The notes under the pieces are model-generated. The model did not search any database and was not told the DNA's origin. It saw only the letters and a program-made list of their open reading frames with translations. Source: Geoglobus ahangari (GTDB lineage: Archaea; Halobacteriota; Archaeoglobi; Archaeoglobales; Archaeoglobaceae). Taken from it: a stretch of DNA of 64,000 bases. The stretch is taken from positions 682,001 through 746,000 of the forward strand of contig NZ_CP011267.1 of NCBI RefSeq assembly GCF_001006045.1, written 5' to 3'. Below are positions 1-64,000 of this stretch, one piece after another. The position numbers and the translations under genes are program-made. Positions within the stretch are counted from its first letter, which is position 1; each line of letters starts with the position of its first letter.

Positions 1-246
1 GTTTCCTTAGGTTTTTTAATGGTTTTTTGGCGAGTCTGTCAAATTCTTTTTTAGCTGTTTTATATCCATAATTTTTCGAAGAGTGGCCTGTCAGGCTTGC
101 TGATGTTTACAAGTTTGCATGTCTCTCTCAGGATTTTTCCGCGCACCTTTATATACTCCATGCATCACTTAACTTTCGCTGCAGTATTTAAACTGAAAAA
201 AGCAGGAGAAAGCGTTTTATAGGGATTGGGAGGAATATTATCGGTT
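1..246 (+). promoter_or_regulatory. CRISPR leader
   Basis: AT-rich, non-coding sequence directly before the first CRISPR repeat. It contains a TATA-like box (CTTTATATACT, about 149-159) and runs of T. I place the leader here because the far end of the array carries the decayed repeat, and because the repeat ends in ATTGAAAG on this strand, the usual 5' handle of archaeal crRNAs. No convincing gene is visible in these bases. The true left end of the leader may lie outside the window. Confidence 0.7.
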
Positions 247-949
247 GTTAAAATCAGACTAAAATAGGATTGAAAGAAGGTCAGGGTGAAGTACTTCGGG
301 ATACCGGACGAGGGCGTTAAAATCAGACTAAAATAGGATTGAAAGGAGTAATAGGACACGTAAAGGGGCACCCTCATATGACGTTAAAATCAGACTAAAA
401 TAGGATTGAAAGCGATTCCTCCAGAGCAGAACTCACTCTCCTGAATGTGTTAAAATCAGACTAAAATAGGATTGAAAGGTACCAATCTGGAACCAGTAGT
501 GCTAGTCTTCTGCTGAAGTTAAAATCAGACTAAAATAGGATTGAAAGCTATTATTTAAAACAGCATTTTTAATAATTTTAGCATGTTAAAATCAGACTAA
601 AATAGGATTGAAAGCGAGTTTTTCAATCTCCTCCATACTTGCCGTGGAGAAGTTAAAATCAGACTAAAATAGGATTGAAAGCCTAACAGATAACCTACTA
701 GTAGAAACATACGCTACAGTTAAAATCAGACTAAAATAGGATTGAAAGATAATTGATTTTGGTGGTGCGGCATATCAATTCATACGTTAAAATCAGACTA
801 AAATAGGATTGAAAGATATTCAGTATGGCAAACTCGGAAGAATGCTTGAAAGTTAAAATCAGACTAAAATAGGATTGAAAGTATATCTGTTGCGACGAAG
901 TTCACGTACATGTCCACAGGTTAAAATCAAACTAAAATAGAATTGGAAG
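247..949 (+). CRISPR. CRISPR array, 11 repeats and 10 spacers
   Basis: A 30-nt repeat beginning GTTAAAATCAGACTAAAATA and ending ATTGAAAG starts at 247, 316, 383, 449, 518, 585, 652, 719, 786, 852 and 920. Spacers are 36-39 nt and all different. The first ten repeats are identical. The last (920-949) has three substitutions, typical of the leader-distal, oldest end, so transcription is predicted on the plus strand. Repeat length and handle fit archaeal type I-A/I-B or type III systems (family knowledge). No cas gene lies within the window, so processing proteins must be encoded to the left or elsewhere. Confidence 0.98.
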
Positions 950-1081
950 ATGGTCACGCATATTAGACTGGACTGCCGGGCAAAATTGAACCCCTTCACC
1001 GTTCTTTTCATCATATCTCTCGAAAAACAATCGCCCCTCTAAATCTCCAGCACTTATCTCTAACGTAACCATCACTTTTAT

Positions 1082-1117
1082 ATACCTCGAACTCCGATAC
1101 CTCTAAGTAAGAGGTAT
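1082..1117. promoter_or_regulatory. Probable PadR operator over promoter and start codon
   Basis: The heptamer ATACCTC occurs at 1082-1088, overlapping the TATA-like sequence, and again at 1097-1103. Its inverted copy GAGGTAT follows at 1111-1117, overlapping the ATG of the PadR-type gene. ATACCTC-N7-GAGGTAT is a perfect inverted repeat. This arrangement suggests that the regulator encoded next represses its own promoter. That is inference from position and symmetry. Confidence 0.6.
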
Positions 1118-1457
1118 GTTCGACAAGAAGAGCAAAGCACTGAAGAAGCTCAGGAAGGCCATAAGGTCTGGTATATACTCCTACCTGATCCTTTCCATGC
1201 TGAGGGACGGGGAGATGCATGGGTACTTTATCAGAAAGCGGCTCGAGGAGATGGGGTTTGCTCCGAGCGAGGGGGCGATGTACGACATGCTCAAAAGCTT
1301 GGAGAAGCTCGGTCTGGTGGAGGGGTTCTGGGTGATGGATAACAGGCCGAGAAAGTGCTACAGGCTCACGGACCTTGGCAGGGAGGTTCTGACTGAGCTT
1401 GAGTCTGATGTGCGGTCAATTTTGAGGGTTCTCGGAGGTGGTGAGGGTGGGGATTGA
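1116..1457 (+). CDS. PadR-family winged-helix transcriptional regulator
   Basis: 113 residues, a typical length for a short PadR protein. The winged helix spans about residues 15-95, with the PadR hallmarks YLILSMLRDGEMHGY near the N-terminus, SEGAMYDMLKSLEKLGLVE in the middle and RPRKCYRLTDLGREVL in the wing. The start is the ATG that overlaps an inverted repeat, and the TATA-like box lies about 35 nt upstream. It overlaps or abuts the following SdpI-like membrane gene, so the two are probably co-transcribed and the regulator likely controls both. The ligand or signal is unknown. Confidence 0.9.
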   Translation: MFDKKSKALKKLRKAIRSGIYSYLILSMLRDGEMHGYFIRKRLEEMGFAPSEGAMYDMLKSLEKLGLVEGFWVMDNRPRKCYRLTDLGREVLTELESDVRSILRVLGGGEGGD

Positions 1458-2208
1458 GATGTTCCTTTCTCCGCTGCTGGTTTTTATGGGGATAGTCACG
1501 CTGCTTGTGAGGGACAGGCCGAACCCATACGTGGGAGTGAGAATGGGATACACCTACCTCTCGAGGGAGGCGTGGAGGAAAGCCAACACGTTTGCCGGTG
1601 TTTACAGCGTGCTCGTCGGAGCGGTCATGCTGCTTGCTGTCCTACTGCTCAACCCCCCTATCCACGTTTTCATCGTCGTCTATTTTCTCTCCTTGTTTCC
1701 CCTGGTGTACGTCAGCTACCGGATAGCCAAGAAGACGTACGAGATGGAGGACATGTCCTCGCCTCCAAGGGAAATGAAGCCCTTCACTGCAGGAAGTGTG
1801 AGGAAGCCAGTCCTGCTTCAGGCTATCCCGCTGCTCGCATATCTGCTCATCGCGGCCCTCTCCTGGAACTCCCTTCCGGATGTTGTCGCGATTCACTTTG
1901 CCATGGATGGAACGCCAGACGGGTTTGCAGGCAAGGTCGTCGGGATTCTGGTGATTCCCACCGCCATGATGCTTGCGATGGTGGTTCTGACAGCATTCTC
2001 GGCGAGGGAGCCGCTGATACTCAGACTTCCGGTGGATAGGCCTCAGGTGGCCTTCTTGGCAATGCAGATGCTTCTTGCTGCAGTGTTCACGGTCACCCTC
2101 ATCTACAACCTTGGGCTCGTTTCTGGAAAGGCCGTGCTCGTGACGGCATTTTCTGGACTTGTCTTCGTCCTGCTGGTTGTGGTGTGGCTCTCAAGAAGCT
2201 CCGGCTGA
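1447..2208 (+). CDS. SdpI/DUF1648-type membrane protein
   Basis: About 253 residues with roughly seven hydrophobic segments. The N-terminal third (NPYVGVRMGYTYLSREAWRKAN) matches the SdpI-type domain. The C-terminal half contains the DUF1648 motif LPDVVAIHFAMDGTPDGFAGK. In Bacillus SdpI, which gives immunity to the SdpC toxin, DUF1648 comes first, so the order is reversed here. The chosen GTG has a GGAGGTG ribosome site 6 nt upstream. GTG 1438 and ATG 1459 are alternatives. It overlaps the padR-like gene, suggesting one transcript. An immunity role is not shown; it may be a general membrane-stress protein. Confidence 0.75.
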   Translation: MGIEMFLSPLLVFMGIVTLLVRDRPNPYVGVRMGYTYLSREAWRKANTFAGVYSVLVGAVMLLAVLLLNPPIHVFIVVYFLSLFPLVYVSYRIAKKTYEMEDMSSPPREMKPFTAGSVRKPVLLQAIPLLAYLLIAALSWNSLPDVVAIHFAMDGTPDGFAGKVVGILVIPTAMMLAMVVLTAFSAREPLILRLPVDRPQVAFLAMQMLLAAVFTVTLIYNLGLVSGKAVLVTAFSGLVFVLLVVVWLSRSSG

Positions 2209-2247
2209 TCTCGTGCCTTCAGGGCACATCCTCGCACCGCGCAAAAA

Positions 2248-2256
2248 TTTAAAAAG
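2248..2256 (+). promoter_or_regulatory. TATA box of glyA
   Basis: TTTAAAAAG is centred about 26 nt before ATG 2278. This is the spacing of a leaderless archaeal transcript, and it supports that ATG over the upstream TTG 2260 and ATG 2272. Confidence 0.6.
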
Positions 2257-2277
2257 TATTTGCAACACCTGATGACC

Positions 2278-3543
2278 ATGGATTACGGTCAGATCTTCGA
2301 AATAATAGGCAGGCATCACAGGTTTTACGCTGACTCCCTGCCCATGATTGCCAGCGAGAACATAACCAGCAAGTTCGTCAGGAGGTGTTATGTTTCCGAC
2401 CTCGGTCACAGGTATGCCGAGGGTAAGGTGGGTGAGAGGTACTATCAGGGCTGCACTTTTATTGATGAAATTGAGAGCATAGCAATCTCCCTCACAAAGG
2501 AGCTTTTTGAAGCTGAGCACGCCAACGTTCAGCCCATAAGCGGGGTTGTTGCAAACACCGCCGCATTCTTTGCATTAACAAAACCGGGAGACAGGGTGAT
2601 GGCCCTCTCAGTCCCATGCGGAGGGCACATAAGCCACGATACTGTTTCTTCCGCAGGCATAAGGGGCCTGAGGGTCAGCTACTACCCATTCGACAACGAG
2701 GCGTTCGAGATTGACATAGATGAGACGAGAAAGCTGGCCATGAAGGAAAAGCCAAGGCTGTTCATCCTCGGATCGAGCCTGATCCTCTTTCCGCAGCCGG
2801 TGGAGGAGATCAGCGAGATTGCGAACGAAATAGGGGCGAGGGTGGTGTACGATGCAAGCCACGTGCTTGGGCTGATAGCCGGCAGGAAATTCCAGCAGCC
2901 AATGAGGGAAGGAGCGGATGTGATGACGGGCTCGACCCACAAGACCTTCTTCGGGCCCCAGAGGGCTGTGATACTGTCCACAGGCGAGCTGGCAGACGAC
3001 ATCGACAGAGCGGTCTTCCCGGGAGTTGTGAGCAACCACCACCTCAACACCCTCGCCGGCTATGCGATCTCGGCCATTGAGATGAAGCTCTTTGGCGAGG
3101 ATTATGCTGATCAGGTCGTCAGAAACGCCAAGAGGCTTGCAGAAAGGCTGAGCGAGCTCGGTGTGAATGTGGTGGGTGAGAACAGAGGGTTTACGGAGTC
3201 CCATCAGGTTGCGGCCGACGTCAGGGAGTTCGGCGGCGGTGCGAAGGTTGCGGAGAAGCTTGAGAGCGCCGGGATAGTGCTCAACAAGAACCTCCTGCCC
3301 TGGGACACCCTGAAGGACACCGCAAACCCCTCGGGCATAAGAATGGGTGTTCAGGAGCTCACGAGGCTCGGGATGAAGGAGGGGGAGATGGAGGAGATAG
3401 CGGGGATAATCCACGGAGTCATGACCGACCGGATCTCCGCTGAAAAAGCGAGGGAGAGAGTTAGAGAGCTGAAGTCGGAGTTCAGCACGATCAAGTACAC
3501 TTTCGAGGAGCACCCCGCCTACGAGTTCCCAGACCTCTGCTAA
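2278..3543 (+). CDS. glyA: Serine hydroxymethyltransferase
   Basis: 421 residues from ATG 2278, the start suggested by the TATA position. This cytosolic PLP enzyme interconverts serine and glycine and passes the one-carbon unit to tetrahydromethanopterin in archaea of this group. The PLP lysine lies in STHKTFFGPQRA (Lys about 222). LPMIASENI near residue 25, YYQGCTFIDEIE near 55 and YDASHVLGLIAG near 200 are family signatures. It appears monocistronic. The length is that of archaeal SHMT. It could be lost in no obvious way; all core motifs are intact. Confidence 0.95.
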   Translation: MDYGQIFEIIGRHHRFYADSLPMIASENITSKFVRRCYVSDLGHRYAEGKVGERYYQGCTFIDEIESIAISLTKELFEAEHANVQPISGVVANTAAFFALTKPGDRVMALSVPCGGHISHDTVSSAGIRGLRVSYYPFDNEAFEIDIDETRKLAMKEKPRLFILGSSLILFPQPVEEISEIANEIGARVVYDASHVLGLIAGRKFQQPMREGADVMTGSTHKTFFGPQRAVILSTGELADDIDRAVFPGVVSNHHLNTLAGYAISAIEMKLFGEDYADQVVRNAKRLAERLSELGVNVVGENRGFTESHQVAADVREFGGGAKVAEKLESAGIVLNKNLLPWDTLKDTANPSGIRMGVQELTRLGMKEGEMEEIAGIIHGVMTDRISAEKARERVRELKSEFSTIKYTFEEHPAYEFPDLC

Positions 3544-3712
3544 ACCCGAACCTCCAACATCTGTCACTATTTTTCTCCGAAATCGTTCCTTTGCTGGATC
3601 AGGCAAAATCCCGAAACCTTTATATTCATATTTCAGAACTGGACAGCATAAAGTTTAAATTCCCGTCAGCTTTCTGCGTTTAAGCAACCACAAAGCTTGC
3701 TGTTGTGAGACC

Positions 3713-4573
3713 ATGATGCTGGAAAAGTTGGTGGAGCGGAAGGAACAGCTCGAAAGGGATCTCAAGGATTTTATCAAGAAGAGGGATGAACTCAACGAGG
3801 AGTCCAGAAAGTACGCCGAAAAGAGGAACGAGCTTAACGCCAAGGCCAAGGAGCTTCTGGCCAAGGTAAGGGAGATGAAGAAGACGAGGGACGAGCTTAA
3901 CGCCAAGGCGAGGGAGATCAGGAACCAGAGGAAGGAACTGCACAAGAAGGTGGACGCGCTTTACAAGGAGCTCGACAAGCTCAGGAGAAACATAGACAGG
4001 GGTGGAAGGCCGCTGGGAGAGATCGAGAAGGAGATCAGGAGGCTCGAGTTCAAGCAGCAGACCGCCGTCCTGACCATAGAGAAGGAGAGGGCTCTGGTCG
4101 AGAGGATAGCCAAGCTCAAGAAGGAGCTCGAGGAGAGGAAGCAGCAGCTTGAGAAGCACGAGGAGTTCAAGAGGCTGATAGCGGAGATCAAGAAGCTCAA
4201 GGAGGAGGTAAGGGTTCTCACCGAGGAACTGAAGAAGTATCAGGACGAGGCGGACAAGGTGCACGCGGAGATCGTGGAGATCCTCAAGCAGGTTGACGAG
4301 GTGAGGAAGCAGGCAGACGAGATGCACCAGAAGTTCGTCGAGACGAGGAAGGAGGCGGACAGGTATCACGCGGAGATCATCAAGGCGAGGAAGGACATAA
4401 AGGATCTCGACAAGGTCATCAAGGCTCTGAAGGCAAAGCAGAGCAAGAGCAGGGAGCAGAGGGAGAAGGAAGAGCTGATGAGGAGGGCAAGGGAGATCTA
4501 CGAGATGTTCAAGAAGGGCGAGAAGCTCGAGACGGAAGATATTCTGCTGCTTCAGAGGGCAGGTTTGATTTAA
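3713..4573 (+). CDS. Archaeal coiled-coil protein (COG1340-like)
   Basis: 286 residues, almost entirely charged heptad repeats (E/K/R-rich, residues about 1-240), ending in a short conserved-looking tail with KKGEKLETEDILLLQRAGL. This matches the uncharacterised archaeal COG1340 coiled-coil family, sometimes wrongly labelled phosphoserine phosphatase. No catalytic motif is visible. A structural or scaffold role is likely but unproven. ATG 3716 is an equally possible start. TATA-like sequences lie at about 3618-3627 and 3651-3659. A T-rich stretch follows the stop, facing the convergent membrane gene. Confidence 0.8.
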   Translation: MMLEKLVERKEQLERDLKDFIKKRDELNEESRKYAEKRNELNAKAKELLAKVREMKKTRDELNAKAREIRNQRKELHKKVDALYKELDKLRRNIDRGGRPLGEIEKEIRRLEFKQQTAVLTIEKERALVERIAKLKKELEERKQQLEKHEEFKRLIAEIKKLKEEVRVLTEELKKYQDEADKVHAEIVEILKQVDEVRKQADEMHQKFVETRKEADRYHAEIIKARKDIKDLDKVIKALKAKQSKSREQREKEELMRRAREIYEMFKKGEKLETEDILLLQRAGLI

Positions 4574-4584
4574 TTTTTATTTTG
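4571..4584 (+). terminator. T-rich 3' end
   Basis: A T-rich tract directly after the stop of the coiled-coil gene, between two convergent genes. U-rich 3' ends are the signal used by the archaeal terminator nuclease aCPSF1, which is encoded in this same window. No hairpin is needed or obvious. Confidence 0.4.
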
Positions 4585-4611
4585 CCTCAGCCTCTTTTCG
4601 GCAGCCTTCTC

Positions 4612-5025
4612 TCAGTACCTCTTCATTGAGTTCTCTATGAGCTTCAGAATCGTGAAAGCCACGGCAGACAGCACGGAGATGTACAGCAGGAACTCCTCAA
4701 CGGGCGGAAGGCCGCTTTTCACGGCCATCATCACCCCGTTGGATGCGCATACGAAAAGGAAGGTCACGATGCTCGCAACAACAAAGCCGCCTATCAGGTA
4801 GTACGGCCTCCCGCTTTCAGACATGCTCCTGTGCTCTATTATCACCGAGGCTGTGACAAACGTCACGGCGAAGACAAGGAGGATGTAGGATATGCTGAGA
4901 AAGGTCTTCATCGTCGTTGCTATGCTGTACAGGCCGGTCAGCATGAAGTAGAGGATGAGGCCGAAGATGAACGAGATGGCGAGGCTGATATAAACTCTCC
5001 TGAGAACTTCGCTCCCCGAAATCAT
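4612..5025 (-). CDS. Small four-helix membrane protein
   Basis: 137 residues from ATG 5025. Four hydrophobic segments of about 20 residues lie near residues 12-32, 38-60, 75-97 and 108-128. The C-terminus is short and basic. The start is set by a TATA-like box (AAATTTATATTTT on this strand) about 27 nt upstream, which overlaps the alternative TTG at 5046. I do not recognise a family, and no catalytic residues stand out. It is convergent with the coiled-coil gene and just downstream of the DUF371 gene, but it has its own promoter. Confidence 0.6.
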   Translation of the reverse strand: MISGSEVLRRVYISLAISFIFGLILYFMLTGLYSIATTMKTFLSISYILLVFAVTFVTASVIIEHRSMSESGRPYYLIGGFVVASIVTFLFVCASNGVMMAVKSGLPPVEEFLLYISVLSAVAFTILKLIENSMKRY

Positions 5026-5060
5026 CGTTTTACTTTCTGATGACAAAAATATAAATTTTT

Positions 5061-5492
5061 TTAGACGAGAATCCTCATTATCAGGACTGTCTTTCTGTCC
5101 CTCAGCAGCTCGACAAACTCCCTGTCCAAGTCCGAGGCTGATAGCTCCGACCTTATCGCGAGGGTTCTGCTGCAGGTGTACGTGCTCTTCCTCACAACCA
5201 CGTCGCTCTCATGGCTGAGAGTGAGCTTCTCACTCCCGAACGCTTGGAAGGACGTTTTCATCCCGTAGTCGGGAAGCTCGAGCTCTATCGTCATCTCCTT
5301 CCCTGCCAGAATGCCCTCCTTCACCTCGTCGTTCAGGTCTCTGACGGACTTGCTCGCCCTCACTCCGATTATGCAGTCGCCCCTCGGCGTAACCTCTTTA
5401 TCCTTCGTTACCTCGAGGGTCGTTCTATGCCTCGCGGTTATGTTCTCGTGCCCGTAAGCAATAATCTCATCAGTACTTCTTCCACTCCTCAT
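5061..5492 (-). CDS. DUF371 family protein
   Basis: About 143 residues. The N-terminus contains IIAYGHENITARHRTTLEVT, the hallmark of the archaeal DUF371 family (small all-beta proteins, function unknown). ATG 5492 gives seven residues before the conserved region and overlaps the end of the DUF1284 gene by about 20 nt. This implies translational coupling in a run rdgB-rps15-DUF1284-DUF371. No enzyme motif is visible. Confidence 0.8.
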   Translation of the reverse strand: MRSGRSTDEIIAYGHENITARHRTTLEVTKDKEVTPRGDCIIGVRASKSVRDLNDEVKEGILAGKEMTIELELPDYGMKTSFQAFGSEKLTLSHESDVVVRKSTYTCSRTLAIRSELSASDLDREFVELLRDRKTVLIMRILV

Positions 5493-5850
5493 GCTCCTCG
5501 CACACGGTCTTCCAGTCACACTCACTGCAGGCGAACTCCTTCCATGTTCTCATGATCTCCGGGAGCTTCTCCTTAACCTCATGCCACGTGGTTCTCTGCC
5601 CGGGGTAAGTGCTGAGGAGCCTGTACGCCATCTGATCCAGTTCGGTGACCTCTTCCTCAGCGCTTTCAGAGTAGGAGCACACGCCGTCCTTCAGGTACGG
5701 ACATCTCTCACAAACATCATCTGCTCCAAAAACGACCTCTATCTCGCTATCGGAAACGACCCTGCGCAGGTTCTCGACAAAATCCTCGCTGTAGCCCTCA
5801 CCCTTAAAAAAATTTAGGCAGATCAGGTGGTGGCCTCTCAGCCGGGACAT
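5470..5850 (-). CDS. DUF1284 family protein
   Basis: 126 residues. It starts [21 protein letters not shown], the DUF1284 signature (RGHHL and GEGY). Cysteines in VCERCPYLKDGVC (residues about 47-57) and ACSECDWKTVC (about 107-117) could bind a metal or Fe-S cluster. Function is unknown. The ATG overlaps the stop of the S15 gene (TAATG), indicating co-translation with a ribosomal protein. Confidence 0.8.
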   Translation of the reverse strand: MSRLRGHHLICLNFFKGEGYSEDFVENLRRVVSDSEIEVVFGADDVCERCPYLKDGVCSYSESAEEEVTELDQMAYRLLSTYPGQRTTWHEVKEKLPEIMRTWKEFACSECDWKTVCEEHEEWKKY

Positions 5851-6308
5851 TACCTGAACAGCTCTATCTCGAGCTTAACCGGGTCGTACTTCCAGTCCTT
5901 GGGGAGCACGCCCTTCTCCTTGTAGTAGCTCGCGAGCCTGTGTATCTTTGCCTCGATGAGCTGCAGCCCCCTTTTGTTGTGCAGATCCTTCCTGTGCACC
6001 TCGAGGTGCTTCCTGAGGTTGATGGCCTTCCTTATGAGGGACTTTATGTCCTCCGGCAGCTTCATCTCCGCCCCGTTCTCCTTCAGAATCTGGACGACCT
6101 TCTTACCCGTGACCTGCTTGACCGACGGGATTCCGTAGGTGTCCCTGAGGATCATTCCGATCATGCTTGGCTCGTATCCCTCGTTGTAGAGCTTCAGGAC
6201 GAGCTTTTCAACCTCCTCCGGCTTCATGTCTACCCATTCTGGAGGAGCGTCCCTGTAAACCCTCTTTGATCCTGACTTACCTCTCCTTCTTGCGTGAATC
6301 CTTGCCAT
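5850..6308 (-). CDS. rps15: 30S ribosomal protein S15 (archaeal S15/eukaryotic uS15)
   Basis: 152 residues starting [16 protein letters not shown], the standard archaeal start. ATG 6308 is chosen over an in-frame start three codons upstream. The protein binds the central domain of 16S rRNA. The archaeal form carries an N-terminal extension of about 60 residues before the S15 core, visible here with [18 protein letters not shown]. It sits 36 nt after rdgB and overlaps the DUF1284 start, so it is part of an operon. Confidence 0.97.
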
Positions 6309-6344
6309 TTTTATCAACCCCTGCCCTCAACGACTAAGGCTCGG

Positions 6345-6896
6345 TTAAAAATTTTTTGCCAGCCAGCTGAAAAACTTTTCCGCCGCCCTCCTGCGGTGAC
6401 TCAGCTCGTTTTTCTTCTCCCCCATCTCGGCAAACGTCCTACCGTCGACCTCGAAGATCGGATCGTAGCCAAATCCATGCTCTCCCCTCTTTTCTCTCGC
6501 TATCTGTCCCTCAACCTCGCCCGTGAACGTTCTGACTTGCTCTCCATCGCTGAACGCGATGACGCAGACGAATCTGGCTCTCCTATCCTCAACTCCCTCC
6601 ATGAGTTTCAGAATACCGTCGTTGCCTATGGTCTTGAACACGAAGGATGAGTAGACTCCGGGGAACCCATGAAGCGCGTCTATGAAGAGACCGCTGTCCT
6701 CGATGAAGAATGGCGGCTCTACGGCTCCTGAGAGCATCTCAGCGCTTTTCCTCGCAACGAACTCGAGATCGCTTCCCTGTGGCTCGAGGTACTCCATCTC
6801 TACCCACTCGATGTCGACGCCAAAGCCCCTCCCGATCTCTTTAAGCTCCTCGAACTTCCCCCTGTTGGACGTTATGAACCTGACCTTCATGCCCAT
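6345..6896 (-). CDS. rdgB: XTP/dITP diphosphatase (HAM1/RdgB)
   Basis: 183 residues. The enzyme removes non-canonical purine nucleotides (XTP, dITP, ITP) by hydrolysis to the monophosphate and PPi. Motifs seen: TSNRGKFEE near the N-terminus (substrate loop), [18 protein letters not shown] in the middle, GFGYDPIF and NELSHRRRA in the C-terminal part. All are canonical. ATG 6890 is a possible alternative start. It follows the metallo-beta-lactamase gene by 14 nt and precedes rps15. Confidence 0.95.
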
Positions 6897-6910
6897 CCAT
6901 GAATGCCTCG

Positions 6911-7777
6911 CTATTTATTTCTCACCGCCTCGTAGATGCCCCTGAAGCCGTGGATCGCCCACTCCCTCATTATCTCGGAGTGGCTGTACAGCTCCATGAA
7001 CCTCCTGAACCGCTCGTCCCCATTCTCAACAGCACTCACGAATTCATCGAAGCTCCCGGCACTCTCTGCGAGATCTACCCACCTCTCGAGTGTCTCAAGA
7101 ACGCTTTCGAGCAGCCTGTCGGCATCGTACATCCCGAAGTGGGTGTAGGCTATGTACTGGGGGTCTGCGGACATCATCTTCCTCACAGACTCCCTCCACA
7201 GCTCGAGGTCGAAGGGTGGGGGCGTGGTGGGGATAACAACGCCGTCAATGCACATCCCGGCAGAATCTCCGGGAAACAGCATCCTGAAGTCACGCAGGAA
7301 GAAGCTCAGGTGGTGGGGCGCGTGACCGGGAGTTTCCATCACCTCTATTTCAACGTCTCCGAGGCTAAAAACATCTCCATCCTTCCCGACCACAACCCTC
7401 CCCTCTTCAACGCTCTCCGGCTTCCCGTAGACCTTGGACTTCGGGCTGAACTCGAGCGAGGCCTTCCACAGCTTCTCAGGGTTGATGATGTGCTTTCTGC
7501 CCCTCTCGTGGCAGACCACCTTAGCACCGTATCTGTTCGCGAGCCCTCCGGCCCCACCACCGTGGTCGAGGTGAACGTGGGTCACGAAGACGTAATCTAA
7601 CTCTCTCACCCCAATCTCCTCGAGAGCCTCGATCACGTTCCCTATGGAACTCTGGGGGCCGGGCTCGATGACGGCCTTCCTCTCAAAGTCGAGGATGTAT
7701 GACGAGATGACCCTCTCCTCCCCGGCGACCATGACGTCCACGCAGTACACGTTGTCAAAAACCTCATTAATTTTCAT
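6911..7777 (-). CDS. Metallo-beta-lactamase fold hydrolase
   Basis: 288 residues from ATG 7777. The reading frame is open further upstream, but that part lies antisense to leuD and is not coding. The zinc motif [13 protein letters not shown] lies near residue 75, with later ligands in [12 protein letters not shown] and FPGDSAG. The substrate is unknown; glyoxalase II- or quinolone-response-like relatives share this plan. A TATA-like CTTTTTAT box sits about 27 nt before the ATG. It probably leads the operon with rdgB and rps15. Confidence 0.85.
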
Positions 7778-7830
7778 GCTGGTTTTTAAAAAGCCGGAAG
7801 GATAAAAAGCTTTCCTGAGCCATCGGGAAA

Positions 7831-7841
7831 CTTTATAACTT
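7831..7841 (+). promoter_or_regulatory. TATA box of leuD-leuB
   Basis: CTTTATAACTT is centred about 27 nt before ATG 7862, as for a leaderless mRNA. It lies only about 25 bp from the TATA box of the divergent metallo-beta-lactamase gene. Confidence 0.55.
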
Positions 7842-7861
7842 CCCCACTGCCACAATACAGC

Positions 7862-8350
7862 ATGGGCAGAGCTTGGAAGTTTGGAGACGACATTGACACT
7901 GACGTTATCATCCAGGGAAAGTATCTGGTCATAAACGATCCCGAGGAGCTTGCGAAGCACGTATTTGAGAACGTCAGGCCCGAATTTGCCGAGAAGGTTA
8001 AGGAAGGTGACTTCGTCGTCGCGGGGGAGAACTTTGGCTGTGGCTCGAGCAGGGAGCACGCGCCAATAGCTCTGAAGGCCTGCAGGATTGAGGCGGTCAT
8101 CGCGAAGAGCTACGCGAGGATATTCTTCAGGAACGCCATAAACATCGGCCTCAGGGCGATTGAGTGCAGAGAAGCGGACAGAATTGAGGAGGGGGATGAG
8201 CTGGAGATAGACTACGAGAGGAACGTCATAATCAACAGGACGAAGGGTGAGGAATATGCTTTCACCCCCCTGCCGGATTTCCTGAAGGAGATCCTCGACA
8301 GCGGCGGGCTCGTTAGCTACGCGAAGAAGCTCTACGGTGAGTCGAGATGA
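7862..8350 (+). CDS. leuD: 3-isopropylmalate dehydratase small subunit
   Basis: 162 residues, the archaeal short form. With the large subunit LeuC, not in this window, it isomerises 2- and 3-isopropylmalate in leucine synthesis. [17 protein letters not shown] near the N-terminus and [12 protein letters not shown] near residue 58 are diagnostic. The loop after the Tyr-Leu pair reads YLVI rather than the YLRT reported for methanogen homoaconitase, which favours the isopropylmalate enzyme. The stop overlaps the leuB start (ATGA). Confidence 0.9.
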
Positions 8351-9327
8351 AGAGAGTGGCCGTGATTCCGGGGGACGGCATAGGGAAGGAGGTCATGGAC
8401 GCGGCGATGCTCATCCTTGAGAGGCTTGAGATGCCGTTCGAGTATGTCTGGCTTGAGGCGGGGGATGAGGCTGAGAAAAAGTACGGAAAACCCCTGCCTG
8501 ACGAAACGCTTGAGGAGGTCAGGAAGAGCGATGCAGTGCTCTTCGGTGCGGCTGGCGAAACCGCTGCGGACGTGATAGTCAGGCTGAGGCAGGAGCTGAA
8601 CACGTTCGCCAACATAAGGCCAGCGAGGACGTTCAGGGGTGTCGAGTCCATCCACAGCGACGTGAACATGGTCATCGTGAGGGAGAACACCGAGTGCCTC
8701 TACAAGGGCCTTGAGTTTGAGGTCGCTGATGGTGTAACTGAAGCTGTGAGGGTAATAACGAGGGAGGCGAGCGAGAGGATTGTGAGGTATGCCTTCGAGC
8801 TTGCGAAGCGGGAGGGGAGGAAGAGGGTGACGGCCCTGCACAAGGCAAACGTGATGAAGAAGACCTGCGGGCTGTTCAAGCAAGTGTTCTACGAGGTTGC
8901 TGGGGAGTATGAGGGGATTGAGGCGAACGACTACTACATTGACGCGGCGTGCATGTACATGGCCATGAGGCCCCAGATGTTCGACGTGATCGTCACGACC
9001 AACATGTTCGGCGACATCGTTTCAGACCTCGCAGCGGGGGTGGTTGGCGGACTCGGTCTGGCCCCGTCGGCAAACATTGGAGAGAGGCATGCTATCTTCG
9101 AGCCGGTGCATGGAGCAGCCTTCGACATCGCGGGGAAGGGCATAGCCAACCCGACGGCAATGATCCTCACCGCATGCATGATGCTCAGGCACTTCGGCTA
9201 CCTAAGCGAGGCTGAGAGGGTGGAGAGGGCTGTGGAGAAAGTCATAGCCGAGGGCAGGACGACTCCCGATCTGGGGGGAAGCCTCAAAACAATGGAGATG
9301 GCAGAAGAGATAGCAAAGCTTCTCTGA
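8347..9327 (+). CDS. leuB: 3-isopropylmalate dehydrogenase
   Basis: 326 residues. This NAD-dependent oxidative decarboxylase acts in leucine synthesis. It has the N-terminal VIPGDGIGKEV, RENTECLYKG near residue 117, HKANVMK near 157, the metal-binding NMFGDIVSDLAAG near 220 and PVHGAAFDIAGKGIANP near 255. It is translationally coupled to leuD, which supports isopropylmalate over isocitrate or homoisocitrate as substrate, though the family is hard to split by eye. Confidence 0.88.
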   Translation: MKRVAVIPGDGIGKEVMDAAMLILERLEMPFEYVWLEAGDEAEKKYGKPLPDETLEEVRKSDAVLFGAAGETAADVIVRLRQELNTFANIRPARTFRGVESIHSDVNMVIVRENTECLYKGLEFEVADGVTEAVRVITREASERIVRYAFELAKREGRKRVTALHKANVMKKTCGLFKQVFYEVAGEYEGIEANDYYIDAACMYMAMRPQMFDVIVTTNMFGDIVSDLAAGVVGGLGLAPSANIGERHAIFEPVHGAAFDIAGKGIANPTAMILTACMMLRHFGYLSEAERVERAVEKVIAEGRTTPDLGGSLKTMEMAEEIAKLL

Positions 9328-9552
9328 TCAGCCGTATATCTCTTTTTTGGCCTTGTCCATCGCATCGAGTATCTTCCTCTCGAGCTCCATAGCCATGTTC
9401 AGTATCTCCCTCAGCTCGAGCTCGTCTATCTCCTCAAAGTCCGGGTGAGAGCCCACGAAGTCGGAGAGGTTCGTTATCGTCGTCCTTATGTCTCCAAAAC
9501 AGTCGTTGAGCACGCCCATTATGAGCATCATCCTCGTCTTCCTATCGAACAT
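9328..9552 (-). CDS. Small acidic helical protein, unknown
   Basis: 74 residues, highly charged, predicted nearly all alpha-helical, with a single cysteine (NDCFGDIRTT). It ends exactly where leuB ends on the other strand. A TATA-like CTTTTAAATTTT lies about 22-30 nt upstream of the ATG. I recognise no family. The clean promoter spacing and AGG/AGA codon use argue that it is real. Confidence 0.6.
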   Translation of the reverse strand: MFDRKTRMMLIMGVLNDCFGDIRTTITNLSDFVGSHPDFEEIDELELREILNMAMELERKILDAMDKAKKEIYG

Positions 9553-9624
9553 GGTCGTAGTTGGGCGTCTAAAATTTAAAAGTTCGGGTTTTGTGCCGTA
9601 AAAAGAAAAATAAGAAAATGGGGG

Positions 9625-10962
9625 TTATCTCCTTCTCGCCCTCCATGTAACGACCGCAGCAGATATTGCAATAAGACCGGCGAGCAATCCGAACCCCGGC
9701 GCTGACTCGCTCTGCTTCTCGGTCTTTTCAGCTGTGGGTGTCGGCGTAGCCTTGCTTCCCTCTTCTCCGAGCTTTTCAGCCTTCAGCTTCTCCGCCTCGT
9801 ACTTTATTTTCACCAGAGCTGCCTTCATCGGTGCCCATCCGTACCAGTGGCTGTAGTCCGGGTTCATGTGGAACGCTCCCTGAAACGTCCTCATCCTGTA
9901 CTCGAGGAACATCAGGTAGAGCTCCTCCTCTATTGGTGTCTTGACTTCATAGAACTGAAGCAGGTCCGGGGCATACTTCCACCCTTCCGGCTTCTCGAGT
10001 ATTCCGAGGTCGTACAACTCTTTGACAGTCCTTATGGCCTCTGCAAACACCCTGTCGGCCTCTCTGATCATCTTGTCTCCCGCCTCAAGCTGCTCTCTGG
10101 CGAAGTTTTCTGAGTGGCACTGGCTGCAGATCTCGATCATCTTCTCCCTCTCAGCCTGCCACTCCTCCTTGCTCAGCCTCGCGACCTTGCCTGCCTTAAC
10201 GACCTCGAACCTCTCTGTCGGATTTCCGTTCTCGTCCAGCACTCCGAGGGCCTGCAGTATCGTCACCCTGTCCTTCCACCACTCATCGTCATCCTCGGGA
10301 ACCCTCAGGGCGAGGAAGCCCCACGCGGTCATGACGCTGTGATTTCCGTTGGCCATGTGGCAGGTCTGGCACTTTGGTGCCCTGCCTGTGTCTCCCTCAA
10401 TGCTGTAAATGACTCCGTGCTTGCTTGTTGACCACATCTCGTACTGCGGGTGGTCGAAGCCCATGTGGCACGGCAGACATGCCTCAGGCTTCCTCGCCTC
10501 CTCCTTGCTGAATTTGTGCCTCGTGTGGCAGGAGTCGCAGGCCGCAGAGCCGTACCTGTAGGCCTCGTCCTTGTCCTGTATGACTCCAATCTTGTGGCAC
10601 CCGCTGCAGCCCTTGAAGCCCTCGAGATCCTTCAGTGGGGTTGGGATGTGCTGTATGGCCGGCATCGCCTTCATCGCAATCCAGGCATAGTAGTGCTTTC
10701 CGCTTGCGTACTGCTCGTACTGCTTCGGATGGCAGGCCTTGCACGTGTCCGGGGTTGGCATCTTGGCGTTCTGCCAGTCGTCCGAGCTTCTGTGCCCAAC
10801 ACCATGACAGGCTTCACACCCTATGTGTTTGCTCATGTTTCCAGAGAGCCACTGGTCGACTATGCCCGGTGTAACCTGTTTGTGGCAGTCTATGCACTCG
10901 CTCGCGCTTGCGAGCGAGGTCAGGGCCGCGAGCAGGAGCACCAGCAAAACCGCTCGTCTCAT
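9625..10962 (-). CDS. Octaheme c-type cytochrome, hydroxylamine oxidoreductase-like
   Basis: 445 residues. A signal peptide (about 1-20) is followed by eight CxxCH haem sites at residues 23, 49, 74, 119, 142, 162, 198 and 279. The C-terminal helical part holds FQGAFHMNPDYSHWYGWAP, a pattern typical of the HAO/octaheme reductase family. The tail has a Thr/Glu-rich linker, PGF, a hydrophobic segment and RARRR: a PGF-CTERM sorting signal, so surface anchoring by an archaeosortase is predicted. Likely role is extracellular electron transfer or reduction of nitrogen oxides; the sequence does not decide. GGGTGA lies ten nt before the ATG. Confidence 0.9.
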   Translation of the reverse strand: MRRAVLLVLLLAALTSLASASECIDCHKQVTPGIVDQWLSGNMSKHIGCEACHGVGHRSSDDWQNAKMPTPDTCKACHPKQYEQYASGKHYYAWIAMKAMPAIQHIPTPLKDLEGFKGCSGCHKIGVIQDKDEAYRYGSAACDSCHTRHKFSKEEARKPEACLPCHMGFDHPQYEMWSTSKHGVIYSIEGDTGRAPKCQTCHMANGNHSVMTAWGFLALRVPEDDDEWWKDRVTILQALGVLDENGNPTERFEVVKAGKVARLSKEEWQAEREKMIEICSQCHSENFAREQLEAGDKMIREADRVFAEAIRTVKELYDLGILEKPEGWKYAPDLLQFYEVKTPIEEELYLMFLEYRMRTFQGAFHMNPDYSHWYGWAPMKAALVKIKYEAEKLKAEKLGEEGSKATPTPTAEKTEKQSESAPGFGLLAGLIAISAAVVTWRARRR

Positions 10963-11070
10963 GGCAATTCACCCTAAATCTTCTCACGGGTCTGTAATAA
11001 TTAATGATTAACCCTAAGATCTTCGGGGTCATGCAAACATTTTTAACGAATAATTTGGAATGGTAGGTTC

Positions 11071-12072
11071 ATGAGGTACATCGGTCTCGACATCGGTACG
11101 AATTACACAAAGGCCACGGCTGATGGTGAGAAGGTCACGATTTTCCCCAGTCTTGTTGTTTACGGTGAGGAGAAGGAGTGGAGCCTCAAGGGGTCGGAGG
11201 AGAGGGAGGTTTACGTCGGCGATGAGGCAGCATACATGGCGCAGAACATGGAGAACGTTGAGGTGCTGAGGCCACTGCATGAGGGCAGGCTGATGCACAA
11301 CTCATACATCGAGCTCGCGAAGCATGCGCTCAGCCTTCTGAACGCAGAGGGTGAGAAGTTCGTGGCCACCGGCCTGCCGGTGAAGAGCTCCAAGAAGGAG
11401 AGGGCAGAGCTGGTTAGTGAGCTGAAGCAGGCGCTGAACTGCGATGTCCTCCTCCTCCCCCAGCCGGTTGGCTCCATGGCCTACATGGGCGTCAACACAG
11501 GTGTGTGCATAGACATAGGCTTTGGAACGACTGACGTGGTTGTGCTCGCGGACATGGAGTACCTGAAGGGAGACACACTTCTTGTGGGGGTTGACAAGAT
11601 CTACGAGGGCATGGAGATGGCAATCAGGAACAAGTTCGGCATAACGATAACTCCCGAGGAGATGACGAAGCTTCTCGCAGAGGAGGGCTTCGAGGTCGGC
11701 AGGGTGAGGGGAGGAAAGAGAGTCTCGGTGAAAAGGGAGGACGTCATGGAAGACTACAACGAGATGATGAGGTCGTGGGTAGAGAGGATAGTCACGAGGG
11801 TGAACCTGCTCCTCGAGGGCCTGTCAGTCTCGCTTGTGGAGAACATAATTCTGAGCGGTGGCGGTGCAAGGCTGCCGGGAGTTTACGAGGAGTTCAGGGA
11901 GCACTTCAAGGACATAGGCGAGATAAAGGTGCCTGACGATCCTGTAACTGCAAATGCGAGGGGTTTTTACAGGCTCGCAAAGCTGTTTGCCGGGGAGGAG
12001 AGTAAAGAGGAAAAGACAGAGGATGTCAGGGAGGAGAAGCCGGAAGGCAGGAAGGGTAAGAAGAAGAGATGA
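11071..12072 (+). CDS. Actin-like ATPase (ParM/Ta0583-like)
   Basis: 333 residues. It is a member of the actin/Hsp70 ATPase superfamily, with phosphate-1 motif LDIGTNYTK (residues 6-14), phosphate-2 motif CIDIGFGTTD (147-156) and adenosine motif ILSGGGARLPG (260-270). The C-terminal 30 residues are a charged K/E-rich tail. It resembles plasmid ParM/StbA and Thermoplasma Ta0583 rather than crenactin or MreB. The stop overlaps the start of a ribbon-helix-helix gene (ATGA), like ParM followed by ParR. A TATA-like CATTTTTAACG lies about 29 nt upstream. Confidence 0.87.
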   Translation: MRYIGLDIGTNYTKATADGEKVTIFPSLVVYGEEKEWSLKGSEEREVYVGDEAAYMAQNMENVEVLRPLHEGRLMHNSYIELAKHALSLLNAEGEKFVATGLPVKSSKKERAELVSELKQALNCDVLLLPQPVGSMAYMGVNTGVCIDIGFGTTDVVVLADMEYLKGDTLLVGVDKIYEGMEMAIRNKFGITITPEEMTKLLAEEGFEVGRVRGGKRVSVKREDVMEDYNEMMRSWVERIVTRVNLLLEGLSVSLVENIILSGGGARLPGVYEEFREHFKDIGEIKVPDDPVTANARGFYRLAKLFAGEESKEEKTEDVREEKPEGRKGKKKR

Positions 12073-12581
12073 GGGTCGGAGTTGACCTCCCCGCAGACAT
12101 AGAGAGAGCCCTGCTGAGGAAGTGTGAGGAGCTCGACATCTCCCCATCGGAGTTCATAGTCCAGCTGCTCGAGTGGTACTTCTTCAAGAGGAAGAGAGAC
12201 ATCCCGAAGGAGGTCATAGAGTTCGTCAACTTCGCGAGAAAGAAGGGCGTGGAGAAGGCCAAGGCGTGCAGGTACAGCGATGGCAAGTTCTGTGCGCTGG
12301 AAACTTACGCGAGGCTCGACATAGATGCCGAGCCCCAGCCCCTGCATCCCTACAACTGTCTATTCTGCAGCTACTTCTCGGACAGGAGGCTGGAGGAGAA
12401 GAAGGATGTTAAGGTAACCGCTCAGGACGCGGAGAAAGCTTACCAAATGGCCAAGCTCGCTGCACAGATAATCGTGAAGGAGTTCGGGGACAAGCTCGGG
12501 TACAGGCCGAAGATGAAGATTGAAAAGGAAGAGAGGGAGATAAAGAGGGATGACATCAGGAAGCTCGTTGAGGATTGGTAG
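12069..12581 (+). CDS. Ribbon-helix-helix protein with four-cysteine cluster
   Basis: 170 residues. The first 43 match the RHH fold: strand MRVGVDLP, helix DIERALLRKCEELDI, then SPSEFIVQLLEWYFFKRKR. A second part has four cysteines (67, 75, 97, 100; C-x7-C ... CLFC), likely a zinc or Fe-S site, and the C-terminus is a charged helix. RHH proteins bind DNA as dimers. The ATGA overlap with the actin-like gene suggests a functional pair, as with ParR and ParM. The cysteine cluster is not part of known ParR proteins. Confidence 0.8.
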   Translation: MRVGVDLPADIERALLRKCEELDISPSEFIVQLLEWYFFKRKRDIPKEVIEFVNFARKKGVEKAKACRYSDGKFCALETYARLDIDAEPQPLHPYNCLFCSYFSDRRLEEKKDVKVTAQDAEKAYQMAKLAAQIIVKEFGDKLGYRPKMKIEKEEREIKRDDIRKLVEDW

Positions 12582-13440
12582 GGTAAGCGTCAACATAAAC
12601 GGGGACTTTGAGGACGACGTCCTGATCGAGAAGGCGAAGAGGGTTGAGGGGCGCGTGGACACGGTATGGGTGGGGGAGTCGGACTTCTTCAGGAGCCCGT
12701 TCCATGTGGCAAGGCTGATCCTCGAGAACACGAACCTAAACGTGGGGTTCGGCATTCTCAGGGCTGGAGGGTGTGAAAGGGCTCTTCAAAGCCTGAAGGA
12801 GCTTTTGGGCTATGAGGGCAGGGTTTTCGTTGGAATAGCTGCAGGGGATGGGGGGAGAATCTCACACGCCCTTGAGTGCATAAGGCTGCTGAAGGAGAAG
12901 CTCCCGTTTCCCGTTCTCGGAGGCGGAACTGGAAGGAGGAGCATTGACAGGCTCTCAAGGGTTGCAGACGGGATGCTGCTCAACCACGTCTCCCCGCAAC
13001 ACGTCAGGTGGGCGGTTGGGATGAGTTCTTCAAGATTCAACGCAGCCTACGGGCCCGCGTTAATCCTGCCCTCAGAGTTCGAGCAGGATCTCCTGCTTGC
13101 AGCTGTACTTGTTATGGGGAGCAGCGTGGGCTTCCTCAGAGAGATGGGCTACCTGAGCGTTTACGATGAGCTGAAGAGAATAGACCTCATGTCGCTCATA
13201 GAGCGCAGGCAGAAGGGCGAGGATCTGAGCGACGTTCAGGACTACAGGCTGCTGATGAGGTACAAAAGCTTTCTGCTCGACAGGTTCACGCTCTCGGGAG
13301 ACCTGCAGACCGTGGCCGATAAAATCGCAGAACTCTTAAAAGTCTGCGACCACGTGGTTCTCGGGGATCCGTTCTTCAGGGACGAGAATTTCCACAGAAA
13401 GCTTGCAGATCTTTTGAAAGAGTTAAAGAAAAGAATTTAG
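12550..13440 (+). CDS. Luciferase-like (F420-dependent type) oxidoreductase homologue
   Basis: 296 residues. The fold pattern suggests a short TIM barrel of the luciferase/methylene-tetrahydromethanopterin reductase superfamily: VDTVWVGESDFF, NLNVGFGILRAGG, RVFVGIAAGDGG, PVLGGGTGRRSIDRLSRVADGMLLNHVSP, and a C-terminal SGDLQTVADKIAELLKVCDHVVLGDP. It is shorter than Mer (about 330), so it is probably a paralogue of unknown substrate. It overlaps the RHH gene by 32 nt from ATG 12550; TTG 12568 is an alternative start. Confidence 0.65.
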   Translation: MTSGSSLRIGRVSVNINGDFEDDVLIEKAKRVEGRVDTVWVGESDFFRSPFHVARLILENTNLNVGFGILRAGGCERALQSLKELLGYEGRVFVGIAAGDGGRISHALECIRLLKEKLPFPVLGGGTGRRSIDRLSRVADGMLLNHVSPQHVRWAVGMSSSRFNAAYGPALILPSEFEQDLLLAAVLVMGSSVGFLREMGYLSVYDELKRIDLMSLIERRQKGEDLSDVQDYRLLMRYKSFLLDRFTLSGDLQTVADKIAELLKVCDHVVLGDPFFRDENFHRKLADLLKELKKRI

Positions 13441-13443
13441 GGG

Positions 13444-15090
13444 TTATTCGTCATCCGAGCTTGAGGAGTCGCTGTCGAAGTCCTCTCCGCCCTTGTCCTT
13501 GTCCTTCTCGAGTCCCTTGGCGGCGATGACGTCGTCGATTCTCAGGATCATTATCGCCACTTCTGTTGCAGAGCTTATGGCCTGCTTCTTGACCCTAAGC
13601 GGCTCGAGGACACCCTTCTCCTTCATGTCCACGACCTTTCCGCTGAACACGTCGACGCCAGCGTAGACGTTGCCGTCCTCGTGGGCCTTCCTGAGCTCCA
13701 CCAGTATGTCGATCGGGTCAAGTCCGGCGTTCTCGGCCAGAGCCCTCGGTATGACCTCCAGCGCTGCAGCGAAAGCCTCTGCAGCGAGCTGCTCCCTGCC
13801 ACCAAGGCTCGGTGCCCACTCCTTCAGCCTAAGCGCAAGCTCGATCTCCGGAGCACCACCGCCGGCGACAACCTTGCCGTTCTCGATCGCAGCCTTCGTA
13901 ACCTTCAGGGAGTCGGTCAGGCTCCTCTCGACCTCATCGACTATGTGCTCAGTCCCTCCTCTAACGAGGATCGTCACGGCCTTCGGGTTCTTGCAGCCCC
14001 TGATGAAGACCATCTCCTCGTCGCCGATCTTCTTCTCCTCGACCAGCTCAGCCTCACCGAGGTCCTCGCTGCTCAGATCCCTCAGGTCGGTGATTATCCT
14101 CGCTCCTGTTGCCTTTGCGATCTTCTCGATGTCGCTCTGCTTGACCCTTCTGACCGCGAGTATTCCGGCCTTGGCGAGGTAGTACTGGGCCAGGTCATCA
14201 ATTCCCTTCTGGCAGAAGACCACGTTGGCTCCAGTCTCAGCGATCTTGTCGACCATGTCCTTGATCATCTTCTCCTCCTGCTCGATGAACTTCTGGAGCA
14301 TCTCAGGGTCGGTGATCCTGATCTCCGCGTCAGTCTCAGTCTCCTTGACCTCGAGGGCGGCCTTCAGCACCACGATCTTGGCGTTCTTCACCTTCTTGGG
14401 CATTCCCGGATGGACGACCTCCTTGTCGATGACTATGCCATCGACAAGCTCGGTGTCCTCTACTCCACCGCCCTGCCTCTTCTCGATCTTTATGTTGTCG
14501 ATGTCGACCGTCCAGGTTCCATTCTCCTGCTCCGCCACCCTCTTTACCGCATCGACCACTATCTTGCTCAGGTGCTCAATCGCATACTCGGCGTGCTTTC
14601 CTGTTATCGCGGTAGCGGCAATCTTCCTGAGAGTCTCCTCATCGTTGACGTCAACGCTTATCGCAATCTCATCGAGAACCTCCATCGCCTTCTCGGCCGC
14701 AAGCCTGTAACCCTTGGCAATTATCGTCGGGTGAATCTCGTTGTCAAGCAGCTCCTCGGCCTTTCTCAGCAGCTCTCCGGCGATTACAACAGCCGTGGTG
14801 GTTCCATCTCCAACCTCGTTCTCCTGGGTCTTCGCGACCTCCACGACCATCTTGGCAGCCGGGTGCTCGATGTCCATCTCCTTGAGGATTGTTACACCAT
14901 CGTTCGTTATCACAACATCGCCAAGGCTGTCAACCAGCATCTTGTCCATTCCCCTCGGCCCGAGGGTCGTCCTCACAGCCTCGGCAATAACCCTCGCAGC
15001 CATTATGTTGAGCCTCTGCGCGTCCCTACCAACTGTCCTCTGGGTACCCTCCTTCAGAATCAGGACAGGCTGGCCCTGCAGCACCGCCAT
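13444..15090 (-). CDS. ths: Thermosome subunit (group II chaperonin)
   Basis: 548 residues. This ATP-driven chaperonin forms double eight- or nine-membered rings in the cytosol. Key motifs: [23 protein letters not shown] (nucleotide loop), [10 protein letters not shown] (catalytic Asp) and [13 protein letters not shown] in the C-terminal equatorial part. The last residues are a Ser/Asp run ([10 protein letters not shown]) instead of the Gly-Gly-Met tail of many chaperonins. A strong GGAGGTGG ribosome site precedes the ATG, and a TATATA-type box sits near 15140-15152. Whether it is the alpha or beta type cannot be settled here. Confidence 0.97.
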
Positions 15091-15248
15091 CCCCAGACCA
15101 CCTCCTCCCGGGGATTTCTGGCATTAGTGGAATGGAACTTCTATATAAGAATTTTGGTAAGCTGAAGGTGGCTCGTCGAACTCCTTTCTTCAAATGCCCC
15201 GACGAGATTCCGAAACGGTTATCTAAGTGGATCCGGAGATATTCTGTC

Positions 15249-16271
15249 ATGCATGAGCTCCGCTTCAATCCCGACCTCTGCTTCAGCTGCCAGACCTTCT
15301 CCTGCCTGACGGAATGCAGCTATCTGAGCTACGATTTTGACGGTGCGAGGGAGGAGAGACTCAAACTTGCGAGGGGTGAGTACAGCAGGGTGCTCGAGGA
15401 GTGCTTCACGTGTTATGGCTGTGAGGAGTACTGCGAGCATGGCAACCATCCTTTCTACAGGATCGTTGAGCTGCAGGAGAGGTTTGGCGTGAAGGTGGCT
15501 GATGACACTTTTCTCTCCCACCTGCTTGAACGCTACCGTGCTGACGGAGAGTTCAGGCCGAGGGAGGTTGGAAATAAAGTTGTGCACATCTGCCTGTTCC
15601 CTCAGCTAAGGGACGCGATAACCGGGAGGCTCTTTGAGGGGTATGATGTCGTGAGGGGCAGGCACCTGTTCTGCAACCTGATCTACCTGCACTACGGCAT
15701 GATCTCGGTGATAAAGGAGAGGGCAGCTAAGACGATCGAGAACTTCAGGAAGCTCGGGGTTGATGAGGTGGTGATGTACCACGACGAGTGCTACGGCTTC
15801 TACACCTCATTTGCAGAGGCCTACGGAATCGAGGTGCCGTTTAAAGCGGTGCACCTCTTCGACCACCTCTATTCCCGGCTTAAAGAGCTCGAGGATGGTG
15901 TTGAGGAGCTTGGTATAAAGGTCGCGTACCAGAGGCCGTGCAGCAACAGGCTCTCGCCGGAAACTGACAGAACTCTGGACAGGATTTTCGAGCTGATCGG
16001 CGTTGAGAGGGTGGAGAGGGAGTACGACCGAAGAAACGCCCTCTGCTGCGGCGCGTCATTCGAGTTCAAGGGGGACCTTGAGACCGCGAGAAGGCTGCAG
16101 GAGAGAAATCTGAGGGATATGGCAGATTCAGGAGCGAGCCACGTCGCCTTCAACTGCCCGATGTGCTACCTGACCCTCGGAAAGAAGGTCAGGGAGATGG
16201 GCCTGACGCCGATAATGGTCAGCGAGCTCTGCAAGATGGCGATAGGGGAGGAGCCGTTTATGATGTTTTAG
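15249..16271 (+). CDS. HdrD-like iron-sulfur protein with CCG domain
   Basis: 340 residues from ATG 15249. The frame is open from 15132, but the extension covers the promoter zone between this gene and the thermosome. The N-terminus has two ferredoxin-type cysteine groups (NPDLCFSCQTFSCLTEC and CFTCYGCEEYCEHG). The C-terminus has one CCG-type domain (ALCCGASFEF, FNCPMCYLTLG) as in HdrB/HdrD and GlpC. It probably carries electrons for a heterodisulfide reductase-like or lactate/glycolate-type oxidoreductase. The partner is not adjacent. Confidence 0.8.
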   Translation: MHELRFNPDLCFSCQTFSCLTECSYLSYDFDGAREERLKLARGEYSRVLEECFTCYGCEEYCEHGNHPFYRIVELQERFGVKVADDTFLSHLLERYRADGEFRPREVGNKVVHICLFPQLRDAITGRLFEGYDVVRGRHLFCNLIYLHYGMISVIKERAAKTIENFRKLGVDEVVMYHDECYGFYTSFAEAYGIEVPFKAVHLFDHLYSRLKELEDGVEELGIKVAYQRPCSNRLSPETDRTLDRIFELIGVERVEREYDRRNALCCGASFEFKGDLETARRLQERNLRDMADSGASHVAFNCPMCYLTLGKKVREMGLTPIMVSELCKMAIGEEPFMMF

Positions 16272-16284
16272 GTTGTGACTTTCT

Positions 16285-17073
16285 TTAACATCCATCGAGT
16301 AATGCCAGAGTTTCTCCGTCTTCTGTTAGCCTCAAGATAACATTTCTGCCGATTTTCTCATGAGTTATGAGTCCTCTTGACGCGAGCTTAGATACCACTC
16401 TCCTGTGCAATTTCGTGAGAACTCTCTGCCTGCTTTCACGCGTCATTACTTCTTCCTTCTTGTACTCGCACCTGTAGTCCTGTGGGAATCGCTTACAGAA
16501 CTCTTTTGCGAGCTCTTCGAGCTTCATGTATTTTCTTTCACTCAAATACAGTTGGGAAATTGCAAACCTCTCCTCTTCACTTAATCTTACCATCTCTACT
16601 CTTGGGACTTCCAACACCCTCGCCTTTTGACACACACTCCTCCCGTACTTCTTTATCTCTTCTTCGTTTTCTGCATACCTGTCGGCCATAACGTAATACA
16701 TCCTCACTCCGTGATACCACCCCACAAGCGCCGATGCAATTGAAACAAGTCTTCCATGAGATGATAGGTTTATGTAGACTTTACTACCCCTCTCCTTTTC
16801 TTTTCTTACGGCTTTTGAAATTTCTCTGAGCGCCTCTCTAAAGTCAAAGAGGTCAGCATAGCTAATGACAACTTCCAGCCCCATTTTCTTCAGATCATGT
16901 GTGACCGCAGCCTCGAAAAAAGACTGTATCTCATACAGATCGTATTTCTCTGCATGTTCCTTTCCAATAGTTATTACGTGCGCTCTCACACCACCTAATA
17001 CTTTGATCGGCTCTGTGACGACACTCCTCTCGAATCCAAGGGGTATGATGTGGACAACTTCTATTGTTCTCAT
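16285..17073 (-). CDS. CARF-like/winged-helix regulator (DUF6293, HFX_2341-like)
   Basis: 262 residues from ATG 17073; in-frame ATGs lie upstream at 17091 and 17115. The N-terminal half has a Rossmann-like pattern (VEVVHIIPLGFE, RAHVITIG, KVYINLSSHGRLVSIASALVGW), as in CARF-type sensors. The C-terminal half contains a winged helix (REVLTKLHRRVVSKLASRGLITHEK-like segment and wing NVILRLTEDGE). HFX_2341-type and Csa3 proteins share this design. A perfect palindrome lies just upstream. Autoregulation and control of the divergent operon are likely. A nucleotide ligand is inferred only from the family. Confidence 0.7.
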   Translation of the reverse strand: MRTIEVVHIIPLGFERSVVTEPIKVLGGVRAHVITIGKEHAEKYDLYEIQSFFEAAVTHDLKKMGLEVVISYADLFDFREALREISKAVRKEKERGSKVYINLSSHGRLVSIASALVGWYHGVRMYYVMADRYAENEEEIKKYGRSVCQKARVLEVPRVEMVRLSEEERFAISQLYLSERKYMKLEELAKEFCKRFPQDYRCEYKKEEVMTRESRQRVLTKLHRRVVSKLASRGLITHEKIGRNVILRLTEDGETLALLDGC

Positions 17074-17079
17074 TGTTAT

Positions 17080-17098
17080 CTTTGTTATCATAACAAAG
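17080..17098. promoter_or_regulatory. Palindromic operator between divergent genes
   Basis: CTTTGTTAT-C-ATAACAAAG is a perfect 9-bp inverted repeat with a 1-nt centre. A further direct half copy TTGTTATC lies at 17073-17080. It sits between the TATA-like element (17100-17109) and the start of the CARF-like regulator gene, an ideal place for autorepression. Confidence 0.65.
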
Positions 17099-17099
17099 T

Positions 17100-17109
17100 A
17101 AAAATTTTT
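17100..17109. promoter_or_regulatory. Palindromic TATA-like element shared by two divergent genes
   Basis: AAAAATTTTT reads the same on both strands. Its centre is about 25 nt before ATG 17129 (plus) and about 31 nt before ATG 17073 (minus), so it could serve both promoters. Confidence 0.5.
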
Positions 17110-17128
17110 CGACATACACTCTACAGCT

Positions 17129-17728
17129 ATGATTGCTCAAATTGAAAGTAGGGATTTGAAAAGGCAAGTGGAACTGGAACTGTCTACATACTTCGCCAGC
17201 AACGGGATACTTGGATCCACGTTCGATGAATATCTGAAGGTTCATAGACTCGCGCTTTCACAGTGGGATGCGACTACAAGGAAGTATAGGAATGGAAGAT
17301 TCATATGTGGCAATGCCGAGTACTGCGTGGTTTTTCTGAAAGACGTCGGTTTTTACGTTAGATGGAAGAGAGCAAGCTCTTCTGACTCGAGTGGTGAAAT
17401 ATTGGTGGGTAAACCTCTTTTTGATGGCAAGACTTGGAAGATCTCCTGTTTTGAACCTGACGAATCTCTGTTGGAAGAGATATGTGAAATATGGGATCCG
17501 GAAAAGAAGAGATTCGAAAACTCAATTTTCCTCAGGATGGATGGAAAAATGGTCTGGGTATATCTTACAGATCTGAGAATCTGTGTTGGCTGGGTTAAAG
17601 GTCTTGGATCGAAAATATTTGGGAGGAGAAAGGAGAGTAAAACGCAGACGGAAACAAAACCATACACCGTCCACCCTTTTGGTCTCGAGCTAAGAAGGAA
17701 GATCAACAACTCCTATGGCTGCTGGTAA
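17129..17728 (+). CDS. Unknown protein, first gene of accessory operon
   Basis: 199 residues, mixed alpha/beta, rich in Trp, Cys and Arg/Lys, with no signal peptide. It has no motif I recognise. Codon use is richer in A/T-ending codons than in flanking core genes, as in the whole 16.3-21.2 kb block. It is transcribed divergently from the CARF-like regulator, with a palindromic TATA-like element 25 nt upstream, and leads a same-strand series to 21243. Confidence 0.6.
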   Translation: MIAQIESRDLKRQVELELSTYFASNGILGSTFDEYLKVHRLALSQWDATTRKYRNGRFICGNAEYCVVFLKDVGFYVRWKRASSSDSSGEILVGKPLFDGKTWKISCFEPDESLLEEICEIWDPEKKRFENSIFLRMDGKMVWVYLTDLRICVGWVKGLGSKIFGRRKESKTQTETKPYTVHPFGLELRRKINNSYGCW

Positions 17729-17751
17729 GCTTAATAGGGAGGGGTGTGGAA

Positions 17752-18306
17752 ATGATGGGCCGTGCACTTGTCTTTTTGGTTTTGGTTGGAGTTATAATGG
17801 CTGGTTGCGCGTCGGAAGTTTCCACAAAACCGGCGGAGGTGCAGAAGAGCGTAACGACCCCCACAAAGGAGCCGAAGGGTAGTTATGGAAATCCAGCGTC
17901 TATAAAAGAAACAGTCGTCGTCAAAACTCTTGCAGGAACGTTTGAAGTTACGATTTTGGATTACGTGAGGGGAGAAGAAGCTTACGAGGTTATTAAGAGA
18001 GGCAACATGTTCAATCCAGATCCAGAGGATGGTTACGAGTACCTACTCGTGAAGGTGAGGTTCAAGTACGCTTCTGGCAGGGTTTCCCAGTTCGTCTCGG
18101 CTTACAGCTTTAAAGCTTACGTAGACGGGGTTGGATTTTCACCGAGCTTCGTAATTCTGCCCAATGACTTTCCTGAGTTCAAGGATGTTGACTTAATGCC
18201 GGGAGGCGAAACGGAGGGGTGGATAACCTTCCTTGTTCCAAAGGGTAAAGATGTTCTGATAGCCTACGAATATATGTTCGAGCCAGTGTGTTTTATCAAA
18301 ATTTAA
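17752..18306 (+). CDS. Lipoprotein with DUF4352-like domain
   Basis: 184 residues. The N-terminal hydrophobic stretch ends in a lipobox (VIMAGC), so the mature protein should be lipid-anchored on the cell surface. A Thr/Lys/Pro linker follows. The beta-rich domain with EYLLVKVRFKYASG, AYSFKAYVDG and PGGETEGWITFLVPKG resembles the DUF4352/telokin-like extracellular domain. GGGAGGGG lies 7 nt before ATG 17752, deciding the start over GTG 17746. Function unknown. Confidence 0.75.
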   Translation: MMGRALVFLVLVGVIMAGCASEVSTKPAEVQKSVTTPTKEPKGSYGNPASIKETVVVKTLAGTFEVTILDYVRGEEAYEVIKRGNMFNPDPEDGYEYLLVKVRFKYASGRVSQFVSAYSFKAYVDGVGFSPSFVILPNDFPEFKDVDLMPGGETEGWITFLVPKGKDVLIAYEYMFEPVCFIKI

Positions 18307-18344
18307 ATTTGTGAATTTGAGAATTATATTGGAGGTTTTGAGAT

Positions 18345-18677
18345 ATGGTCTGGCCGAATTTAACCAAAAATGAAATTCAAGCTTCAAGGATTTCCCACAT
18401 CCTTTCCAAAATCCCGCTCGAAGTCTGGAACAGAATAGTCAAAGAGGAGCCGGAGTGGAAACACATACACACATTCCTCGAAAGATATGGCTTTGGAAAG
18501 TTTGCGACGTTAATGGTTATGCTGGGCCTAAACGATTATCAGCTAAAGGGGAAAGCCGAGATTGCATACTGGCCGAAGATCAAGGAGCTTCTTGAGAACA
18601 AACCGGTGCCAGAAACGCCAGAAGAACTGAAAAACATCTTGAGTGTGTTTTATTCAAGGGAGAGGCTTCCAGACTAG
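18345..18677 (+). pseudogene. N-terminal part of archaeal 8-oxoguanine DNA glycosylase (AGOG), ended by in-frame TAG
   Basis: 110 codons, then TAG at 18675-18677. NDYQLKGKAEIAYW resembles the AGOG motif SYQLSGKGE. The same frame resumes directly after the stop with KLRRLDRFLSS, matching the next conserved AGOG helix. The break is therefore a single nonsense codon, not a frameshift. AGOG removes 8-oxoguanine from DNA and cuts the strand. The other half follows at 18681. GGAGG lies about 10 nt before the ATG. Confidence 0.75.
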
Positions 18678-18680
18678 AAA

Positions 18681-19148
18681 TTGAGGAGATTGGACAGGTT
18701 TCTGTCAAGTAACCTTGCAAGATGGCTTTGGACATCCACTCCCAATGAAGTTTCGGAGAACTTCGTCCAGATATGGCATGGGCTTGCAGGGACAATGAGG
18801 CAGGACGGCGAAGCGAAAACCATCACGTTCGCGATGAAATGCCTTGGAATAGCGCTTTTGATGGCAGGAGAGAGCAAATTCAGTTTCGAGAAAATCTCGA
18901 TTCCTGTAGACTACAGGGTGAGAGAGTTCACAAAGAGGATTGGAGTGACATTTGATGGCGACGGCGAAGTCAGAAAATTCTGGAGCCATGTTTTGGCAGA
19001 ACTCAGGAAAAGTGTGGATGTGAACATGATACACCTCGACTCTCTAATCTGGCAGATTGGGGTTTTGGAAAAACACGAGATTGTGGAGTATTTTTCGAGA
19101 CTCGGTCTGAAAGAGGTTGGAGAAAAGCTTGCGGAGGTGGTAGTGTGA
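18681..19148 (+). pseudogene. C-terminal, catalytic part of AGOG
   Basis: 155 codons in the same frame as the N-terminal part, one codon after the TAG. It holds the catalytic lysine region EAKTITFAMKCLG, IPVDYRVREFTKRIG, and the aspartate region MIHLDSLIWQIG, matching the Lys/Asp pair of AGOG enzymes. TTG 18681 could start a separate polypeptide, so two chains that assemble, or rare readthrough, cannot be excluded. TAG is a normal stop elsewhere in this window. The stop overlaps the start of the DUF6884 gene. Confidence 0.75.
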
Positions 19149-19594
19149 GACTTTGCATCGTTCCGTGCGGGAGTTTCAAAATCTGGGATGTAAAACCTGA
19201 TGCAGGTCCGACAAAAGCTAAGGATGTTTATATTGGCTCATTCGCGAAAACATGCATTGAATACGCTGAAAAATTCTATCCAAACTCGTACGTCATACTT
19301 TCAGCTAAATACGGATTTCTATTCCCCGATGAAATAATTCCGGAAAACTACAACGTGACGTTTAACGACCCGAAAACCAATCCAGTAAGTGTGGAAGAGT
19401 TGAGGAAGCAGGCTGAGGAAAAAGGACTGATGAAATACGAGGAAATAGTGGTGGTGGCTGGAAGCAAGTATGTTAGGGTGGTCAAAAGGGTTTTTGCCGG
19501 GAAGAAAATCTTGACACCACTTCGTGGACTTGGGGGGATGGGTTCCATGATTTCTGCCATGAAGAAAGCGATAGCCGAGGGGAGGGAGCTCTGA
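19145..19594 (+). CDS. DUF6884 / YaaA-like protein
   Basis: 149 residues from GTG 19145, overlapping the AGOG stop. The pattern CIVPCGSFKIWD, AKDVYIGSFAKTCIEYAEKFY, YVILSAKYGFLFPDEIIPENYNVT matches DUF6884, a relative of YaaA, the E. coli DNA-binding protein that protects against peroxide. DUF6884 genes are often found near DNA-modification genes. Coupling with an 8-oxoguanine glycosylase suggests oxidative DNA damage or modified bases as a theme; this is inference. TGATG links it to the next gene. Confidence 0.7.
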   Translation: MRLCIVPCGSFKIWDVKPDAGPTKAKDVYIGSFAKTCIEYAEKFYPNSYVILSAKYGFLFPDEIIPENYNVTFNDPKTNPVSVEELRKQAEEKGLMKYEEIVVVAGSKYVRVVKRVFAGKKILTPLRGLGGMGSMISAMKKAIAEGREL

Positions 19595-20349
19595 TGTCCG
19601 TGTTCTGTGAACACGGCAAGCTTGTGACAAGGTGCAGAGTTTGTTCTCCGAAAACTGTGAAACCCTCGTTTCCTGCCTCGCCAAGAGTGTTTGTCGAAGA
19701 CAGAAATCTTGCTTTCAAGTGCAACTGGCTCGACTCGGACTACGAGGGACCGTGCGGGAGAGCTGGGAGAATGTGGAACATTTACAGAAAGAGATTTCCG
19801 TGGTGCACGCAACCGGAAAATCCGTGTTACCAATATGAAAACGGTTTCAGGAATGACATCCCAGAGTTTCCGTGCTACGAAACAATGATCTTCAAAAAAT
19901 CTGAGTTCGGGGCTGGAGTGGATCACAGTGGACCGAGAAAGGGAACGGGAAGAAAGATAAAGTATGTGGTTCCGGGAAAACTCGCGATCTTCACGACAGT
20001 GGAACCGAACAAACCTGAAAGTGAAAGATTGATCTTCGGATTTTTCGTCATTAGAGACCACTACACCGACGAAGAGGGGGCGACAAGGATCGTTGGTTAT
20101 CCGGAATACACATTGAAAATCCCCAAAGATTCCAGACTTGAATTCTGGGACTTTTACAGAAACTCGGACGGATCAATCTTCTGGGGAACGGGATTGTTTA
20201 GGTATTTAAGCGATAAAGTCGTCGTAAACTACTTGAAAAAGCAGCGTGAAGTTTTAATCGAGCGAGGATATGGGGATAAAGCAGAAGTGGTGAGTAAAAT
20301 CTTATCAAATTTCTTTATCGAACATACAGAAAGTGAGGTGGAATTCTGA
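19594..20349 (+). CDS. Cys-rich zinc-ribbon protein of unknown function
   Basis: 251 residues. The N-terminus has FCEHGKLVTRCRVC, a likely zinc ribbon, followed by more cysteines (FKCNW, GPCGR, FPWCTQPENPC, FPCYE). The middle section GKLAIFTTVEPNKPESERLIFGFFVI is beta-rich and faintly like PUA/EVE-type readers of modified bases, but I cannot confirm that. Stops and starts overlap with both neighbours, so it is surely part of this operon. Confidence 0.6.
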   Translation: MSVFCEHGKLVTRCRVCSPKTVKPSFPASPRVFVEDRNLAFKCNWLDSDYEGPCGRAGRMWNIYRKRFPWCTQPENPCYQYENGFRNDIPEFPCYETMIFKKSEFGAGVDHSGPRKGTGRKIKYVVPGKLAIFTTVEPNKPESERLIFGFFVIRDHYTDEEGATRIVGYPEYTLKIPKDSRLEFWDFYRNSDGSIFWGTGLFRYLSDKVVVNYLKKQREVLIERGYGDKAEVVSKILSNFFIEHTESEVEF

Positions 20350-21243
20350 ATGAAAACCAAAATCTGCAGACTTTTCATAAAAGGGAACTTCAGCAGAAGC
20401 TTAGAAGACGCTTGGAGTGTGCTTGAGAACGTTTCGGAGCTGGACATTAATTGCGATTATTTTATGACTCCCGGTGGCTTCATCAACATTCCTTGGAAGT
20501 TCAACAGCTTCAGCGAAGCGGTAGAGGAAGCGAAGAGGCGAGCTGAAGAGCTCCTTAGAGGGATTGAAATTGATGCAAACTGTATAACCGTTGGAGTGGA
20601 TTCGTATAGCAGCTCGAGTTTAAGGAAACCGCACGTTGAACTCGTTGGTGTTTACGACGGGGATTGGCACTTTACCGGAAAAAGCTATCCTACAGTAGGT
20701 CAGGAGAGGGGGTTAATCAGGACAAGTTTGGAGTCGCATTTTATGGAGCTTAGCGATAAGGTTATGGTTCTTGGATGTCACGATTTGACAATCTTCAATC
20801 CAAGGGCGAAGGCTGCTGCTAAGGGCTGGAGAAGGGAGACCATTGAACGGTTTTTGAGCTTAGCTGAGAGCTTTGAACCTGATGTTGTGCTGCATCATCC
20901 ACACTTCACAGATTCGAAGTTTACTTGGCTTGCAGCGTGGAAGAATCTTGAGAAGCTGCTGCCATCGGTGAAACACTACGCCTCGTCGAGCGTTTATTTC
21001 AGGGAGGATGGCGAGAGGTCGAAATTCGACGACGTTCTTGTTTTTACTAAAAAGGGCGATGTGGGAGATGTTGTTGTGAATACCGCAAAAGTGATGTCTA
21101 TTACGCAGGAATCCAATCTCTACAGGTTTAAAACGAAATCCAAATCAAATTATCTTGCTACTCAGCCTGATTGTCCCTCTTCTCCTCCAGCAGATTGTAG
21201 AAGTCCTTCGGATTTGAAACGCAGCTCAGCTCGTCCTTCATGA
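20350..21243 (+). CDS. Unknown protein with antisense-overlapping tail
   Basis: 297 codons, starting right after the preceding stop. VMVLGCHDLTIFNPRA and VVLHHPHFTDSKFTW give a cluster of His/Asp residues that could bind metal, but I recognise no family. The last 29 codons (from about 21158) run antisense into the end of the COG1395 regulator gene and read as low-complexity Ser/Pro/Arg. The natural stop has probably been lost, so the block's right border cuts this gene. Confidence 0.55.
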   Translation: MKTKICRLFIKGNFSRSLEDAWSVLENVSELDINCDYFMTPGGFINIPWKFNSFSEAVEEAKRRAEELLRGIEIDANCITVGVDSYSSSSLRKPHVELVGVYDGDWHFTGKSYPTVGQERGLIRTSLESHFMELSDKVMVLGCHDLTIFNPRAKAAAKGWRRETIERFLSLAESFEPDVVLHHPHFTDSKFTWLAAWKNLEKLLPSVKHYASSSVYFREDGERSKFDDVLVFTKKGDVGDVVVNTAKVMSITQESNLYRFKTKSKSNYLATQPDCPSSPPADCRSPSDLKRSSARPS

Positions 21244-22102
21244 CTATGACGACGCTGTCGTTCTGAACCTTGACCTTCCTCTCGACTATGTAAGCAGCCA
21301 TGGTGGAGATTATCCTGCTTATCCTTCCCATCAGGTCGACCCTCTTCTCTATCTCCCTCACCTGCTTTATTCCCGTGAGAACCGGAGCCTCGTCTGGCTT
21401 GGAGATCACGTCGAAGGGTGCGTGCTTCACGGGGATGACGTCAACCCCAATGTACTGGAGCTGGGAGATAATCTCGCTCTCCTTCTCCCCGTACCTCACG
21501 TTCTCCGCTTCCTCAACCTCCTCGTCGCTGACGAAGTTCAGAACGTCAATCTCCTTCACCACACACTCCCCGAGAATCTCCTCGAGCTTTATCGCGTTCT
21601 CGACGTTGGTGTCCACGCCCTCCTCGTAGAGCATCACGGTCCTCCTCGACACACCGAGCATCTTGGCCAGCTCACCGGCGGAGATTCCGAGGCTCTCCCT
21701 CGCCCTCTTTATCTTCTCGTTGTCGAGCCTCACGTAATACCCGCCCGGAGCGGAGTAGATCAGGGGCATCTCTCCCTCGACGATCATGTCGTAGAACGTG
21801 GCGGTGTTTATCACGGGGATGCCGTACCTCGTGTAGACCACTCCCCTGTCGAGGTAGTCCATCTTGTACCTCTCTCCGACAACCATCGGGCTCGCCTTGA
21901 GAGTCTTGGCGATTATCTTCATCTCCCTCGCCATCTCTGGCTTGAAGGAGTCTATGTTGTAGAGCACCTTGAGGAATAGCACGGTCTCTCCTTTCCTCGC
22001 AACAACATCAAAGCACCTCGGCTTGGTCTCCGCTAAGTCCGTCACGACATACCCGGCCTTGTCCAGAATCTTGATGACGTTGGTTATCAGCAGTCCCTGC
22101 AT
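21158..22102 (-). CDS. Archaeal HTH-type transcriptional regulator (COG1395)
   Basis: 314 residues. The N-terminal ~110 residues resemble a restriction-endonuclease-like fold (FDVVARKGETVLFLKVLYN). A Cro/C1-type HTH is centred at residues 130-180 (KRARESLGISAGELAKMLGVSRRTVMLYEEG), and the C-terminal domain is conserved in archaea only. It matches the uncharacterised archaeal regulator family COG1395. A 6-bp inverted repeat lies between its TATA-like box and ATG, suggesting autoregulation. Confidence 0.85.
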   Translation of the reverse strand: MQGLLITNVIKILDKAGYVVTDLAETKPRCFDVVARKGETVLFLKVLYNIDSFKPEMAREMKIIAKTLKASPMVVGERYKMDYLDRGVVYTRYGIPVINTATFYDMIVEGEMPLIYSAPGGYYVRLDNEKIKRARESLGISAGELAKMLGVSRRTVMLYEEGVDTNVENAIKLEEILGECVVKEIDVLNFVSDEEVEEAENVRYGEKESEIISQLQYIGVDVIPVKHAPFDVISKPDEAPVLTGIKQVREIEKRVDLMGRISRIISTMAAYIVERKVKVQNDSVVIVMKDELSCVSNPKDFYNLLEEKRDNQAE

Positions 22103-22112
22103 CTCAGAGAAT

Positions 22113-22135
22113 ATCTCCTACAGGAGAGTATATAA
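22113..22135 (-). promoter_or_regulatory. TATA box and operator of the COG1395 gene
   Basis: TCTCCT-AC-AGGAGA (22113-22126) is a perfect inverted repeat. A TATA-like element (ATTATATAC on the minus strand, about 22127-22135) lies next to it, about 28 nt before ATG 22102. Binding here would block transcription start. Confidence 0.5.
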
Positions 22136-22186
22136 TCTTTTGCGGTTTATGGGCAAAAAGTGGGGAAAATAGTAATTTCAACTCGC

Positions 22187-22900
22187 TCAGAGGGTGTATC
22201 CGACCACGAACCTCTCGAACTTCTCGTGCTCGAGTAACTCTCTTGCAGTCCCGCTGAAAGCCACCTTCCCGCTTATAAGCATGAAGGCGTTGTCGCTGAT
22301 CTCGAGGGCCTTTATCACGTTCTGCTCCACCAGAACGATCGTCAGCTTCAGCTCGTCCCTCAGGTTCACTATCCTCTCGAATATCTGCGATGCAAACTTC
22401 GGCGAGAGCATCGCCGTGGGCTCGTCAAGCATCAGAACCTTGGCCTTCCTTATCAACGCGGTGGCTATGCCTAGGAACTGCCTCTCTCCTCCGCTCAGCA
22501 TCCCGGCCTTTCTGTCCATCTTGTCCCTGAGCTCTGGAAACACGCTCAGCGCAAGCTCCAGCCTGTCCTGATACTCGCTCTCGTCGAGTATATAGCCTGC
22601 TATGACGAGATTCTCCCTGACCGTCAGCTCGGTGAAGACGTTGTCCGTCTGCGGCAGGTAGGCTATTCCGAGCCTCGTCTTCTCATGGGGCGGGAGCTTG
22701 GTGATGTCCCTGTCCTCGAGGACGACCTGTCCGTCGTATATCGTGGTAAAACCGAAAATGGATTTCAGCAGCGTGCTCTTCCCGCTGCCGTTTGGCCCGA
22801 CAACTGCCGTGATCTTGTTCCTCTCCGCTTTAAAGTCCACGTCGAAGAGTATGTGCAGCTCCTTGTATCCAGCGTAAAGCCCCCTCGTCTCAAGCACCAA
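22187..22900 (-). CDS. livF: Branched-chain amino acid ABC transporter, ATP-binding protein LivF
   Basis: 237 residues. ABC ATPase with Walker [11 protein letters not shown]-loop in [10 protein letters not shown], signature [10 protein letters not shown], Walker B VLMLDEPT, and H-loop region IVLVEQNV (the usual His is replaced by Gln, as is common in LivF). LivF is the shorter of the two Liv ATPases. It overlaps livG by 11 nt and ends the livJ-livG-livF transcript. Confidence 0.92.
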
Positions 22901-23630
22901 GGTACACCTCCACGACCTCTGGCTTTTCTATGACCTCCTTTCCTCCCTCCGCGATCACCTTTCCGTTGCCCATCACGTACACCTTGTCAGCGTATTCAAG
23001 GATTATGTCCAGCCTGTGCTCGACGATTAAAAACGTTTTTCCAGCGTCGCAGAGCTCCTTGACCTTCCTGAGGATCTCGTGTGCAAGTGCCGGTGCCACG
23101 CCGGCGAGAGGCTCGTCCATGACTATGAGCTTCGCATCAGTCATCAGGGCCTTGCCTATCTCGAGGAGCCTCAGCTGCCCGCCGCTCAGGTTCTCTGACT
23201 TCTCGAACGTTAGGTGATCGATGTTCAGGAACTCCAGTATCTCGTACGCCTTCTCAACAGCTTCGCTCTCAAAGTCAACCCAGTTCTTCATAATCGCGTT
23301 CCTTATCTGCTCTCCGGGGTTGTCGAGGGGCATTAACAGGTTCTCTATGACGGTCAGCTTCTTGAAGGGTCTCGGTATCTGGAATGTCCTGACTATTCCC
23401 TCCCTGAATATTTTGTGCGGTGGCAGGTTGGTTATGTCCTTCCCCTCGTACTCCACTCTCCCTCCATCGGCCTTGTAGAATCCCGTGACCGTGTTGATGA
23501 ATGTACTCTTCCCGCTGCCGTTGGGGCCGATAATAAGAGTCAGTGACTCTCTGGGCACAGAAATGCTGACACCGTCAAGCGCTCGAAGACCCTCAAAAAA
23601 TTTGGAAAGGTTGTAGGTTTTCAGAATCAT
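22890..23630 (-). CDS. livG: Branched-chain amino acid ABC transporter, ATP-binding protein LivG
   Basis: 246 residues. Walker [10 protein letters not shown], signature [12 protein letters not shown], Walker [12 protein letters not shown] and H-loop FLIVEHRLD, all canonical. The region [20 protein letters not shown] is typical of LivG. The start codon overlaps the livJ stop (ATGA), so it is translated with the binding protein. It pairs with LivF to energise LivH/LivM in the membrane. Confidence 0.93.
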
Positions 23631-25039
23631 GCTCTTCTTCTCAGACCAACTGCAAGCGCCACTCCCGCAAGGGCAAGCACTACCTCAAACCCGGGCGTTC
23701 CCTTTGCCTCCTCTTTGGTCTCCTCCTTGGCTGGCGTTGCAGTCTCCTTGGCCTCCTCCTTCGTCTCAGTGGTCACGGGCTTCGGTGGCACGGGCTTGTG
23801 GTACCACTCCACGCTCTGGGTTGCGAACTTCCAGATACCAGCGGTCTCCCACTTGCCCTTGTCGCTCACGTAGTAGATGGCATAGTCACCGCTCGCTCTG
23901 TCATTCCACTCGTTCAGCACGATCTTTCCGCTGACTGGCTCGACTCCGTAGTCACCGTTGCTGTACTTCTCGGTCACGACAGGAATCTTCTCCGCCATTG
24001 CGTCGGCATCATAGCTGCCCTTCTCCTCGACAACCTCTGCATAAGCCAAAGCGAGGACCCATGCAGCATCGTAAGCATTCATCGCGTACTGGTACGGTGC
24101 ATCACCGAATCCCTTCTCCTCATACTTCTTCTTCAGCTCGTCGTATGCCGGACCCTTTGACTCGAAGAGGGTCGAGTAGGTGCCAACCCTCTCCACCTTG
24201 TCGAGGGCGTTGGTTATCTTCCCGCTCAGCGCGTTTCCGTCACATCCGAACCAGATCACGTTCAGGAGCGGTGAGTCCTCTGGCGTCTGGGCAATCATCG
24301 TGTAGACTTCCTCGTAGGAGAACGTCACAACTCCAACCTTGTCGTAGCCGTACTTGTCTGCGAGCTGCTTGACACCGTCCTCAAGGTTGGCTATGTACGG
24401 TGAGAAGTCTGCCGGGGTCTGCTCGGGGTACTCAACGACCTTGGCGACCTCGATGCCCATCTCCTTGAGCTGCGGCTCTATTGCCTCGTAAAGCCCCTTG
24501 CCCCACGCGTTTCCGATGTACGTGATCACGACGCCCTTGATGCCCGCATCTCTGAGCATGCTGGCAATCGCCTTGCTCTGCAGGTCGTCGGTTCCGACAA
24601 ACCTGAATATGAACTTCTTGTCCTCGGGCTTGGCAAAACCGATGATTGACGGCAGGGCGGTTGAGGATGGCGAGACAATTATTATCTTGTTGGAAGTCAC
24701 GTAGTCCTTAATGTTGGCGACCTCACCACTACCCATTGGGCCGATAATGAGCCTGATCCCCTGACCGTAGAGGGACTGAACCTTCTGCAGCGCGACGTTT
24801 GGGTCAACCTTCGTGTCCTCAACGTAGAACTTTACCGTGAAGTCCTTGCCCTGGCTGGCGAAGTAGTTGTTGATGTCCTCCTCTGCGATGCTCAGGGTAT
24901 TCTTTATGTCTGTCCCGTATGTCGTCAGTGGTCCGGATAGATCCACAAGAACTCCGATTTTTATCTCCTCCGCAGAGACTGCCGGGATCAGCAGCAGCCC
25001 TGCGACCATCAGAGCTATGACAAAGCTTCTCAAGGTCAT
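23627..25039 (-). CDS. livJ: Branched-chain amino acid-type ABC transporter substrate-binding protein with PGF-CTERM tail
   Basis: 470 residues. A signal peptide (about 1-23, ending AVSA) precedes a periplasmic-binding-protein fold of type 1 (EEIKIGVLVDLSGPLTTYG, IRLIIGPMGSGEVANI, IIIVSPSSTALPSI). A Thr/Glu/Lys-rich linker leads to TPGFEVVLALAGVALAVGL and RRR: a PGF-CTERM signal, so it should be anchored at the surface by an archaeosortase. The ligand could be an amino acid or an amide or urea; the sequence does not decide. Confidence 0.9.
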   Translation of the reverse strand: MTLRSFVIALMVAGLLLIPAVSAEEIKIGVLVDLSGPLTTYGTDIKNTLSIAEEDINNYFASQGKDFTVKFYVEDTKVDPNVALQKVQSLYGQGIRLIIGPMGSGEVANIKDYVTSNKIIIVSPSSTALPSIIGFAKPEDKKFIFRFVGTDDLQSKAIASMLRDAGIKGVVITYIGNAWGKGLYEAIEPQLKEMGIEVAKVVEYPEQTPADFSPYIANLEDGVKQLADKYGYDKVGVVTFSYEEVYTMIAQTPEDSPLLNVIWFGCDGNALSGKITNALDKVERVGTYSTLFESKGPAYDELKKKYEEKGFGDAPYQYAMNAYDAAWVLALAYAEVVEEKGSYDADAMAEKIPVVTEKYSNGDYGVEPVSGKIVLNEWNDRASGDYAIYYVSDKGKWETAGIWKFATQSVEWYHKPVPPKPVTTETKEEAKETATPAKEETKEEAKGTPGFEVVLALAGVALAVGLRRRA

Positions 25040-25058
25040 GATGGATAATGACCATTAA

Positions 25059-25072
25059 TTTTTTATAAAGTT
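25059..25072. promoter_or_regulatory. Shared palindromic TATA box, livJ/livH
   Basis: TTTTTTATAAAGTT reads as CTTTATAAAAAA on the other strand. It lies about 27 nt before livJ (minus, 25039) and 24 nt before livH (plus, 25089). Only 49 bp separate the two start codons, so one box probably serves both. Confidence 0.6.
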
Positions 25073-25088
25073 TACTGTAACTTCCCCC

Positions 25089-26006
25089 ATGGGTGTGCTG
25101 GAAGGGGCTGTAACATACGCTAATCTGCTAACTCTGCTCGCTCTCGGGCTTACGCTCACGTACATCACGACTTCTGTCCCCAATTTCGCTCAGGGGAGTT
25201 TTGCTGTGTTTTCATCTTATCTCGCGTACTTCATATACAAAATTTTTAACGCCACACCTTATCTCTCCGTTCCCTTCGCCGTTCTGTTTGGCGGGCTGAT
25301 TGGAGTGGTCACGTATGTTGCGGTCCTCAGGCCCCTGATAAAGAGGGAGGCGTCGATTCTGATCCTCATGATCGCCACCCTCGCCTGGGATCTCATCCTG
25401 CTCGGCCTCATCGGAATATTCTCCGAGACGATGTCCAAGCTTCTCGGCACATATGCCTCGAAGTTCATCTTCCCCTACTACCTCGACTACAAGCTCTTCG
25501 GAATTCAGGGCATCTTCTTCTCCTCAACCCTTGCGATCATTGTATCCCTCGCGATCCTGCTCTTCCTGCTTTACAGAACGAAGTTCGGCATCGCCATGAG
25601 GGCGGCGATGGAAAACCCGTCCCTCGCTGAGATCATGGGTGTGAACGTTGAGACGACAAGGCTCTTCTCGTGGTTCCTTTCCGGTGCGTTTGCAGGCCTT
25701 GCAGGTGCGCTGCTGCCGTTCAAGCAGGAGATCGTTCAGGCGACCGGGCAGATAATCATAGTCTCGATATTTGCCGCGAGCATTGTTGGCGGGCTCTCCA
25801 CCCTGTACGGGGCGATAGTCGGAGGCTACCTTGTTGGCCTCTCCGAGAGCCTCGTGACGTTCTGGCTGAGCAAGTTCTTCGGCACGTCCATTCTCGTCTA
25901 CAGCAAGGCGATCTCCCTCGCGATCCTGATCGTGACCCTGCTCGTCATACCTCAGGGCCTCGCTACAATTAACTGGAGGAGGTACATATGGCGCTCGAAA
26001 CCCTGA
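25089..26006 (+). CDS. livH: Branched-chain amino acid ABC transporter permease LivH
   Basis: 305 residues with about eight to nine membrane segments. FAQGSFAVFSSYLAYF near the N-terminus, MRAAMENPSLAEIMGVNVETTRLFSWFLSGAFAGLAGALLPF (about 175-215) and the glycine-rich GGLSTLYGAIVGGYLVGLSE are family marks; the middle one is the ATPase-contact loop. Divergent from livJ, it overlaps livM by 19 nt. Confidence 0.93.
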   Translation: MGVLEGAVTYANLLTLLALGLTLTYITTSVPNFAQGSFAVFSSYLAYFIYKIFNATPYLSVPFAVLFGGLIGVVTYVAVLRPLIKREASILILMIATLAWDLILLGLIGIFSETMSKLLGTYASKFIFPYYLDYKLFGIQGIFFSSTLAIIVSLAILLFLLYRTKFGIAMRAAMENPSLAEIMGVNVETTRLFSWFLSGAFAGLAGALLPFKQEIVQATGQIIIVSIFAASIVGGLSTLYGAIVGGYLVGLSESLVTFWLSKFFGTSILVYSKAISLAILIVTLLVIPQGLATINWRRYIWRSKP

Positions 26007-27048
26007 TAAGCTCGATACTGCTCTGGTTCGGGCTGTACTCGATACTCTCCCTCAGCCTGAACATTGAGTACGGGTACGGAGGAATACCCAACTTCGGAAA
26101 GGCCTTGGCGGTTCTTGTTGGAGCCTTCACGACTGGAGCGATAGTCAACAGGATACTGATCGCGGTGTACTCGGTCGAGGGGAGGACGATAACTCAGGCG
26201 AGCGGATTCATGAAGAGCACGGTCGACCAGATCATCGCCAGCAACCCGGCGTACGGAATAGCCCTTTTGCTCTTCTCACTCGCGGTTGCGGCGGTGTTTG
26301 GGGGGTGATAGGCGCCCTCTACATTCTCCCGAGCGCCAAGCTCGAGAGCGACTACCTCGCCATAACTCTCCTCGCGATCGCGGAGATAATGTTCATGGTC
26401 GCGTACTACGACACCAAGCTCGTTGGAGGATACTACGGCGCTCCCGTGCCCAACGTCCTCGCGTTCGTTCCGGGAGAGTACAGGGAATGGGCGTTCGTCG
26501 CGCTGATCCTCTTCTTCGCCCTCCTCACATACGTCTTCCTCGAAAGAACCCTCAACTCTCCATACGGCAGGGTTCTGAGGGCGATGAGGGAGGATCCGAC
26601 AGCGCTCCAGTTCTCAGGAAAGGACGTGATGTGGCTCAGGATCAAGACACTCGCCTTCAGCTCGGCCATAGCCTCAATGGTCGGCGTCCTTTACTCCTAC
26701 TATGCCGGAAACGTCGTCGGAATCGTCAACCTCTTCGCGAGGGTCAACTGGACGTTCTTCCCGTTCCTCATGGTTCTGCTTGGGGGCATGGCGAACAACA
26801 GGGGCGTTCTTGCCGGTGTCTTCTCGTTCGTGGTGATATGGAGACTGATTGATGGCTATAAACACCAGATCATGGGCCTGTTCAACCTGCCGTTCGACGT
26901 CAACTGGCTCCAGTACATAATCTTCGGCGTGCTGATGATCGCAATACTGTACTACAAGCCCGAGGGTATACTCAGGGAGAAGCCAATTGAGACCCCGCCG
27001 ATAAAGGAGTTGAGGGCCAAAAAATCTAAACAGTCAGAGAAAGCCTGA
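25988..27048 (+). CDS. livM: Branched-chain amino acid ABC transporter permease LivM, apparent frameshift
   Basis: Two frames together give a normal LivM of about 352 residues. The first runs 25988-26308 and stops at TGA just after a run of six G (26300-26305). The second continues from GTG 26305 with VIGALYILPSAKLESDYLAITLLAIAEI, the expected next segment. One extra G, or a -1 slip on the G run, restores the frame. A sequencing error in the homopolymer, a real mutation or programmed slippage are all possible. The ribosome site GGAGGT lies 5 nt before the ATG. Confidence 0.85.
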
Positions 27049-27457
27049 AGGCGTGCTTCGAGATTCCGTAGTAGTGCCTTATTGTTTCCTCTATTTCAAA
27101 ACCGTTGCTCATGTAGAACTCGAGGGCGTCGCTGCTCACCGAAACATCTGCATACACCTTCGGAAATCCGAGCTTGTAGGCCTCTCTGCTCGCCCTCTCT
27201 ATGAGCATTCTTCCAACCCCCCTGTTCCTGAACTCGACCTTCACTATCAGGCTCCCTATGTGGAAGTTCTCGTCGTCCCAGTATAGCACAGCGAAGCCCG
27301 CTATTTTTCCGTCCTCCTCACAAACGACAACCTTCTTCCTGTAGTCGCTCGTGGAAAGGTCGGCAAAAACGCTGTAGCCGAAGTGTTCGTACTCGGTCAG
27401 TATAATCTCCTCGACCTCGTCGTCTCTCATCTCTCTAACGAGGTAGCCCGAAAGCAC
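27026..27457 (-). CDS. GNAT family N-acetyltransferase
   Basis: 143 residues from GTG 27457, preceded by GGTGG and a TATA-like GTATAAATAC. The acetyl-CoA loop is VEFRNRGVGRMLIERA (motif A), and SDALEFYMSNGFEI is motif B. The acceptor is unknown. It overlaps the end of livM convergently by 23 nt. A start a little further downstream is possible. Confidence 0.85.
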   Translation of the reverse strand: MLSGYLVREMRDDEVEEIILTEYEHFGYSVFADLSTSDYRKKVVVCEEDGKIAGFAVLYWDDENFHIGSLIVKVEFRNRGVGRMLIERASREAYKLGFPKVYADVSVSSDALEFYMSNGFEIEETIRHYYGISKHAFRLSLTV

Positions 27458-27499
27458 ATTCCACCATGCAGGATGGAGTATTTATACTTTTTCGTGTTT

Positions 27500-28429
27500 T
27501 CAGTAGTTTGTGTAAAAGCACTCGCCCGAGATAACCTTCCTCCTGCCCTCTCCGCTCACCACTATCAGCCCACCGTCCGCATCAACGTCCACGGCCTTCC
27601 CCACCACCTCCTCCCCGTACAGGCTGACCCTCACCTCCCTGCCGATCGTGTCGCTGAGCCTCTTCCACTCCTCCAGAATCTCGCCCCATTTCTGCGGGAA
27701 CGCGCTCAGAAGATTTGAGAGCTGCTCGCAGATTCGGGTGAATATCTCCGTTATTCTCACGTTCTCATCAACCTCGTGCAGCGAGATCGCCCTGTCCCTC
27801 AAAGCATCGGGCACCCTGTTCCTGACGTTCACGCCTATTCCCACAACGACCTTCGCGGCCATCTCCTCGCCGACGAACTCGCTCAGAATCCCGGAAACCT
27901 TCTTCCCGCCAACAAGCACGTCGTTGGGCCACTTTATCCTCGCCCCATAGTCCTCGAGAGCCCTGCACACCGCAAGTCCAGAGAGGAGGGTTACCTTCGG
28001 GATCTCGCTAACGGGGATGGTCATGTTCAGGGACAGCGACATGTACACTCCCCCTCTCTCACTCTCCCACCTCCTGCCGAGCCTCCCCCTCCCGGAGCTC
28101 TGGGATTCGGAGAAAACCACTGCGTTGCTAACCTCCTTGGCGAACCTGTTCGTGGAGTCGACCTCATCAAAATGGTAGTACCTCTCGACCCCGGGTATTT
28201 TCAGGGCTGCGAGGGCCATGTGGAACGGGGAGGGGTCGGGGGAGCTGACGAGCCTGTAGCCACTCTTCCTGTCAACCTCCACCTCGTATCCGAGCTCCTC
28301 GAGCCTTCTGACGAACTTCCAGACAGCCGTCCTGCTCACGCCAGCCTTCTCGGCAATCTCCTCTCCGCTACCGCCTTTCTCGATTTCCTGAAACATGAGG
28401 AGCCTCCTGTCTCCCCTCTCGACCTTCAT
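27500..28429 (-). CDS. birA: Biotin-[acetyl-CoA carboxylase] ligase with HTH
   Basis: 309 residues. An N-terminal winged helix (residues 1-65: GSGEEIAEKAGVSRTAVWKFVRRLEELGYEVE) is fused to biotin-protein ligase. SSGRGRLGRRWES is the biotinyl-AMP loop and KWPNDVLVGGKKVSGIL the catalytic lysine region. It attaches biotin to carboxylase carrier proteins and may act as a biotin repressor. It shares a palindromic TATA box with the divergent HD-domain gene. Confidence 0.95.
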   Translation of the reverse strand: MKVERGDRRLLMFQEIEKGGSGEEIAEKAGVSRTAVWKFVRRLEELGYEVEVDRKSGYRLVSSPDPSPFHMALAALKIPGVERYYHFDEVDSTNRFAKEVSNAVVFSESQSSGRGRLGRRWESERGGVYMSLSLNMTIPVSEIPKVTLLSGLAVCRALEDYGARIKWPNDVLVGGKKVSGILSEFVGEEMAAKVVVGIGVNVRNRVPDALRDRAISLHEVDENVRITEIFTRICEQLSNLLSAFPQKWGEILEEWKRLSDTIGREVRVSLYGEEVVGKAVDVDADGGLIVVSGEGRRKVISGECFYTNY

Positions 28430-28449
28430 TCAGATTCAGGAGGGGCAAA

Positions 28450-28462
28450 GCTTTATTTAAAG
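28450..28462. promoter_or_regulatory. Shared palindromic TATA box, birA/HD gene
   Basis: GCTTTATTTAAAG reads CTTTAAATAAAGC on the minus strand. It is about 25-27 nt from both start codons (28429 minus, 28481 plus), which are 51 bp apart. Confidence 0.6.
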
Positions 28463-28480
28463 GTTGAGGGAAGGAGTTTC

Positions 28481-29005
28481 ATGGGTCTTCCTGACTTCCT
28501 GTACGAGTCATGCTCCCTCAAGAACGTGCCAAGATCCGGGTGGTTCAAGGTGGGGATCGAAAACCCCGAGAGCGTGGCGGAGCACTCCTTTCTCACGGCC
28601 GTGATTGCGTTCTTCCTCGGAATGAGGAGGTTTGGCAGCGTGGAGGAGGCGTGTAAGTGCGCCACCGCAGCCCTTTTCCACGACTTGCATGAGGTGAGGA
28701 CGCTCGACCTCCACAGGCTCGCGAAGAGGTACGCGGATGTGGACGAGGAAAGGGCGAGGGAGGATCAGCTTGACTTCCCGGAGGGCGAGGCTGTGAGGGA
28801 ACTCCTCGATAGGTACGGAGATCTGGTTCGCGACGCAGACAGGCTCGAGCTCTTCATCCAGAGCAGGGTTTACGGCAGGAGGTGTGAGGACGCCATGCTC
28901 TACGGGGACAGCATAAGCCTTGAGAGCGAGGAGGCCAAGGCGCTTCTTGAGGAGCTGAAGAAGACCGATCCAAGGTGGTGGCTCAGGTTTGAGGTTCATC
29001 GCTGA
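28481..29005 (+). CDS. HD-domain hydrolase (YfbR/5'-deoxynucleotidase-like)
   Basis: 174 residues from ATG 28481. The open frame upstream of it is antisense to birA and not coding. ESVAEHSFLTAVIAFFLG (His), ALFHDLHEVRTLD (His-Asp) and VRDADRLELFIQ (Asp) give the HD metal site. Related proteins hydrolyse dNMPs. A GGAAGGAG site precedes the start. It overlaps the Mut7-C gene, heading an RNA-processing operon. Confidence 0.85.
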   Translation: MGLPDFLYESCSLKNVPRSGWFKVGIENPESVAEHSFLTAVIAFFLGMRRFGSVEEACKCATAALFHDLHEVRTLDLHRLAKRYADVDEERAREDQLDFPEGEAVRELLDRYGDLVRDADRLELFIQSRVYGRRCEDAMLYGDSISLESEEAKALLEELKKTDPRWWLRFEVHR

Positions 29006-29459
29006 CAGGATGCTGGGGAAGCTTGCAATATGGCTGCGAATTTTCGGTTACGATACCCTCTACATAGGGGACTTCGACGTTGAAGACGAGGACACGTTTC
29101 TGCTCGAGAACTTCACCGACAGAGTCCTGCTCACGAGGGACAAGGAGCTATACGAAAGATGCGTTAGGAGGGGCAGGAAGGCAATCTTCGTGAACAGCGA
29201 CAGCGTGCTCGAGCAGATAGCAGAGATGAGGAGGATTGGAGTAAGGACGGAGATCAGGATGGACAGGTGCAGCGTCTGCAACATGCCGCTCAGAAAGCCG
29301 AGCGAGGAGGAGGCGAGGAGGGTTATGGAGAAAGAGGGGATCGAGGAGAACCTCATGGAGAGGTACGAGCTCTGGTACTGTGAGAGGTGCGAGAAGCTGT
29401 ACTGGCTCGGAAGCCATTACAGGAACATGGTGAAGTTTCTGGAGGGGCTGAAGGGATGA
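28989..29459 (+). CDS. Mut7-C RNase (PIN-like) with zinc ribbon
   Basis: 156 residues from TTG 28989. MRFIADRMLGKLAIWLRIFGYDT is the expected family N-terminus, so this rare start is credible. Acidic residues in DVEDEDTFLL and LLTRDKELY fit a PIN-like nuclease core. The C-terminus has CSVCNMPL and CERCEKLYW, a zinc ribbon. It likely cleaves RNA. It overlaps both neighbours, next to DUF531 and kptA. Confidence 0.88.
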   Translation: MRFIADRMLGKLAIWLRIFGYDTLYIGDFDVEDEDTFLLENFTDRVLLTRDKELYERCVRRGRKAIFVNSDSVLEQIAEMRRIGVRTEIRMDRCSVCNMPLRKPSEEEARRVMEKEGIEENLMERYELWYCERCEKLYWLGSHYRNMVKFLEGLKG

Positions 29460-29968
29460 TGGTCGCGTGCCTCGTGAACACATACGACAAGCTGAAGCTC
29501 CACGAGATCCACCTCAGAACAATAGCCCGTGCCGCTCCTCTCTGCTATGCCTACGACTTCCACCTCGCCCTCCTCGACTTCAACTTCTGGGAAAGCAGGG
29601 AGGAGATGGTTGAGGAGGTGGCAGGTTACACGACCATAGGCGAGGGGGGCAGGTATCTGAGGATGCTGGACGAGATGAATCGCCTGCATCTCATCGACCG
29701 AATACCATCCCATTTCGGCGAGATAATCGCCACCACCTCCAAACCGGAGAAGAAACCGCTCACAATGGACGAGCTCAGGAGGATGAGGTCCGCTTGTTTT
29801 TTAATAGGCCTCGGCAGGAAGGGGCTCCCAAAAGATTTAATAAAGAAAGCGAGACACAACCTTGACATCACGTTCAAGGGTGTCAGCTTGGAGACCTGCA
29901 GTGCAATGGGCGCCATAATGTCGTTGGTGTGGGTGGTAAGGTATGGAGGACGTCAGAATATGCCCTGA
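29456..29968 (+). CDS. DUF531 family protein
   Basis: 170 residues from ATG 29456, overlapping the Mut7-C stop. It matches the archaeal DUF531 family (LVNTYDKLKLHEIHLRTIARAAPLC at the N-terminus, CSAMGAIMSLVW at the C-terminus). Relatives resemble SPOUT-type methyltransferases, so an RNA methyltransferase is a reasonable guess, not shown. It overlaps kptA by 26 nt. Confidence 0.8.
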   Translation: MMVACLVNTYDKLKLHEIHLRTIARAAPLCYAYDFHLALLDFNFWESREEMVEEVAGYTTIGEGGRYLRMLDEMNRLHLIDRIPSHFGEIIATTSKPEKKPLTMDELRRMRSACFLIGLGRKGLPKDLIKKARHNLDITFKGVSLETCSAMGAIMSLVWVVRYGGRQNMP

Positions 29969-30578
29969 ACACGGCTTCTACAGGGGTGAGAGTTGCGACA
30001 CCTGCGGGTATGTTGGAGAGGTCGTGATACCAAAGGACAGGGTTGAGAGGCTTGGAAAGTTCATCTCCGGAGTTCTCAGACACTTTCCCGACAAGTTTGG
30101 TCTTGAGATGGACGAGAACGGGTGGGTTGACTTCGAAAGGCTCCTTAGAATCGTGAGCAGGAGGTACAGGTGGGCGAACAGGTGGGTGGTCAAGGCCCTC
30201 ATCTACAGCGACAGGAAGGGGAGGTACGAGCTGAAGGACGACAGGATAAGGGCGAGGTACGGCCACAGCGTTCCCGTGGAGCTGAACGACATGCCTGAAG
30301 CCGAGGAGGATCTGCTTTACTACGGGACGAGCGAGGAGGAGTCGGTGAGGCTGCTTGAGCTCGGAATAAAGCCGGTCAACCAGACTTTCGTTCACCTCTC
30401 CACGACGCTCGAGAAGAGCGAGGAGGTTGCGAGGCTCAGGACGGACGAGCCGATCATCCTTGAGGTGGACGCGAGAAAGGCGCGGGATGACGGGATCAGG
30501 CTGATAAAGGTTAACGAGCACATAGTTCTCGCAAAGGAGATTCCTCCGGAGTACATCCTGAGGGAAATCAGACTTTAG
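29943..30578 (+). CDS. kptA: RNA 2'-phosphotransferase (Tpt1/KptA)
   Basis: 211 residues. A short zinc finger (CPEHGFYRGESCDTCGY) precedes the core (residues about 35-211), with RHFPDKFGLEMDENGWVD, YGHSVPVEL, YYGTSEEES and HLSTT as NAD- and phosphate-binding motifs. It moves the 2'-phosphate left by RNA ligation to NAD, forming ADP-ribose cyclic phosphate. Fits an operon with a nuclease and DUF531. Confidence 0.93.
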   Translation: MEDVRICPEHGFYRGESCDTCGYVGEVVIPKDRVERLGKFISGVLRHFPDKFGLEMDENGWVDFERLLRIVSRRYRWANRWVVKALIYSDRKGRYELKDDRIRARYGHSVPVELNDMPEAEEDLLYYGTSEEESVRLLELGIKPVNQTFVHLSTTLEKSEEVARLRTDEPIILEVDARKARDDGIRLIKVNEHIVLAKEIPPEYILREIRL

Positions 30579-30939
30579 CCCAGCCCGTGTGGTTGCCCGG
30601 GAAGAAGATGGTAACGTTCTGCAGGACGAGTGTCTCGTTCATCCCCTCCACGATTACGTCCACGGGCTCCCTGAACGTCACGCTGCCGTTTACCCTGATG
30701 TAGGAGCAGTCGTATCCCGCGTAAACGAACGAGTAGTTTCCTTCCAGAAGATCCTCCACCAGCGTCTTTGTGTAGTCTCCACCAACGAAGAACGAGATGA
30801 GCCTCTCAATCGGGCTCAGCTCGAGGCACACCTTGAGAACGTCTGTTGTGGCGTTGTATCTTACCTCCTCCACGCTCCATGCGGAAGCTGTTCCAATTAG
30901 CGTCAGCGTAATCACTGCCACTATGGCAATCCTGAGCAT
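30568..30939 (-). CDS. Small secreted protein, unknown
   Basis: 123 residues. A clear signal peptide (MLRIAIVAVITLTLIGTASA) is followed by a beta-rich domain with several N-x-S/T sequons (NATTD, NYSF, NGSV, NETL, NVTI, NHTG), fitting a glycosylated surface protein. Two cysteines may pair. It overlaps the kptA end convergently by 11 nt. No family recognised. Confidence 0.6.
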   Translation of the reverse strand: MLRIAIVAVITLTLIGTASAWSVEEVRYNATTDVLKVCLELSPIERLISFFVGGDYTKTLVEDLLEGNYSFVYAGYDCSYIRVNGSVTFREPVDVIVEGMNETLVLQNVTIFFPGNHTGWAKV

Positions 30940-30998
30940 TGGCTAAGATGCGCACTGAAAGAATTTAAACTTTTTCCGAAAAAAATGGTGGGGCCGGT

Positions 30999-31184
30999 TC
31001 AGTCCTCTATGGTTATTGCCCCCACAGGACAGCTATCCGCTGCCTCGGTGCAGCAGTCTGCAAACTCTCCACAGTCTCCAACGACGTGAGCGATACCGTC
31101 ATCTCCGAGCTCGAAAACCTCGGGACAGATGTCCGCGCATGTCCCACAGCCGGTGCAAACATCTTCATCTACCACAGCCTTCAT
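30999..31184 (-). CDS. [4Fe-4S] ferredoxin
   Basis: 61 residues from ATG 31184, with a GGTGAT site upstream; an earlier in-frame start is less likely. CTGCGTCADICPEVFEL and the C-terminal CPVGAITIE frame a single cluster as in Pyrococcus ferredoxin, with further cysteines (DCGEFADCCTEAADSC), two of which could form a disulfide. It carries electrons in the cytosol. It lies 35 nt after cbiA on the same strand. Confidence 0.93.
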   Translation of the reverse strand: MKAVVDEDVCTGCGTCADICPEVFELGDDGIAHVVGDCGEFADCCTEAADSCPVGAITIED

Positions 31185-31219
31185 AGCATCACCAGCTAAT
31201 ACAAAGAATTTCGACAAAG

Positions 31220-32497
31220 TTAAACTTTTTCCCTGAATTTATCGAGCATCACAGTCGAGTAGAGGTGGATGTGCGCATAGCCCGCGAGAGTCCTGTAGGC
31301 CATGGCGCCATCCCACCCATCCACCATCCCCTTTCCGTCAGTCTTGAACGCGAACCTGACGTCCTGATCCGGGTACGCTCTGCTGTAGTGGAACTCATGG
31401 CCCTTGAAGGAGCCGTGGAAAAACGGGTTGTCTCTAACGACTTCTCCCCTCACATACCCGAGGGCCTGCAGCCTTGGCGTGAACTCCACATCCACGTCAA
31501 GCACGCCCGCCATCCTTCTCTCCTTCCCGTTGACGACTATCTTCCTCGAGAGCACCATCATCCCGCCGCACTCCCCGTAGATTGGCTTCTCATCCACTGC
31601 CTCCCTCCCAATGAACCTCGCGAACTTTGAGAGGTCGTGGAGCTCAGGATATCCTCCACCAATGTAGTAGGCGTCGCACTCAACTGCTTCACCCTTGAGG
31701 GGTGAGAAGAAGACGAGCTCCCCGTACTTGGAGAGGATCGAGAGGTTGTCCCGGTAGTAGAAGGAGAACGCCTCGTCGAAGGGAATCCCGATCCTGAACC
31801 CCCTGCCCTCCTCCTTTGGCTCCTCCTCAAAACCTTCGAACTCGACCTCCGAGACCTCAAGGAGGCCGTCTATGTCGATGTGCTGCTCGGCAAACTCAGC
31901 TATCTTCCTCCAGTCCCTCTCTACCTCCATGCCGAGGTGAAGGCCGAGGTGCCTGCTCTCAACCCTGAGCATATCGTTTTTTGGCAAAACCCCGAACACC
32001 CTGTATCCCTTATCCTCAAACACCCTCGCGAGCCTCTCGTGGAATGGTGTGGCGTTGTTGAAGACCACACCCACCACCTTCACCCTCGGGTCGAAGTTCT
32101 TGAAGCCCTCAAAGAGCGCGAGTGCGGAGAGGGACATCGCCCTAACGTCCATGACGAGCACGACGGGAACGTCGAGAATTCTGGCGACGTGGGCGGTTGA
32201 GGAGAAGTCGCTTAGCTTATATCCATCAAAGAGCCCCATCACTCCCTCAATGATAGCAGCGTCCTTGCCTGCAGTCCATTTGAGAAAAGATTTTTTCACC
32301 CCATCCTCTCCCATCATGAACGCGTCGAGGTTCACCGCCCACTCGCAGAACGAGTAGTGTGAGGGGTCTATGAAGTCCGAGCCGACCTTGAACGGCTGAA
32401 CCCTCAGCCCCCTCTTCATGAGGGCCGCGGTGATGGCGATGGATACGGACGTCTTACCCGTGCCGCTGTGGGTTCCGGCAACGACGAACGCGTGCAT
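31220..32497 (-). CDS. cbiA: Cobyrinate a,c-diamide synthase
   Basis: 425 residues. ATP- and glutamine-dependent amidation in the corrin ring. The N-terminal P-loop domain has GTHSGTGKTSVSIA, DPSHY and GVMGLFDGY. The C-terminal triad glutamine amidotransferase domain has the nucleophile in YGECGGMMVLSR and the late histidine in KGHEFHYS. The nickel-sirohydrochlorin enzyme CfbB of methanogens is a close relative and cannot be fully excluded. A GTTATAAAC box lies about 26 nt upstream. Confidence 0.9.
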   Translation of the reverse strand: MHAFVVAGTHSGTGKTSVSIAITAALMKRGLRVQPFKVGSDFIDPSHYSFCEWAVNLDAFMMGEDGVKKSFLKWTAGKDAAIIEGVMGLFDGYKLSDFSSTAHVARILDVPVVLVMDVRAMSLSALALFEGFKNFDPRVKVVGVVFNNATPFHERLARVFEDKGYRVFGVLPKNDMLRVESRHLGLHLGMEVERDWRKIAEFAEQHIDIDGLLEVSEVEFEGFEEEPKEEGRGFRIGIPFDEAFSFYYRDNLSILSKYGELVFFSPLKGEAVECDAYYIGGGYPELHDLSKFARFIGREAVDEKPIYGECGGMMVLSRKIVVNGKERRMAGVLDVDVEFTPRLQALGYVRGEVVRDNPFFHGSFKGHEFHYSRAYPDQDVRFAFKTDGKGMVDGWDGAMAYRTLAGYAHIHLYSTVMLDKFREKV

Positions 32498-32570
32498 CTC
32501 TCGCCTCTACTGCATGCGGGTTTATAACCCTGCCCTTCTGGCTCGCACGAAAAACGCAAAACAACGTAAA

Positions 32571-32583
32571 GCTTAAAAACATA
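32571..32583 (+). promoter_or_regulatory. TATA box of psmB
   Basis: GCTTAAAAACATA overlaps an in-frame ATG at 32583. A transcript from this box would begin near 32605, so that ATG is excluded and a short leader with an AAGGAGA ribosome site (32630-32636) precedes GTG 32646. Confidence 0.55.
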
Positions 32584-32645
32584 TGTGGCCTCATTCTTCT
32601 TGGCCACTGGCTTTTCTGAAGAATAAACAAAAAGGAGATGTTACG

Positions 32646-33290
32646 GTGTCAGAAATGCTGCAGGATAAGGTGTATAAGGGAACCACAACGGTGGGGATAG
32701 TCTGTAAGGACGGAGTAGTGATGGCCACCGAGAAGAGGGCGACGATGGGCAACTTCATAGCCAGCAGGAGGGCTAAGAAGATCTACAGGATCTCGGACAG
32801 GGTTGCGATGACGACTGCAGGAAGCGTTGGAGATGCACAGTTCCTCGTGAGGCTCATAAAGGTTGAGATGAACCTCTACGAGATAAAGAAGGAGGAGAGG
32901 CCGAGCGTGAAGGCCATAGCGACAATGACGTCAAACCTGCTCAACTCCGTCAGGTACTTCCCGTACCTCGTTCAGCTGCTGATCGGCGGTGTGGATGACA
33001 GGGGAGCGAGCATATACTCCATAGACCCCATAGGAGGGGCTATTGAGGAGACGGACATAGTAGCCACCGGATCTGGATCGCCCATGGCCTACGGAGTGCT
33101 CGAAGATGCTTACAAGGAGGGCATAACCACAGATGAGGCTGTGGAGCTTGCCGTAAGGGCAATACACTCCGCCATGCGCAGGGATTCTGCAAGTGGAGAC
33201 GGTATTGATGTTGTGAAGATAACCGAGGACGAGTACCGCGAGCTCAGCAGAGATGAGGTTGAGGAGATTATCTCGAAGTTCAGAAAATAA
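32646..33290 (+). CDS. psmB: Proteasome beta subunit
   Basis: 214 residues from GTG 32646, close in length to the Archaeoglobus fulgidus protein. A short propeptide ends KVYKG, and autocleavage exposes the catalytic threonine of [13 protein letters not shown]. Active-site partners are visible in [10 protein letters not shown] and [10 protein letters not shown]. With alpha subunits it forms the 20S core that degrades proteins. It lies 24 nt before aCPSF1, a pairing seen in related archaea. Confidence 0.96.
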
Positions 33291-33314
33291 TCCCTTTTTC
33301 GGAATCTGGTAGTT

Positions 33315-35225
33315 ATGTCAAGCAAGGAGTATATCAAGCAGCTCAAGGAGAAGATCGTTGAGCTCGTTCCGGAGAACATCAAGATCAAGAACATCGAGTT
33401 TGAGGGCCCGCTCCTCGTAATCTACGTGGAGAACCCTCAGGAGTTTGCGGATAGCGGAGACATCATCAGGAAGCTGGCCAAGGATCTCAGGAAAAGGATA
33501 ATCGTCAGGCCTGACCCGAAAAGCCTCAAGCCGCCTGAAGAGGCCAAGGAGATAATCAAGAAGATCGTTCCAGAGGAGGCCCAGATAACCGGCTTCTTCT
33601 TTGACGAGGAGAACGGTGAGGTCATCATAGAGGCAGAGAAGCCGGGGGTGGTCATAGGGAAGAACGGGGTCACACTGAGAGAGATAATGAAGGCCGTGGG
33701 GTGGAGCCCCCGCCCCGTGAGGACGGCGCCGATAAAGTCGAAGACCATAGAGAATGTCAGGAACTTCCTGCTCGCCTCAAGGGAGGAGAGGAAGGAGATA
33801 CTCAAGAGGATTGGGGAGAGGATTCACAGGGGCACAATCTACGAGGACAAGTGGGTAAGGGTGACCTTCCTCGGAGGATCGAGGGAGGTCGGGAGGAGCT
33901 GCTACCTGCTCCAGACCCCGGAGAGCAAGATCCTGATAGACTGCGGTGTGAACGTTGGGAACATCCACCAGTCCCCCTACCTGTACGTTCCCGAGATCCA
34001 GCCCCTCGACAGCATAGACGCTGTCGTGATAACCCACGCTCACCTCGACCACTGCGGACTGCTGCCTGTCCTCTTCAAGTACGGCTATAGAGGCCCGGTT
34101 TACCTCACACCCCCCACAAGAGACCTGATGGTTCTGCTCCAGCTCGACTTCATCGAGGTTGCCGGAAGGGAGGGGAACCCGACACCCTACGAGTCCCAGC
34201 ACGTGAGGGAGGCGCTGAAGCACACGATAACCCTCGACTATGGGGTTGTGACTGACATCTCCCCGGACATAAGGCTCACTTTCTACAATGCCGGCCACAT
34301 CCTCGGCTCGGCCATAGCCCACTTCCACATAGGCGAGGGGCTGTACAACATAGCCTTCACGGGAGACTTCAAGTTCGAGAAGACGAGGCTGTTCGACCGA
34401 GCCCACACGCACTTCCCGAGGCTCGAGGGGCTGATAATGGAGGCGACTTACGGTGGCTCCGAAGATTTCCAGCCGTCAAGAAAGGAGGCCGAGGAGAAGC
34501 TGCTCGAGGTGATCAGGAGCACCATAGAGAGGGGTGGGAAGGTTCTGATACCGACGTTTGCTGTTGGAAGGAGTCAGGAGGTCATGATTGTTCTCGAGGA
34601 GGCGATAAGGAACAAGCGCATCGAGGAGATTCCCGTCTACCTCGACGGGATGATTTACGAGGCCACGGCTATACACACCGCCTATCCCGAATACCTGAAC
34701 TCCAACCTCAGGGATCTGATCTTCCATCAGGGCATAAACCCGTTCATAAGCGAGAGCTTCGTGAGGGTGGACTCGTCGAGCAAGAGGCAGGAGGTAATCG
34801 AGGACGACTCTCCATCAGTCATCCTCGCGACATCAGGAATGCTGAACGGCGGGCCTGTGATGGAGTACTTCAAGGCCCTCGCGCCTGATGAGCGGAACAC
34901 GATAGTCTTCGTCGGCTATCAGGCTGAGGGCACGCTGGGAAGGAGGATACAGAAGGGCTGGAAGGAGGTTCCACTCCCATCTGCTGGCGGGAAGAGGGAT
35001 GTGGTGGAGGTCAACATGCAGGTTGAGACTGTCGACGGTTTCTCTGGTCACTCCGACAGGAGGCAGCTTTTGAACTACGTTAGATCCCTCAAGCAGAGGC
35101 CCGAGAAGATAATAACCATCCACGGAGACGAGAACAAGTGCATCGAGCTCGCCTCAGCCCTTTACAAGACCTACAGGGTTGAGACGAGGGCACCGATGAA
35201 TCTCGAGACGGTGAGGTTCCTATGA
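33315..35225 (+). CDS. fttA: KH-domain beta-CASP ribonuclease aCPSF1 / FttA
   Basis: 636 residues. Two KH-type RNA-binding domains (1-150; PGVVIGKNGVTLREI) precede a metallo-beta-lactamase domain (VVITHAHLDHCGLLPVLF) and a beta-CASP domain with ILATSGMLNGGPVMEYF and GFSGHSDRRQLL. This is the archaeal CPSF73-like nuclease that ends transcription at U-rich sites. The full-length plan is intact. It overlaps mobB by 4 nt. Confidence 0.96.
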   Translation: MSSKEYIKQLKEKIVELVPENIKIKNIEFEGPLLVIYVENPQEFADSGDIIRKLAKDLRKRIIVRPDPKSLKPPEEAKEIIKKIVPEEAQITGFFFDEENGEVIIEAEKPGVVIGKNGVTLREIMKAVGWSPRPVRTAPIKSKTIENVRNFLLASREERKEILKRIGERIHRGTIYEDKWVRVTFLGGSREVGRSCYLLQTPESKILIDCGVNVGNIHQSPYLYVPEIQPLDSIDAVVITHAHLDHCGLLPVLFKYGYRGPVYLTPPTRDLMVLLQLDFIEVAGREGNPTPYESQHVREALKHTITLDYGVVTDISPDIRLTFYNAGHILGSAIAHFHIGEGLYNIAFTGDFKFEKTRLFDRAHTHFPRLEGLIMEATYGGSEDFQPSRKEAEEKLLEVIRSTIERGGKVLIPTFAVGRSQEVMIVLEEAIRNKRIEEIPVYLDGMIYEATAIHTAYPEYLNSNLRDLIFHQGINPFISESFVRVDSSSKRQEVIEDDSPSVILATSGMLNGGPVMEYFKALAPDERNTIVFVGYQAEGTLGRRIQKGWKEVPLPSAGGKRDVVEVNMQVETVDGFSGHSDRRQLLNYVRSLKQRPEKIITIHGDENKCIELASALYKTYRVETRAPMNLETVRFL

Positions 35226-35704
35226 CGGTTCTGATAAGCTTCGTGGGCACATCGGACAGTGGCAAGACGACCATACTCACCAAGGTCATCCCGATCCTCG
35301 TAGAGAGGGGCTTGAGGGTTGCTGTGGTCAAACATCATGCCCACGGGGACTTCGAGATAGACAAGGAGGGCAAAGACTCGTGGAAGCTGTACAACAGCGG
35401 CGCTGACGTGCTCATCTCATCGCCAGTAAAAATGGCGTTCATAAGGAGGGCGAGCGAGGACAGCCTGGACTACGTTTACGAGCGCTACCTCAAGGGCGAT
35501 TACGACCTTGTAATAACCGAGGGCTACAGCAGGGCAGGGAAGGACAGGATAGTCGTCCTCGACAGGCCCGAGAAGCTGGAGTACTTCAAGCACGGCAAAA
35601 TTCTGGCCGTTGTGTGCGACGAGCCGGTTGAGGGATATCCAAACTTCAGGAGAGATGAGGTGGAAAGGATAGCGGATTTCATCTACTCTCTGGTGAAGGA
35701 ATGA
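35222..35704 (+). CDS. mobB: Molybdopterin-guanine dinucleotide biosynthesis protein MobB
   Basis: 160 residues. Walker A FVGTSDSGKTTILTKVI, VAVVKHHAHGDFEID and LVITEGYSRAGKDRIVV are MobB marks. This GTPase helps MobA attach GMP to molybdopterin for molybdenum or tungsten enzymes. It is coupled to both neighbours by ATGA-type overlaps, although hemD belongs to another pathway. Confidence 0.92.
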   Translation: MTVLISFVGTSDSGKTTILTKVIPILVERGLRVAVVKHHAHGDFEIDKEGKDSWKLYNSGADVLISSPVKMAFIRRASEDSLDYVYERYLKGDYDLVITEGYSRAGKDRIVVLDRPEKLEYFKHGKILAVVCDEPVEGYPNFRRDEVERIADFIYSLVKE

Positions 35705-36402
35705 GGGTAGCGATTTTCAGGCCTGATGAGTACGCCAGAGAGACTGCGAAGCTGCTCGAGCGGGAGGGCTTTCAGGTTCTTCACGCCCCCATGATCGAGG
35801 TTGAGGAGCAGGACGTTGAGGTTGAGGACGCTGATTTTACAATCATCACGAGCCAGACATCGGCGAGGATCGCGCTGAGAAGGGGACTGGTGAGGGGGAA
35901 AGTTGTGGCCATAGGCCCCAAAACGGCTGAGCCGCTAAGGGAAAGGTACGAGGTGGCGATGCCATCAAAGTACGACTCCTCCACGCTTTACAGGGAGTTC
36001 AGGGACGTTCTTGCCGGAAAGAGGGTGAACCTGCTGAGGAGCGACAAAGGAGACTCGGTTCTGCTGAAGCTCTCTGAAGTTTGCGATCTCAGGGAGTACG
36101 TGCTCTACAGGATCGTCCCTGCGTTTGGGGAGAGGCAGAGGAAAGCCGTGGAGGAGGTGGCCTCCGGGAGGGTTGATGCTGCCGTGTTCTCGAGCAGGAT
36201 GATCGTCAGGGCGTTCATGGAGAATGCAAAGCGGGCAGGGCTGCTGGAAAAAGTTGTGGAGAGGCTGAACGAAATTGTTAGCGTTGCCATTGGCCCCCCA
36301 ACCGCAGACGAACTCTCGAAGTACGGCATTTCAGCTGAATTGCCTGAGGAATACACGTTTGAGGGCGTCCTTGTCCTTCTCAGAAGTCTGCGCAGCCCTT
36401 AA
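35701..36402 (+). CDS. hemD: Uroporphyrinogen-III synthase
   Basis: 233 residues, typical for HemD. It closes hydroxymethylbilane with inversion of ring D, supplying sirohaem, haem and corrinoids. Sequence is poorly conserved in this family; visible marks are FTIITSQTSARIA, VVAIGPKTAEPLRERY, VLYRIVPAF, AAVFSSRMIVRAF and VAIGPPTADELSKYGI. The stop overlaps the pyrB TATA box. Confidence 0.9.
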   Translation: MRVAIFRPDEYARETAKLLEREGFQVLHAPMIEVEEQDVEVEDADFTIITSQTSARIALRRGLVRGKVVAIGPKTAEPLRERYEVAMPSKYDSSTLYREFRDVLAGKRVNLLRSDKGDSVLLKLSEVCDLREYVLYRIVPAFGERQRKAVEEVASGRVDAAVFSSRMIVRAFMENAKRAGLLEKVVERLNEIVSVAIGPPTADELSKYGISAELPEEYTFEGVLVLLRSLRSP

Positions 36403-36407
36403 ATATA
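36399..36407 (+). promoter_or_regulatory. TATA box of pyrBI operon
   Basis: TTAAATATA, overlapping the hemD stop, is centred 25 nt before ATG 36428. It supports this ATG over TTG 36425 and a leaderless pyrB mRNA. Confidence 0.6.
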
Positions 36408-36427
36408 ACCTCCTCAATCAGTAATTG

Positions 36428-37321
36428 ATGTCGAGAATAAGGCATCTCATCTCGATTGACGATCTGTCAAAGTCTGACATTGAGTATCTTCTCGACAGGG
36501 CTGACGATTTTCTTGACGTTGCGAGGGGGAAGAGGAGGCTCAGGACTCTTGAGGGAAAAATCCTTGCCAACCTGTTCTTCGAGCCGTCCACGAGGACGAG
36601 GATGAGCTTCGAGTCAGCGATGAAGAGGCTGGGAGGGGAGGTGATCAACCTCGGAACCCTCGAGGCGACGAGTGTAGCTAAAGGGGAAAGCCTCGCAGAC
36701 ACTCTCAGGGTTGTGGAGCAGTATGCGGACTGCATAGTTTTGAGGCACTACAGGGAAGGTTCGGCCAGATTCGCGAGCCAGATATGTGATGTGCCGGTGA
36801 TAAACGCTGGAGATGGGGCGGGTCAGCATCCGACCCAGACCCTGCTCGACCTCTACACGATAAGGAAGGAGGCAAGGCTGAACAATCTGAAAATCGCCCT
36901 TATTGGCGACTTAAAGTACTCAAGGACTGTGCACTCCCTGATAAAGGCCCTCGCCCTTTTCAACGCCGAGATATATCTCGTCTCTCCAGAGACTCTCAGG
37001 CTTCCCGAGGAGATAATGGATGTTGACGTGACCTTTGTCGAGTGCGACCTGAAGGAGGCAATAGAGAATGCGGATGTGCTTTACGTCACGAGGATTCAGA
37101 GGGAGAGGTTCCCGGACGAGGAGGAGTACAGAAAGGTAGCGGGAAGCTACAGGCTGACGGCCGAGATGCTTGAGAACAGCGATGCGATAGTTATGCACCC
37201 CCTCCCGAGGGTTGACGAGATCTCCTACGACGTTGACGGGCTGAAGAACGCCGTCTACTTCAGACAGGCGTTTTACGGGGTTCCGGTCAGAATGGCGATT
37301 CTGAGCGAGGTGATGTCATGA
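36428..37321 (+). CDS. pyrB: Aspartate carbamoyltransferase, catalytic subunit
   Basis: 297 residues. It makes carbamoyl aspartate in pyrimidine synthesis. Carbamoyl-phosphate motif FFEPSTRTRMSFESAM, QHPTQTLLDLYTI, and HPLPRVDEISYDVD for aspartate are all intact. It overlaps pyrI (ATGA), so the subunits are made together and form the regulated ATCase holoenzyme. Confidence 0.97.
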   Translation: MSRIRHLISIDDLSKSDIEYLLDRADDFLDVARGKRRLRTLEGKILANLFFEPSTRTRMSFESAMKRLGGEVINLGTLEATSVAKGESLADTLRVVEQYADCIVLRHYREGSARFASQICDVPVINAGDGAGQHPTQTLLDLYTIRKEARLNNLKIALIGDLKYSRTVHSLIKALALFNAEIYLVSPETLRLPEEIMDVDVTFVECDLKEAIENADVLYVTRIQRERFPDEEEYRKVAGSYRLTAEMLENSDAIVMHPLPRVDEISYDVDGLKNAVYFRQAFYGVPVRMAILSEVMS

Positions 37322-37779
37322 ACGTGCTCACCATAAGCAAGATTAGGGACGGGACCGTGATAGACCACATTCCAGCGGGAAAGGCTCTGGAGGTTCTCAA
37401 GATCCTCGGCATAAAGAGCGGGAGCAGGGAGAGGGTGAGCATGGCGATGAACGTTGAGAGCAAGAAGATGGGGCGGAAGGACATAGTCAAGGTAGAGGGG
37501 AAGTTCATAAGCGACGAGGAGCTGAACAGGATTGCCCTAATTGCCCCAAAGGCCACAATAAACATCGTCAAGGACTTCGAGATCTCGAGGAAGTTCAGGG
37601 TCTCGATTCCGCAGAGGGTCGAGGGGATACTCAGGTGCCCCAACCAGAACTGCATATCCAACGATCCGAAGGAGCCGGCGACCTCCGAGTTCAGGGTGGA
37701 GGAGCTGAATGGGGATGTAGTCGCGTGGTGCGTGTTCTGCGGGAAGAAGGTTTATGATGTTGAGAAGTATCTGGTGTGA
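37318..37779 (+). CDS. pyrI: Aspartate carbamoyltransferase, regulatory subunit
   Basis: 153 residues. The N-terminal nucleotide effector domain (IRDGTVIDHIPAGKALEVLKILG) is followed by a zinc domain with cysteines in CPNQNCISN and WCVFCGKK. It binds nucleotides and modulates PyrB. Its stop overlaps the next gene's GTG start. Confidence 0.96.
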   Translation: MNVLTISKIRDGTVIDHIPAGKALEVLKILGIKSGSRERVSMAMNVESKKMGRKDIVKVEGKFISDEELNRIALIAPKATINIVKDFEISRKFRVSIPQRVEGILRCPNQNCISNDPKEPATSEFRVEELNGDVVAWCVFCGKKVYDVEKYLV

Positions 37780-38279
37780 GTATGTGGGGTAAGATTCAGG
37801 AGAAGTTCGAGAAGTATCCCTCCCAGATAGCAGTTGCGAAGGAGTTCCTGAAGCTCGGCATTGCGGTGAGGAACGGCAAGACCTACTGCGGGGACATAGA
37901 GCTCGTGCCGACGAAGATTGCCGAGGCCGTGGGGGTGGACAGGAAGGTTGTGGTGATGGCGATCCAGAACATAGAGAGCGACGAGGAGCTCAAGAGGGTT
38001 TTCTCCTCGCTAAGGCCGGTGGCCTACATAGCCGATGTGGCAAGGATTCTCGGCTTCGGGGTGCTGGAGGTCTACGCGGAGAGCCAGAAGCCCGGGATAG
38101 TGGCGAGCATAACGGGAATTCTGGCGAGGGAGGGGATATCGATAAGGTACATGCTCGCCGAAGACCCTGAGCTTAGCGTTGAGAGCAAGCTTACCATAGT
38201 GACGGAGACCAAGATACCGGGAAGGCTTGTGGACGAATTCCTGAACGTTCCCGGGGTGGAGAAGATAGTCATCAGCTGA
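37776..38279 (+). CDS. HTH and ACT domain regulator (COG2150-like)
   Basis: 167 residues from GTG 37776, overlapping the pyrI stop; ATG 37782 is an alternative. The first half looks like a helix-turn-helix (PTKIAEAVGVDRKVVVMAIQNI). The second is an ACT domain (VYAESQKPGIVASITGILAREGISIRYMLAEDPE), which binds small ligands such as amino acids. Related archaeal proteins are predicted amino-acid-metabolism regulators. Linkage with pyrBI hints at aspartate or pyrimidine sensing (inference). Confidence 0.8.
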   Translation: MSMWGKIQEKFEKYPSQIAVAKEFLKLGIAVRNGKTYCGDIELVPTKIAEAVGVDRKVVVMAIQNIESDEELKRVFSSLRPVAYIADVARILGFGVLEVYAESQKPGIVASITGILAREGISIRYMLAEDPELSVESKLTIVTETKIPGRLVDEFLNVPGVEKIVIS

Positions 38280-39713
38280 TTACCACCTCTCCCTCCAGAA
38301 CGATGGGATGAAGAGGGAGAGGACCGTGAAAAGCTCAAGCCTGCCGATCCACATGTTGAACGCGAGTATGAGCTTTGCTGTAGCGGAGAGGGAGGAGTAG
38401 CTCTCCGCCGCACCCACCGCTCCCAGCCCCGGACCGACGTTGTTTATTGTTGCCGAGACAGCCGAGATTGAGGAGATCATGTCGAGCCCCGTCAGGGACA
38501 CGAGGAACGTGGAGAGGACGAATATGAGCACGTAAAGGGTGAAAAACGCGGTTATGTTGTGGAGTGTCTCCTTGTCAACGACCTCATCATTCAGCCTGAC
38601 TATTCTGGCAGTCCTCGGCTCGGCGCTCTTGAGAATCTGCCCGAGGGAGTAGACTGTCAGCAGGTATATCCTGACAACCTTTATTCCTCCACCTGTAGAG
38701 CCAGTCGAGCCGCCAACGAACATGAGCATAAGGAGCAGGAGTCTGGCGGAGTCGCTCCACGTGTCGAAGTCGAAGGTCGTGTAGCCCGTGGTGGTCATTA
38801 TGCTCGCCACCTGAAAGAAGGAGTACCTGAGAGACTCGCCCAGCTCGAACCTCTCGAGGTTTATCGCGGTCATTATTGCCCCTGCCAGAAGCAGGATTGC
38901 CATGTAGAACCTGAACTCTGTATCTCTCAGAAACTTGGTCTGCCCCTTGAGCAGGAGGTATATCAGCACGAAGTTCATGCCTCCGAGGATCATGAAGATG
39001 AAGATGACGAACTCTATCGCCGGGCTGTTGAAGTACGCAATGCTCTCGGTGTGGGTGGAGAAACCTCCGGTGGAGAGGGTGGTGAAGGTGTGGTTCACAG
39101 CATCGTAGAGGCTCATCCCGAGGATGTACAGCAGGACGATCTCGAGCACGGTGAGAAGCATGTACGTGGCGTACAGCCTGAGGGCAGTGTCCTTCAGCCT
39201 CGGCTTGATCTTCTCCACCTTCAAGCCCGGAACCTCGGCCTGAAGGAGGGTCTCGCTCTTCTTCGCGAGGGTGGGGAATATGGCGACGAACAGCACCACT
39301 ATCCCCATCCCGCCCAGCCACTGGGTGAGGCTCCTCCACAGCAGGAGGGACTTGGGAAGGTCCTCTATGCGGTCTATTATCGTGGCCCCAGTGGTCGTGA
39401 ACCCGGACATGGCCTCGAAGAACGCATCCACAGGAGAGATGCTGTAGTACACGTAGGGGATGCTCCCCGCGATGGCAATAAGGAGCCAGCCGATGCCGAC
39501 TATGGCGTAGCCCTCCTTGTACTTCGCCACATCGCTCTCGGGCTTGGAGATCACGTAGACAATGCTTCCCAGAAAGGCGCACACCGCCATTGGGATTGCG
39601 AACGCGTAGACATCTTCATGGTAGCGTATCGCAGCTGCGAGCGGGATTGTAAAGACGAGCGAGAAGTAGAGCACTATCTGGGACAGGTAGTTCACAACGA
39701 GCCTTGTGTTCAT
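38280..39713 (-). CDS. trkH: Potassium uptake protein TrkH
   Basis: 477 residues with about ten membrane helices and the four pore-loop repeats of the Trk/Ktr family (SGFTTTGATII, STGGFSTH, TTTGYTTFDFD, SATINNVGPGLG). It imports K+ with TrkA as regulator. It overlaps trkA by 4 nt and is last in the tatC-trkA-trkH run. The length is normal. Confidence 0.95.
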   Translation of the reverse strand: MNTRLVVNYLSQIVLYFSLVFTIPLAAAIRYHEDVYAFAIPMAVCAFLGSIVYVISKPESDVAKYKEGYAIVGIGWLLIAIAGSIPYVYYSISPVDAFFEAMSGFTTTGATIIDRIEDLPKSLLLWRSLTQWLGGMGIVVLFVAIFPTLAKKSETLLQAEVPGLKVEKIKPRLKDTALRLYATYMLLTVLEIVLLYILGMSLYDAVNHTFTTLSTGGFSTHTESIAYFNSPAIEFVIFIFMILGGMNFVLIYLLLKGQTKFLRDTEFRFYMAILLLAGAIMTAINLERFELGESLRYSFFQVASIMTTTGYTTFDFDTWSDSARLLLLMLMFVGGSTGSTGGGIKVVRIYLLTVYSLGQILKSAEPRTARIVRLNDEVVDKETLHNITAFFTLYVLIFVLSTFLVSLTGLDMISSISAVSATINNVGPGLGAVGAAESYSSLSATAKLILAFNMWIGRLELFTVLSLFIPSFWRERW

Positions 39714-41011
39714 GCTCTCAGCCTTTTCTCCACCTCGTCAACGTTCTCCCACGTTGTGAGAACGTAAAGCAGGTCTCCCCTGTGGATCACCGTGTCCCCC
39801 TTCACGACCTCGATCTCCCCATCCCTCTTCACTGCGGCTATGATGGTGTTCTCCGGGAGCTTGATGCTCGCAACCCTCTTCCTGTCAATTCCGCTCTCTA
39901 TCTCGATGACCACTATTCCCTCCTTTATCTCGCCGACCGCCCTTATCTTCATCATCCGGAGGATCTTCATTACCTCAAGGTACGTGGACTTTCTTGGAGA
40001 GAGTGCAGCATCCACACCGACCTTCTCGAACAGCGGGGCGTACTCCTTCTTGTCCACCCTGACGAACGCCTTCTTCGCCCCAAGGCTCTTTCCGAGGAGG
40101 GCGACCAGCAGGTTCTTCTCGTCGCTGTCCGTCGTGGCTATTATGACGTCCGCCTTTCCAACCTCCTCCTCCATCATCAGGTTCATGTCAGTTCCATCCC
40201 CAATGATCACCTTCGTCCTCCTGAGAACCTTCAGCGCCTTCTCAGCCGTCTTCTCGTCCCTCTCTATCAGCTTTATGTGGAGGTTGGCCTTCTCGAGGAG
40301 CTTGGCCGTGTAAATGCCGACAGTCCCCGCCCCCACTATGACCACGTTCCTCACGACCTGCTCCCCTATCAGGTTCCTGATAGCCTGTATCCCCTCCACC
40401 TTTCCGAAGACCGCGAGCTTGTCGCCCGGCTCTATTGTCGCATCCCCCCTCGGCACAATTATCTTGTCCCCTCTGTGTATCGCGGCCACTATCACGTTCT
40501 TCGGGAAGCCCACCTCTGCTATTCTCTTCCCCGCCACTGGAGAGGTCTCCTTGACCACCATCTCGACCAGCATTATGTCTTCAAGCTCGGCAAACTCTAT
40601 GGAGCCGGGAATCGTGACGAGCTTGGCGAAGTCTGATGCAAGAACGAGTTCGGGGCAGACGAGAACGTCATACCCAATGGGGTGGTTCCTTATGACCGGC
40701 CTGTCAGCATACTCCGGGTTACCCACCCTCGCTATGACCGTCCTCACCCCCAGCTTCTTCGCGGCAAGGGCTGAAAGCAGGTTGACCTCATCATTGCCGG
40801 TGACGGCTATGAACATGTCCGCCCTGTCTATCCCCGCCTTTCTGAGAATCTGAACGTTTGCCGCATTGCCCCGGATAACCTCAACGTTCAGCTTGTCCAT
40901 CTCATTCGCTTTGCCCTCGTCGACCTCTATCACTGTGACGTCATACCTCTCAGCGAGTTCCTTCGCGATGCTGTAGCCAACCTCTCCGGAGCCGGCGACG
41001 ATTATCCTCAT
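39710..41011 (-). CDS. trkA: Potassium uptake regulator TrkA
   Basis: 433 residues from ATG 41011, which overlaps the tatC stop; the open frame upstream is antisense-like and unsupported. Two RCK units are present: NAD-binding GSGEVGYSIAKEL (start) and GAGTVGIYTAKLL (about 220), each followed by a TrkA-C domain. This is the full-length tandem form. It gates TrkH. Confidence 0.95.
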   Translation of the reverse strand: MRIIVAGSGEVGYSIAKELAERYDVTVIEVDEGKANEMDKLNVEVIRGNAANVQILRKAGIDRADMFIAVTGNDEVNLLSALAAKKLGVRTVIARVGNPEYADRPVIRNHPIGYDVLVCPELVLASDFAKLVTIPGSIEFAELEDIMLVEMVVKETSPVAGKRIAEVGFPKNVIVAAIHRGDKIIVPRGDATIEPGDKLAVFGKVEGIQAIRNLIGEQVVRNVVIVGAGTVGIYTAKLLEKANLHIKLIERDEKTAEKALKVLRRTKVIIGDGTDMNLMMEEEVGKADVIIATTDSDEKNLLVALLGKSLGAKKAFVRVDKKEYAPLFEKVGVDAALSPRKSTYLEVMKILRMMKIRAVGEIKEGIVVIEIESGIDRKRVASIKLPENTIIAAVKRDGEIEVVKGDTVIHRGDLLYVLTTWENVDEVEKRLRA

Positions 41012-41727
41012 TTCGCTCCACCCTCGAACAACTTTGCTATTAAAATACTTATCTCGTACATCACAACGACAGCCGACAGCACGATGATCTGGGTGATCCC
41101 CGTTATGTCCAAGGACACGTTTGTGGCGAGGATGAAGACCGCTATGTAGATTATCAGCCTCTTGTCCCTCAGCCACTTGGACGTGATGAGGCCGAGCTTC
41201 GCAGCTATGGCCGCAACAACAGGGATCTGGAAGGCAAGCCCAACTGAGAGGGCAAGCTTAACGGAGTTCTGCAGGGACTTCCTGACGGACAGGTAGGGCT
41301 CTGCCCCGAAGTACTCCACCACCGTCGTGCTGTAGAGCTTGGGCAGGATCACGAAGTAGGAGAACGCCACTCCAAGCACGAAGACGAGGTATGAGAAGGG
41401 GAGGAAGATTTTGAGAAACCTCCTCTCGTGGGGGTAGAGGCCGGGCTTCATGAACAGGTATATCTGGTAGATGATCCAGGGGTAGGTTACGAAGAATGAG
41501 AGAAACGCTGAGGCGAGGATCCTCGTTATCATGTACTCCGTGGGCGAGTAAACAACCATCTCCTTTCCCGGAAACAGGTCGTTCCAGATGTAGGTGATCA
41601 CCTGATCCGACTTCAGGAATATCAGGCCGAGGACGAGGAAAAAGGGGGCGAACCCCTTGATAACCCTGTCTCTCAGCTCGGCTATGTGCTCCCTGAGTTC
41701 CATGTCCCTGTCCTCGGGGGGTTGCAC
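41008..41727 (-). CDS. tatC: Twin-arginine translocase subunit TatC
   Basis: 239 residues from GTG 41727. A TATA-like AGTTTTATTT lies 27 nt upstream of this GTG, pointing to a leaderless start eight codons before ATG 41703. Six membrane helices are visible, and HIAELRDRVIKGF plus FMKPGLYPHERRF are TatC signatures. TatC recognises twin-arginine signal peptides of folded, often cofactor-bearing proteins. TatA is not in the window. Confidence 0.93.
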   Translation of the reverse strand: MQPPEDRDMELREHIAELRDRVIKGFAPFFLVLGLIFLKSDQVITYIWNDLFPGKEMVVYSPTEYMITRILASAFLSFFVTYPWIIYQIYLFMKPGLYPHERRFLKIFLPFSYLVFVLGVAFSYFVILPKLYSTTVVEYFGAEPYLSVRKSLQNSVKLALSVGLAFQIPVVAAIAAKLGLITSKWLRDKRLIIYIAVFILATNVSLDITGITQIIVLSAVVVMYEISILIAKLFEGGAK

Positions 41728-41810
41728 AGCCCGGATTTGTGCACGGGAAATAAAACTGTTCCGTAGCTTGCAAGGAAAATGATTTATCCTGCCCTGACAA
41801 CTCACCTTCG

Positions 41811-42941
41811 ATGCATCTCACCAAGGAGGAGGAGAGACTTCTCGAGAGCGACAACGAGACCGTCAGAAAGTGCATGGAGATCCTTGTGGCTCTTGGGGAG
41901 ATATACGGGGCTGAGAGGCTTGTTGAGATCAGGTCGGCCCAGATATCCGGGATATCCTATGACAACATTGGAGATGCGGGCCTTGAGTGGCTCGAGAGCC
42001 TGAAGGCTAAGGTCGTCGTCAGGGCGTATGCCAACCCCGCAGGGCTCGACACTGTCAGGTGGAGGGAGATGGGCATCGACAGCGAGTTTTACGAGAAGCA
42101 GATGAGGATCATAAGAGCCCTTGACGGGCTGGGCGTTGAGATCACGCTCACTTGCACCCCCTACTACCTCGACACCCCTTCTTTCGGAGACCATCTGGCC
42201 TGGGCGGAGAGCTCTGCTGTCGTTTACGCCAACTCGGTTATCGGTGCGAGGACGAACAGGGAGAGCGGGATATCCGCCCTCGCTGCGGCGATAATCGGGA
42301 AGACCCCGATGTACGGGCTTCACCTGAAAGAGAACAGGGCACCTCAGATCAGGGTCATCGTCGAGGAGGGCGTGAACCCTGCGATGGCGGGATATCATGC
42401 GGGAAAGCTGATTGGAGGTAAGATTCCGCTCGTGGAGTTTCCGGAGAGGCTGAGCAGGGACGAGCTGAAGTGGTTTGGAGCAAGTCTTGCGGCGAGCGGT
42501 GGGGCGGGGATGTTCCACGCAAAGGAGCTCACCCCCGAGTGGGACAGCTTCGAGATCCCAGAGGAGAGCGTTGTGGTGGAAAAGGGGGACGTGGACTCGG
42601 GCTGCGAGCCGGACTTGGTGGCAATAGGCTGTCCCCACACGTCCGCAGAGGAGCTCCGAACAGTCTACAGCCTTCTGCGGAAGTACGGTAAGGTGAGGAG
42701 GGAGATGTGGATTTTCAGCTCGAGGAGGGTTATAGAGCAGAACAGGGAGCTCGTCGAGAAAATAGAGGAGATGGGGGCCAAGGTGTTTGCGGACACGTGC
42801 ATGGTCGTCTCTCCAGCCTCTTCGAGGTTCGAGTGCGTCATGGTGAACAGCGGGAAGGCTTTTGAGTACCTGCCGAAGCTGAGGGGAGTAAATGCGAGGT
42901 TCGGCGATCTTGAGGAGTGCGTGAGGTGGGCGACGAGATGA
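41811..42941 (+). CDS. Phosphomevalonate dehydratase large subunit (aconitase X type)
   Basis: 376 residues. With the small subunit next to it, it dehydrates 5-phosphomevalonate to trans-anhydromevalonate phosphate in the archaeal mevalonate pathway. VEIRSAQISGISYDNIGDAGLEWL, TCTPYYL, WAESSAVVYANSVIGARTNRES, and late cysteines (IGCPHTS, FADTCMVVSP) for a [4Fe-4S] cluster are aconitase X marks. A GATTTATCC box sits about 27 nt before the ATG. It overlaps the small-subunit gene by 4 nt. Confidence 0.9.
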   Translation: MHLTKEEERLLESDNETVRKCMEILVALGEIYGAERLVEIRSAQISGISYDNIGDAGLEWLESLKAKVVVRAYANPAGLDTVRWREMGIDSEFYEKQMRIIRALDGLGVEITLTCTPYYLDTPSFGDHLAWAESSAVVYANSVIGARTNRESGISALAAAIIGKTPMYGLHLKENRAPQIRVIVEEGVNPAMAGYHAGKLIGGKIPLVEFPERLSRDELKWFGASLAASGGAGMFHAKELTPEWDSFEIPEESVVVEKGDVDSGCEPDLVAIGCPHTSAEELRTVYSLLRKYGKVRREMWIFSSRRVIEQNRELVEKIEEMGAKVFADTCMVVSPASSRFECVMVNSGKAFEYLPKLRGVNARFGDLEECVRWATR

Positions 42942-43345
42942 GGTTCAGGGCGAGAGTGATCTCGAGGGGCTATGCTGAGGGAGAGGCGATAGTCTCGAGG
43001 AAGCCCGTCTCGTTCCTTGGTGACGTTGATCCCGAGAGCGGGGTGATCAGGGACAGGGAGAGCGACATCTTTGGAGAGAGTGTTGCGGGCAAAATCTTCG
43101 TGTTTCCGGAGGGGAGGGGCTCGACCGTTGGAACCTACACCCTCCTCAGGATGAAGAAGGCCGGTTGTGCTCCGGCAGGGATAGTTATGGTGAGGAGCGA
43201 GGCAATCGTGGCAGTCGGGGCGATAATCGCCGGAATTCCGCTGGTCGATATGCCTGAAGCTGACGTGCTCGAAGTGATTGAGAGTGGAGACCACGTCAGG
43301 GTGTTTGCCGAGAGGGAAGGGTGGGTTGAAGTTGAGAAGCGTTGA
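42938..43345 (+). CDS. Phosphomevalonate dehydratase small subunit (DUF126)
   Basis: 135 residues from ATG 42938 (ATGA overlap). It has a swivelling-domain pattern: RGYAEGEAIVSRKPVSFLGDVDP, GKIFVFPEGRGSTVGTYTLLRMKKAG and VGAIIAGIPLVD. These are typical of DUF126 proteins that complete aconitase X. It forms a heterodimer with the preceding gene product. Confidence 0.92.
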   Translation: MRFRARVISRGYAEGEAIVSRKPVSFLGDVDPESGVIRDRESDIFGESVAGKIFVFPEGRGSTVGTYTLLRMKKAGCAPAGIVMVRSEAIVAVGAIIAGIPLVDMPEADVLEVIESGDHVRVFAEREGWVEVEKR

Positions 43346-44351
43346 TGAGAGCACACTCTCCAGATTCTTCCACGTGTACTACAAGGAGGCTCAGGGGGAC
43401 GTGGTTAGGTACTACGTGATGCCCCTCGTAAGCCTGAACGACCCGAACCTGCAGCTCTTCCTTCAGGAGCTCTCCGCTGACTACGACGTCAGGGTGTACA
43501 GCAGGTACGGGGAAATCGTCCTCGAGGTCAAGCCGAGGAGGGAGAGCCACAGGCTCAACGTCATCCTATTCATCCTGACTTTCCTGAGCGTGACGTTCAC
43601 CGGGAGCATGTTCTACGGCTCGTTCGATCTCTTCCTCGGCCTGCAGTTTGCCGTGGCGGTCATGTTCGTCCTCGGCAGCCACGAGATGGGGCACTTCCTC
43701 GCGTCGAAGAGGTGGGGGATGAAGGCCTCGCTCCCCTACTTCATCCCCTTTCCAACGATAATCGGCACGCTCGGTGCGATAATCAAGCAGAGGGGGGTGA
43801 TAAAGAACCGAAAGGCCCTCATGGAGATCGGCGCGTCCGGGCCTCTCGCTGGCATAGTGGCCTCCATCTTCGTCACCTATCTCGGGCTGAGGATGAGCGT
43901 GCCCGTCGCCCCTGAGAGGGTTGAGGGTGCGATCCTCCTCGGAGAGCCGCTGCTCTTCAGGTTTGTTGCAAGTCTTGCAGGCTTTGACGGTCAGTTCATC
44001 CATCCTGTTGCATTCGCCGGCTGGGTCGGGATGTTCATCACCGCCCTCAACCTCATACCGGTTGGCCAGCTTGATGGAGGGCACGTGATGAGGGCAATGA
44101 TCGGTGAGAGGGCCGAGGTTGTTTCGAGAATCTTCCCGTTCGTGCTCCTCGGCATAGGGTTTGTTTTCAGGGAGTCGGGAGTGTGGTTCTTCTGGGGACT
44201 CCTCACCCTGTTCTTCTCCATGCAGAGGCATCCAAAGCCTGCAGACGACTCTCCGCTGCCTGCGAGCCACGTTTTGCTTGGGGTGCTGACATTTGCAATT
44301 GGCGTGCTGTGCTTTACGCCGGTACCCTTCACGATCGCGGAAAGTTTATAA
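43326..44351 (+). CDS. Site-2 protease family membrane metalloprotease (M50)
   Basis: About 341 residues from TTG 43326; TTG 43332 is an alternative, both overlapping the previous gene. About seven membrane helices. Zinc motif GSHEMGHFLASKRWG (HExxH) near residue 125 and NLIPVGQLDGGHV (third ligand, NxxPxxxLDG) near 245. It cleaves membrane proteins within the bilayer. Substrate unknown. Confidence 0.9.
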   Translation: MKLRSVDESTLSRFFHVYYKEAQGDVVRYYVMPLVSLNDPNLQLFLQELSADYDVRVYSRYGEIVLEVKPRRESHRLNVILFILTFLSVTFTGSMFYGSFDLFLGLQFAVAVMFVLGSHEMGHFLASKRWGMKASLPYFIPFPTIIGTLGAIIKQRGVIKNRKALMEIGASGPLAGIVASIFVTYLGLRMSVPVAPERVEGAILLGEPLLFRFVASLAGFDGQFIHPVAFAGWVGMFITALNLIPVGQLDGGHVMRAMIGERAEVVSRIFPFVLLGIGFVFRESGVWFFWGLLTLFFSMQRHPKPADDSPLPASHVLLGVLTFAIGVLCFTPVPFTIAESL

Positions 44352-44365
44352 CATCACAATTAAAT

Positions 44366-44926
44366 ATGGTGAAACCGGTGAGGTGGCAGGAGAAGTTTGT
44401 TGCCGTGCTGGACTCAACGCTCGAGTACATAAGGAACGAGAGGATCGCTGCGGTCCTTGTCCCGATCGTCCTCTCAGATGAGCCGGAGATCGTCATGATA
44501 AAGAGGAAGAAGACCCTCAGCAGGAGCGCGGGCCACATAGCCTTTCCCGGTGGTATGAGGGATGAGGACGAGACGCCACTCGAAACGGCTCTGAGAGAGG
44601 CGGAAGAGGAGATCGGCGTCAGGGCAGAGGATGTTGAGGTTCTCGGGTTTCTGACGCCCAAGGAGGTTGTGGAGCACAGGATAAAGATTCACCCGGTTGT
44701 GGGTGTGATATTCTCCAAGGACTTCGTCAGGAACGATTACGAGGTTGAGAGGATACTGGTGGACAGGCTGGAGTTCGTGCTGAAGTCGAGGAGAATCGCG
44801 GACTGGGGGCCCAACTTCGAGTGTGCGGGAGAGCTGGTGTGGGGGGCGTCGAGCAGGATAATCGACGACCTGTACATGAGGATTCTGGACAGGTTCGGGA
44901 GCATAGATTCCTTTTTTCAGCGGTAG
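44366..44926 (+). CDS. NUDIX hydrolase, CoA pyrophosphatase-like
   Basis: 186 residues from ATG 44366, with an AGTTTATAA box upstream. The Nudix box is GGMRDEDETPLETALREAEEEIG (positions about 70-92), preceded by LSRSAGHIAFPGG, which resembles the extra motif of CoA diphosphatases. Upstream open codons overlap the protease gene and are not supported. Confidence 0.88.
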   Translation: MVKPVRWQEKFVAVLDSTLEYIRNERIAAVLVPIVLSDEPEIVMIKRKKTLSRSAGHIAFPGGMRDEDETPLETALREAEEEIGVRAEDVEVLGFLTPKEVVEHRIKIHPVVGVIFSKDFVRNDYEVERILVDRLEFVLKSRRIADWGPNFECAGELVWGASSRIIDDLYMRILDRFGSIDSFFQR

Positions 44927-44974
44927 ACTTGCGTTTGGAAAGTGATTTAAATAACCGTTCAGAAGTCAAATCGA

Positions 44975-45916
44975 ATGAAGCTCCTTACCATAGGCACAGG
45001 GAGGGCGAGCAGGATAGCTGACATCTTTGCCAGCAAGGGGGCGAGGGTGAACAACGTCAACCTCTTCAAGACCTTCGCGATCGTCCAGTCCATTGATTCC
45101 CTCAAGAGTTTGAGGCACGTTGAGGACAAGAGGAGGTTTTACGCGGTTTACAGGGACGGTGAGGTGGACGTAAGGAGCGCGTTCAACAACATCCTCTCCT
45201 TTAACGAGCTCTTCGAAGCTTCCTTCATAATCTGCGACCTTCAGGACGACTTCTCCTACTACACGACCCTGAGGCTTGCGGAGGAACTCTACAGGACGAC
45301 CGAGGAGCCAAAGCTGTGCCTCGCCCTCGCACCCCCCCTCGAGAGCGCTGAAAACGTGAACCTGACGTTCATGCGCGTCAAGTCTCTCCTCAAAGCGTAT
45401 GACAGCCTGTTCCTCTTCGAGACAAGGGACGGCTTCGAGGATGTGCTCGTCAAGGCGTTCAACGTCCTGTCGCTGGTGGGAGAGATCGACGTGAGGAGGA
45501 GGGTGAGCGGGGAGGTTGTTGTCGACACAAGCGACTTCCTGAACTCCCTGTCGAGGGAGGGCGTAACGGTGGTTGCGTTCAACAGGGAGGTTCTGCCCCT
45601 CAAGATCCTCAGGAGGCTGAAGAGGAAGAGCTACAGCGAAACGGTGGCTGAGAGGACTGAGAGGATGGTGAGGATGTTCGACTCCTCTCTCCTCAACACG
45701 AGCGCGAGGGGGGAGCTGAAGTCGGCAAAGAAGGCCCTGATCGTCTTCTCGGGCGACCCGGACGAGATAACGATGGATGGGATATTCGAGTGCATAAAGG
45801 CTGTGGAGAGGATGAATCCCGACATACTGGTGAGGTATGGCGACTATCCTGTTCCAAATGCAAGGGAGCTGAACGTGGTGGTGCTGTTCTCTGGAATAAA
45901 GAAGTTCAGGTTATGA
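44975..45916 (+). CDS. Divergent tubulin/FtsZ-like protein
   Basis: 313 residues. The C-terminal third (RGELKSAKKALIVFSGDPDEITMD, then IFECIKAVERMNPDILVRYGD and LNVVVLFSGIKKF) follows the pattern of the FtsZ/CetZ C-terminal domain. The N-terminus is Rossmann-like (MKLLTIGTGRASRIADIF) and lacks the GGGTGTG GTP loop of true FtsZ. It is probably a non-hydrolysing relative in cell shape or division. Confidence in the fold is moderate. It overlaps the map gene end by 11 nt. Confidence 0.65.
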   Translation: MKLLTIGTGRASRIADIFASKGARVNNVNLFKTFAIVQSIDSLKSLRHVEDKRRFYAVYRDGEVDVRSAFNNILSFNELFEASFIICDLQDDFSYYTTLRLAEELYRTTEEPKLCLALAPPLESAENVNLTFMRVKSLLKAYDSLFLFETRDGFEDVLVKAFNVLSLVGEIDVRRRVSGEVVVDTSDFLNSLSREGVTVVAFNREVLPLKILRRLKRKSYSETVAERTERMVRMFDSSLLNTSARGELKSAKKALIVFSGDPDEITMDGIFECIKAVERMNPDILVRYGDYPVPNARELNVVVLFSGIKKFRL

Positions 45917-46763
45917 TCTCCGCTCCGCTCTCCCTAACCACCACTGTATGCTCTGCCTGACTCACAAGTCCCTTCTTGACCTCCGTGAGCACCGGGTATG
46001 CCCTGAGCACACCATCCCTCACGAGCTTTGAGATTATGATTTCCCTCGGGTTGGAGAGCCACCTCTTGGCGAACGGAAGGGTTCTGTACTTCTCAACCTC
46101 TGCCAGAAGCTCCCTCGCCATCTTCATCCTCACCGGCCTTGCGGAGACGACGGAGTATATCTCCACCTCCCTCCTGTCCGTGACCTTCCCGGCCCCGTTG
46201 GTTATGAAAGGCTCTATCGCGAACACCATCCCCTCCTCGATCCTTACACCCTTCTCAACCCTGTAGTTGTAGATTGTGGGTGGCGCGTGGGCTATGTAGG
46301 GCAGAAATCCGTGGCCAGTGAGGTTGTAGACGGGCTTGAAGCCGAACTCCTTCGCCGTGCTCTCTATCGCCTCTCCGATCTCTGCGGTCGAGATTCCGGG
46401 CTCTATCACCTCTATCGCCCTCTCGAGCGCAATCTCCGCGCATTTAACGAGGTCCTCGTTGTCGCCCAAGTCCACCGTAATGGCGGTGTCGGCTATGTAG
46501 CCGTCAATGTGCGCCCCAATGTCGATTTTCACCACATCTCCTTCCCTGAACACCCTCTCGTCGTTCTTTGAGGGGGTGCAGTGTGCGGCATCTGCGTTCA
46601 GGGATATGTTGCAGGGGAACGCTGGCTGGGCTCCGAGCTCCACTATCCTGCTCTCAACGAATTCTGCGACCTCGAGCATCTTCACTCCCGGCTTCACGAG
46701 CTTTACCGCCTCCTCCTTAACCTGTCTGAGAATCCTTCCAGCCTCGATATGCTTCTCGATCAT
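45906..46763 (-). CDS. map: Methionine aminopeptidase (type II)
   Basis: 285 residues. It removes the initiator Met co-translationally. Metal ligands are seen in VKIDIGAHIDGYIADTAITV (two Asp), TGHGFLPYIAHAPPTIYNY (His) and FAIEPFITNG plus QAEHTVVV (two Glu). The insert between them is type II. Its start overlaps the stop of the Xaa-Pro peptidase gene (ATGA). Confidence 0.96.
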   Translation of the reverse strand: MIEKHIEAGRILRQVKEEAVKLVKPGVKMLEVAEFVESRIVELGAQPAFPCNISLNADAAHCTPSKNDERVFREGDVVKIDIGAHIDGYIADTAITVDLGDNEDLVKCAEIALERAIEVIEPGISTAEIGEAIESTAKEFGFKPVYNLTGHGFLPYIAHAPPTIYNYRVEKGVRIEEGMVFAIEPFITNGAGKVTDRREVEIYSVVSARPVRMKMARELLAEVEKYRTLPFAKRWLSNPREIIISKLVRDGVLRAYPVLTEVKKGLVSQAEHTVVVRESGAEIIT

Positions 46764-47866
46764 CTTACCAGCCTCACCCAGTCGTCGTACTTGGTCAGAA
46801 TCTCGCAGCCACCCTTCTTAACCACTACGGTGTCCTCCACCCTCACCCCACCAACGTCCTCGTAGTACAGTCCCGGCTCTATGGTTATGACCATCCCGGC
46901 TTTGAGCTCATCTCCACCCTCGTAGACTCTCGGCTTCTCGTGCACCTCGAGGCCAACGCCGTGGCCGGTGGAGTGTATGAACCCCTCCCTTGCCTTCTGC
47001 CTGAGTGTCGAGTACCCGTATGACTCAATCACATCGCACACGGCATTGTGAACGTCTCCGGCTGACACACCCTCCCTGACCATTTCTATGGCCTTGCTCT
47101 TGGCCTCTATGCACGTGCTGAGCATCTCCTTCACCTCCTGACTCTCCTCGATGATCACAGTCCTCGTGAAGTCGGAGTAGTAGCCGGTCGTCCTGTTCTT
47201 CGGGAAGAGGTCGAATATGACGTGCCCCTTGATCTCCCCGTGTCCTATGTAGTGGGGGTCAGCACTCCTCTTTCCGCCGGCTATTATCGTGTCCTCCGCG
47301 AGATACCCCTTTCCGTAGAGGTAGCTCTCAACCGCCATCCTCAGGGAGTCGGAGTCCCTGTCCTTCCTGAGGAGCTTTAGGAAGTGCTCGAACGCCTCTA
47401 TTATCGCCCTGCTCGTTTCTGCTATGTGCTCTATCTCCTTCCCGGTCTTCACGGCCCTCATGTCTGAGTAGGGGTTCTCCACAACCTCAACGCTAATGTG
47501 CTCCGCTATCCTCTCGTACAGGAATGCTGGGAACTCTTCCGGAACGAGAACCTTTCTGGCGTGGTGGGTTTTGAGGAGTTCGATCACGGTCTCAACAAGA
47601 GCCTCCTTCGGCTTCACGCCCTCCCTGATCTTCTCGTAGTATCCGAGATCATTGAGCGAGGCGATCTCCCTGACCCTGCTCTCCCTCTCGGCCCTCTTCT
47701 TCTCCATCTCGTGGACGACGAGCAGCTCTGTGCCATCGTCTCCGATCATGTAGAACGCTGGGTCTGGAATCCTGAACCTTGTGGCGTAGTAAAAGTTGGG
47801 GTCTCTTGAGCTTGCGTACATTATGAAGAACTGAGCGCCTTTATCTGAAAGCAGTGACTGGATCAT
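46760..47866 (-). CDS. pepQ: Xaa-Pro aminopeptidase/dipeptidase (M24)
   Basis: 368 residues. An N-terminal creatinase-like domain (1-130) is followed by the pita-bread fold: VIFDLFPKNRTTGYYSDFTRTV, HSTGHGVGLEVHEKP, VITIEPGLYYEDVGGVRVED. The metal-binding residues are present, though the first ligand lies in DLFP. It cleaves peptides with proline. It is co-transcribed with map. Confidence 0.92.
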   Translation of the reverse strand: MIQSLLSDKGAQFFIMYASSRDPNFYYATRFRIPDPAFYMIGDDGTELLVVHEMEKKRAERESRVREIASLNDLGYYEKIREGVKPKEALVETVIELLKTHHARKVLVPEEFPAFLYERIAEHISVEVVENPYSDMRAVKTGKEIEHIAETSRAIIEAFEHFLKLLRKDRDSDSLRMAVESYLYGKGYLAEDTIIAGGKRSADPHYIGHGEIKGHVIFDLFPKNRTTGYYSDFTRTVIIEESQEVKEMLSTCIEAKSKAIEMVREGVSAGDVHNAVCDVIESYGYSTLRQKAREGFIHSTGHGVGLEVHEKPRVYEGGDELKAGMVITIEPGLYYEDVGGVRVEDTVVVKKGGCEILTKYDDWVRLVR

Positions 47867-48047
47867 GCTCAGGAATAGGTGAGGAGGGTTATAAACTTTC
47901 GGTAGGTTGATTTTAGGCGCTCATCTCCCAGATAACCGAAAGGAGTGCGGTGGAAGGTGGAATGAGCGGTAATTCTCCTCTCACCTCTCTCCGCCTCACA
48001 ACACCACCAAAAAATTGATAAACAGGGTAATGTGCTTAAAGGGTTGA

Positions 48048-48121
48048 GGGCCGGTAGCTTAGCCAGGCAGAGCACGGGACTCTTAATCCCGGTGTCGGGG
48101 GTTCAAATCCCCTCCGGCCCG
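48048..48121 (+). tRNA. tRNA-Lys (CTT)
   Basis: 74 nt without an intron. The acceptor GGGCCGG pairs with CCGGCCC. The anticodon stem CGGGA/TCCCG encloses loop CTCTTAA with anticodon CTT at 48082-48084. The T arm is GGGGGTTCAAATCCCC. No CCA is encoded. A TATA-like stretch precedes it. It marks the left edge of the AT-rich accessory block. Confidence 0.97.
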
Positions 48122-48353
48122 TGCTAATACACTTTCGCTCATAAGTGTTTTCAGATTTTTTGTGGGAGGAGATTTCTGAAAATTTGTTAAAAAACTGACT
48201 CTATGTCACAAAACAATGACTTCTGAATGCCTCCTTGAAGAAACAAGCTCAAAGACAAGATGTCACTCAAATTGTTTCAGCTGAGATTATCACAAAATTT
48301 CGAACCATGAAAAACTTAGCAAAAAATCTATCAAACTCTTTCTATCTGGAAAA

Positions 48354-48796
48354 TCAGTAAGTTTTCGAGAGAATTTCCGTTAAATACTTTTCAAGTATGT
48401 AAATCCTCTCAATTGTGTTTATTTCTGGAGATTTTTTCTTTGGATCTTTAAAATTGAACAGCTTGAAGTAATCTCTTGCATGCGCAATCAATCTTGTTCT
48501 CTTCAAGCTTTTGAGAATTCTGTCAAGGGTTTTGCTTAGCGATCTTTTATATATTCCTACATCCGTATGGGGCCCATCAAGCTCATGCTCGTATCGTTCG
48601 CGTTCAATCCTGAATGATGATTTCGGAGGATTTTTGCTAAGCTCTCTAACCTTCAGGATATGGTATTGTAAAGCTCAAGCTTCTCTTTTATAGTTTTTGT
48701 CTTATTGTTTCTAATTATTTTTCCTGTTAACAATTGTCTCACTTTTCTCCAATTTTTCTTTTGGTCATCTTCGAGGATTTCTGATTGGCATTTATA
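48354..48796 (-). pseudogene. Frameshifted remnant of an unknown gene
   Basis: On the minus strand one frame reads SEILEDDQKKNWRKVRQLL to KEKLELYNTI and stops. The frame next to it continues with LKVRELSKNPPKSSFRIERE for about 100 codons to TGA at 48354. Together they look like one charged, helical protein broken by a single frameshift. I do not recognise the family. It lies in the AT-rich block after tRNA-Lys. Confidence 0.45.
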
Positions 48797-48855
48797 ATTT
48801 GAATAGTTTGTAATAAAGGTAACAAGAATTTTTGATCATAAAGGAAAAGTTATCA

Positions 48856-49066
48856 AAAATCTTTTATACCAGAGCAAAAATAGCGAGAGATTTGAAATAT
48901 TATAAAGAGATCTTGAACCAGAGATTAATACACTAGATCGTAGAAGCTGGACTTGTTGAGGAAATTCTCAAAGGTACAGATTAATCCAAGAGGAAAGAAA
49001 TTAGTAAGACTTCTTAATGCAACTGAAAAATACACTTCTACAACCATATCACAAAACGTATTTTGA
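48856..49066 (+). pseudogene. Decayed winged-helix regulator
   Basis: One frame gives VEAGLVEEILKGTD and then stops; the next frame continues INPRGKKLVRLLNATEKY. This is the recognition-helix end and wing of a MarR/ArsR-like winged helix, broken by a frameshift and an earlier in-frame TAG. The remaining bases to 49685 hold only short open frames with no match I recognise. Confidence 0.5.
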
Positions 49067-49685
49067 ATTTTTTGGCAAAAAAGAAGTGAGTGTGATTGAT
49101 GAGGTTTCTGGGGAAACCAAGCACGGTGATTGATCTTTATCATAAGCAATGTAGTCAGATCGCTGGGTATTGATGTGGACACCCGTAAAGACAGACATGT
49201 AAATGCTGCAAAGCCTGAGATCGATCTTGCAAAGGTCTTTATCAGGAATCCGAGTAAAATGCTGCAAGAAAGGCAAAACGGGCTCGTTCATTTCTTCCTT
49301 ATCTTTGTCTTGTTATCTTCTTGGTTATTTAGTGTTTGTAGAGTGTCAGGAAGATTCAGGGGAATATTTCGAGCTGGGGAGCTTTTATGATATTACCTGT
49401 CATTCTCTGAACGACTGTGAGCAGGGCAAGGAGCAAACAGAAAGCTGAATAAACCGCTGTTTCTGCGCTCATTTTTTCAAGAGCACCAAAGGGAAAGGGT
49501 TTTTTCCTTCATGCTGTGTTTTTATGTTGTGTAGATAGAAAAAGCAGAAGAGAGAAGAGTGCAGAAGTTTTTTTGTATATTTATTGCTATGCTATCTCGT
49601 ACTATAAACTTTATATTCACCAAAGCACCGTATTATTTTGTTGAGAATTGAATTAGTTTAGAAATTAGTTAGAGGTGTTTAAAGT

Positions 49686-51482
49686 ATGAGGCATGACGAC
49701 CCTAAAGATAACAAAGTCAAAAACTTAGAAAAGTCCTTGCTTGAATTTCACCTGAAGGGAAAAATAGATGATATTAAGGGAGGTGCATACGGGATTGTGT
49801 ATATAGTAGACAAGGAGAGGGGATATCCAAGATGTGTTGCCTACAAAACTACAAAGGATGTTTATGATGAAGAAAAACTAAAAGCCTTTGTAAGGGAGGC
49901 AAAAATCTGGTTTGAGGTAAAAGGACATTCACTAATTCTAACACCATTTTATATAACATATTTCAAGAATCGGCCATTAATTTGTATGCCTTACTGTGAA
50001 AAGAGTTTGAGAGATTATTTGGAAGAAAGAGGAAAGTTAGATCCAATAGAAGCTTTAGTAATTGTCGCCCAATTACTTAAAGGACTAATTTTTGCCAAAA
50101 GTAAAGGTATTGAAGCTCATCAAGATTTGAAGCCAGAAAACATCTTACTGGAAGATTTAAGCAAAAAATTTGTTGATTGGCCACCGGAAGGTCTGGAGCC
50201 ACTTAAATGGAAAGTTAGAATTGCCGATTTTGGATCAGCCAATGCATGGAGAGAACTTGGTAAACCAGGAGGAACAAAACCATATATGGCTCCGGAACAA
50301 TGGAATGCAAAAAAAGAATATGATAAATATAAGCGAATAATTAATAGAAGTAAAAACTTTTCAAAAGTAGATGTATTTGCAGTAGGTATTATTTTGTATG
50401 AGTTACTTACAGGCAAACATCCAGTAGGTGTAAGGATATCTGATGTTTGGCCTGAACCTAGGGAAGGTTTCTCGAAGCGATGGAAAAAAGATGATAAATG
50501 GAAAAAATGGGCTAAATCTCCTGATAAGGATATTAAGGTTGGGGATAATGAGCTAAGTATAGAATTAGAAGAATTTATCAAACAGATGTTATGTGAGAAC
50601 AGTAATGAACGAATCTCTATTGAGCAAGCTTTTGATAAAACTATGTATATTTTACGTAAAATAAATAAGCCTATAGCTAATCAACTCGAACTGCTATTTG
50701 AATACTATGACAGCTTGGCAAGATACTGCGAAGATAGGGATTGGTTACGTTCTCTTGCTCAAATTACTCAACTTCCAGAACAGTTAGACGTTGTAATCGA
50801 ACAACTTTTGGAGGAAATATCTAAAGTAGAAAAACACATAGATTCGTCAAGTAAAGCAGTATACTTTTGTGAACTTTGTTATATAACTTCCAATTTACTT
50901 TTAAAGCGACAAAAGCTAGGTGATGATGTAAAGGTCAAAGATTTAGCCGAGAAGATAATATTAACTGCTGTTAAATGGAAAACAGAGATTAAAACCTATC
51001 ACAAATACCCAGAATTAAAGTTTAAGGGATTTCCCATAATCACTACACCATCTTTTAGAGACTTTGAAATTTATGCTGAACTAATAGGTTACAGTAGAAA
51101 ACTTTTAGAAAAAGTGCAAGGAGAAAAAGAAACTAAAAAAATTTTTGAAAAATTAGATAACTACACAAAATCAGCATATTTCTATAGTATAGCATCTGAA
51201 TACCATTTTAGAGGATTACATGAAGAAGCCATAAAGACATTAGATAAATGTATTGAACTAAATCCCAAAGAAGCAGTATTCTACTACATGAAAGCATTAT
51301 GGACTGATCAATATCTTCGTATGATGGATCTTTTAGAAAAAGAATTAAATGGTGAGAAAAGGAGAATTATAGAGAAATCTATACTTGAAAACGTTAAGAT
51401 GGCTATTCAAATTGCGCCCGATTGGAAAGAGCCTAAAGAATTTTATATTAAATTTCAAGAATTTCAGAAGAGTCACCGATAG
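49686..51482 (+). CDS. Hanks-type serine/threonine protein kinase with C-terminal TPR-like repeats
   Basis: 598 residues. Glycine loop GGAYGIVY (32-39), catalytic Lys 54 (AYKT), Glu 71, catalytic loop HQDLKPEN (145-152), DFG (181-183) and APEQW (202-206): all residues for activity are present. An insert rich in Lys/Trp follows near 240-280. The C-terminal 270 residues are helical, ending in TPR-like units (residues about 495-540, AYFYSIASEYHFRGLHEEAIKTL). No membrane segment. It is much richer in A/T and in AAA/GAA/TTA codons than the core genes, implying transfer. An AGAGGTG site precedes the ATG. Confidence 0.92.
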   Translation: MRHDDPKDNKVKNLEKSLLEFHLKGKIDDIKGGAYGIVYIVDKERGYPRCVAYKTTKDVYDEEKLKAFVREAKIWFEVKGHSLILTPFYITYFKNRPLICMPYCEKSLRDYLEERGKLDPIEALVIVAQLLKGLIFAKSKGIEAHQDLKPENILLEDLSKKFVDWPPEGLEPLKWKVRIADFGSANAWRELGKPGGTKPYMAPEQWNAKKEYDKYKRIINRSKNFSKVDVFAVGIILYELLTGKHPVGVRISDVWPEPREGFSKRWKKDDKWKKWAKSPDKDIKVGDNELSIELEEFIKQMLCENSNERISIEQAFDKTMYILRKINKPIANQLELLFEYYDSLARYCEDRDWLRSLAQITQLPEQLDVVIEQLLEEISKVEKHIDSSSKAVYFCELCYITSNLLLKRQKLGDDVKVKDLAEKIILTAVKWKTEIKTYHKYPELKFKGFPIITTPSFRDFEIYAELIGYSRKLLEKVQGEKETKKIFEKLDNYTKSAYFYSIASEYHFRGLHEEAIKTLDKCIELNPKEAVFYYMKALWTDQYLRMMDLLEKELNGEKRRIIEKSILENVKMAIQIAPDWKEPKEFYIKFQEFQKSHR

Positions 51483-51628
51483 CAAAAACTTATTTTTAAG
51501 AATTTTTAAGACTTGACTCTAGAATAGTGTAAGTAACCGGAATTATTTGCTCTGCTGAAAAATAAAAGGTTGAGGGTTTTAATCCCCGGTAGATTGATAA
51601 AACTGGGTGCAGATAAGTTCAACAGTTG
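51483..51628. other. AT-rich intergenic sequence
   Basis: No gene is visible. A segment at about 51575-51592 (TTTTAATCCCCGGTAG) is similar to part of the tRNA-Lys anticodon arm, but the match is short and has an insertion. I do not call it an attachment site. Confidence 0.3.
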
Positions 51629-51922
51629 TTATCCGGATTCGTAGAGAACAGAAACAATTGCTTTATCTCTTGCATTCTGGGCAGAGTTTATTACCTTCTT
51701 TATGTCCTCTTCTGTGAGAACTACTTCAGGCAGCTTTCTGTTTCTCGGTCCTGTACACTTTATCTAGGAAACGAGCTCTTCCTTTCCAAGCCACTTGAAG
51801 AATTCCTTGATCGAACGCTTGTAATCGTGCTTTGCCCATTCGGTAAACGGAGAGGTGTTTATCATCGCGATAACTCTCTTAAGATCATCCTCATTCGCTT
51901 TATCAAATCCTTTCCCAGCCAT
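51629..51922 (-). pseudogene. Remnant of a tyrosine recombinase/integrase
   Basis: Reading the minus strand from ATG 51922: GKGFDKANEDDLKRVIAMIN, WAKHDYKRSIKEFFKWLGKEELVS, then TAG, then KLPEVVLTEEDIKKVINSAQNARDKAIVSVLYESG and a stop. This is the N-terminal SAM-like domain and first helices of an archaeal XerA-type integrase. In intact relatives a Trp usually stands where the TAG is. Everything after LYESG, including the catalytic Arg/His/Tyr residues, is lost. Confidence 0.75.
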
Positions 51923-51935
51923 TCTGCTATTTTTC

Positions 51936-52079
51936 TCAGGATATAAGTGTACTTCTACTCTCTCCCGGCTTTAGGGTTATGTGCATGACCTGTGCGTGCT
52001 CGTTGTCGTACAGCTTTCTCACATCAACTCCGTGGGGGTTATCCTTAACCTCCTCGTCCTTCCAGTAGGTTATCCTCAC
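51936..52079 (-). pseudogene. Truncated cupin-domain protein
   Basis: 47 codons from GTG 52079 (GAGGTG site upstream; GTG 52088 also possible). RITYWKDEEVKDNPHGVDVRKLYD and AQVMHITLKPGES are the beginning of a cupin; the metal-binding histidines that should follow PGES are absent. Base composition here is that of the core genome, so the gene was probably cut by the accessory block. Confidence 0.6.
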
Positions 52080-52146
52080 GGCAAACACCTCAGCAGATCC
52101 TTCCTGCCTTCAGAACATCACGATTTTCCCTAAGATGTTCAGCCCA

Positions 52147-52155
52147 ACAAATTTA
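52147..52155 (+). promoter_or_regulatory. TATA box of the nob1 operon
   Basis: AAATTTATG overlaps an in-frame ATG at 52155, excluding that codon as a start. Its centre is about 28 nt before GTG 52179, the leaderless start proposed for nob1. Confidence 0.55.
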
Positions 52156-52178
52156 TGCAGGTGCGCCTGAATTCCAAC

Positions 52179-52631
52179 GTGCATGTGATAGACACCTCGG
52201 TGATACTGCTGAGGAAGGCGGTGTACGAGGACATGGTGACAGTGCCGGAGGTGCTGGAGGAGGTCAGGGACGAGAGCTCCCGCCTGTATTTAGAGGTAAT
52301 AGACCTCAGGGTGGAGGAGGCGAGGGAGGAGTTCATCAAAAGAGTCAGAAGAGCTGCAGAAGCCACGGGGGATGTTTACAAGCTGAGCGAGACGGACATG
52401 AAGCTCATCGCCAAGGCTTTGGAGCTCGGTGCTGTGATCGTCACGGACGACTACGCGATTCAGAACGTGGCCAAAAAGCTCGGACTGCGCTTTGAGGAAA
52501 TAATTCAGCGCGGCATAGAAAAAGAATTTAAATGGATTCGTGTATGTAGGGGTTGTGGTAGAAAAACCCGCTACGAGATTTGTGAGGTTTGCGGGAGTGA
52601 GACGAGGCTGAAAAGGGTGGTGAAAAGATGA
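52179..52631 (+). CDS. nob1: rRNA maturation endonuclease Nob1
   Basis: 150 residues from GTG 52179 (MHVIDTSVILLRKAV). A PIN domain with acidic residues D5, E29-E30 region, D83-like (SETDMKLIAKAL) and VIVTDDYAI (two Asp) is followed by a zinc ribbon CRGCGRKTRYEICEVCGSE. It trims the 3' end of 16S rRNA. It heads a tight operon with gfcR, aglJ and mqn genes. Confidence 0.93.
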   Translation: MHVIDTSVILLRKAVYEDMVTVPEVLEEVRDESSRLYLEVIDLRVEEAREEFIKRVRRAAEATGDVYKLSETDMKLIAKALELGAVIVTDDYAIQNVAKKLGLRFEEIIQRGIEKEFKWIRVCRGCGRKTRYEICEVCGSETRLKRVVKR

Positions 52632-53218
52632 GCAAGATTGACGACCTGATGGAGAGGGCGAGGCAGCTCAAGGAGAAGGGGTTGACAACAGGGGAAATTG
52701 CTGACGAGCTCAACGTCTCGAGAGAGACCGCTCTCTGGCTCCTCACCAAGGCCAAGACCGAGAGGCCACCCTCAGACGTTTACGTCGAGATGAAGAGCGT
52801 TTCATCCTCATCCATGAGGCTCAGGGGGATGGCGAGGATTCTCGCGGACATGATAATCGAGCACGGCGATCCTGATGTGATCGTCGGCGTTGCAACCTCC
52901 GGAATCCCGGTCGCCACGATGGTTGCCGAGGAGCTCGGCTGCGAGCTCGCGATCTACTACCCAAGAAAGCTGAAGTGGGACGGGGAGGAGAGCCACGTAA
53001 GGGGGACCTTCAGCGAGAACTTCGCCAGCGTTGCGGGAAAGGCCTGCGTCATTGTTGATGACATAATCACGACGGGGAACACTGTTCTGGAAGTTGCCGA
53101 AAGCATCAGGAAGAGAGGAGGCAACGTTCTCGCCTCGGCCGTCCTCGTGGACAAGCGTAGTCAGGAGGATCTGAGTGGAATTCCCGTTCTCAGCGTTCTA
53201 AGGGTTTTCAGGCTGTAA
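52628..53218 (+). CDS. gfcR: Orotate phosphoribosyltransferase-like regulator GfcR
   Basis: 196 residues. An N-terminal helix-turn-helix (LTTGEIADELNVSRETALWLLTKAK) is fused to a phosphoribosyltransferase domain with VGVATSGIPVATMVAEELG and the PRPP loop ACVIVDDIITTGNTVLEV. Halophile GfcR controls sugar metabolism. Whether this one has enzyme activity is unknown. It overlaps nob1 by 4 nt. Confidence 0.88.
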   Translation: MSKIDDLMERARQLKEKGLTTGEIADELNVSRETALWLLTKAKTERPPSDVYVEMKSVSSSSMRLRGMARILADMIIEHGDPDVIVGVATSGIPVATMVAEELGCELAIYYPRKLKWDGEESHVRGTFSENFASVAGKACVIVDDIITTGNTVLEVAESIRKRGGNVLASAVLVDKRSQEDLSGIPVLSVLRVFRL

Positions 53219-53219
53219 A

Positions 53220-54143
53220 ATGAAGGTTAGAATCCTCATCCCGGCCCTCAACGAGGAGGAGAGCATAGGCGACGTGATAGACGGATTCAGGAAGCTCGGC
53301 TACGACAACATTCTGGTGATAGACGGACACAGCACTGACAGGACGAGGGAGATTGCGAGGGAAAAAGGGGCCGAGGTGGTGGTTCAGAGCGGGAAGGGGA
53401 AGGGACAGGCGGTTCGCGAGGCCTTCGAGATTCTGGATGACGATGTTGTCGTGATGATCGACGCTGACGGAACGTATCTGCCTGAAGATGTTGAGCTCCT
53501 CCTCGAGCCGATCAGGAGGGGTGTGGCAGACCACGTTGTTGGGAACAGGCTGGTGAACTTTGAAAAAGGCGCTTTCACAAGGCTCAACCTTCTGGGGAAC
53601 AGGATCATCAACTTCATTTTCCGCTTCTTTTACGGGGTGGAGCTCCACGACATACTTTCCGGCTACAGAGCTTTAACGAAGGAGGTTTACAAAACAGTAG
53701 AGCTCCAGAAAAGCGGGTTTGAGGTTGAAACGGAGCTAACTGTTGAGACGATAGCCAATGGGTTCAGGATGCTTGAGGTGCCCGTCAGGTACAGGAGGAG
53801 GGCCGGAAGAACCAAGCTCAGGCCGTTCTCGGATGGATACAGGATAATCTCAACCATCTACAGCCTCCTCGGCAGGTACAGCCCCGGGAGGTACTTCTAC
53901 CTCCTCGGGACGATTATGGTCGCGCTTGGCTTTGTGGGAGGGCTATACGTCGTCTACGAGTGGTTCAGGAGGGTCTCCCACTTCCTGCTCGTCAACCTCG
54001 TCACCATGCTGATTGTGTCGGGGCTGCTCATAATCGCGGTTGGGCTATTAAGCGACTCCCTCTTCAGGATAAACGTTCAGCTCAAGAGAGAGCTCAGAGA
54101 AATCCGAAGGAGGTTAGAGGAGATTGAACGTAAGGGAGATTGA
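53220..54143 (+). CDS. aglJ: Family 2 glycosyltransferase, AglJ-like
   Basis: 307 residues. The GT-A domain has ILIPALNEEESIGDVIDGF, VIDGHSTDRT and MIDADGTYLPEDVE (DxD); GYRALTKEVYK and EVETELTVETIANGF follow. Two C-terminal membrane helices (about 225-245, 260-285) and a charged coil end it. AglJ adds the first sugar to dolichol phosphate for N-glycosylation. The dolichol-phosphate mannose synthase family is close. Confidence 0.85.
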   Translation: MKVRILIPALNEEESIGDVIDGFRKLGYDNILVIDGHSTDRTREIAREKGAEVVVQSGKGKGQAVREAFEILDDDVVVMIDADGTYLPEDVELLLEPIRRGVADHVVGNRLVNFEKGAFTRLNLLGNRIINFIFRFFYGVELHDILSGYRALTKEVYKTVELQKSGFEVETELTVETIANGFRMLEVPVRYRRRAGRTKLRPFSDGYRIISTIYSLLGRYSPGRYFYLLGTIMVALGFVGGLYVVYEWFRRVSHFLLVNLVTMLIVSGLLIIAVGLLSDSLFRINVQLKRELREIRRRLEEIERKGD

Positions 54144-55131
54144 GGCGCTATTTGAGGAGAACCTGCACGAGCTGGGAAAGCGGGCCGACAGTCTGAATCG
54201 TGGCATCGCTACGTTCTCCATCAACAAGCACATCAACTACACCAATGTCTGCGTTTCCAAATGCCCGATCTGCGCGTACTACAGGACGGAAGGCTACGTG
54301 ATGAGCGTGGATGAGGTTGTTGATTCCGCTCTGTCAGCGGTTTCGCTGGGGGCAAAGGAGCTCCACATAGTGGGCAGCCACAACCCGGAGATAGGGGTGG
54401 AGTACTTCGAGGAGATCTTCAGGAGGATAAAGGAGCGGGCTGGAAACGGGGTGGTGATAAAGGCGTTAACGGCCACGGAGGTCAGCTACTACGCCAGAAA
54501 GGAAGGGATGAGCGTAAGGGAGTTTCTCAGCAGGCTGAGGGATGCAGGGCTCGACATGATGCCCGGGGGAGGTGCGGAGATCCTCGTGGAGCGGGTGAGG
54601 AAAAGGATCTCCCCCCACAAGGCCGACTCGAGGGAGTGGCTCAGGGTAATGGAGATCGCTCACAGCCTCGGCATAAGGAGCAACGCCACCATGCTCTTCG
54701 GGCATGTGGAGTCCTACAGGGACAGGGCGGTGCACCTCTACAGGATCTGGAGGCTTCAGGAGAAGACTGGGGGCTTTCTGTCCTTCATTCCCTTAGTGTT
54801 TCATCCCGAGAACACCTCGTTCAGCCATCTAAGCAAAGCCAGTCCTCAGGACGTGCTGAAGACCATAGCCGTGTCGAGGATAGTGCTGTCGAACTTCAGG
54901 GGGATAAAGGCCTACTGGGTGATGCTCGGGGAGAAGCTGGCTCAGGTGGCCCTCAACTATGGAGCGAATGACGTGGACGGCACAGTCATGGGCGAGAGGA
55001 TCGCCCACTCTGCAGGAGCGAAGACGCCGCTCGAGATGGCCAAGGAGAGGCTCGTGGAGCTCCTCAGGGGTGCTGGGAAGACTCCAGCTGAGAGGGATGC
55101 GTACTTCAACGTTCTGGAGGTTTACGAATGA
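54124..55131 (+). CDS. mqnE: Aminodeoxyfutalosine synthase (radical SAM)
   Basis: 335 residues from TTG 54124, overlapping aglJ by 20 nt. The radical SAM motif CVSKCPIC lies near residue 40. HIVGSHNPEIGVEYFEEIFRRI and MMPGGGAEIL distinguish the MqnE branch. It condenses the MqnA product with SAM to start menaquinone synthesis by the futalosine route. It is coupled to mqnA. Confidence 0.9.
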   Translation: MNVREIEALFEENLHELGKRADSLNRGIATFSINKHINYTNVCVSKCPICAYYRTEGYVMSVDEVVDSALSAVSLGAKELHIVGSHNPEIGVEYFEEIFRRIKERAGNGVVIKALTATEVSYYARKEGMSVREFLSRLRDAGLDMMPGGGAEILVERVRKRISPHKADSREWLRVMEIAHSLGIRSNATMLFGHVESYRDRAVHLYRIWRLQEKTGGFLSFIPLVFHPENTSFSHLSKASPQDVLKTIAVSRIVLSNFRGIKAYWVMLGEKLAQVALNYGANDVDGTVMGERIAHSAGAKTPLEMAKERLVELLRGAGKTPAERDAYFNVLEVYE

Positions 55132-55871
55132 GGGTCGGCAAGTTCGGGCTGGTGAACAACTTCCTCCCCTACTACCACCTCGAAAAGGAGGGGAGGTACG
55201 AGATCGTCGAGGACTCTCCCAAGAACCTCGCCAGAATGCTCCAGAGCGGTGAGATCGACTACGCTCCAGTCCCCTCATTCTTCTACCTCGCGAACCGGGA
55301 CAGGCTTGAGGCCCACTCATTCTGCGTAGCTTCGGATGGAGAGGTGTACAGCGTCGTCGTGGTGTCGAAAAGGAAGAGGCTCGACGACTCCCCCATTGCC
55401 GTGACGACGAAGTCCGTCACCTCGGCGAGAATGCTGGAGATAATCGTGAGGGAGAAGGGGATGATAAACAGGCTCGTCCCCGCTGATGGCAGCTTTTTTG
55501 AAATGCTTGAGAGCTACGACCACGCCCTCGTAATCGGGGATGAGGCGATAAAGGCGAGGATGGTGTTCCGGGTTGTGATGGATATAGGAGAGGAGTGGAG
55601 GGAGATAACCGGCCTTCCGGCAGTTTTCGGGATCTCTGCATCTCAGAGGGGGAGAGGTGACGCGAGGTCTGTGGATGACGATCTGGTGAGCTCCTACAGA
55701 AAGGGAATGGAGACCCTCGACGAGGTAGTCGAGATTGCGAGCATGAAGTTCAGGATGCCTGCAGAGTTCCTGAGGGTTTACTTCTCCGAGCTCGTCCACG
55801 TTGCGGGAAAGAGGGAGTTGAGGAGCCTCGATGTCTTCGAGGAGATGTGTCATGAGCACGGACTACTTTGA
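55128..55871 (+). CDS. mqnA: Chorismate dehydratase
   Basis: 247 residues. It removes water from chorismate to give 3-enolpyruvylbenzoate. The fold is that of a periplasmic binding protein: VGKFGLVNNFLPYY, EIDYAPVPSFFYL, IAVTTKSVTSARMLEIIV and ALVIGDEAIKA. Lies between mqnE and mqnC, confirming the pathway. It overlaps mqnC by 20 nt. Confidence 0.92.
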   Translation: MRVGKFGLVNNFLPYYHLEKEGRYEIVEDSPKNLARMLQSGEIDYAPVPSFFYLANRDRLEAHSFCVASDGEVYSVVVVSKRKRLDDSPIAVTTKSVTSARMLEIIVREKGMINRLVPADGSFFEMLESYDHALVIGDEAIKARMVFRVVMDIGEEWREITGLPAVFGISASQRGRGDARSVDDDLVSSYRKGMETLDEVVEIASMKFRMPAEFLRVYFSELVHVAGKRELRSLDVFEEMCHEHGLL

Positions 55872-56913
55872 AAAGAATTTGAGCGGAGAGGATCTCACGT
55901 TTAAAGAAGCCCTGCAGCTGTTTGAGCTGCCCCTGCAGGACGTGGGGCTGATAGCAGACAGGATAAGGAGGGAGAGGTGCGGAGACGTTGTTGGCTTTGT
56001 GATCGACAGGAACATAAACTACACCAACGTCTGCGTGTCCAAGTGCAAGTTCTGCGCCTTTTATGCCAGAGGTGAGGGGGATGCGTACCTCCTCAGCTAT
56101 GAGGAGATACTGGACAAGGTGGGGGAAGCGGTCGAGCTCGGTGCCACCCAGATAATGCTTCAGGGCGGGATGAACCCGGAGCTCGGGATAGAGTGGTTCG
56201 AGGGGCTGTTCAGGGAGATAAAGAGGAGGTTCCGCGTTGATGTGCATAGCCTTTCCCCTCCGGAGATAATCTACCTCGCCAAGAAGGAGAGGGTCAGCGT
56301 CAGGGAGGTCATCTCAAGGCTCAGGAGCGCGGGCCTCGACTCCATCCCGGGGGGAGGGGCGGAGATACTCTCGGATGAGGTCAGGCTGAGGATAAGCAGC
56401 AAGGGAACGAGCGACGACTGGATAAGGGTGATGAGAACCGCCCACGAGCTTGGCATGAAAACCACGGCAACAATGATGTTCGGGCATGTGGAGGAGGACA
56501 GGCACATTGTGGAGCACCTCTTCAGGATAAGGGATCTGCAGAGGGAAACTGGAGGGTTCACGGCATTCATCCCTTGGAGCTTCCAGCCCGGAAACACGGA
56601 GCTCTACAGGGCTGTTAAGGAGCCGGCACCACCTGTAAGGTACCTGCAGATAGTCGCGATCTCCAGAATAGTTCTGCACAACATCAGGAACCTTCAGGTC
56701 TCGTGGCTCACTCAGGGAATGGACATCGCCACGCTCGCCCTCGACTTCGGTGCAAACGACTTTGGCGGTGTCATGCTGGAGGAAAACGTCGTCAGGGCGA
56801 CGGGCAAACCCTTCACCCCGGCGAGGGTGGAGGAGATCGTGGGGAGGATAAGGTCTGCGGGCAGGGTTCCCGTGAGAAGGGACACGTACTACAACATCTT
56901 GGAGTACTACTGA
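55852..56913 (+). CDS. mqnC: Cyclic dehypoxanthine futalosine synthase (radical SAM)
   Basis: 353 residues from ATG 55852. Radical SAM motif CVSKCKFCAFYARG (about 62-75), LQGGMNPELGIEWFEGLFREI, SIPGGGAEIL and PWSFQPGNTELYR are MqnC marks. It cyclises dehypoxanthine futalosine. The remaining steps (MqnB, MqnD and later) are not in this window. Menaquinone would serve as membrane electron carrier. Confidence 0.92.
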   Translation: MSTDYFEKNLSGEDLTFKEALQLFELPLQDVGLIADRIRRERCGDVVGFVIDRNINYTNVCVSKCKFCAFYARGEGDAYLLSYEEILDKVGEAVELGATQIMLQGGMNPELGIEWFEGLFREIKRRFRVDVHSLSPPEIIYLAKKERVSVREVISRLRSAGLDSIPGGGAEILSDEVRLRISSKGTSDDWIRVMRTAHELGMKTTATMMFGHVEEDRHIVEHLFRIRDLQRETGGFTAFIPWSFQPGNTELYRAVKEPAPPVRYLQIVAISRIVLHNIRNLQVSWLTQGMDIATLALDFGANDFGGVMLEENVVRATGKPFTPARVEEIVGRIRSAGRVPVRRDTYYNILEYY

Positions 56914-58013
56914 CCCCTCCTCTCCACAATTTTCTCCAGCTTCTCAGCTATTGCGAACGAGTGCTTCGACATTATGGCACCGGTAACGGAGGTGATGAGC
57001 ACGGCTGTGGTTATCGCAGACACTATCCTCTCGTCTCCAAACGCGAACGCGAGGAACACAGAGAACTCTCCCCTCGCGATCGTGTCTATTCCTATCTCTA
57101 TCCCGGACTTCCACGAGCCGAATACCCTCATCCCAGTGATGATCCCCGAGGTGACCTTTCCCACTATTGCCAAAGCGGAAAGGATGATGCCGAGAGTTAC
57201 CGCCTCACCCGAGATCTCCGCCGTAACTCCGAAGAAGAAAAAGAATAGTATCAGGAACACATCCTTGAACGGAAGGATTATCTCCTCAACCCTCCTTATG
57301 CCTGAGAGCATCATTCCGAGCATGAGTGCGGCATAGGCAGCAGGAATGTGGAAGAACTCCTCGAACGCAAGCCCGAGCATCGCGAGCGAGAACGCGAGGA
57401 GGGCCGGAACCTCATCGTCCCGGCTGAAAACTCCAGCGGCATACTTGGGCGTGTAGTTGGAGAGGATGTAGATCGCGGCCGTGAAGACGGAGAGCTTTAC
57501 CGCAAAGAGCAGCAGCGTGGATGGGTCGAGGCTGTTCAGGATGATCAGGATGGCTATGACTATGTCCTCGAAGACCATTATCCACACGACCGTCTCAGCT
57601 TCCCTCATTATGAGCTTCCTGTTCTCGATGAGGGACTGTATGACAATGGCCGAGCTGGAGATGTAGATTGCTGAGGCGAGCAGGAAGGACTGCTGGAACG
57701 AAAAGCCGGCAAGCATCGCGAAGATGAACGTTAGCGAGAAGTTCACGACGAAGTCGTATATTCCTGCCGAGACAATGGTTCTTCTCTTCTCTGAGATCTC
57801 CTTGGGGTTTATGTGAAGGCCTATGTAGAACAGGAGGAAGATGACCCCGATCTCGGCTATGCTCCTCGAGACCTCGTCTCCCCTAATCACCCCGAGCCCA
57901 GAGCTGCCGAGTAGAATTCCGACGATGATGTACGCGGGTATGGCTGGAAAGGAGATTCTCTTGGCTATCAGCGCAAGTACGGAGCAGATTATCCCAGCTA
58001 TGACAAGATCCAT
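56907..58013 (-). CDS. Cation:proton antiporter, KefB/CPA2 family
   Basis: 368 residues with about 12 membrane helices. SFPAIPAYIIVGILLGSSGLG and VFLLFYIGLHINPKEI at the start, and the intramembrane acidic region IMVFEDIVIAILI, are CPA2 marks. It likely exports K+ or Na+ against protons. It ends convergently on mqnC by 7 nt and follows a TrkA-C type regulator gene by 1 nt, as in KhtT-KhtU. Confidence 0.9.
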   Translation of the reverse strand: MDLVIAGIICSVLALIAKRISFPAIPAYIIVGILLGSSGLGVIRGDEVSRSIAEIGVIFLLFYIGLHINPKEISEKRRTIVSAGIYDFVVNFSLTFIFAMLAGFSFQQSFLLASAIYISSSAIVIQSLIENRKLIMREAETVVWIMVFEDIVIAILIILNSLDPSTLLLFAVKLSVFTAAIYILSNYTPKYAAGVFSRDDEVPALLAFSLAMLGLAFEEFFHIPAAYAALMLGMMLSGIRRVEEIILPFKDVFLILFFFFFGVTAEISGEAVTLGIILSALAIVGKVTSGIITGMRVFGSWKSGIEIGIDTIARGEFSVFLAFAFGDERIVSAITTAVLITSVTGAIMSKHSFAIAEKLEKIVERRGQ

Positions 58014-58014
58014 G

Positions 58015-58497
58015 CTATATCCCCAGAATTTCCTCCTCGAACTTCTTTATCTGATCCTTATCGCCTATGACCACGATCATGTCTCCCTCCTCGAATATGA
58101 AGTGGGGTGGCGGGCTGATGATCGTATGACCTTTCCTCGAAACGGCGACTATGTTAACCCCCGTTCTCTTCCTTATCGCGAGCTCCTCTATGGTCTTTCC
58201 AGCCAAGTTCTTGCCCACAGTGTAGGTGTGCATAGCAACGGTCAGATCGGGGATGCCCATGAAGTCGACCTCTATGCTCTCCTTCTCCTTCTCAACCGGG
58301 GCTCCGGAGAGAACGGTCGCGAGCCTCTTCGCCTCGCTGTCGGTCAGCTCGACCGAACAGGGCTTCCCGCACGACTTCTCCTGAATGTAGAGCTGAACCC
58401 TCTTGTTGAGCAGGAATATGACGGCTATCTTATCTCCACTGGCAGTCTCGAGTTCGTACTTTGTGCCTATCCCCTCCATGCCGATGAATCTGACCAT
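58015..58497 (-). CDS. TrkA-C domain regulator of the antiporter (KhtT-like)
   Basis: 160 residues. The N-terminal 75 residues resemble KhtT-type regulators (MEGIGTKYELETASGDKIAVIFLLNKRVQLYI). The C-terminus is a TrkA-C domain (KNLAGKTIEELAIRKRTGVNIVAVSRKG and EEGDMIVVIGDKDQIKKFE). It probably senses a nucleotide or pH and gates the antiporter encoded 1 nt downstream. Confidence 0.88.
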   Translation of the reverse strand: MVRFIGMEGIGTKYELETASGDKIAVIFLLNKRVQLYIQEKSCGKPCSVELTDSEAKRLATVLSGAPVEKEKESIEVDFMGIPDLTVAMHTYTVGKNLAGKTIEELAIRKRTGVNIVAVSRKGHTIISPPPHFIFEEGDMIVVIGDKDQIKKFEEEILGI

Positions 58498-58578
58498 GCG
58501 TATTGTTTTCCCTTTGCAGTAAAAACCTTTCCGGGAGTTTGAGAAACCTTATATTTTAGTTTCTACAAGAAAGGCGCG

Positions 58579-59379
58579 ATGGAGATCGACGGTTTGATTC
58601 TCGACATAGACGGCGTGATATCGAGGGGCAGGAAGCCCATAGAGAGGGCCATAGAGGGCTACAGGATGCTGAAGGATGCGGGGATAAAGGTCGTCTTCGT
58701 CTCCAACAACTCGACGAGGAGCAGGAGGATAATGTTCGAGAGGTTCGCGAGCTTCGGCATAGATGCTGAGGAAGAGGACCTGATAATCGCCACCCACGCA
58801 ACCGCCGTTTACATCGCGAGAGAACACGGGAAGGCCAGAATATACACAACCGGGGAGCCGGGGCTTCAGGAAGAGCTGCAGAACCTTGGACACGAGCTCG
58901 TTGATTACAGAGAGGCGGAGTTCCTCGTTGTTGGGTCAAACAGGGGAATAAACTTCGAGATCTTCACCAAAGCACTAAGGCTCGCCCTTAACGAGAACAT
59001 CAGGTACGTTGCAGTCAACCCGGACAAGGTTTTTCCGGCTGAGGACGGGCCGATCCCCGGAACAGGGCTGATAATCGGCGCTCTCTACTGGATGACGGGC
59101 AGGATGCCAGATGCTATAGTCGGGAAGCCATCGAAGATCATAATGGAGCAGGCCATAGAGAGGCTCGGGCTGGACAGGGATAGGGTGGCCATAGTTGGGG
59201 ATCAGATAGACGTTGACGTGCTCGCGGGCAAGAATGCGGGGATAAAGACGATCCTCGTCCTCTCGGGAGTTACGGACGAGTCGAACTACAGGAAAAAGGT
59301 AGAGGAGGTAGGAGTGGAGCCGGATTACGTCTTCAGAGACCTGTACGAGGTGGCTCAGAGGCTGACGTCCTCGAAGTAG
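58579..59379 (+). CDS. HAD-IIA family phosphatase (NagD/phosphoglycolate phosphatase-like)
   Basis: 266 residues. Motif I LILDIDGVISRG, motif II VFVSNNST, motif III VGKPSK and motif IV VAIVGDQIDVDVLAGKNAG, with the C2-type cap between II and III. The phosphoester substrate is unknown. A CTTATATTTT box is about 27 nt before the ATG. Its end overlaps the Mrp gene convergently by 25 nt. Confidence 0.9.
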   Translation: MEIDGLILDIDGVISRGRKPIERAIEGYRMLKDAGIKVVFVSNNSTRSRRIMFERFASFGIDAEEEDLIIATHATAVYIAREHGKARIYTTGEPGLQEELQNLGHELVDYREAEFLVVGSNRGINFEIFTKALRLALNENIRYVAVNPDKVFPAEDGPIPGTGLIIGALYWMTGRMPDAIVGKPSKIIMEQAIERLGLDRDRVAIVGDQIDVDVLAGKNAGIKTILVLSGVTDESNYRKKVEEVGVEPDYVFRDLYEVAQRLTSSK

Positions 59380-60119
59380 TCCCTTTCATAGCTCTCTATT
59401 TCTCCCACATCCGAAAGCTCTGCCAGCTCGGGATCAACGGGAATCTCTGCAATCACTTTCAGCCCGTACTTCTCGGCAAGCCTCTTCGCCTTGTCCCTGC
59501 CAAAGATGTACGAGATCTCTCCACAGTGGGGGCAGCGGAAGTAGCTCATGTTCTCCACGATTCCGCTCACCTCCGTGTTCATCATCCTGGCCATGTTAAG
59601 CGCCTTCTCCACGATCAGCGACGTGAGCTCTGTTGGCGAGGCCACCATCACAACCCCATCGAGCTTAACCGTCTGCATGAGTGTGAGGGGTGCGTCGCCG
59701 GTTCCGGGTGGGAGATCGAAGAGCAGGTAGTCCAGCTCGCCCCAGTCTGTTTTCCCGAGCAGATCCTTCATCACTCCTGTAATCATCGGCCCCCTCCAGA
59801 TAACGGGCGTGGAGGAGTCCGGGAGCAGGAACTGGATGGAGAGAACCTTTATGCCGTACTTCTTGGTCACGGGCGGCTCTATCCCCTTATCGGTGAAGCC
59901 GACGTTGGCGGAATCAAGGCCGAAGAGCTTGGGTATGCTCGGCCCGAGAAAGTCGGTGTCAAGAATTGCCACCCTGTTCCCCTTCTTGGCGAGATGGATC
60001 GCGAGAAGGGCGGTGACGGTGGACTTTCCAACCCCACCCTTTCCGCTCATTATTGCAATCTTCTTCTTCACGCTGCTCAGCTTTTCCTCAATCTCCTGAT
60101 CGCTAACGGTCTGGTGCAT
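59355..60119 (-). CDS. Mrp/Nbp35 (ApbC) iron-sulfur carrier ATPase
   Basis: 254 residues. Deviant Walker A SGKGGVGKSTVTALL near residue 25, LDTDFLGPSIPKLFG, DLPPGTGDAPLTL and the cluster-binding CPHCGE near 195 are canonical. It holds and delivers [4Fe-4S] clusters. A TATA-like GAATATTTATTC box lies about 26 nt upstream, so it has its own promoter. Confidence 0.94.
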   Translation of the reverse strand: MHQTVSDQEIEEKLSSVKKKIAIMSGKGGVGKSTVTALLAIHLAKKGNRVAILDTDFLGPSIPKLFGLDSANVGFTDKGIEPPVTKKYGIKVLSIQFLLPDSSTPVIWRGPMITGVMKDLLGKTDWGELDYLLFDLPPGTGDAPLTLMQTVKLDGVVMVASPTELTSLIVEKALNMARMMNTEVSGIVENMSYFRCPHCGEISYIFGRDKAKRLAEKYGLKVIAEIPVDPELAELSDVGEIESYERDYFEDVSL

Positions 60120-60151
60120 GAACCCATCTTGCGGTTATGAATAAATATTCT

Positions 60152-60700
60152 TTACGCGGTCATGTGCCAGTCCATACTATGCATCTCTATCTCTCTCTTC
60201 TTCCTCTCCATGAACCTCTGGACTGTAGAGTGCTGGGCCCCGTCTATGAGCATCATTATCGCCTCCCTCGCCGCCGAAACGTTCTCCACATTGCCGATGA
60301 TTGAGACGTACTTGTCGTAGATCGAGACGTGCACGTTGAGGGTCTCCTCTATTAGCCTCCTCATCTTGCCCTCCTTGCCTATTATCCTGCCCTTTATCCT
60401 CTCCATCGCCTTTGGGGAGATGTACTGGCTGAGGTCTATGCTCTCGAGGATCGTGAAGTCATCGTCAAGAATCCTCATCGCAACATCGGGGTTGAAACCC
60501 CTCGCGATTGCGTTTACAACATCCTTCGCCTTTAAAAATCCAACCGCATCCTCTCCCCTCGTTATCTCCACGACACCGTTCTTGCTGTCTATTCTTATCC
60601 TGCAACCCGTCTTCTCCTCGAGCCTCTTCTTCACCTCGCCTTCCTTCCCGATCAGCACGCCCACCCTGTCGGGCGGAATCCTGATCTCTATGCTCTCCAT
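60152..60700 (-). CDS. KH-domain protein, Dim2/Pno1-like
   Basis: 182 residues from ATG 60700; an ATG three codons upstream overlaps rio1. Two KH domains: GVLIGKEGEVKKRLEEKTG and GRIIGKEGKMRRLIEETLN, followed by a short C-terminal helix. Archaeal Dim2 binds 16S rRNA near its 3' end and works with Nob1 and Rio1; both are encoded in this window, rio1 directly upstream. Confidence 0.9.
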   Translation of the reverse strand: MESIEIRIPPDRVGVLIGKEGEVKKRLEEKTGCRIRIDSKNGVVEITRGEDAVGFLKAKDVVNAIARGFNPDVAMRILDDDFTILESIDLSQYISPKAMERIKGRIIGKEGKMRRLIEETLNVHVSIYDKYVSIIGNVENVSAAREAIMMLIDGAQHSTVQRFMERKKREIEMHSMDWHMTA

Positions 60701-60705
60701 AACAA

Positions 60706-61783
<1,078 letters not shown>

Positions 61784-61784
61784 G

Positions 61785-62759
61785 TCACCACCCCATTTTT
61801 TCAAGCTTCTTTCTTGCATTATCGAGAAGGATGTTTAAATACCTTGCAGCGTTGAATTTCAGGTCGAGGGGGTGGATCTTGCCCTCGGCAAAGTCCTTGG
61901 CGAGCTCCTCGAAGCTGCTGTACTCCACATCCCCGCCAAACTTCTCGTCCCTCTCTATCACGACCTTCTCGAACCTCGGGAAGATGTGGTACCTCATTAT
62001 GTCGATAACCGGGTTGTTCTCGACCTGCCTCTCCGGGCAGAACGCCTTCCTGAGCTTCCTCTTCACGGTCTCCTCGTCATCCCTGACGGATATGTAGTTG
62101 CCCTTGGACGAGCTCATCTTCTCCCCGTCTAAGCCAAGCAGGATTGGTGTGTGCATGCAGACGGGCACCTTATAGCCGAGCTTCGGCAGATTCTCTCTCG
62201 CGAGCATGTGGATCTTCCTCTGATCCATTCCTCCCACTGCCACTGTAACGCCGAGGTGGGCTATGTCGAGGGCCTGCATCAGCGGGTAGATCATCTGGGA
62301 CACCATCGGATCCTCCTTCCTCCTGCTGACCTCGTCCATGCTCCTCCTCGCCCTGTTTATCGTCGTCATCCTCGCCATCTTCAGGACGTCGAGCATGTAG
62401 TCTCTCTCGAGCTGGTACTCGCTGCCAAGAACGAATTTTGCCCTGCTCTCATCAAGCCCGAGGGCGATGAAGGCGGCCCTGTTGTATTCAGCGGTTTTCC
62501 TTATCTCCTCGAAATCACCCTTCTCGTTCAGATAAGCGTGAACATCCGCAAGGAGAACCACAATCTCAAAACCAATCTCCTGAAGATCCATCAGCTTGTT
62601 CACGGTCATCATGTGGCCGAGGTGGATCTCTCCGCTCGGTTCGTAGCCCACGTATGCCCTCAGCTCCTCTCCGCTCTCAAGGAGCGACCTGAGCTCCTCT
62701 ACGGTCACCACTTCCTCCACGTTCCTCGTTGCAAGTCTAAGCCTATCCTCAATGTCCAT
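61785..62759 (-). CDS. tyrS: Tyrosyl-tRNA synthetase
   Basis: 324 residues. The class I HIGH motif appears as EIHLGHMM and KMSKS as KMSSSKGN. It has the compact archaeal/eukaryotic form. VGGMDQRKIHMLARE is the tyrosine site region. A CTTAAAAATAG box lies about 30 nt before ATG 62759. It begins the tyrS-aIF1A-rio1-KH operon. Confidence 0.97.
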   Translation of the reverse strand: MDIEDRLRLATRNVEEVVTVEELRSLLESGEELRAYVGYEPSGEIHLGHMMTVNKLMDLQEIGFEIVVLLADVHAYLNEKGDFEEIRKTAEYNRAAFIALGLDESRAKFVLGSEYQLERDYMLDVLKMARMTTINRARRSMDEVSRRKEDPMVSQMIYPLMQALDIAHLGVTVAVGGMDQRKIHMLARENLPKLGYKVPVCMHTPILLGLDGEKMSSSKGNYISVRDDEETVKRKLRKAFCPERQVENNPVIDIMRYHIFPRFEKVVIERDEKFGGDVEYSSFEELAKDFAEGKIHPLDLKFNAARYLNILLDNARKKLEKMGW

Positions 62760-62809
62760 GGAGGATTGTGGTCGGGGCTATTTTTAAGGTTAATGCAGGT
62801 GACGAGGGG

Positions 62810-63844
62810 CTACTTGTCCTCAACGCCCCTCTCGGTTATCCTGAATATGGCCTCACTCTCCGGCAGATGCGGGGAGTCAATGAGCCTCGCGACCCTCAGC
62901 TCTCCCTTGCTCTTCCTCAGGTACACTCTGAAAGTTGCGGTGTGGGCGACGATGTGCCCTCCAACGGGCTTTGTCGGGTCTCCAAAGAACTGGTCGGGTT
63001 TCGCCATCACCTGATTGGTCACCACGATCGCGGCGTTGAATATCTCTCCGAACCTGAGCAGGTCGTGGAGGTGCTTGTTCAGCTTCTGCTGCCTGTCTGC
63101 CAGCGTGCCCCTGCCAACATACTCTGCTCTAAAGTGGGCCGTGAGGCTGTCAACGACGAGGAGCCTGACGTTTATCCCCTCCCTCTTCAGCTTGTTGGCC
63201 AGCTCCTTTGCGTTGTCCACGAGCAGCATCTGGTGGTTTGAGTTGTAGGCCTGAGCGACGTATATGTTCTTCAGAACCTTGTCCGGGTCGAGCCCCTTCG
63301 CCTCGGCCATCTGGATTATCCTCTCGGGCCTGAAAGTCCCCTCCGTGTCTATGACTATGACCGCGCCCTCAAGGCCTCCCTGATCCCTCGGCATCTGAAC
63401 GTTTACCGCGAGCTGGTGGCAGATCTGCGTCTTTCCGCTGCCGAACTCACCGAAGAGCTCGGTTATCGCCTGAGTTTCCACACCTCCGCCCAGAAGGTCG
63501 TCGAGGGCCTTGCTTCCAGTCGTGATCTTACCGATCTTCTTCCTCCTCTCGTAGACGACATCTCCCGTCTCAAACCCTCCGACGTTCGCGAGCTTTCTCG
63601 CGGCCGCGATTATCTTCGACGCGGTTGCCTCACCGATCTCGGCAACGCTGCTCAGCTCCTGCGGAGACGCGACCGCTATAGCCTCTATGGAGTAGTACCC
63701 CGCGTCTCTGAGCTTCTCAGCAGTGGCTGGCCCGACAAACGGGAGATCCTCGATGTCAACAATCTTCTCCTCCACCTCTTCAGCCTGAGGCTGGCTGGCT
63801 TCCTTGCTCTCCTCTTTCTTCTCCTCACTCTTCTTCTTCGCCAT
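62810..63844 (-). CDS. radA: DNA repair and recombination protein RadA
   Basis: 344 residues from ATG 63844 ([13 protein letters not shown]); an in-frame start four codons upstream is less likely. The N-terminal helix-hairpin-helix DNA-binding domain ([19 protein letters not shown]) precedes the ATPase with Walker [14 protein letters not shown] and Walker [15 protein letters not shown]. It forms recombinase filaments. No intein is present. Confidence 0.97.
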
Positions 63845-63919
63845 CGGGGGTAGCATTGAATGAGCACTTTAATATGTTTTGCCCGTCCAGAATGTAAGCA
63901 AAAAAGTTTGCGTGAAAAG

Positions 63920-64000
63920 TTATTCTATCAGCTCGCTCAGGTCGATCATGTGGGTCTCCTTCACGACATTCAGGACGAGCATCGTGTACGTTTTCTCCAC
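63920..64000 (-). CDS. 3' end of a gene continuing beyond the window
   Basis: The last 26 codons of a minus-strand gene (EKTYTMLVLNVVKETHMIDL then SELIE and TAA at 63920). The rest lies to the right of the window. Too short to assign a family. Confidence 0.5.
   Translation of the reverse strand: MEKTYTMLVLNVVKETHMIDLSELIE

Follow-up and report, generated by a model that had tools for sequence, protein, structure and literature searches.

A chromosomal actin-like ATPase and a ribbon-helix-helix protein with a four-cysteine site in Archaeoglobaceae: a candidate ParMR-like pair

The segregation of euryarchaeal chromosomes is largely unknown, and two overlapping genes on the chromosome of Geoglobus ahangari raise the question whether an actin of the plasmid partition type handles DNA in these organisms. 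A preliminary description of the locus had reported an actin-like ATPase gene followed by a gene for a ribbon-helix-helix (RHH) protein with four cysteines, and had compared the two to the ParMR cassettes of plasmids. If that likeness is functional, the pair would be a candidate for actin-driven handling of DNA that can be tested directly. The pair was analysed within a window of 64,000 nucleotides; all positions below are those of the window, and the features of the pair, its promoter and the gene that follows it lie on the + strand.

The genes are organized exactly as claimed. The actin-like ORF (11071..12072, 333 aa) is intact and its stop codon overlaps the start of the RHH ORF (12069..12581, 170 aa) by the four nucleotides ATGA, an overlap that is kept across most genera. 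The chromosomal location was borne out as well: the host genome is one contig of 1,770,093 bp, in which both genes are present in single copy. Comparison of the upstream regions of 30 loci by inspection yielded a putative BRE/TATA promoter element (ATGCAAACATTTTTAA, 11031..11046), and a similar box is present upstream in other genomes of the same genus. A pair of ACCC...GGGT elements that precedes the actin gene (about 10970-11030) was discarded, because it was not seen in the sister species. The actin gene adjoins a divergently transcribed gene for a multihaem c-type cytochrome (9625-10962). Farther downstream, an HFX_2341-like protein with weak Cas_APE2256 similarity and a winged-helix C-terminus (16285-17115) is encoded near a CCG-domain iron-sulfur protein (15132-16271).

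Both genes are restricted to Archaeoglobaceae. For the RHH-Cys4 protein, 84,980 species genomes were scanned and gave 32 loci, all labelled Archaeoglobi or below. A weak RHH match elsewhere in the phylum (G147) was rejected, as its likeness is limited to the RHH and it has no four-Cys site. The RHH-Cys4 protein was found in 41 of 59 Archaeoglobi genomes. Among the 43 good genomes (completeness of 90% or more, contamination of 5% or less), 29 hold both genes, 11 hold neither, three hold the RHH gene only and none holds the actin gene only (Fisher p 6e-8, kinship not corrected for). The three RHH-only genomes are G014, G165 and G207; in G207 the RHH gene is truncated by the end of a contig, and a weak actin match was discounted there, since the gene concerned is the one that matches salactin. 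A lack of conserved linkage had been named as a ground for rejecting the cassette, and this was not borne out. Linkage is strong yet not absolute: the genes are adjacent in 24 of the 29 good genomes that hold both and apart in five. Two of these five (G043 and G092) underwent a rearrangement that separated actin from RHH with the flanks kept, and the other three belong to another genus. The pair is dispensable: an entire genus, represented by five genomes, yielded no copy of it.

The first 43 or so residues of the second protein (12069..12197) had been read as an RHH domain, and three observations uphold this. In the AF2 model an extended segment at the N-terminus precedes helices at residues 9-21 and 26-44; of 22 isolated N-termini, 11 matched Pfam RHH_1, the next families being NikA-like and RHH_5; and profile-profile comparison with RHH_1 proteins of the same genome gave a probability of 60% (E 8.5e-5, 42 columns), against at most 3% for 40 column-shuffled control profiles. 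By itself the window protein reaches no Pfam cut-off, those of the RHH families included, so that its place in the RHH superfamily is given by the beta-alpha-alpha N-terminus together with the profile similarity. Foldseek with the model returned no significant match; the best was CdbA, which we take to be an RHH-type DNA-binding protein. No ParR was present among the PDB or plasmid matches, and viral contigs yielded no relatives of the protein.

Behind the RHH domain lies the four-Cys site (C67-x7-C75 ... C97-x2-C100, 12267..12368), with conserved SDG and CLFC motifs. All four cysteines that had been pointed out are invariant in the 25-26 homologues. The protein ends, after a variable linker, in a conserved tail (12549..12578) with the consensus [VI]-[KRE]-[KR]-L-[LIV]-x-[DN]-W; in 26 sequences conservation reaches 96% for K165, 92% for L166 and 96% for W170, versus 40% for the linker. 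A conserved C-terminal tail is also found in ParR, and together with the joint loss of both genes (see below) it strengthens the original reading of the locus.

The gene that follows (12550..13440) encodes a distant Mer/luciferase-like F420-type enzyme. Linkage with the RHH gene is seen in most genera, and the two genes adjoin in G165 and in the genus to which the three genomes with separated actin and RHH genes belong. As a core third component the Mer-like gene was rejected: 7 of the 11 good genomes that lack the pair have it, and it is therefore a neighbour and not a dependent part, probably outside the machine. The Mer-like gene is thus linked, yet evolves independently of the actin/RHH pair. 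In G069 and G204 its homologues are interrupted by in-frame stops, and the gene seems to be decaying in their genus.

These arrangements bear on the best-surviving alternative, in which the RHH-Cys4 protein senses metal or redox state, controls transcription of the operon to which it belongs (actin, RHH and sometimes the Mer-like gene) and makes no contact with actin filaments. RHH proteins are mostly repressors, an invariant four-Cys site suits a sensor, and the RHH gene persists without actin in G014 and G165 and adjoins the Mer-like gene where actin is elsewhere or absent. However, inspection of the 30 loci revealed no conserved operator-like repeat upstream of actin, and a simple repressor would not be expected to have a conserved Trp tail behind a variable linker; moreover, the Mer-like gene does not depend on the RHH gene, since it occurs in 7 of the 11 good genomes in which RHH and actin are both lacking. 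We regard regulation of this kind as possible but rather unlikely.

The affinities of the actin bear on a second alternative. All three ATPase motifs that had been ascribed to it lie in strongly conserved blocks: phosphate-1 (LDIGTNYTK, 11086..11112), phosphate-2 (DIGFGTTD, columns D148-D155, 11512..11535) and adenosine (SGGGARLPG, 11854..11880). In 20 homologues, with an average column identity of 69%, D7, G9, T10, N11, K14, D148, G150, G152-D155 and G263-265 are invariant, as are L268 and P269 of the adenosine motif. After an acidic linker the protein ends in a Lys/Arg-rich stretch (12037..12069), and nearly all homologues have such a basic end. This conserved end, which is also rich in Gly, may bind DNA, membrane or the partner protein.

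Pfam models over cut-off for the actin were ALP_N (56.2 bits), MreB-like_C and MreB_Mbl (56.9 versus a cut-off of 27), and PF00022, the crenactin/actin family, was just missed (26.2 versus 27). In NCBIfam nothing was over cut-off for either the actin or the RHH-Cys4 protein; the actin scored 63.2 bits with NF010498 (a plasmid ParM family, cut-off 417) and 56.3 bits with NF010539 (MreB, cut-off 293). PHROG_691, annotated as 'partition protein', gave 114.5 bits over residues 2-305 of the window actin and matched all 20 homologues. This match is discriminating, because two plasmid ParMs used as controls scored 211 and 123 bits, versus 27.9 for E. coli MreB and 22.8 for an Archaeoglobi salactin. 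The closest plasmid matches are annotated ParM proteins at ∼25% identity, and the parM of one such relative, from Brevibacillus, has a small RHH-like gene directly downstream. Judged by sequence, then, the actin groups with plasmid and phage ParM-type partition proteins (the ALP/ParM-StbA group) and not with salactin or E. coli MreB. The folds nearest to its AF2 model are MreB and MamK, and ParM is absent from the first 50 fold matches. Overall, the actin sits between known groups.

Identity with salactin was rejected, since PF25229 gave 18.6 bits (cut-off 27.1) and salactin forms a separate family with no member in the window's genome. Of the 59 Archaeoglobi genomes, 15 have salactin-family genes as a second actin, including four of the window's genus (G127, G034, G155 and G194).

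The second alternative holds that the actin forms a shape or cytoskeletal filament similar to those of MreB, MamK or crenactin, with the RHH protein as an arcadin-2-like modulator whose DNA binding is secondary. The modelled fold and the MreB_Mbl match favour it, and the anatomy of the tail matches that of arcadin-2. Weighed against this, the controlled family-level score favours ParM-type proteins over MreB, no mreC, mreD or arcadin genes were recognised near the actin gene, and an RHH fold would be odd in a purely sequestering protein. We consider a cytoskeletal role of this kind improbable.

The ways in which the pair has been lost also speak to its function. In G218, G215 and G122 both genes are missing, and the Mer-like and HisC genes still adjoin; in G057 a distance of 139 nt separates the flanking genes. 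In G014 (99% complete) actin fragments such as KVVATGLLLKSLKSERKK, with stops and frame changes, lie just upstream of an intact RHH gene, marking a decayed actin pseudogene (about 9000-9950 of that genome's locus L086). The RHH protein of this genome ends in Leu, whereas the other aligned members (26 aligned) end in Trp. This coincidence of Trp loss with actin decay is a single case, and G165 (96% complete) has an RHH protein with the tail Trp kept and no actin found. That the two genes merely share an operon of convenience and have unrelated functions agrees with their separation in five good genomes and the solitary RHH gene in three, but is very improbable given that they are lost jointly while their neighbours stay, that actin never occurs without RHH in good genomes, and that the tail Trp is gone where actin died.

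We therefore return to the ParMR-type reading, in which the two genes constitute a vertically inherited chromosomal pair of actin and adaptor working like plasmid ParMR; taken as a whole, with tail docking and a metal site at the cysteines, we give this explanation somewhat better than even chances. The RHH protein would dimerise and bind DNA via its N-terminal domain, and its short Trp-containing tail would hold the actin, thereby tying an ATP-driven filament to DNA. ParR starts with an RHH domain and ends in a conserved, unstructured tail, with which it binds ParM in a hydrophobic pocket (PMC5016525), and in arcadin-2 a C-terminal peptide, with contacts that include Trp and other hydrophobic residues, binds a matching groove of crenactin (PMC5173319). 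An RHH dimer on DNA with actin-holding tails is the most likely arrangement, because its plan is the same as that of ParR and arcadin-2. The cargo role would most plausibly be positioning and segregation of the chromosome or nucleoid. Between these two ends of the protein, the four cysteines could form a metal site (Zn or Fe-S) with a structural or regulatory role, and the pair is possibly metal- or redox-gated. The fuller proposal, a native archaeal actin-based machine for chromosome or nucleoid segregation in which the metal or Fe-S site of the RHH protein gates the filament-DNA link by redox or metal state, we consider unlikely.

Several observations count against the ParMR-type reading. 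A search for tandem repeats bound by the RHH protein had been suggested; no parC-like iterons turned up, either at the locus itself or in the regions preceding the homologues (30 loci). The in-frame genes of locus L064 were modelled with AF2 as a fusion read through their stops, a modelling device that makes no claim on translation; the actin part was confident, and the RHH part, with two rows only, was of low confidence and left the tail undocked. The nearer strong Orc1/Cdc6 gene is ∼120 kb from the locus. To these are added the five genomes in which the two genes are apart, G165 with its RHH protein and no actin found, the MreB/MamK-like modelled fold and the dispensability of the pair.

No description of the archaeal actin/RHH-Cys4 pair was found in the literature searched, the coverage of which was incomplete; it can be compared with five known systems. 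The SegAB system of Sulfolobales likewise combines an archaeal chromosomal motor with a small DNA-binding adaptor, and SegB has an RHH fold; SegA is a ParA-type Walker ATPase, whereas the motor of the present pair is an actin. Crenactin is an archaeal actin whose partner arcadin-2, encoded in the same gene cluster, likewise carries a conserved C-terminal peptide with a Trp behind a variable linker; in contrast to our pair, no RHH domain or four-Cys site is described for arcadin-2, and crenactin is closer to eukaryotic actin (PMC5173319). Salactin is a dynamic haloarchaeal actin with a suggested role in DNA partition; the part of the source available describes no adaptor, and the actin of the pair belongs to a separate family (PMC10746226). 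Chromosomal ParMR cassettes (cParMR) have been described in the bacteria Desulfitobacterium and Clostridium (PMC12270681). Like the pair, these are ParMR-like cassettes of chromosomal location, and their RHH partner is highly divergent, but they are bacterial and only occasional on chromosomes, whereas the archaeal pair occurs in most genera of one family and has a four-Cys adaptor.

The closest comparison is with plasmid ParMRC (R1, pSK41, Alp). The cassette claimed at the outset stands in its gene order, its protein layout and the ParM/StbA-like score of its actin, and falls short in parC-like repeats and ParR homology; the pair is ParMR-like by layout, and formal membership of ParMRC fails on these two points. 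In both systems the gene of a ParM-type actin directly precedes that of an RHH protein whose C-terminal tail is conserved, and PHROG_691 and ALP_N relate the archaeal actin to plasmid ParM/StbA. The archaeal pair differs in being chromosomal and vertically inherited with no parC-like iterons found, in an RHH partner with an added four-Cys site and no detectable ParR homology, and in an actin whose modelled fold is nearest to MreB and MamK. A ParM-type actin kept with a partner of the DNA-binding type would show that a plasmid-type partition module has been taken into vertical inheritance.
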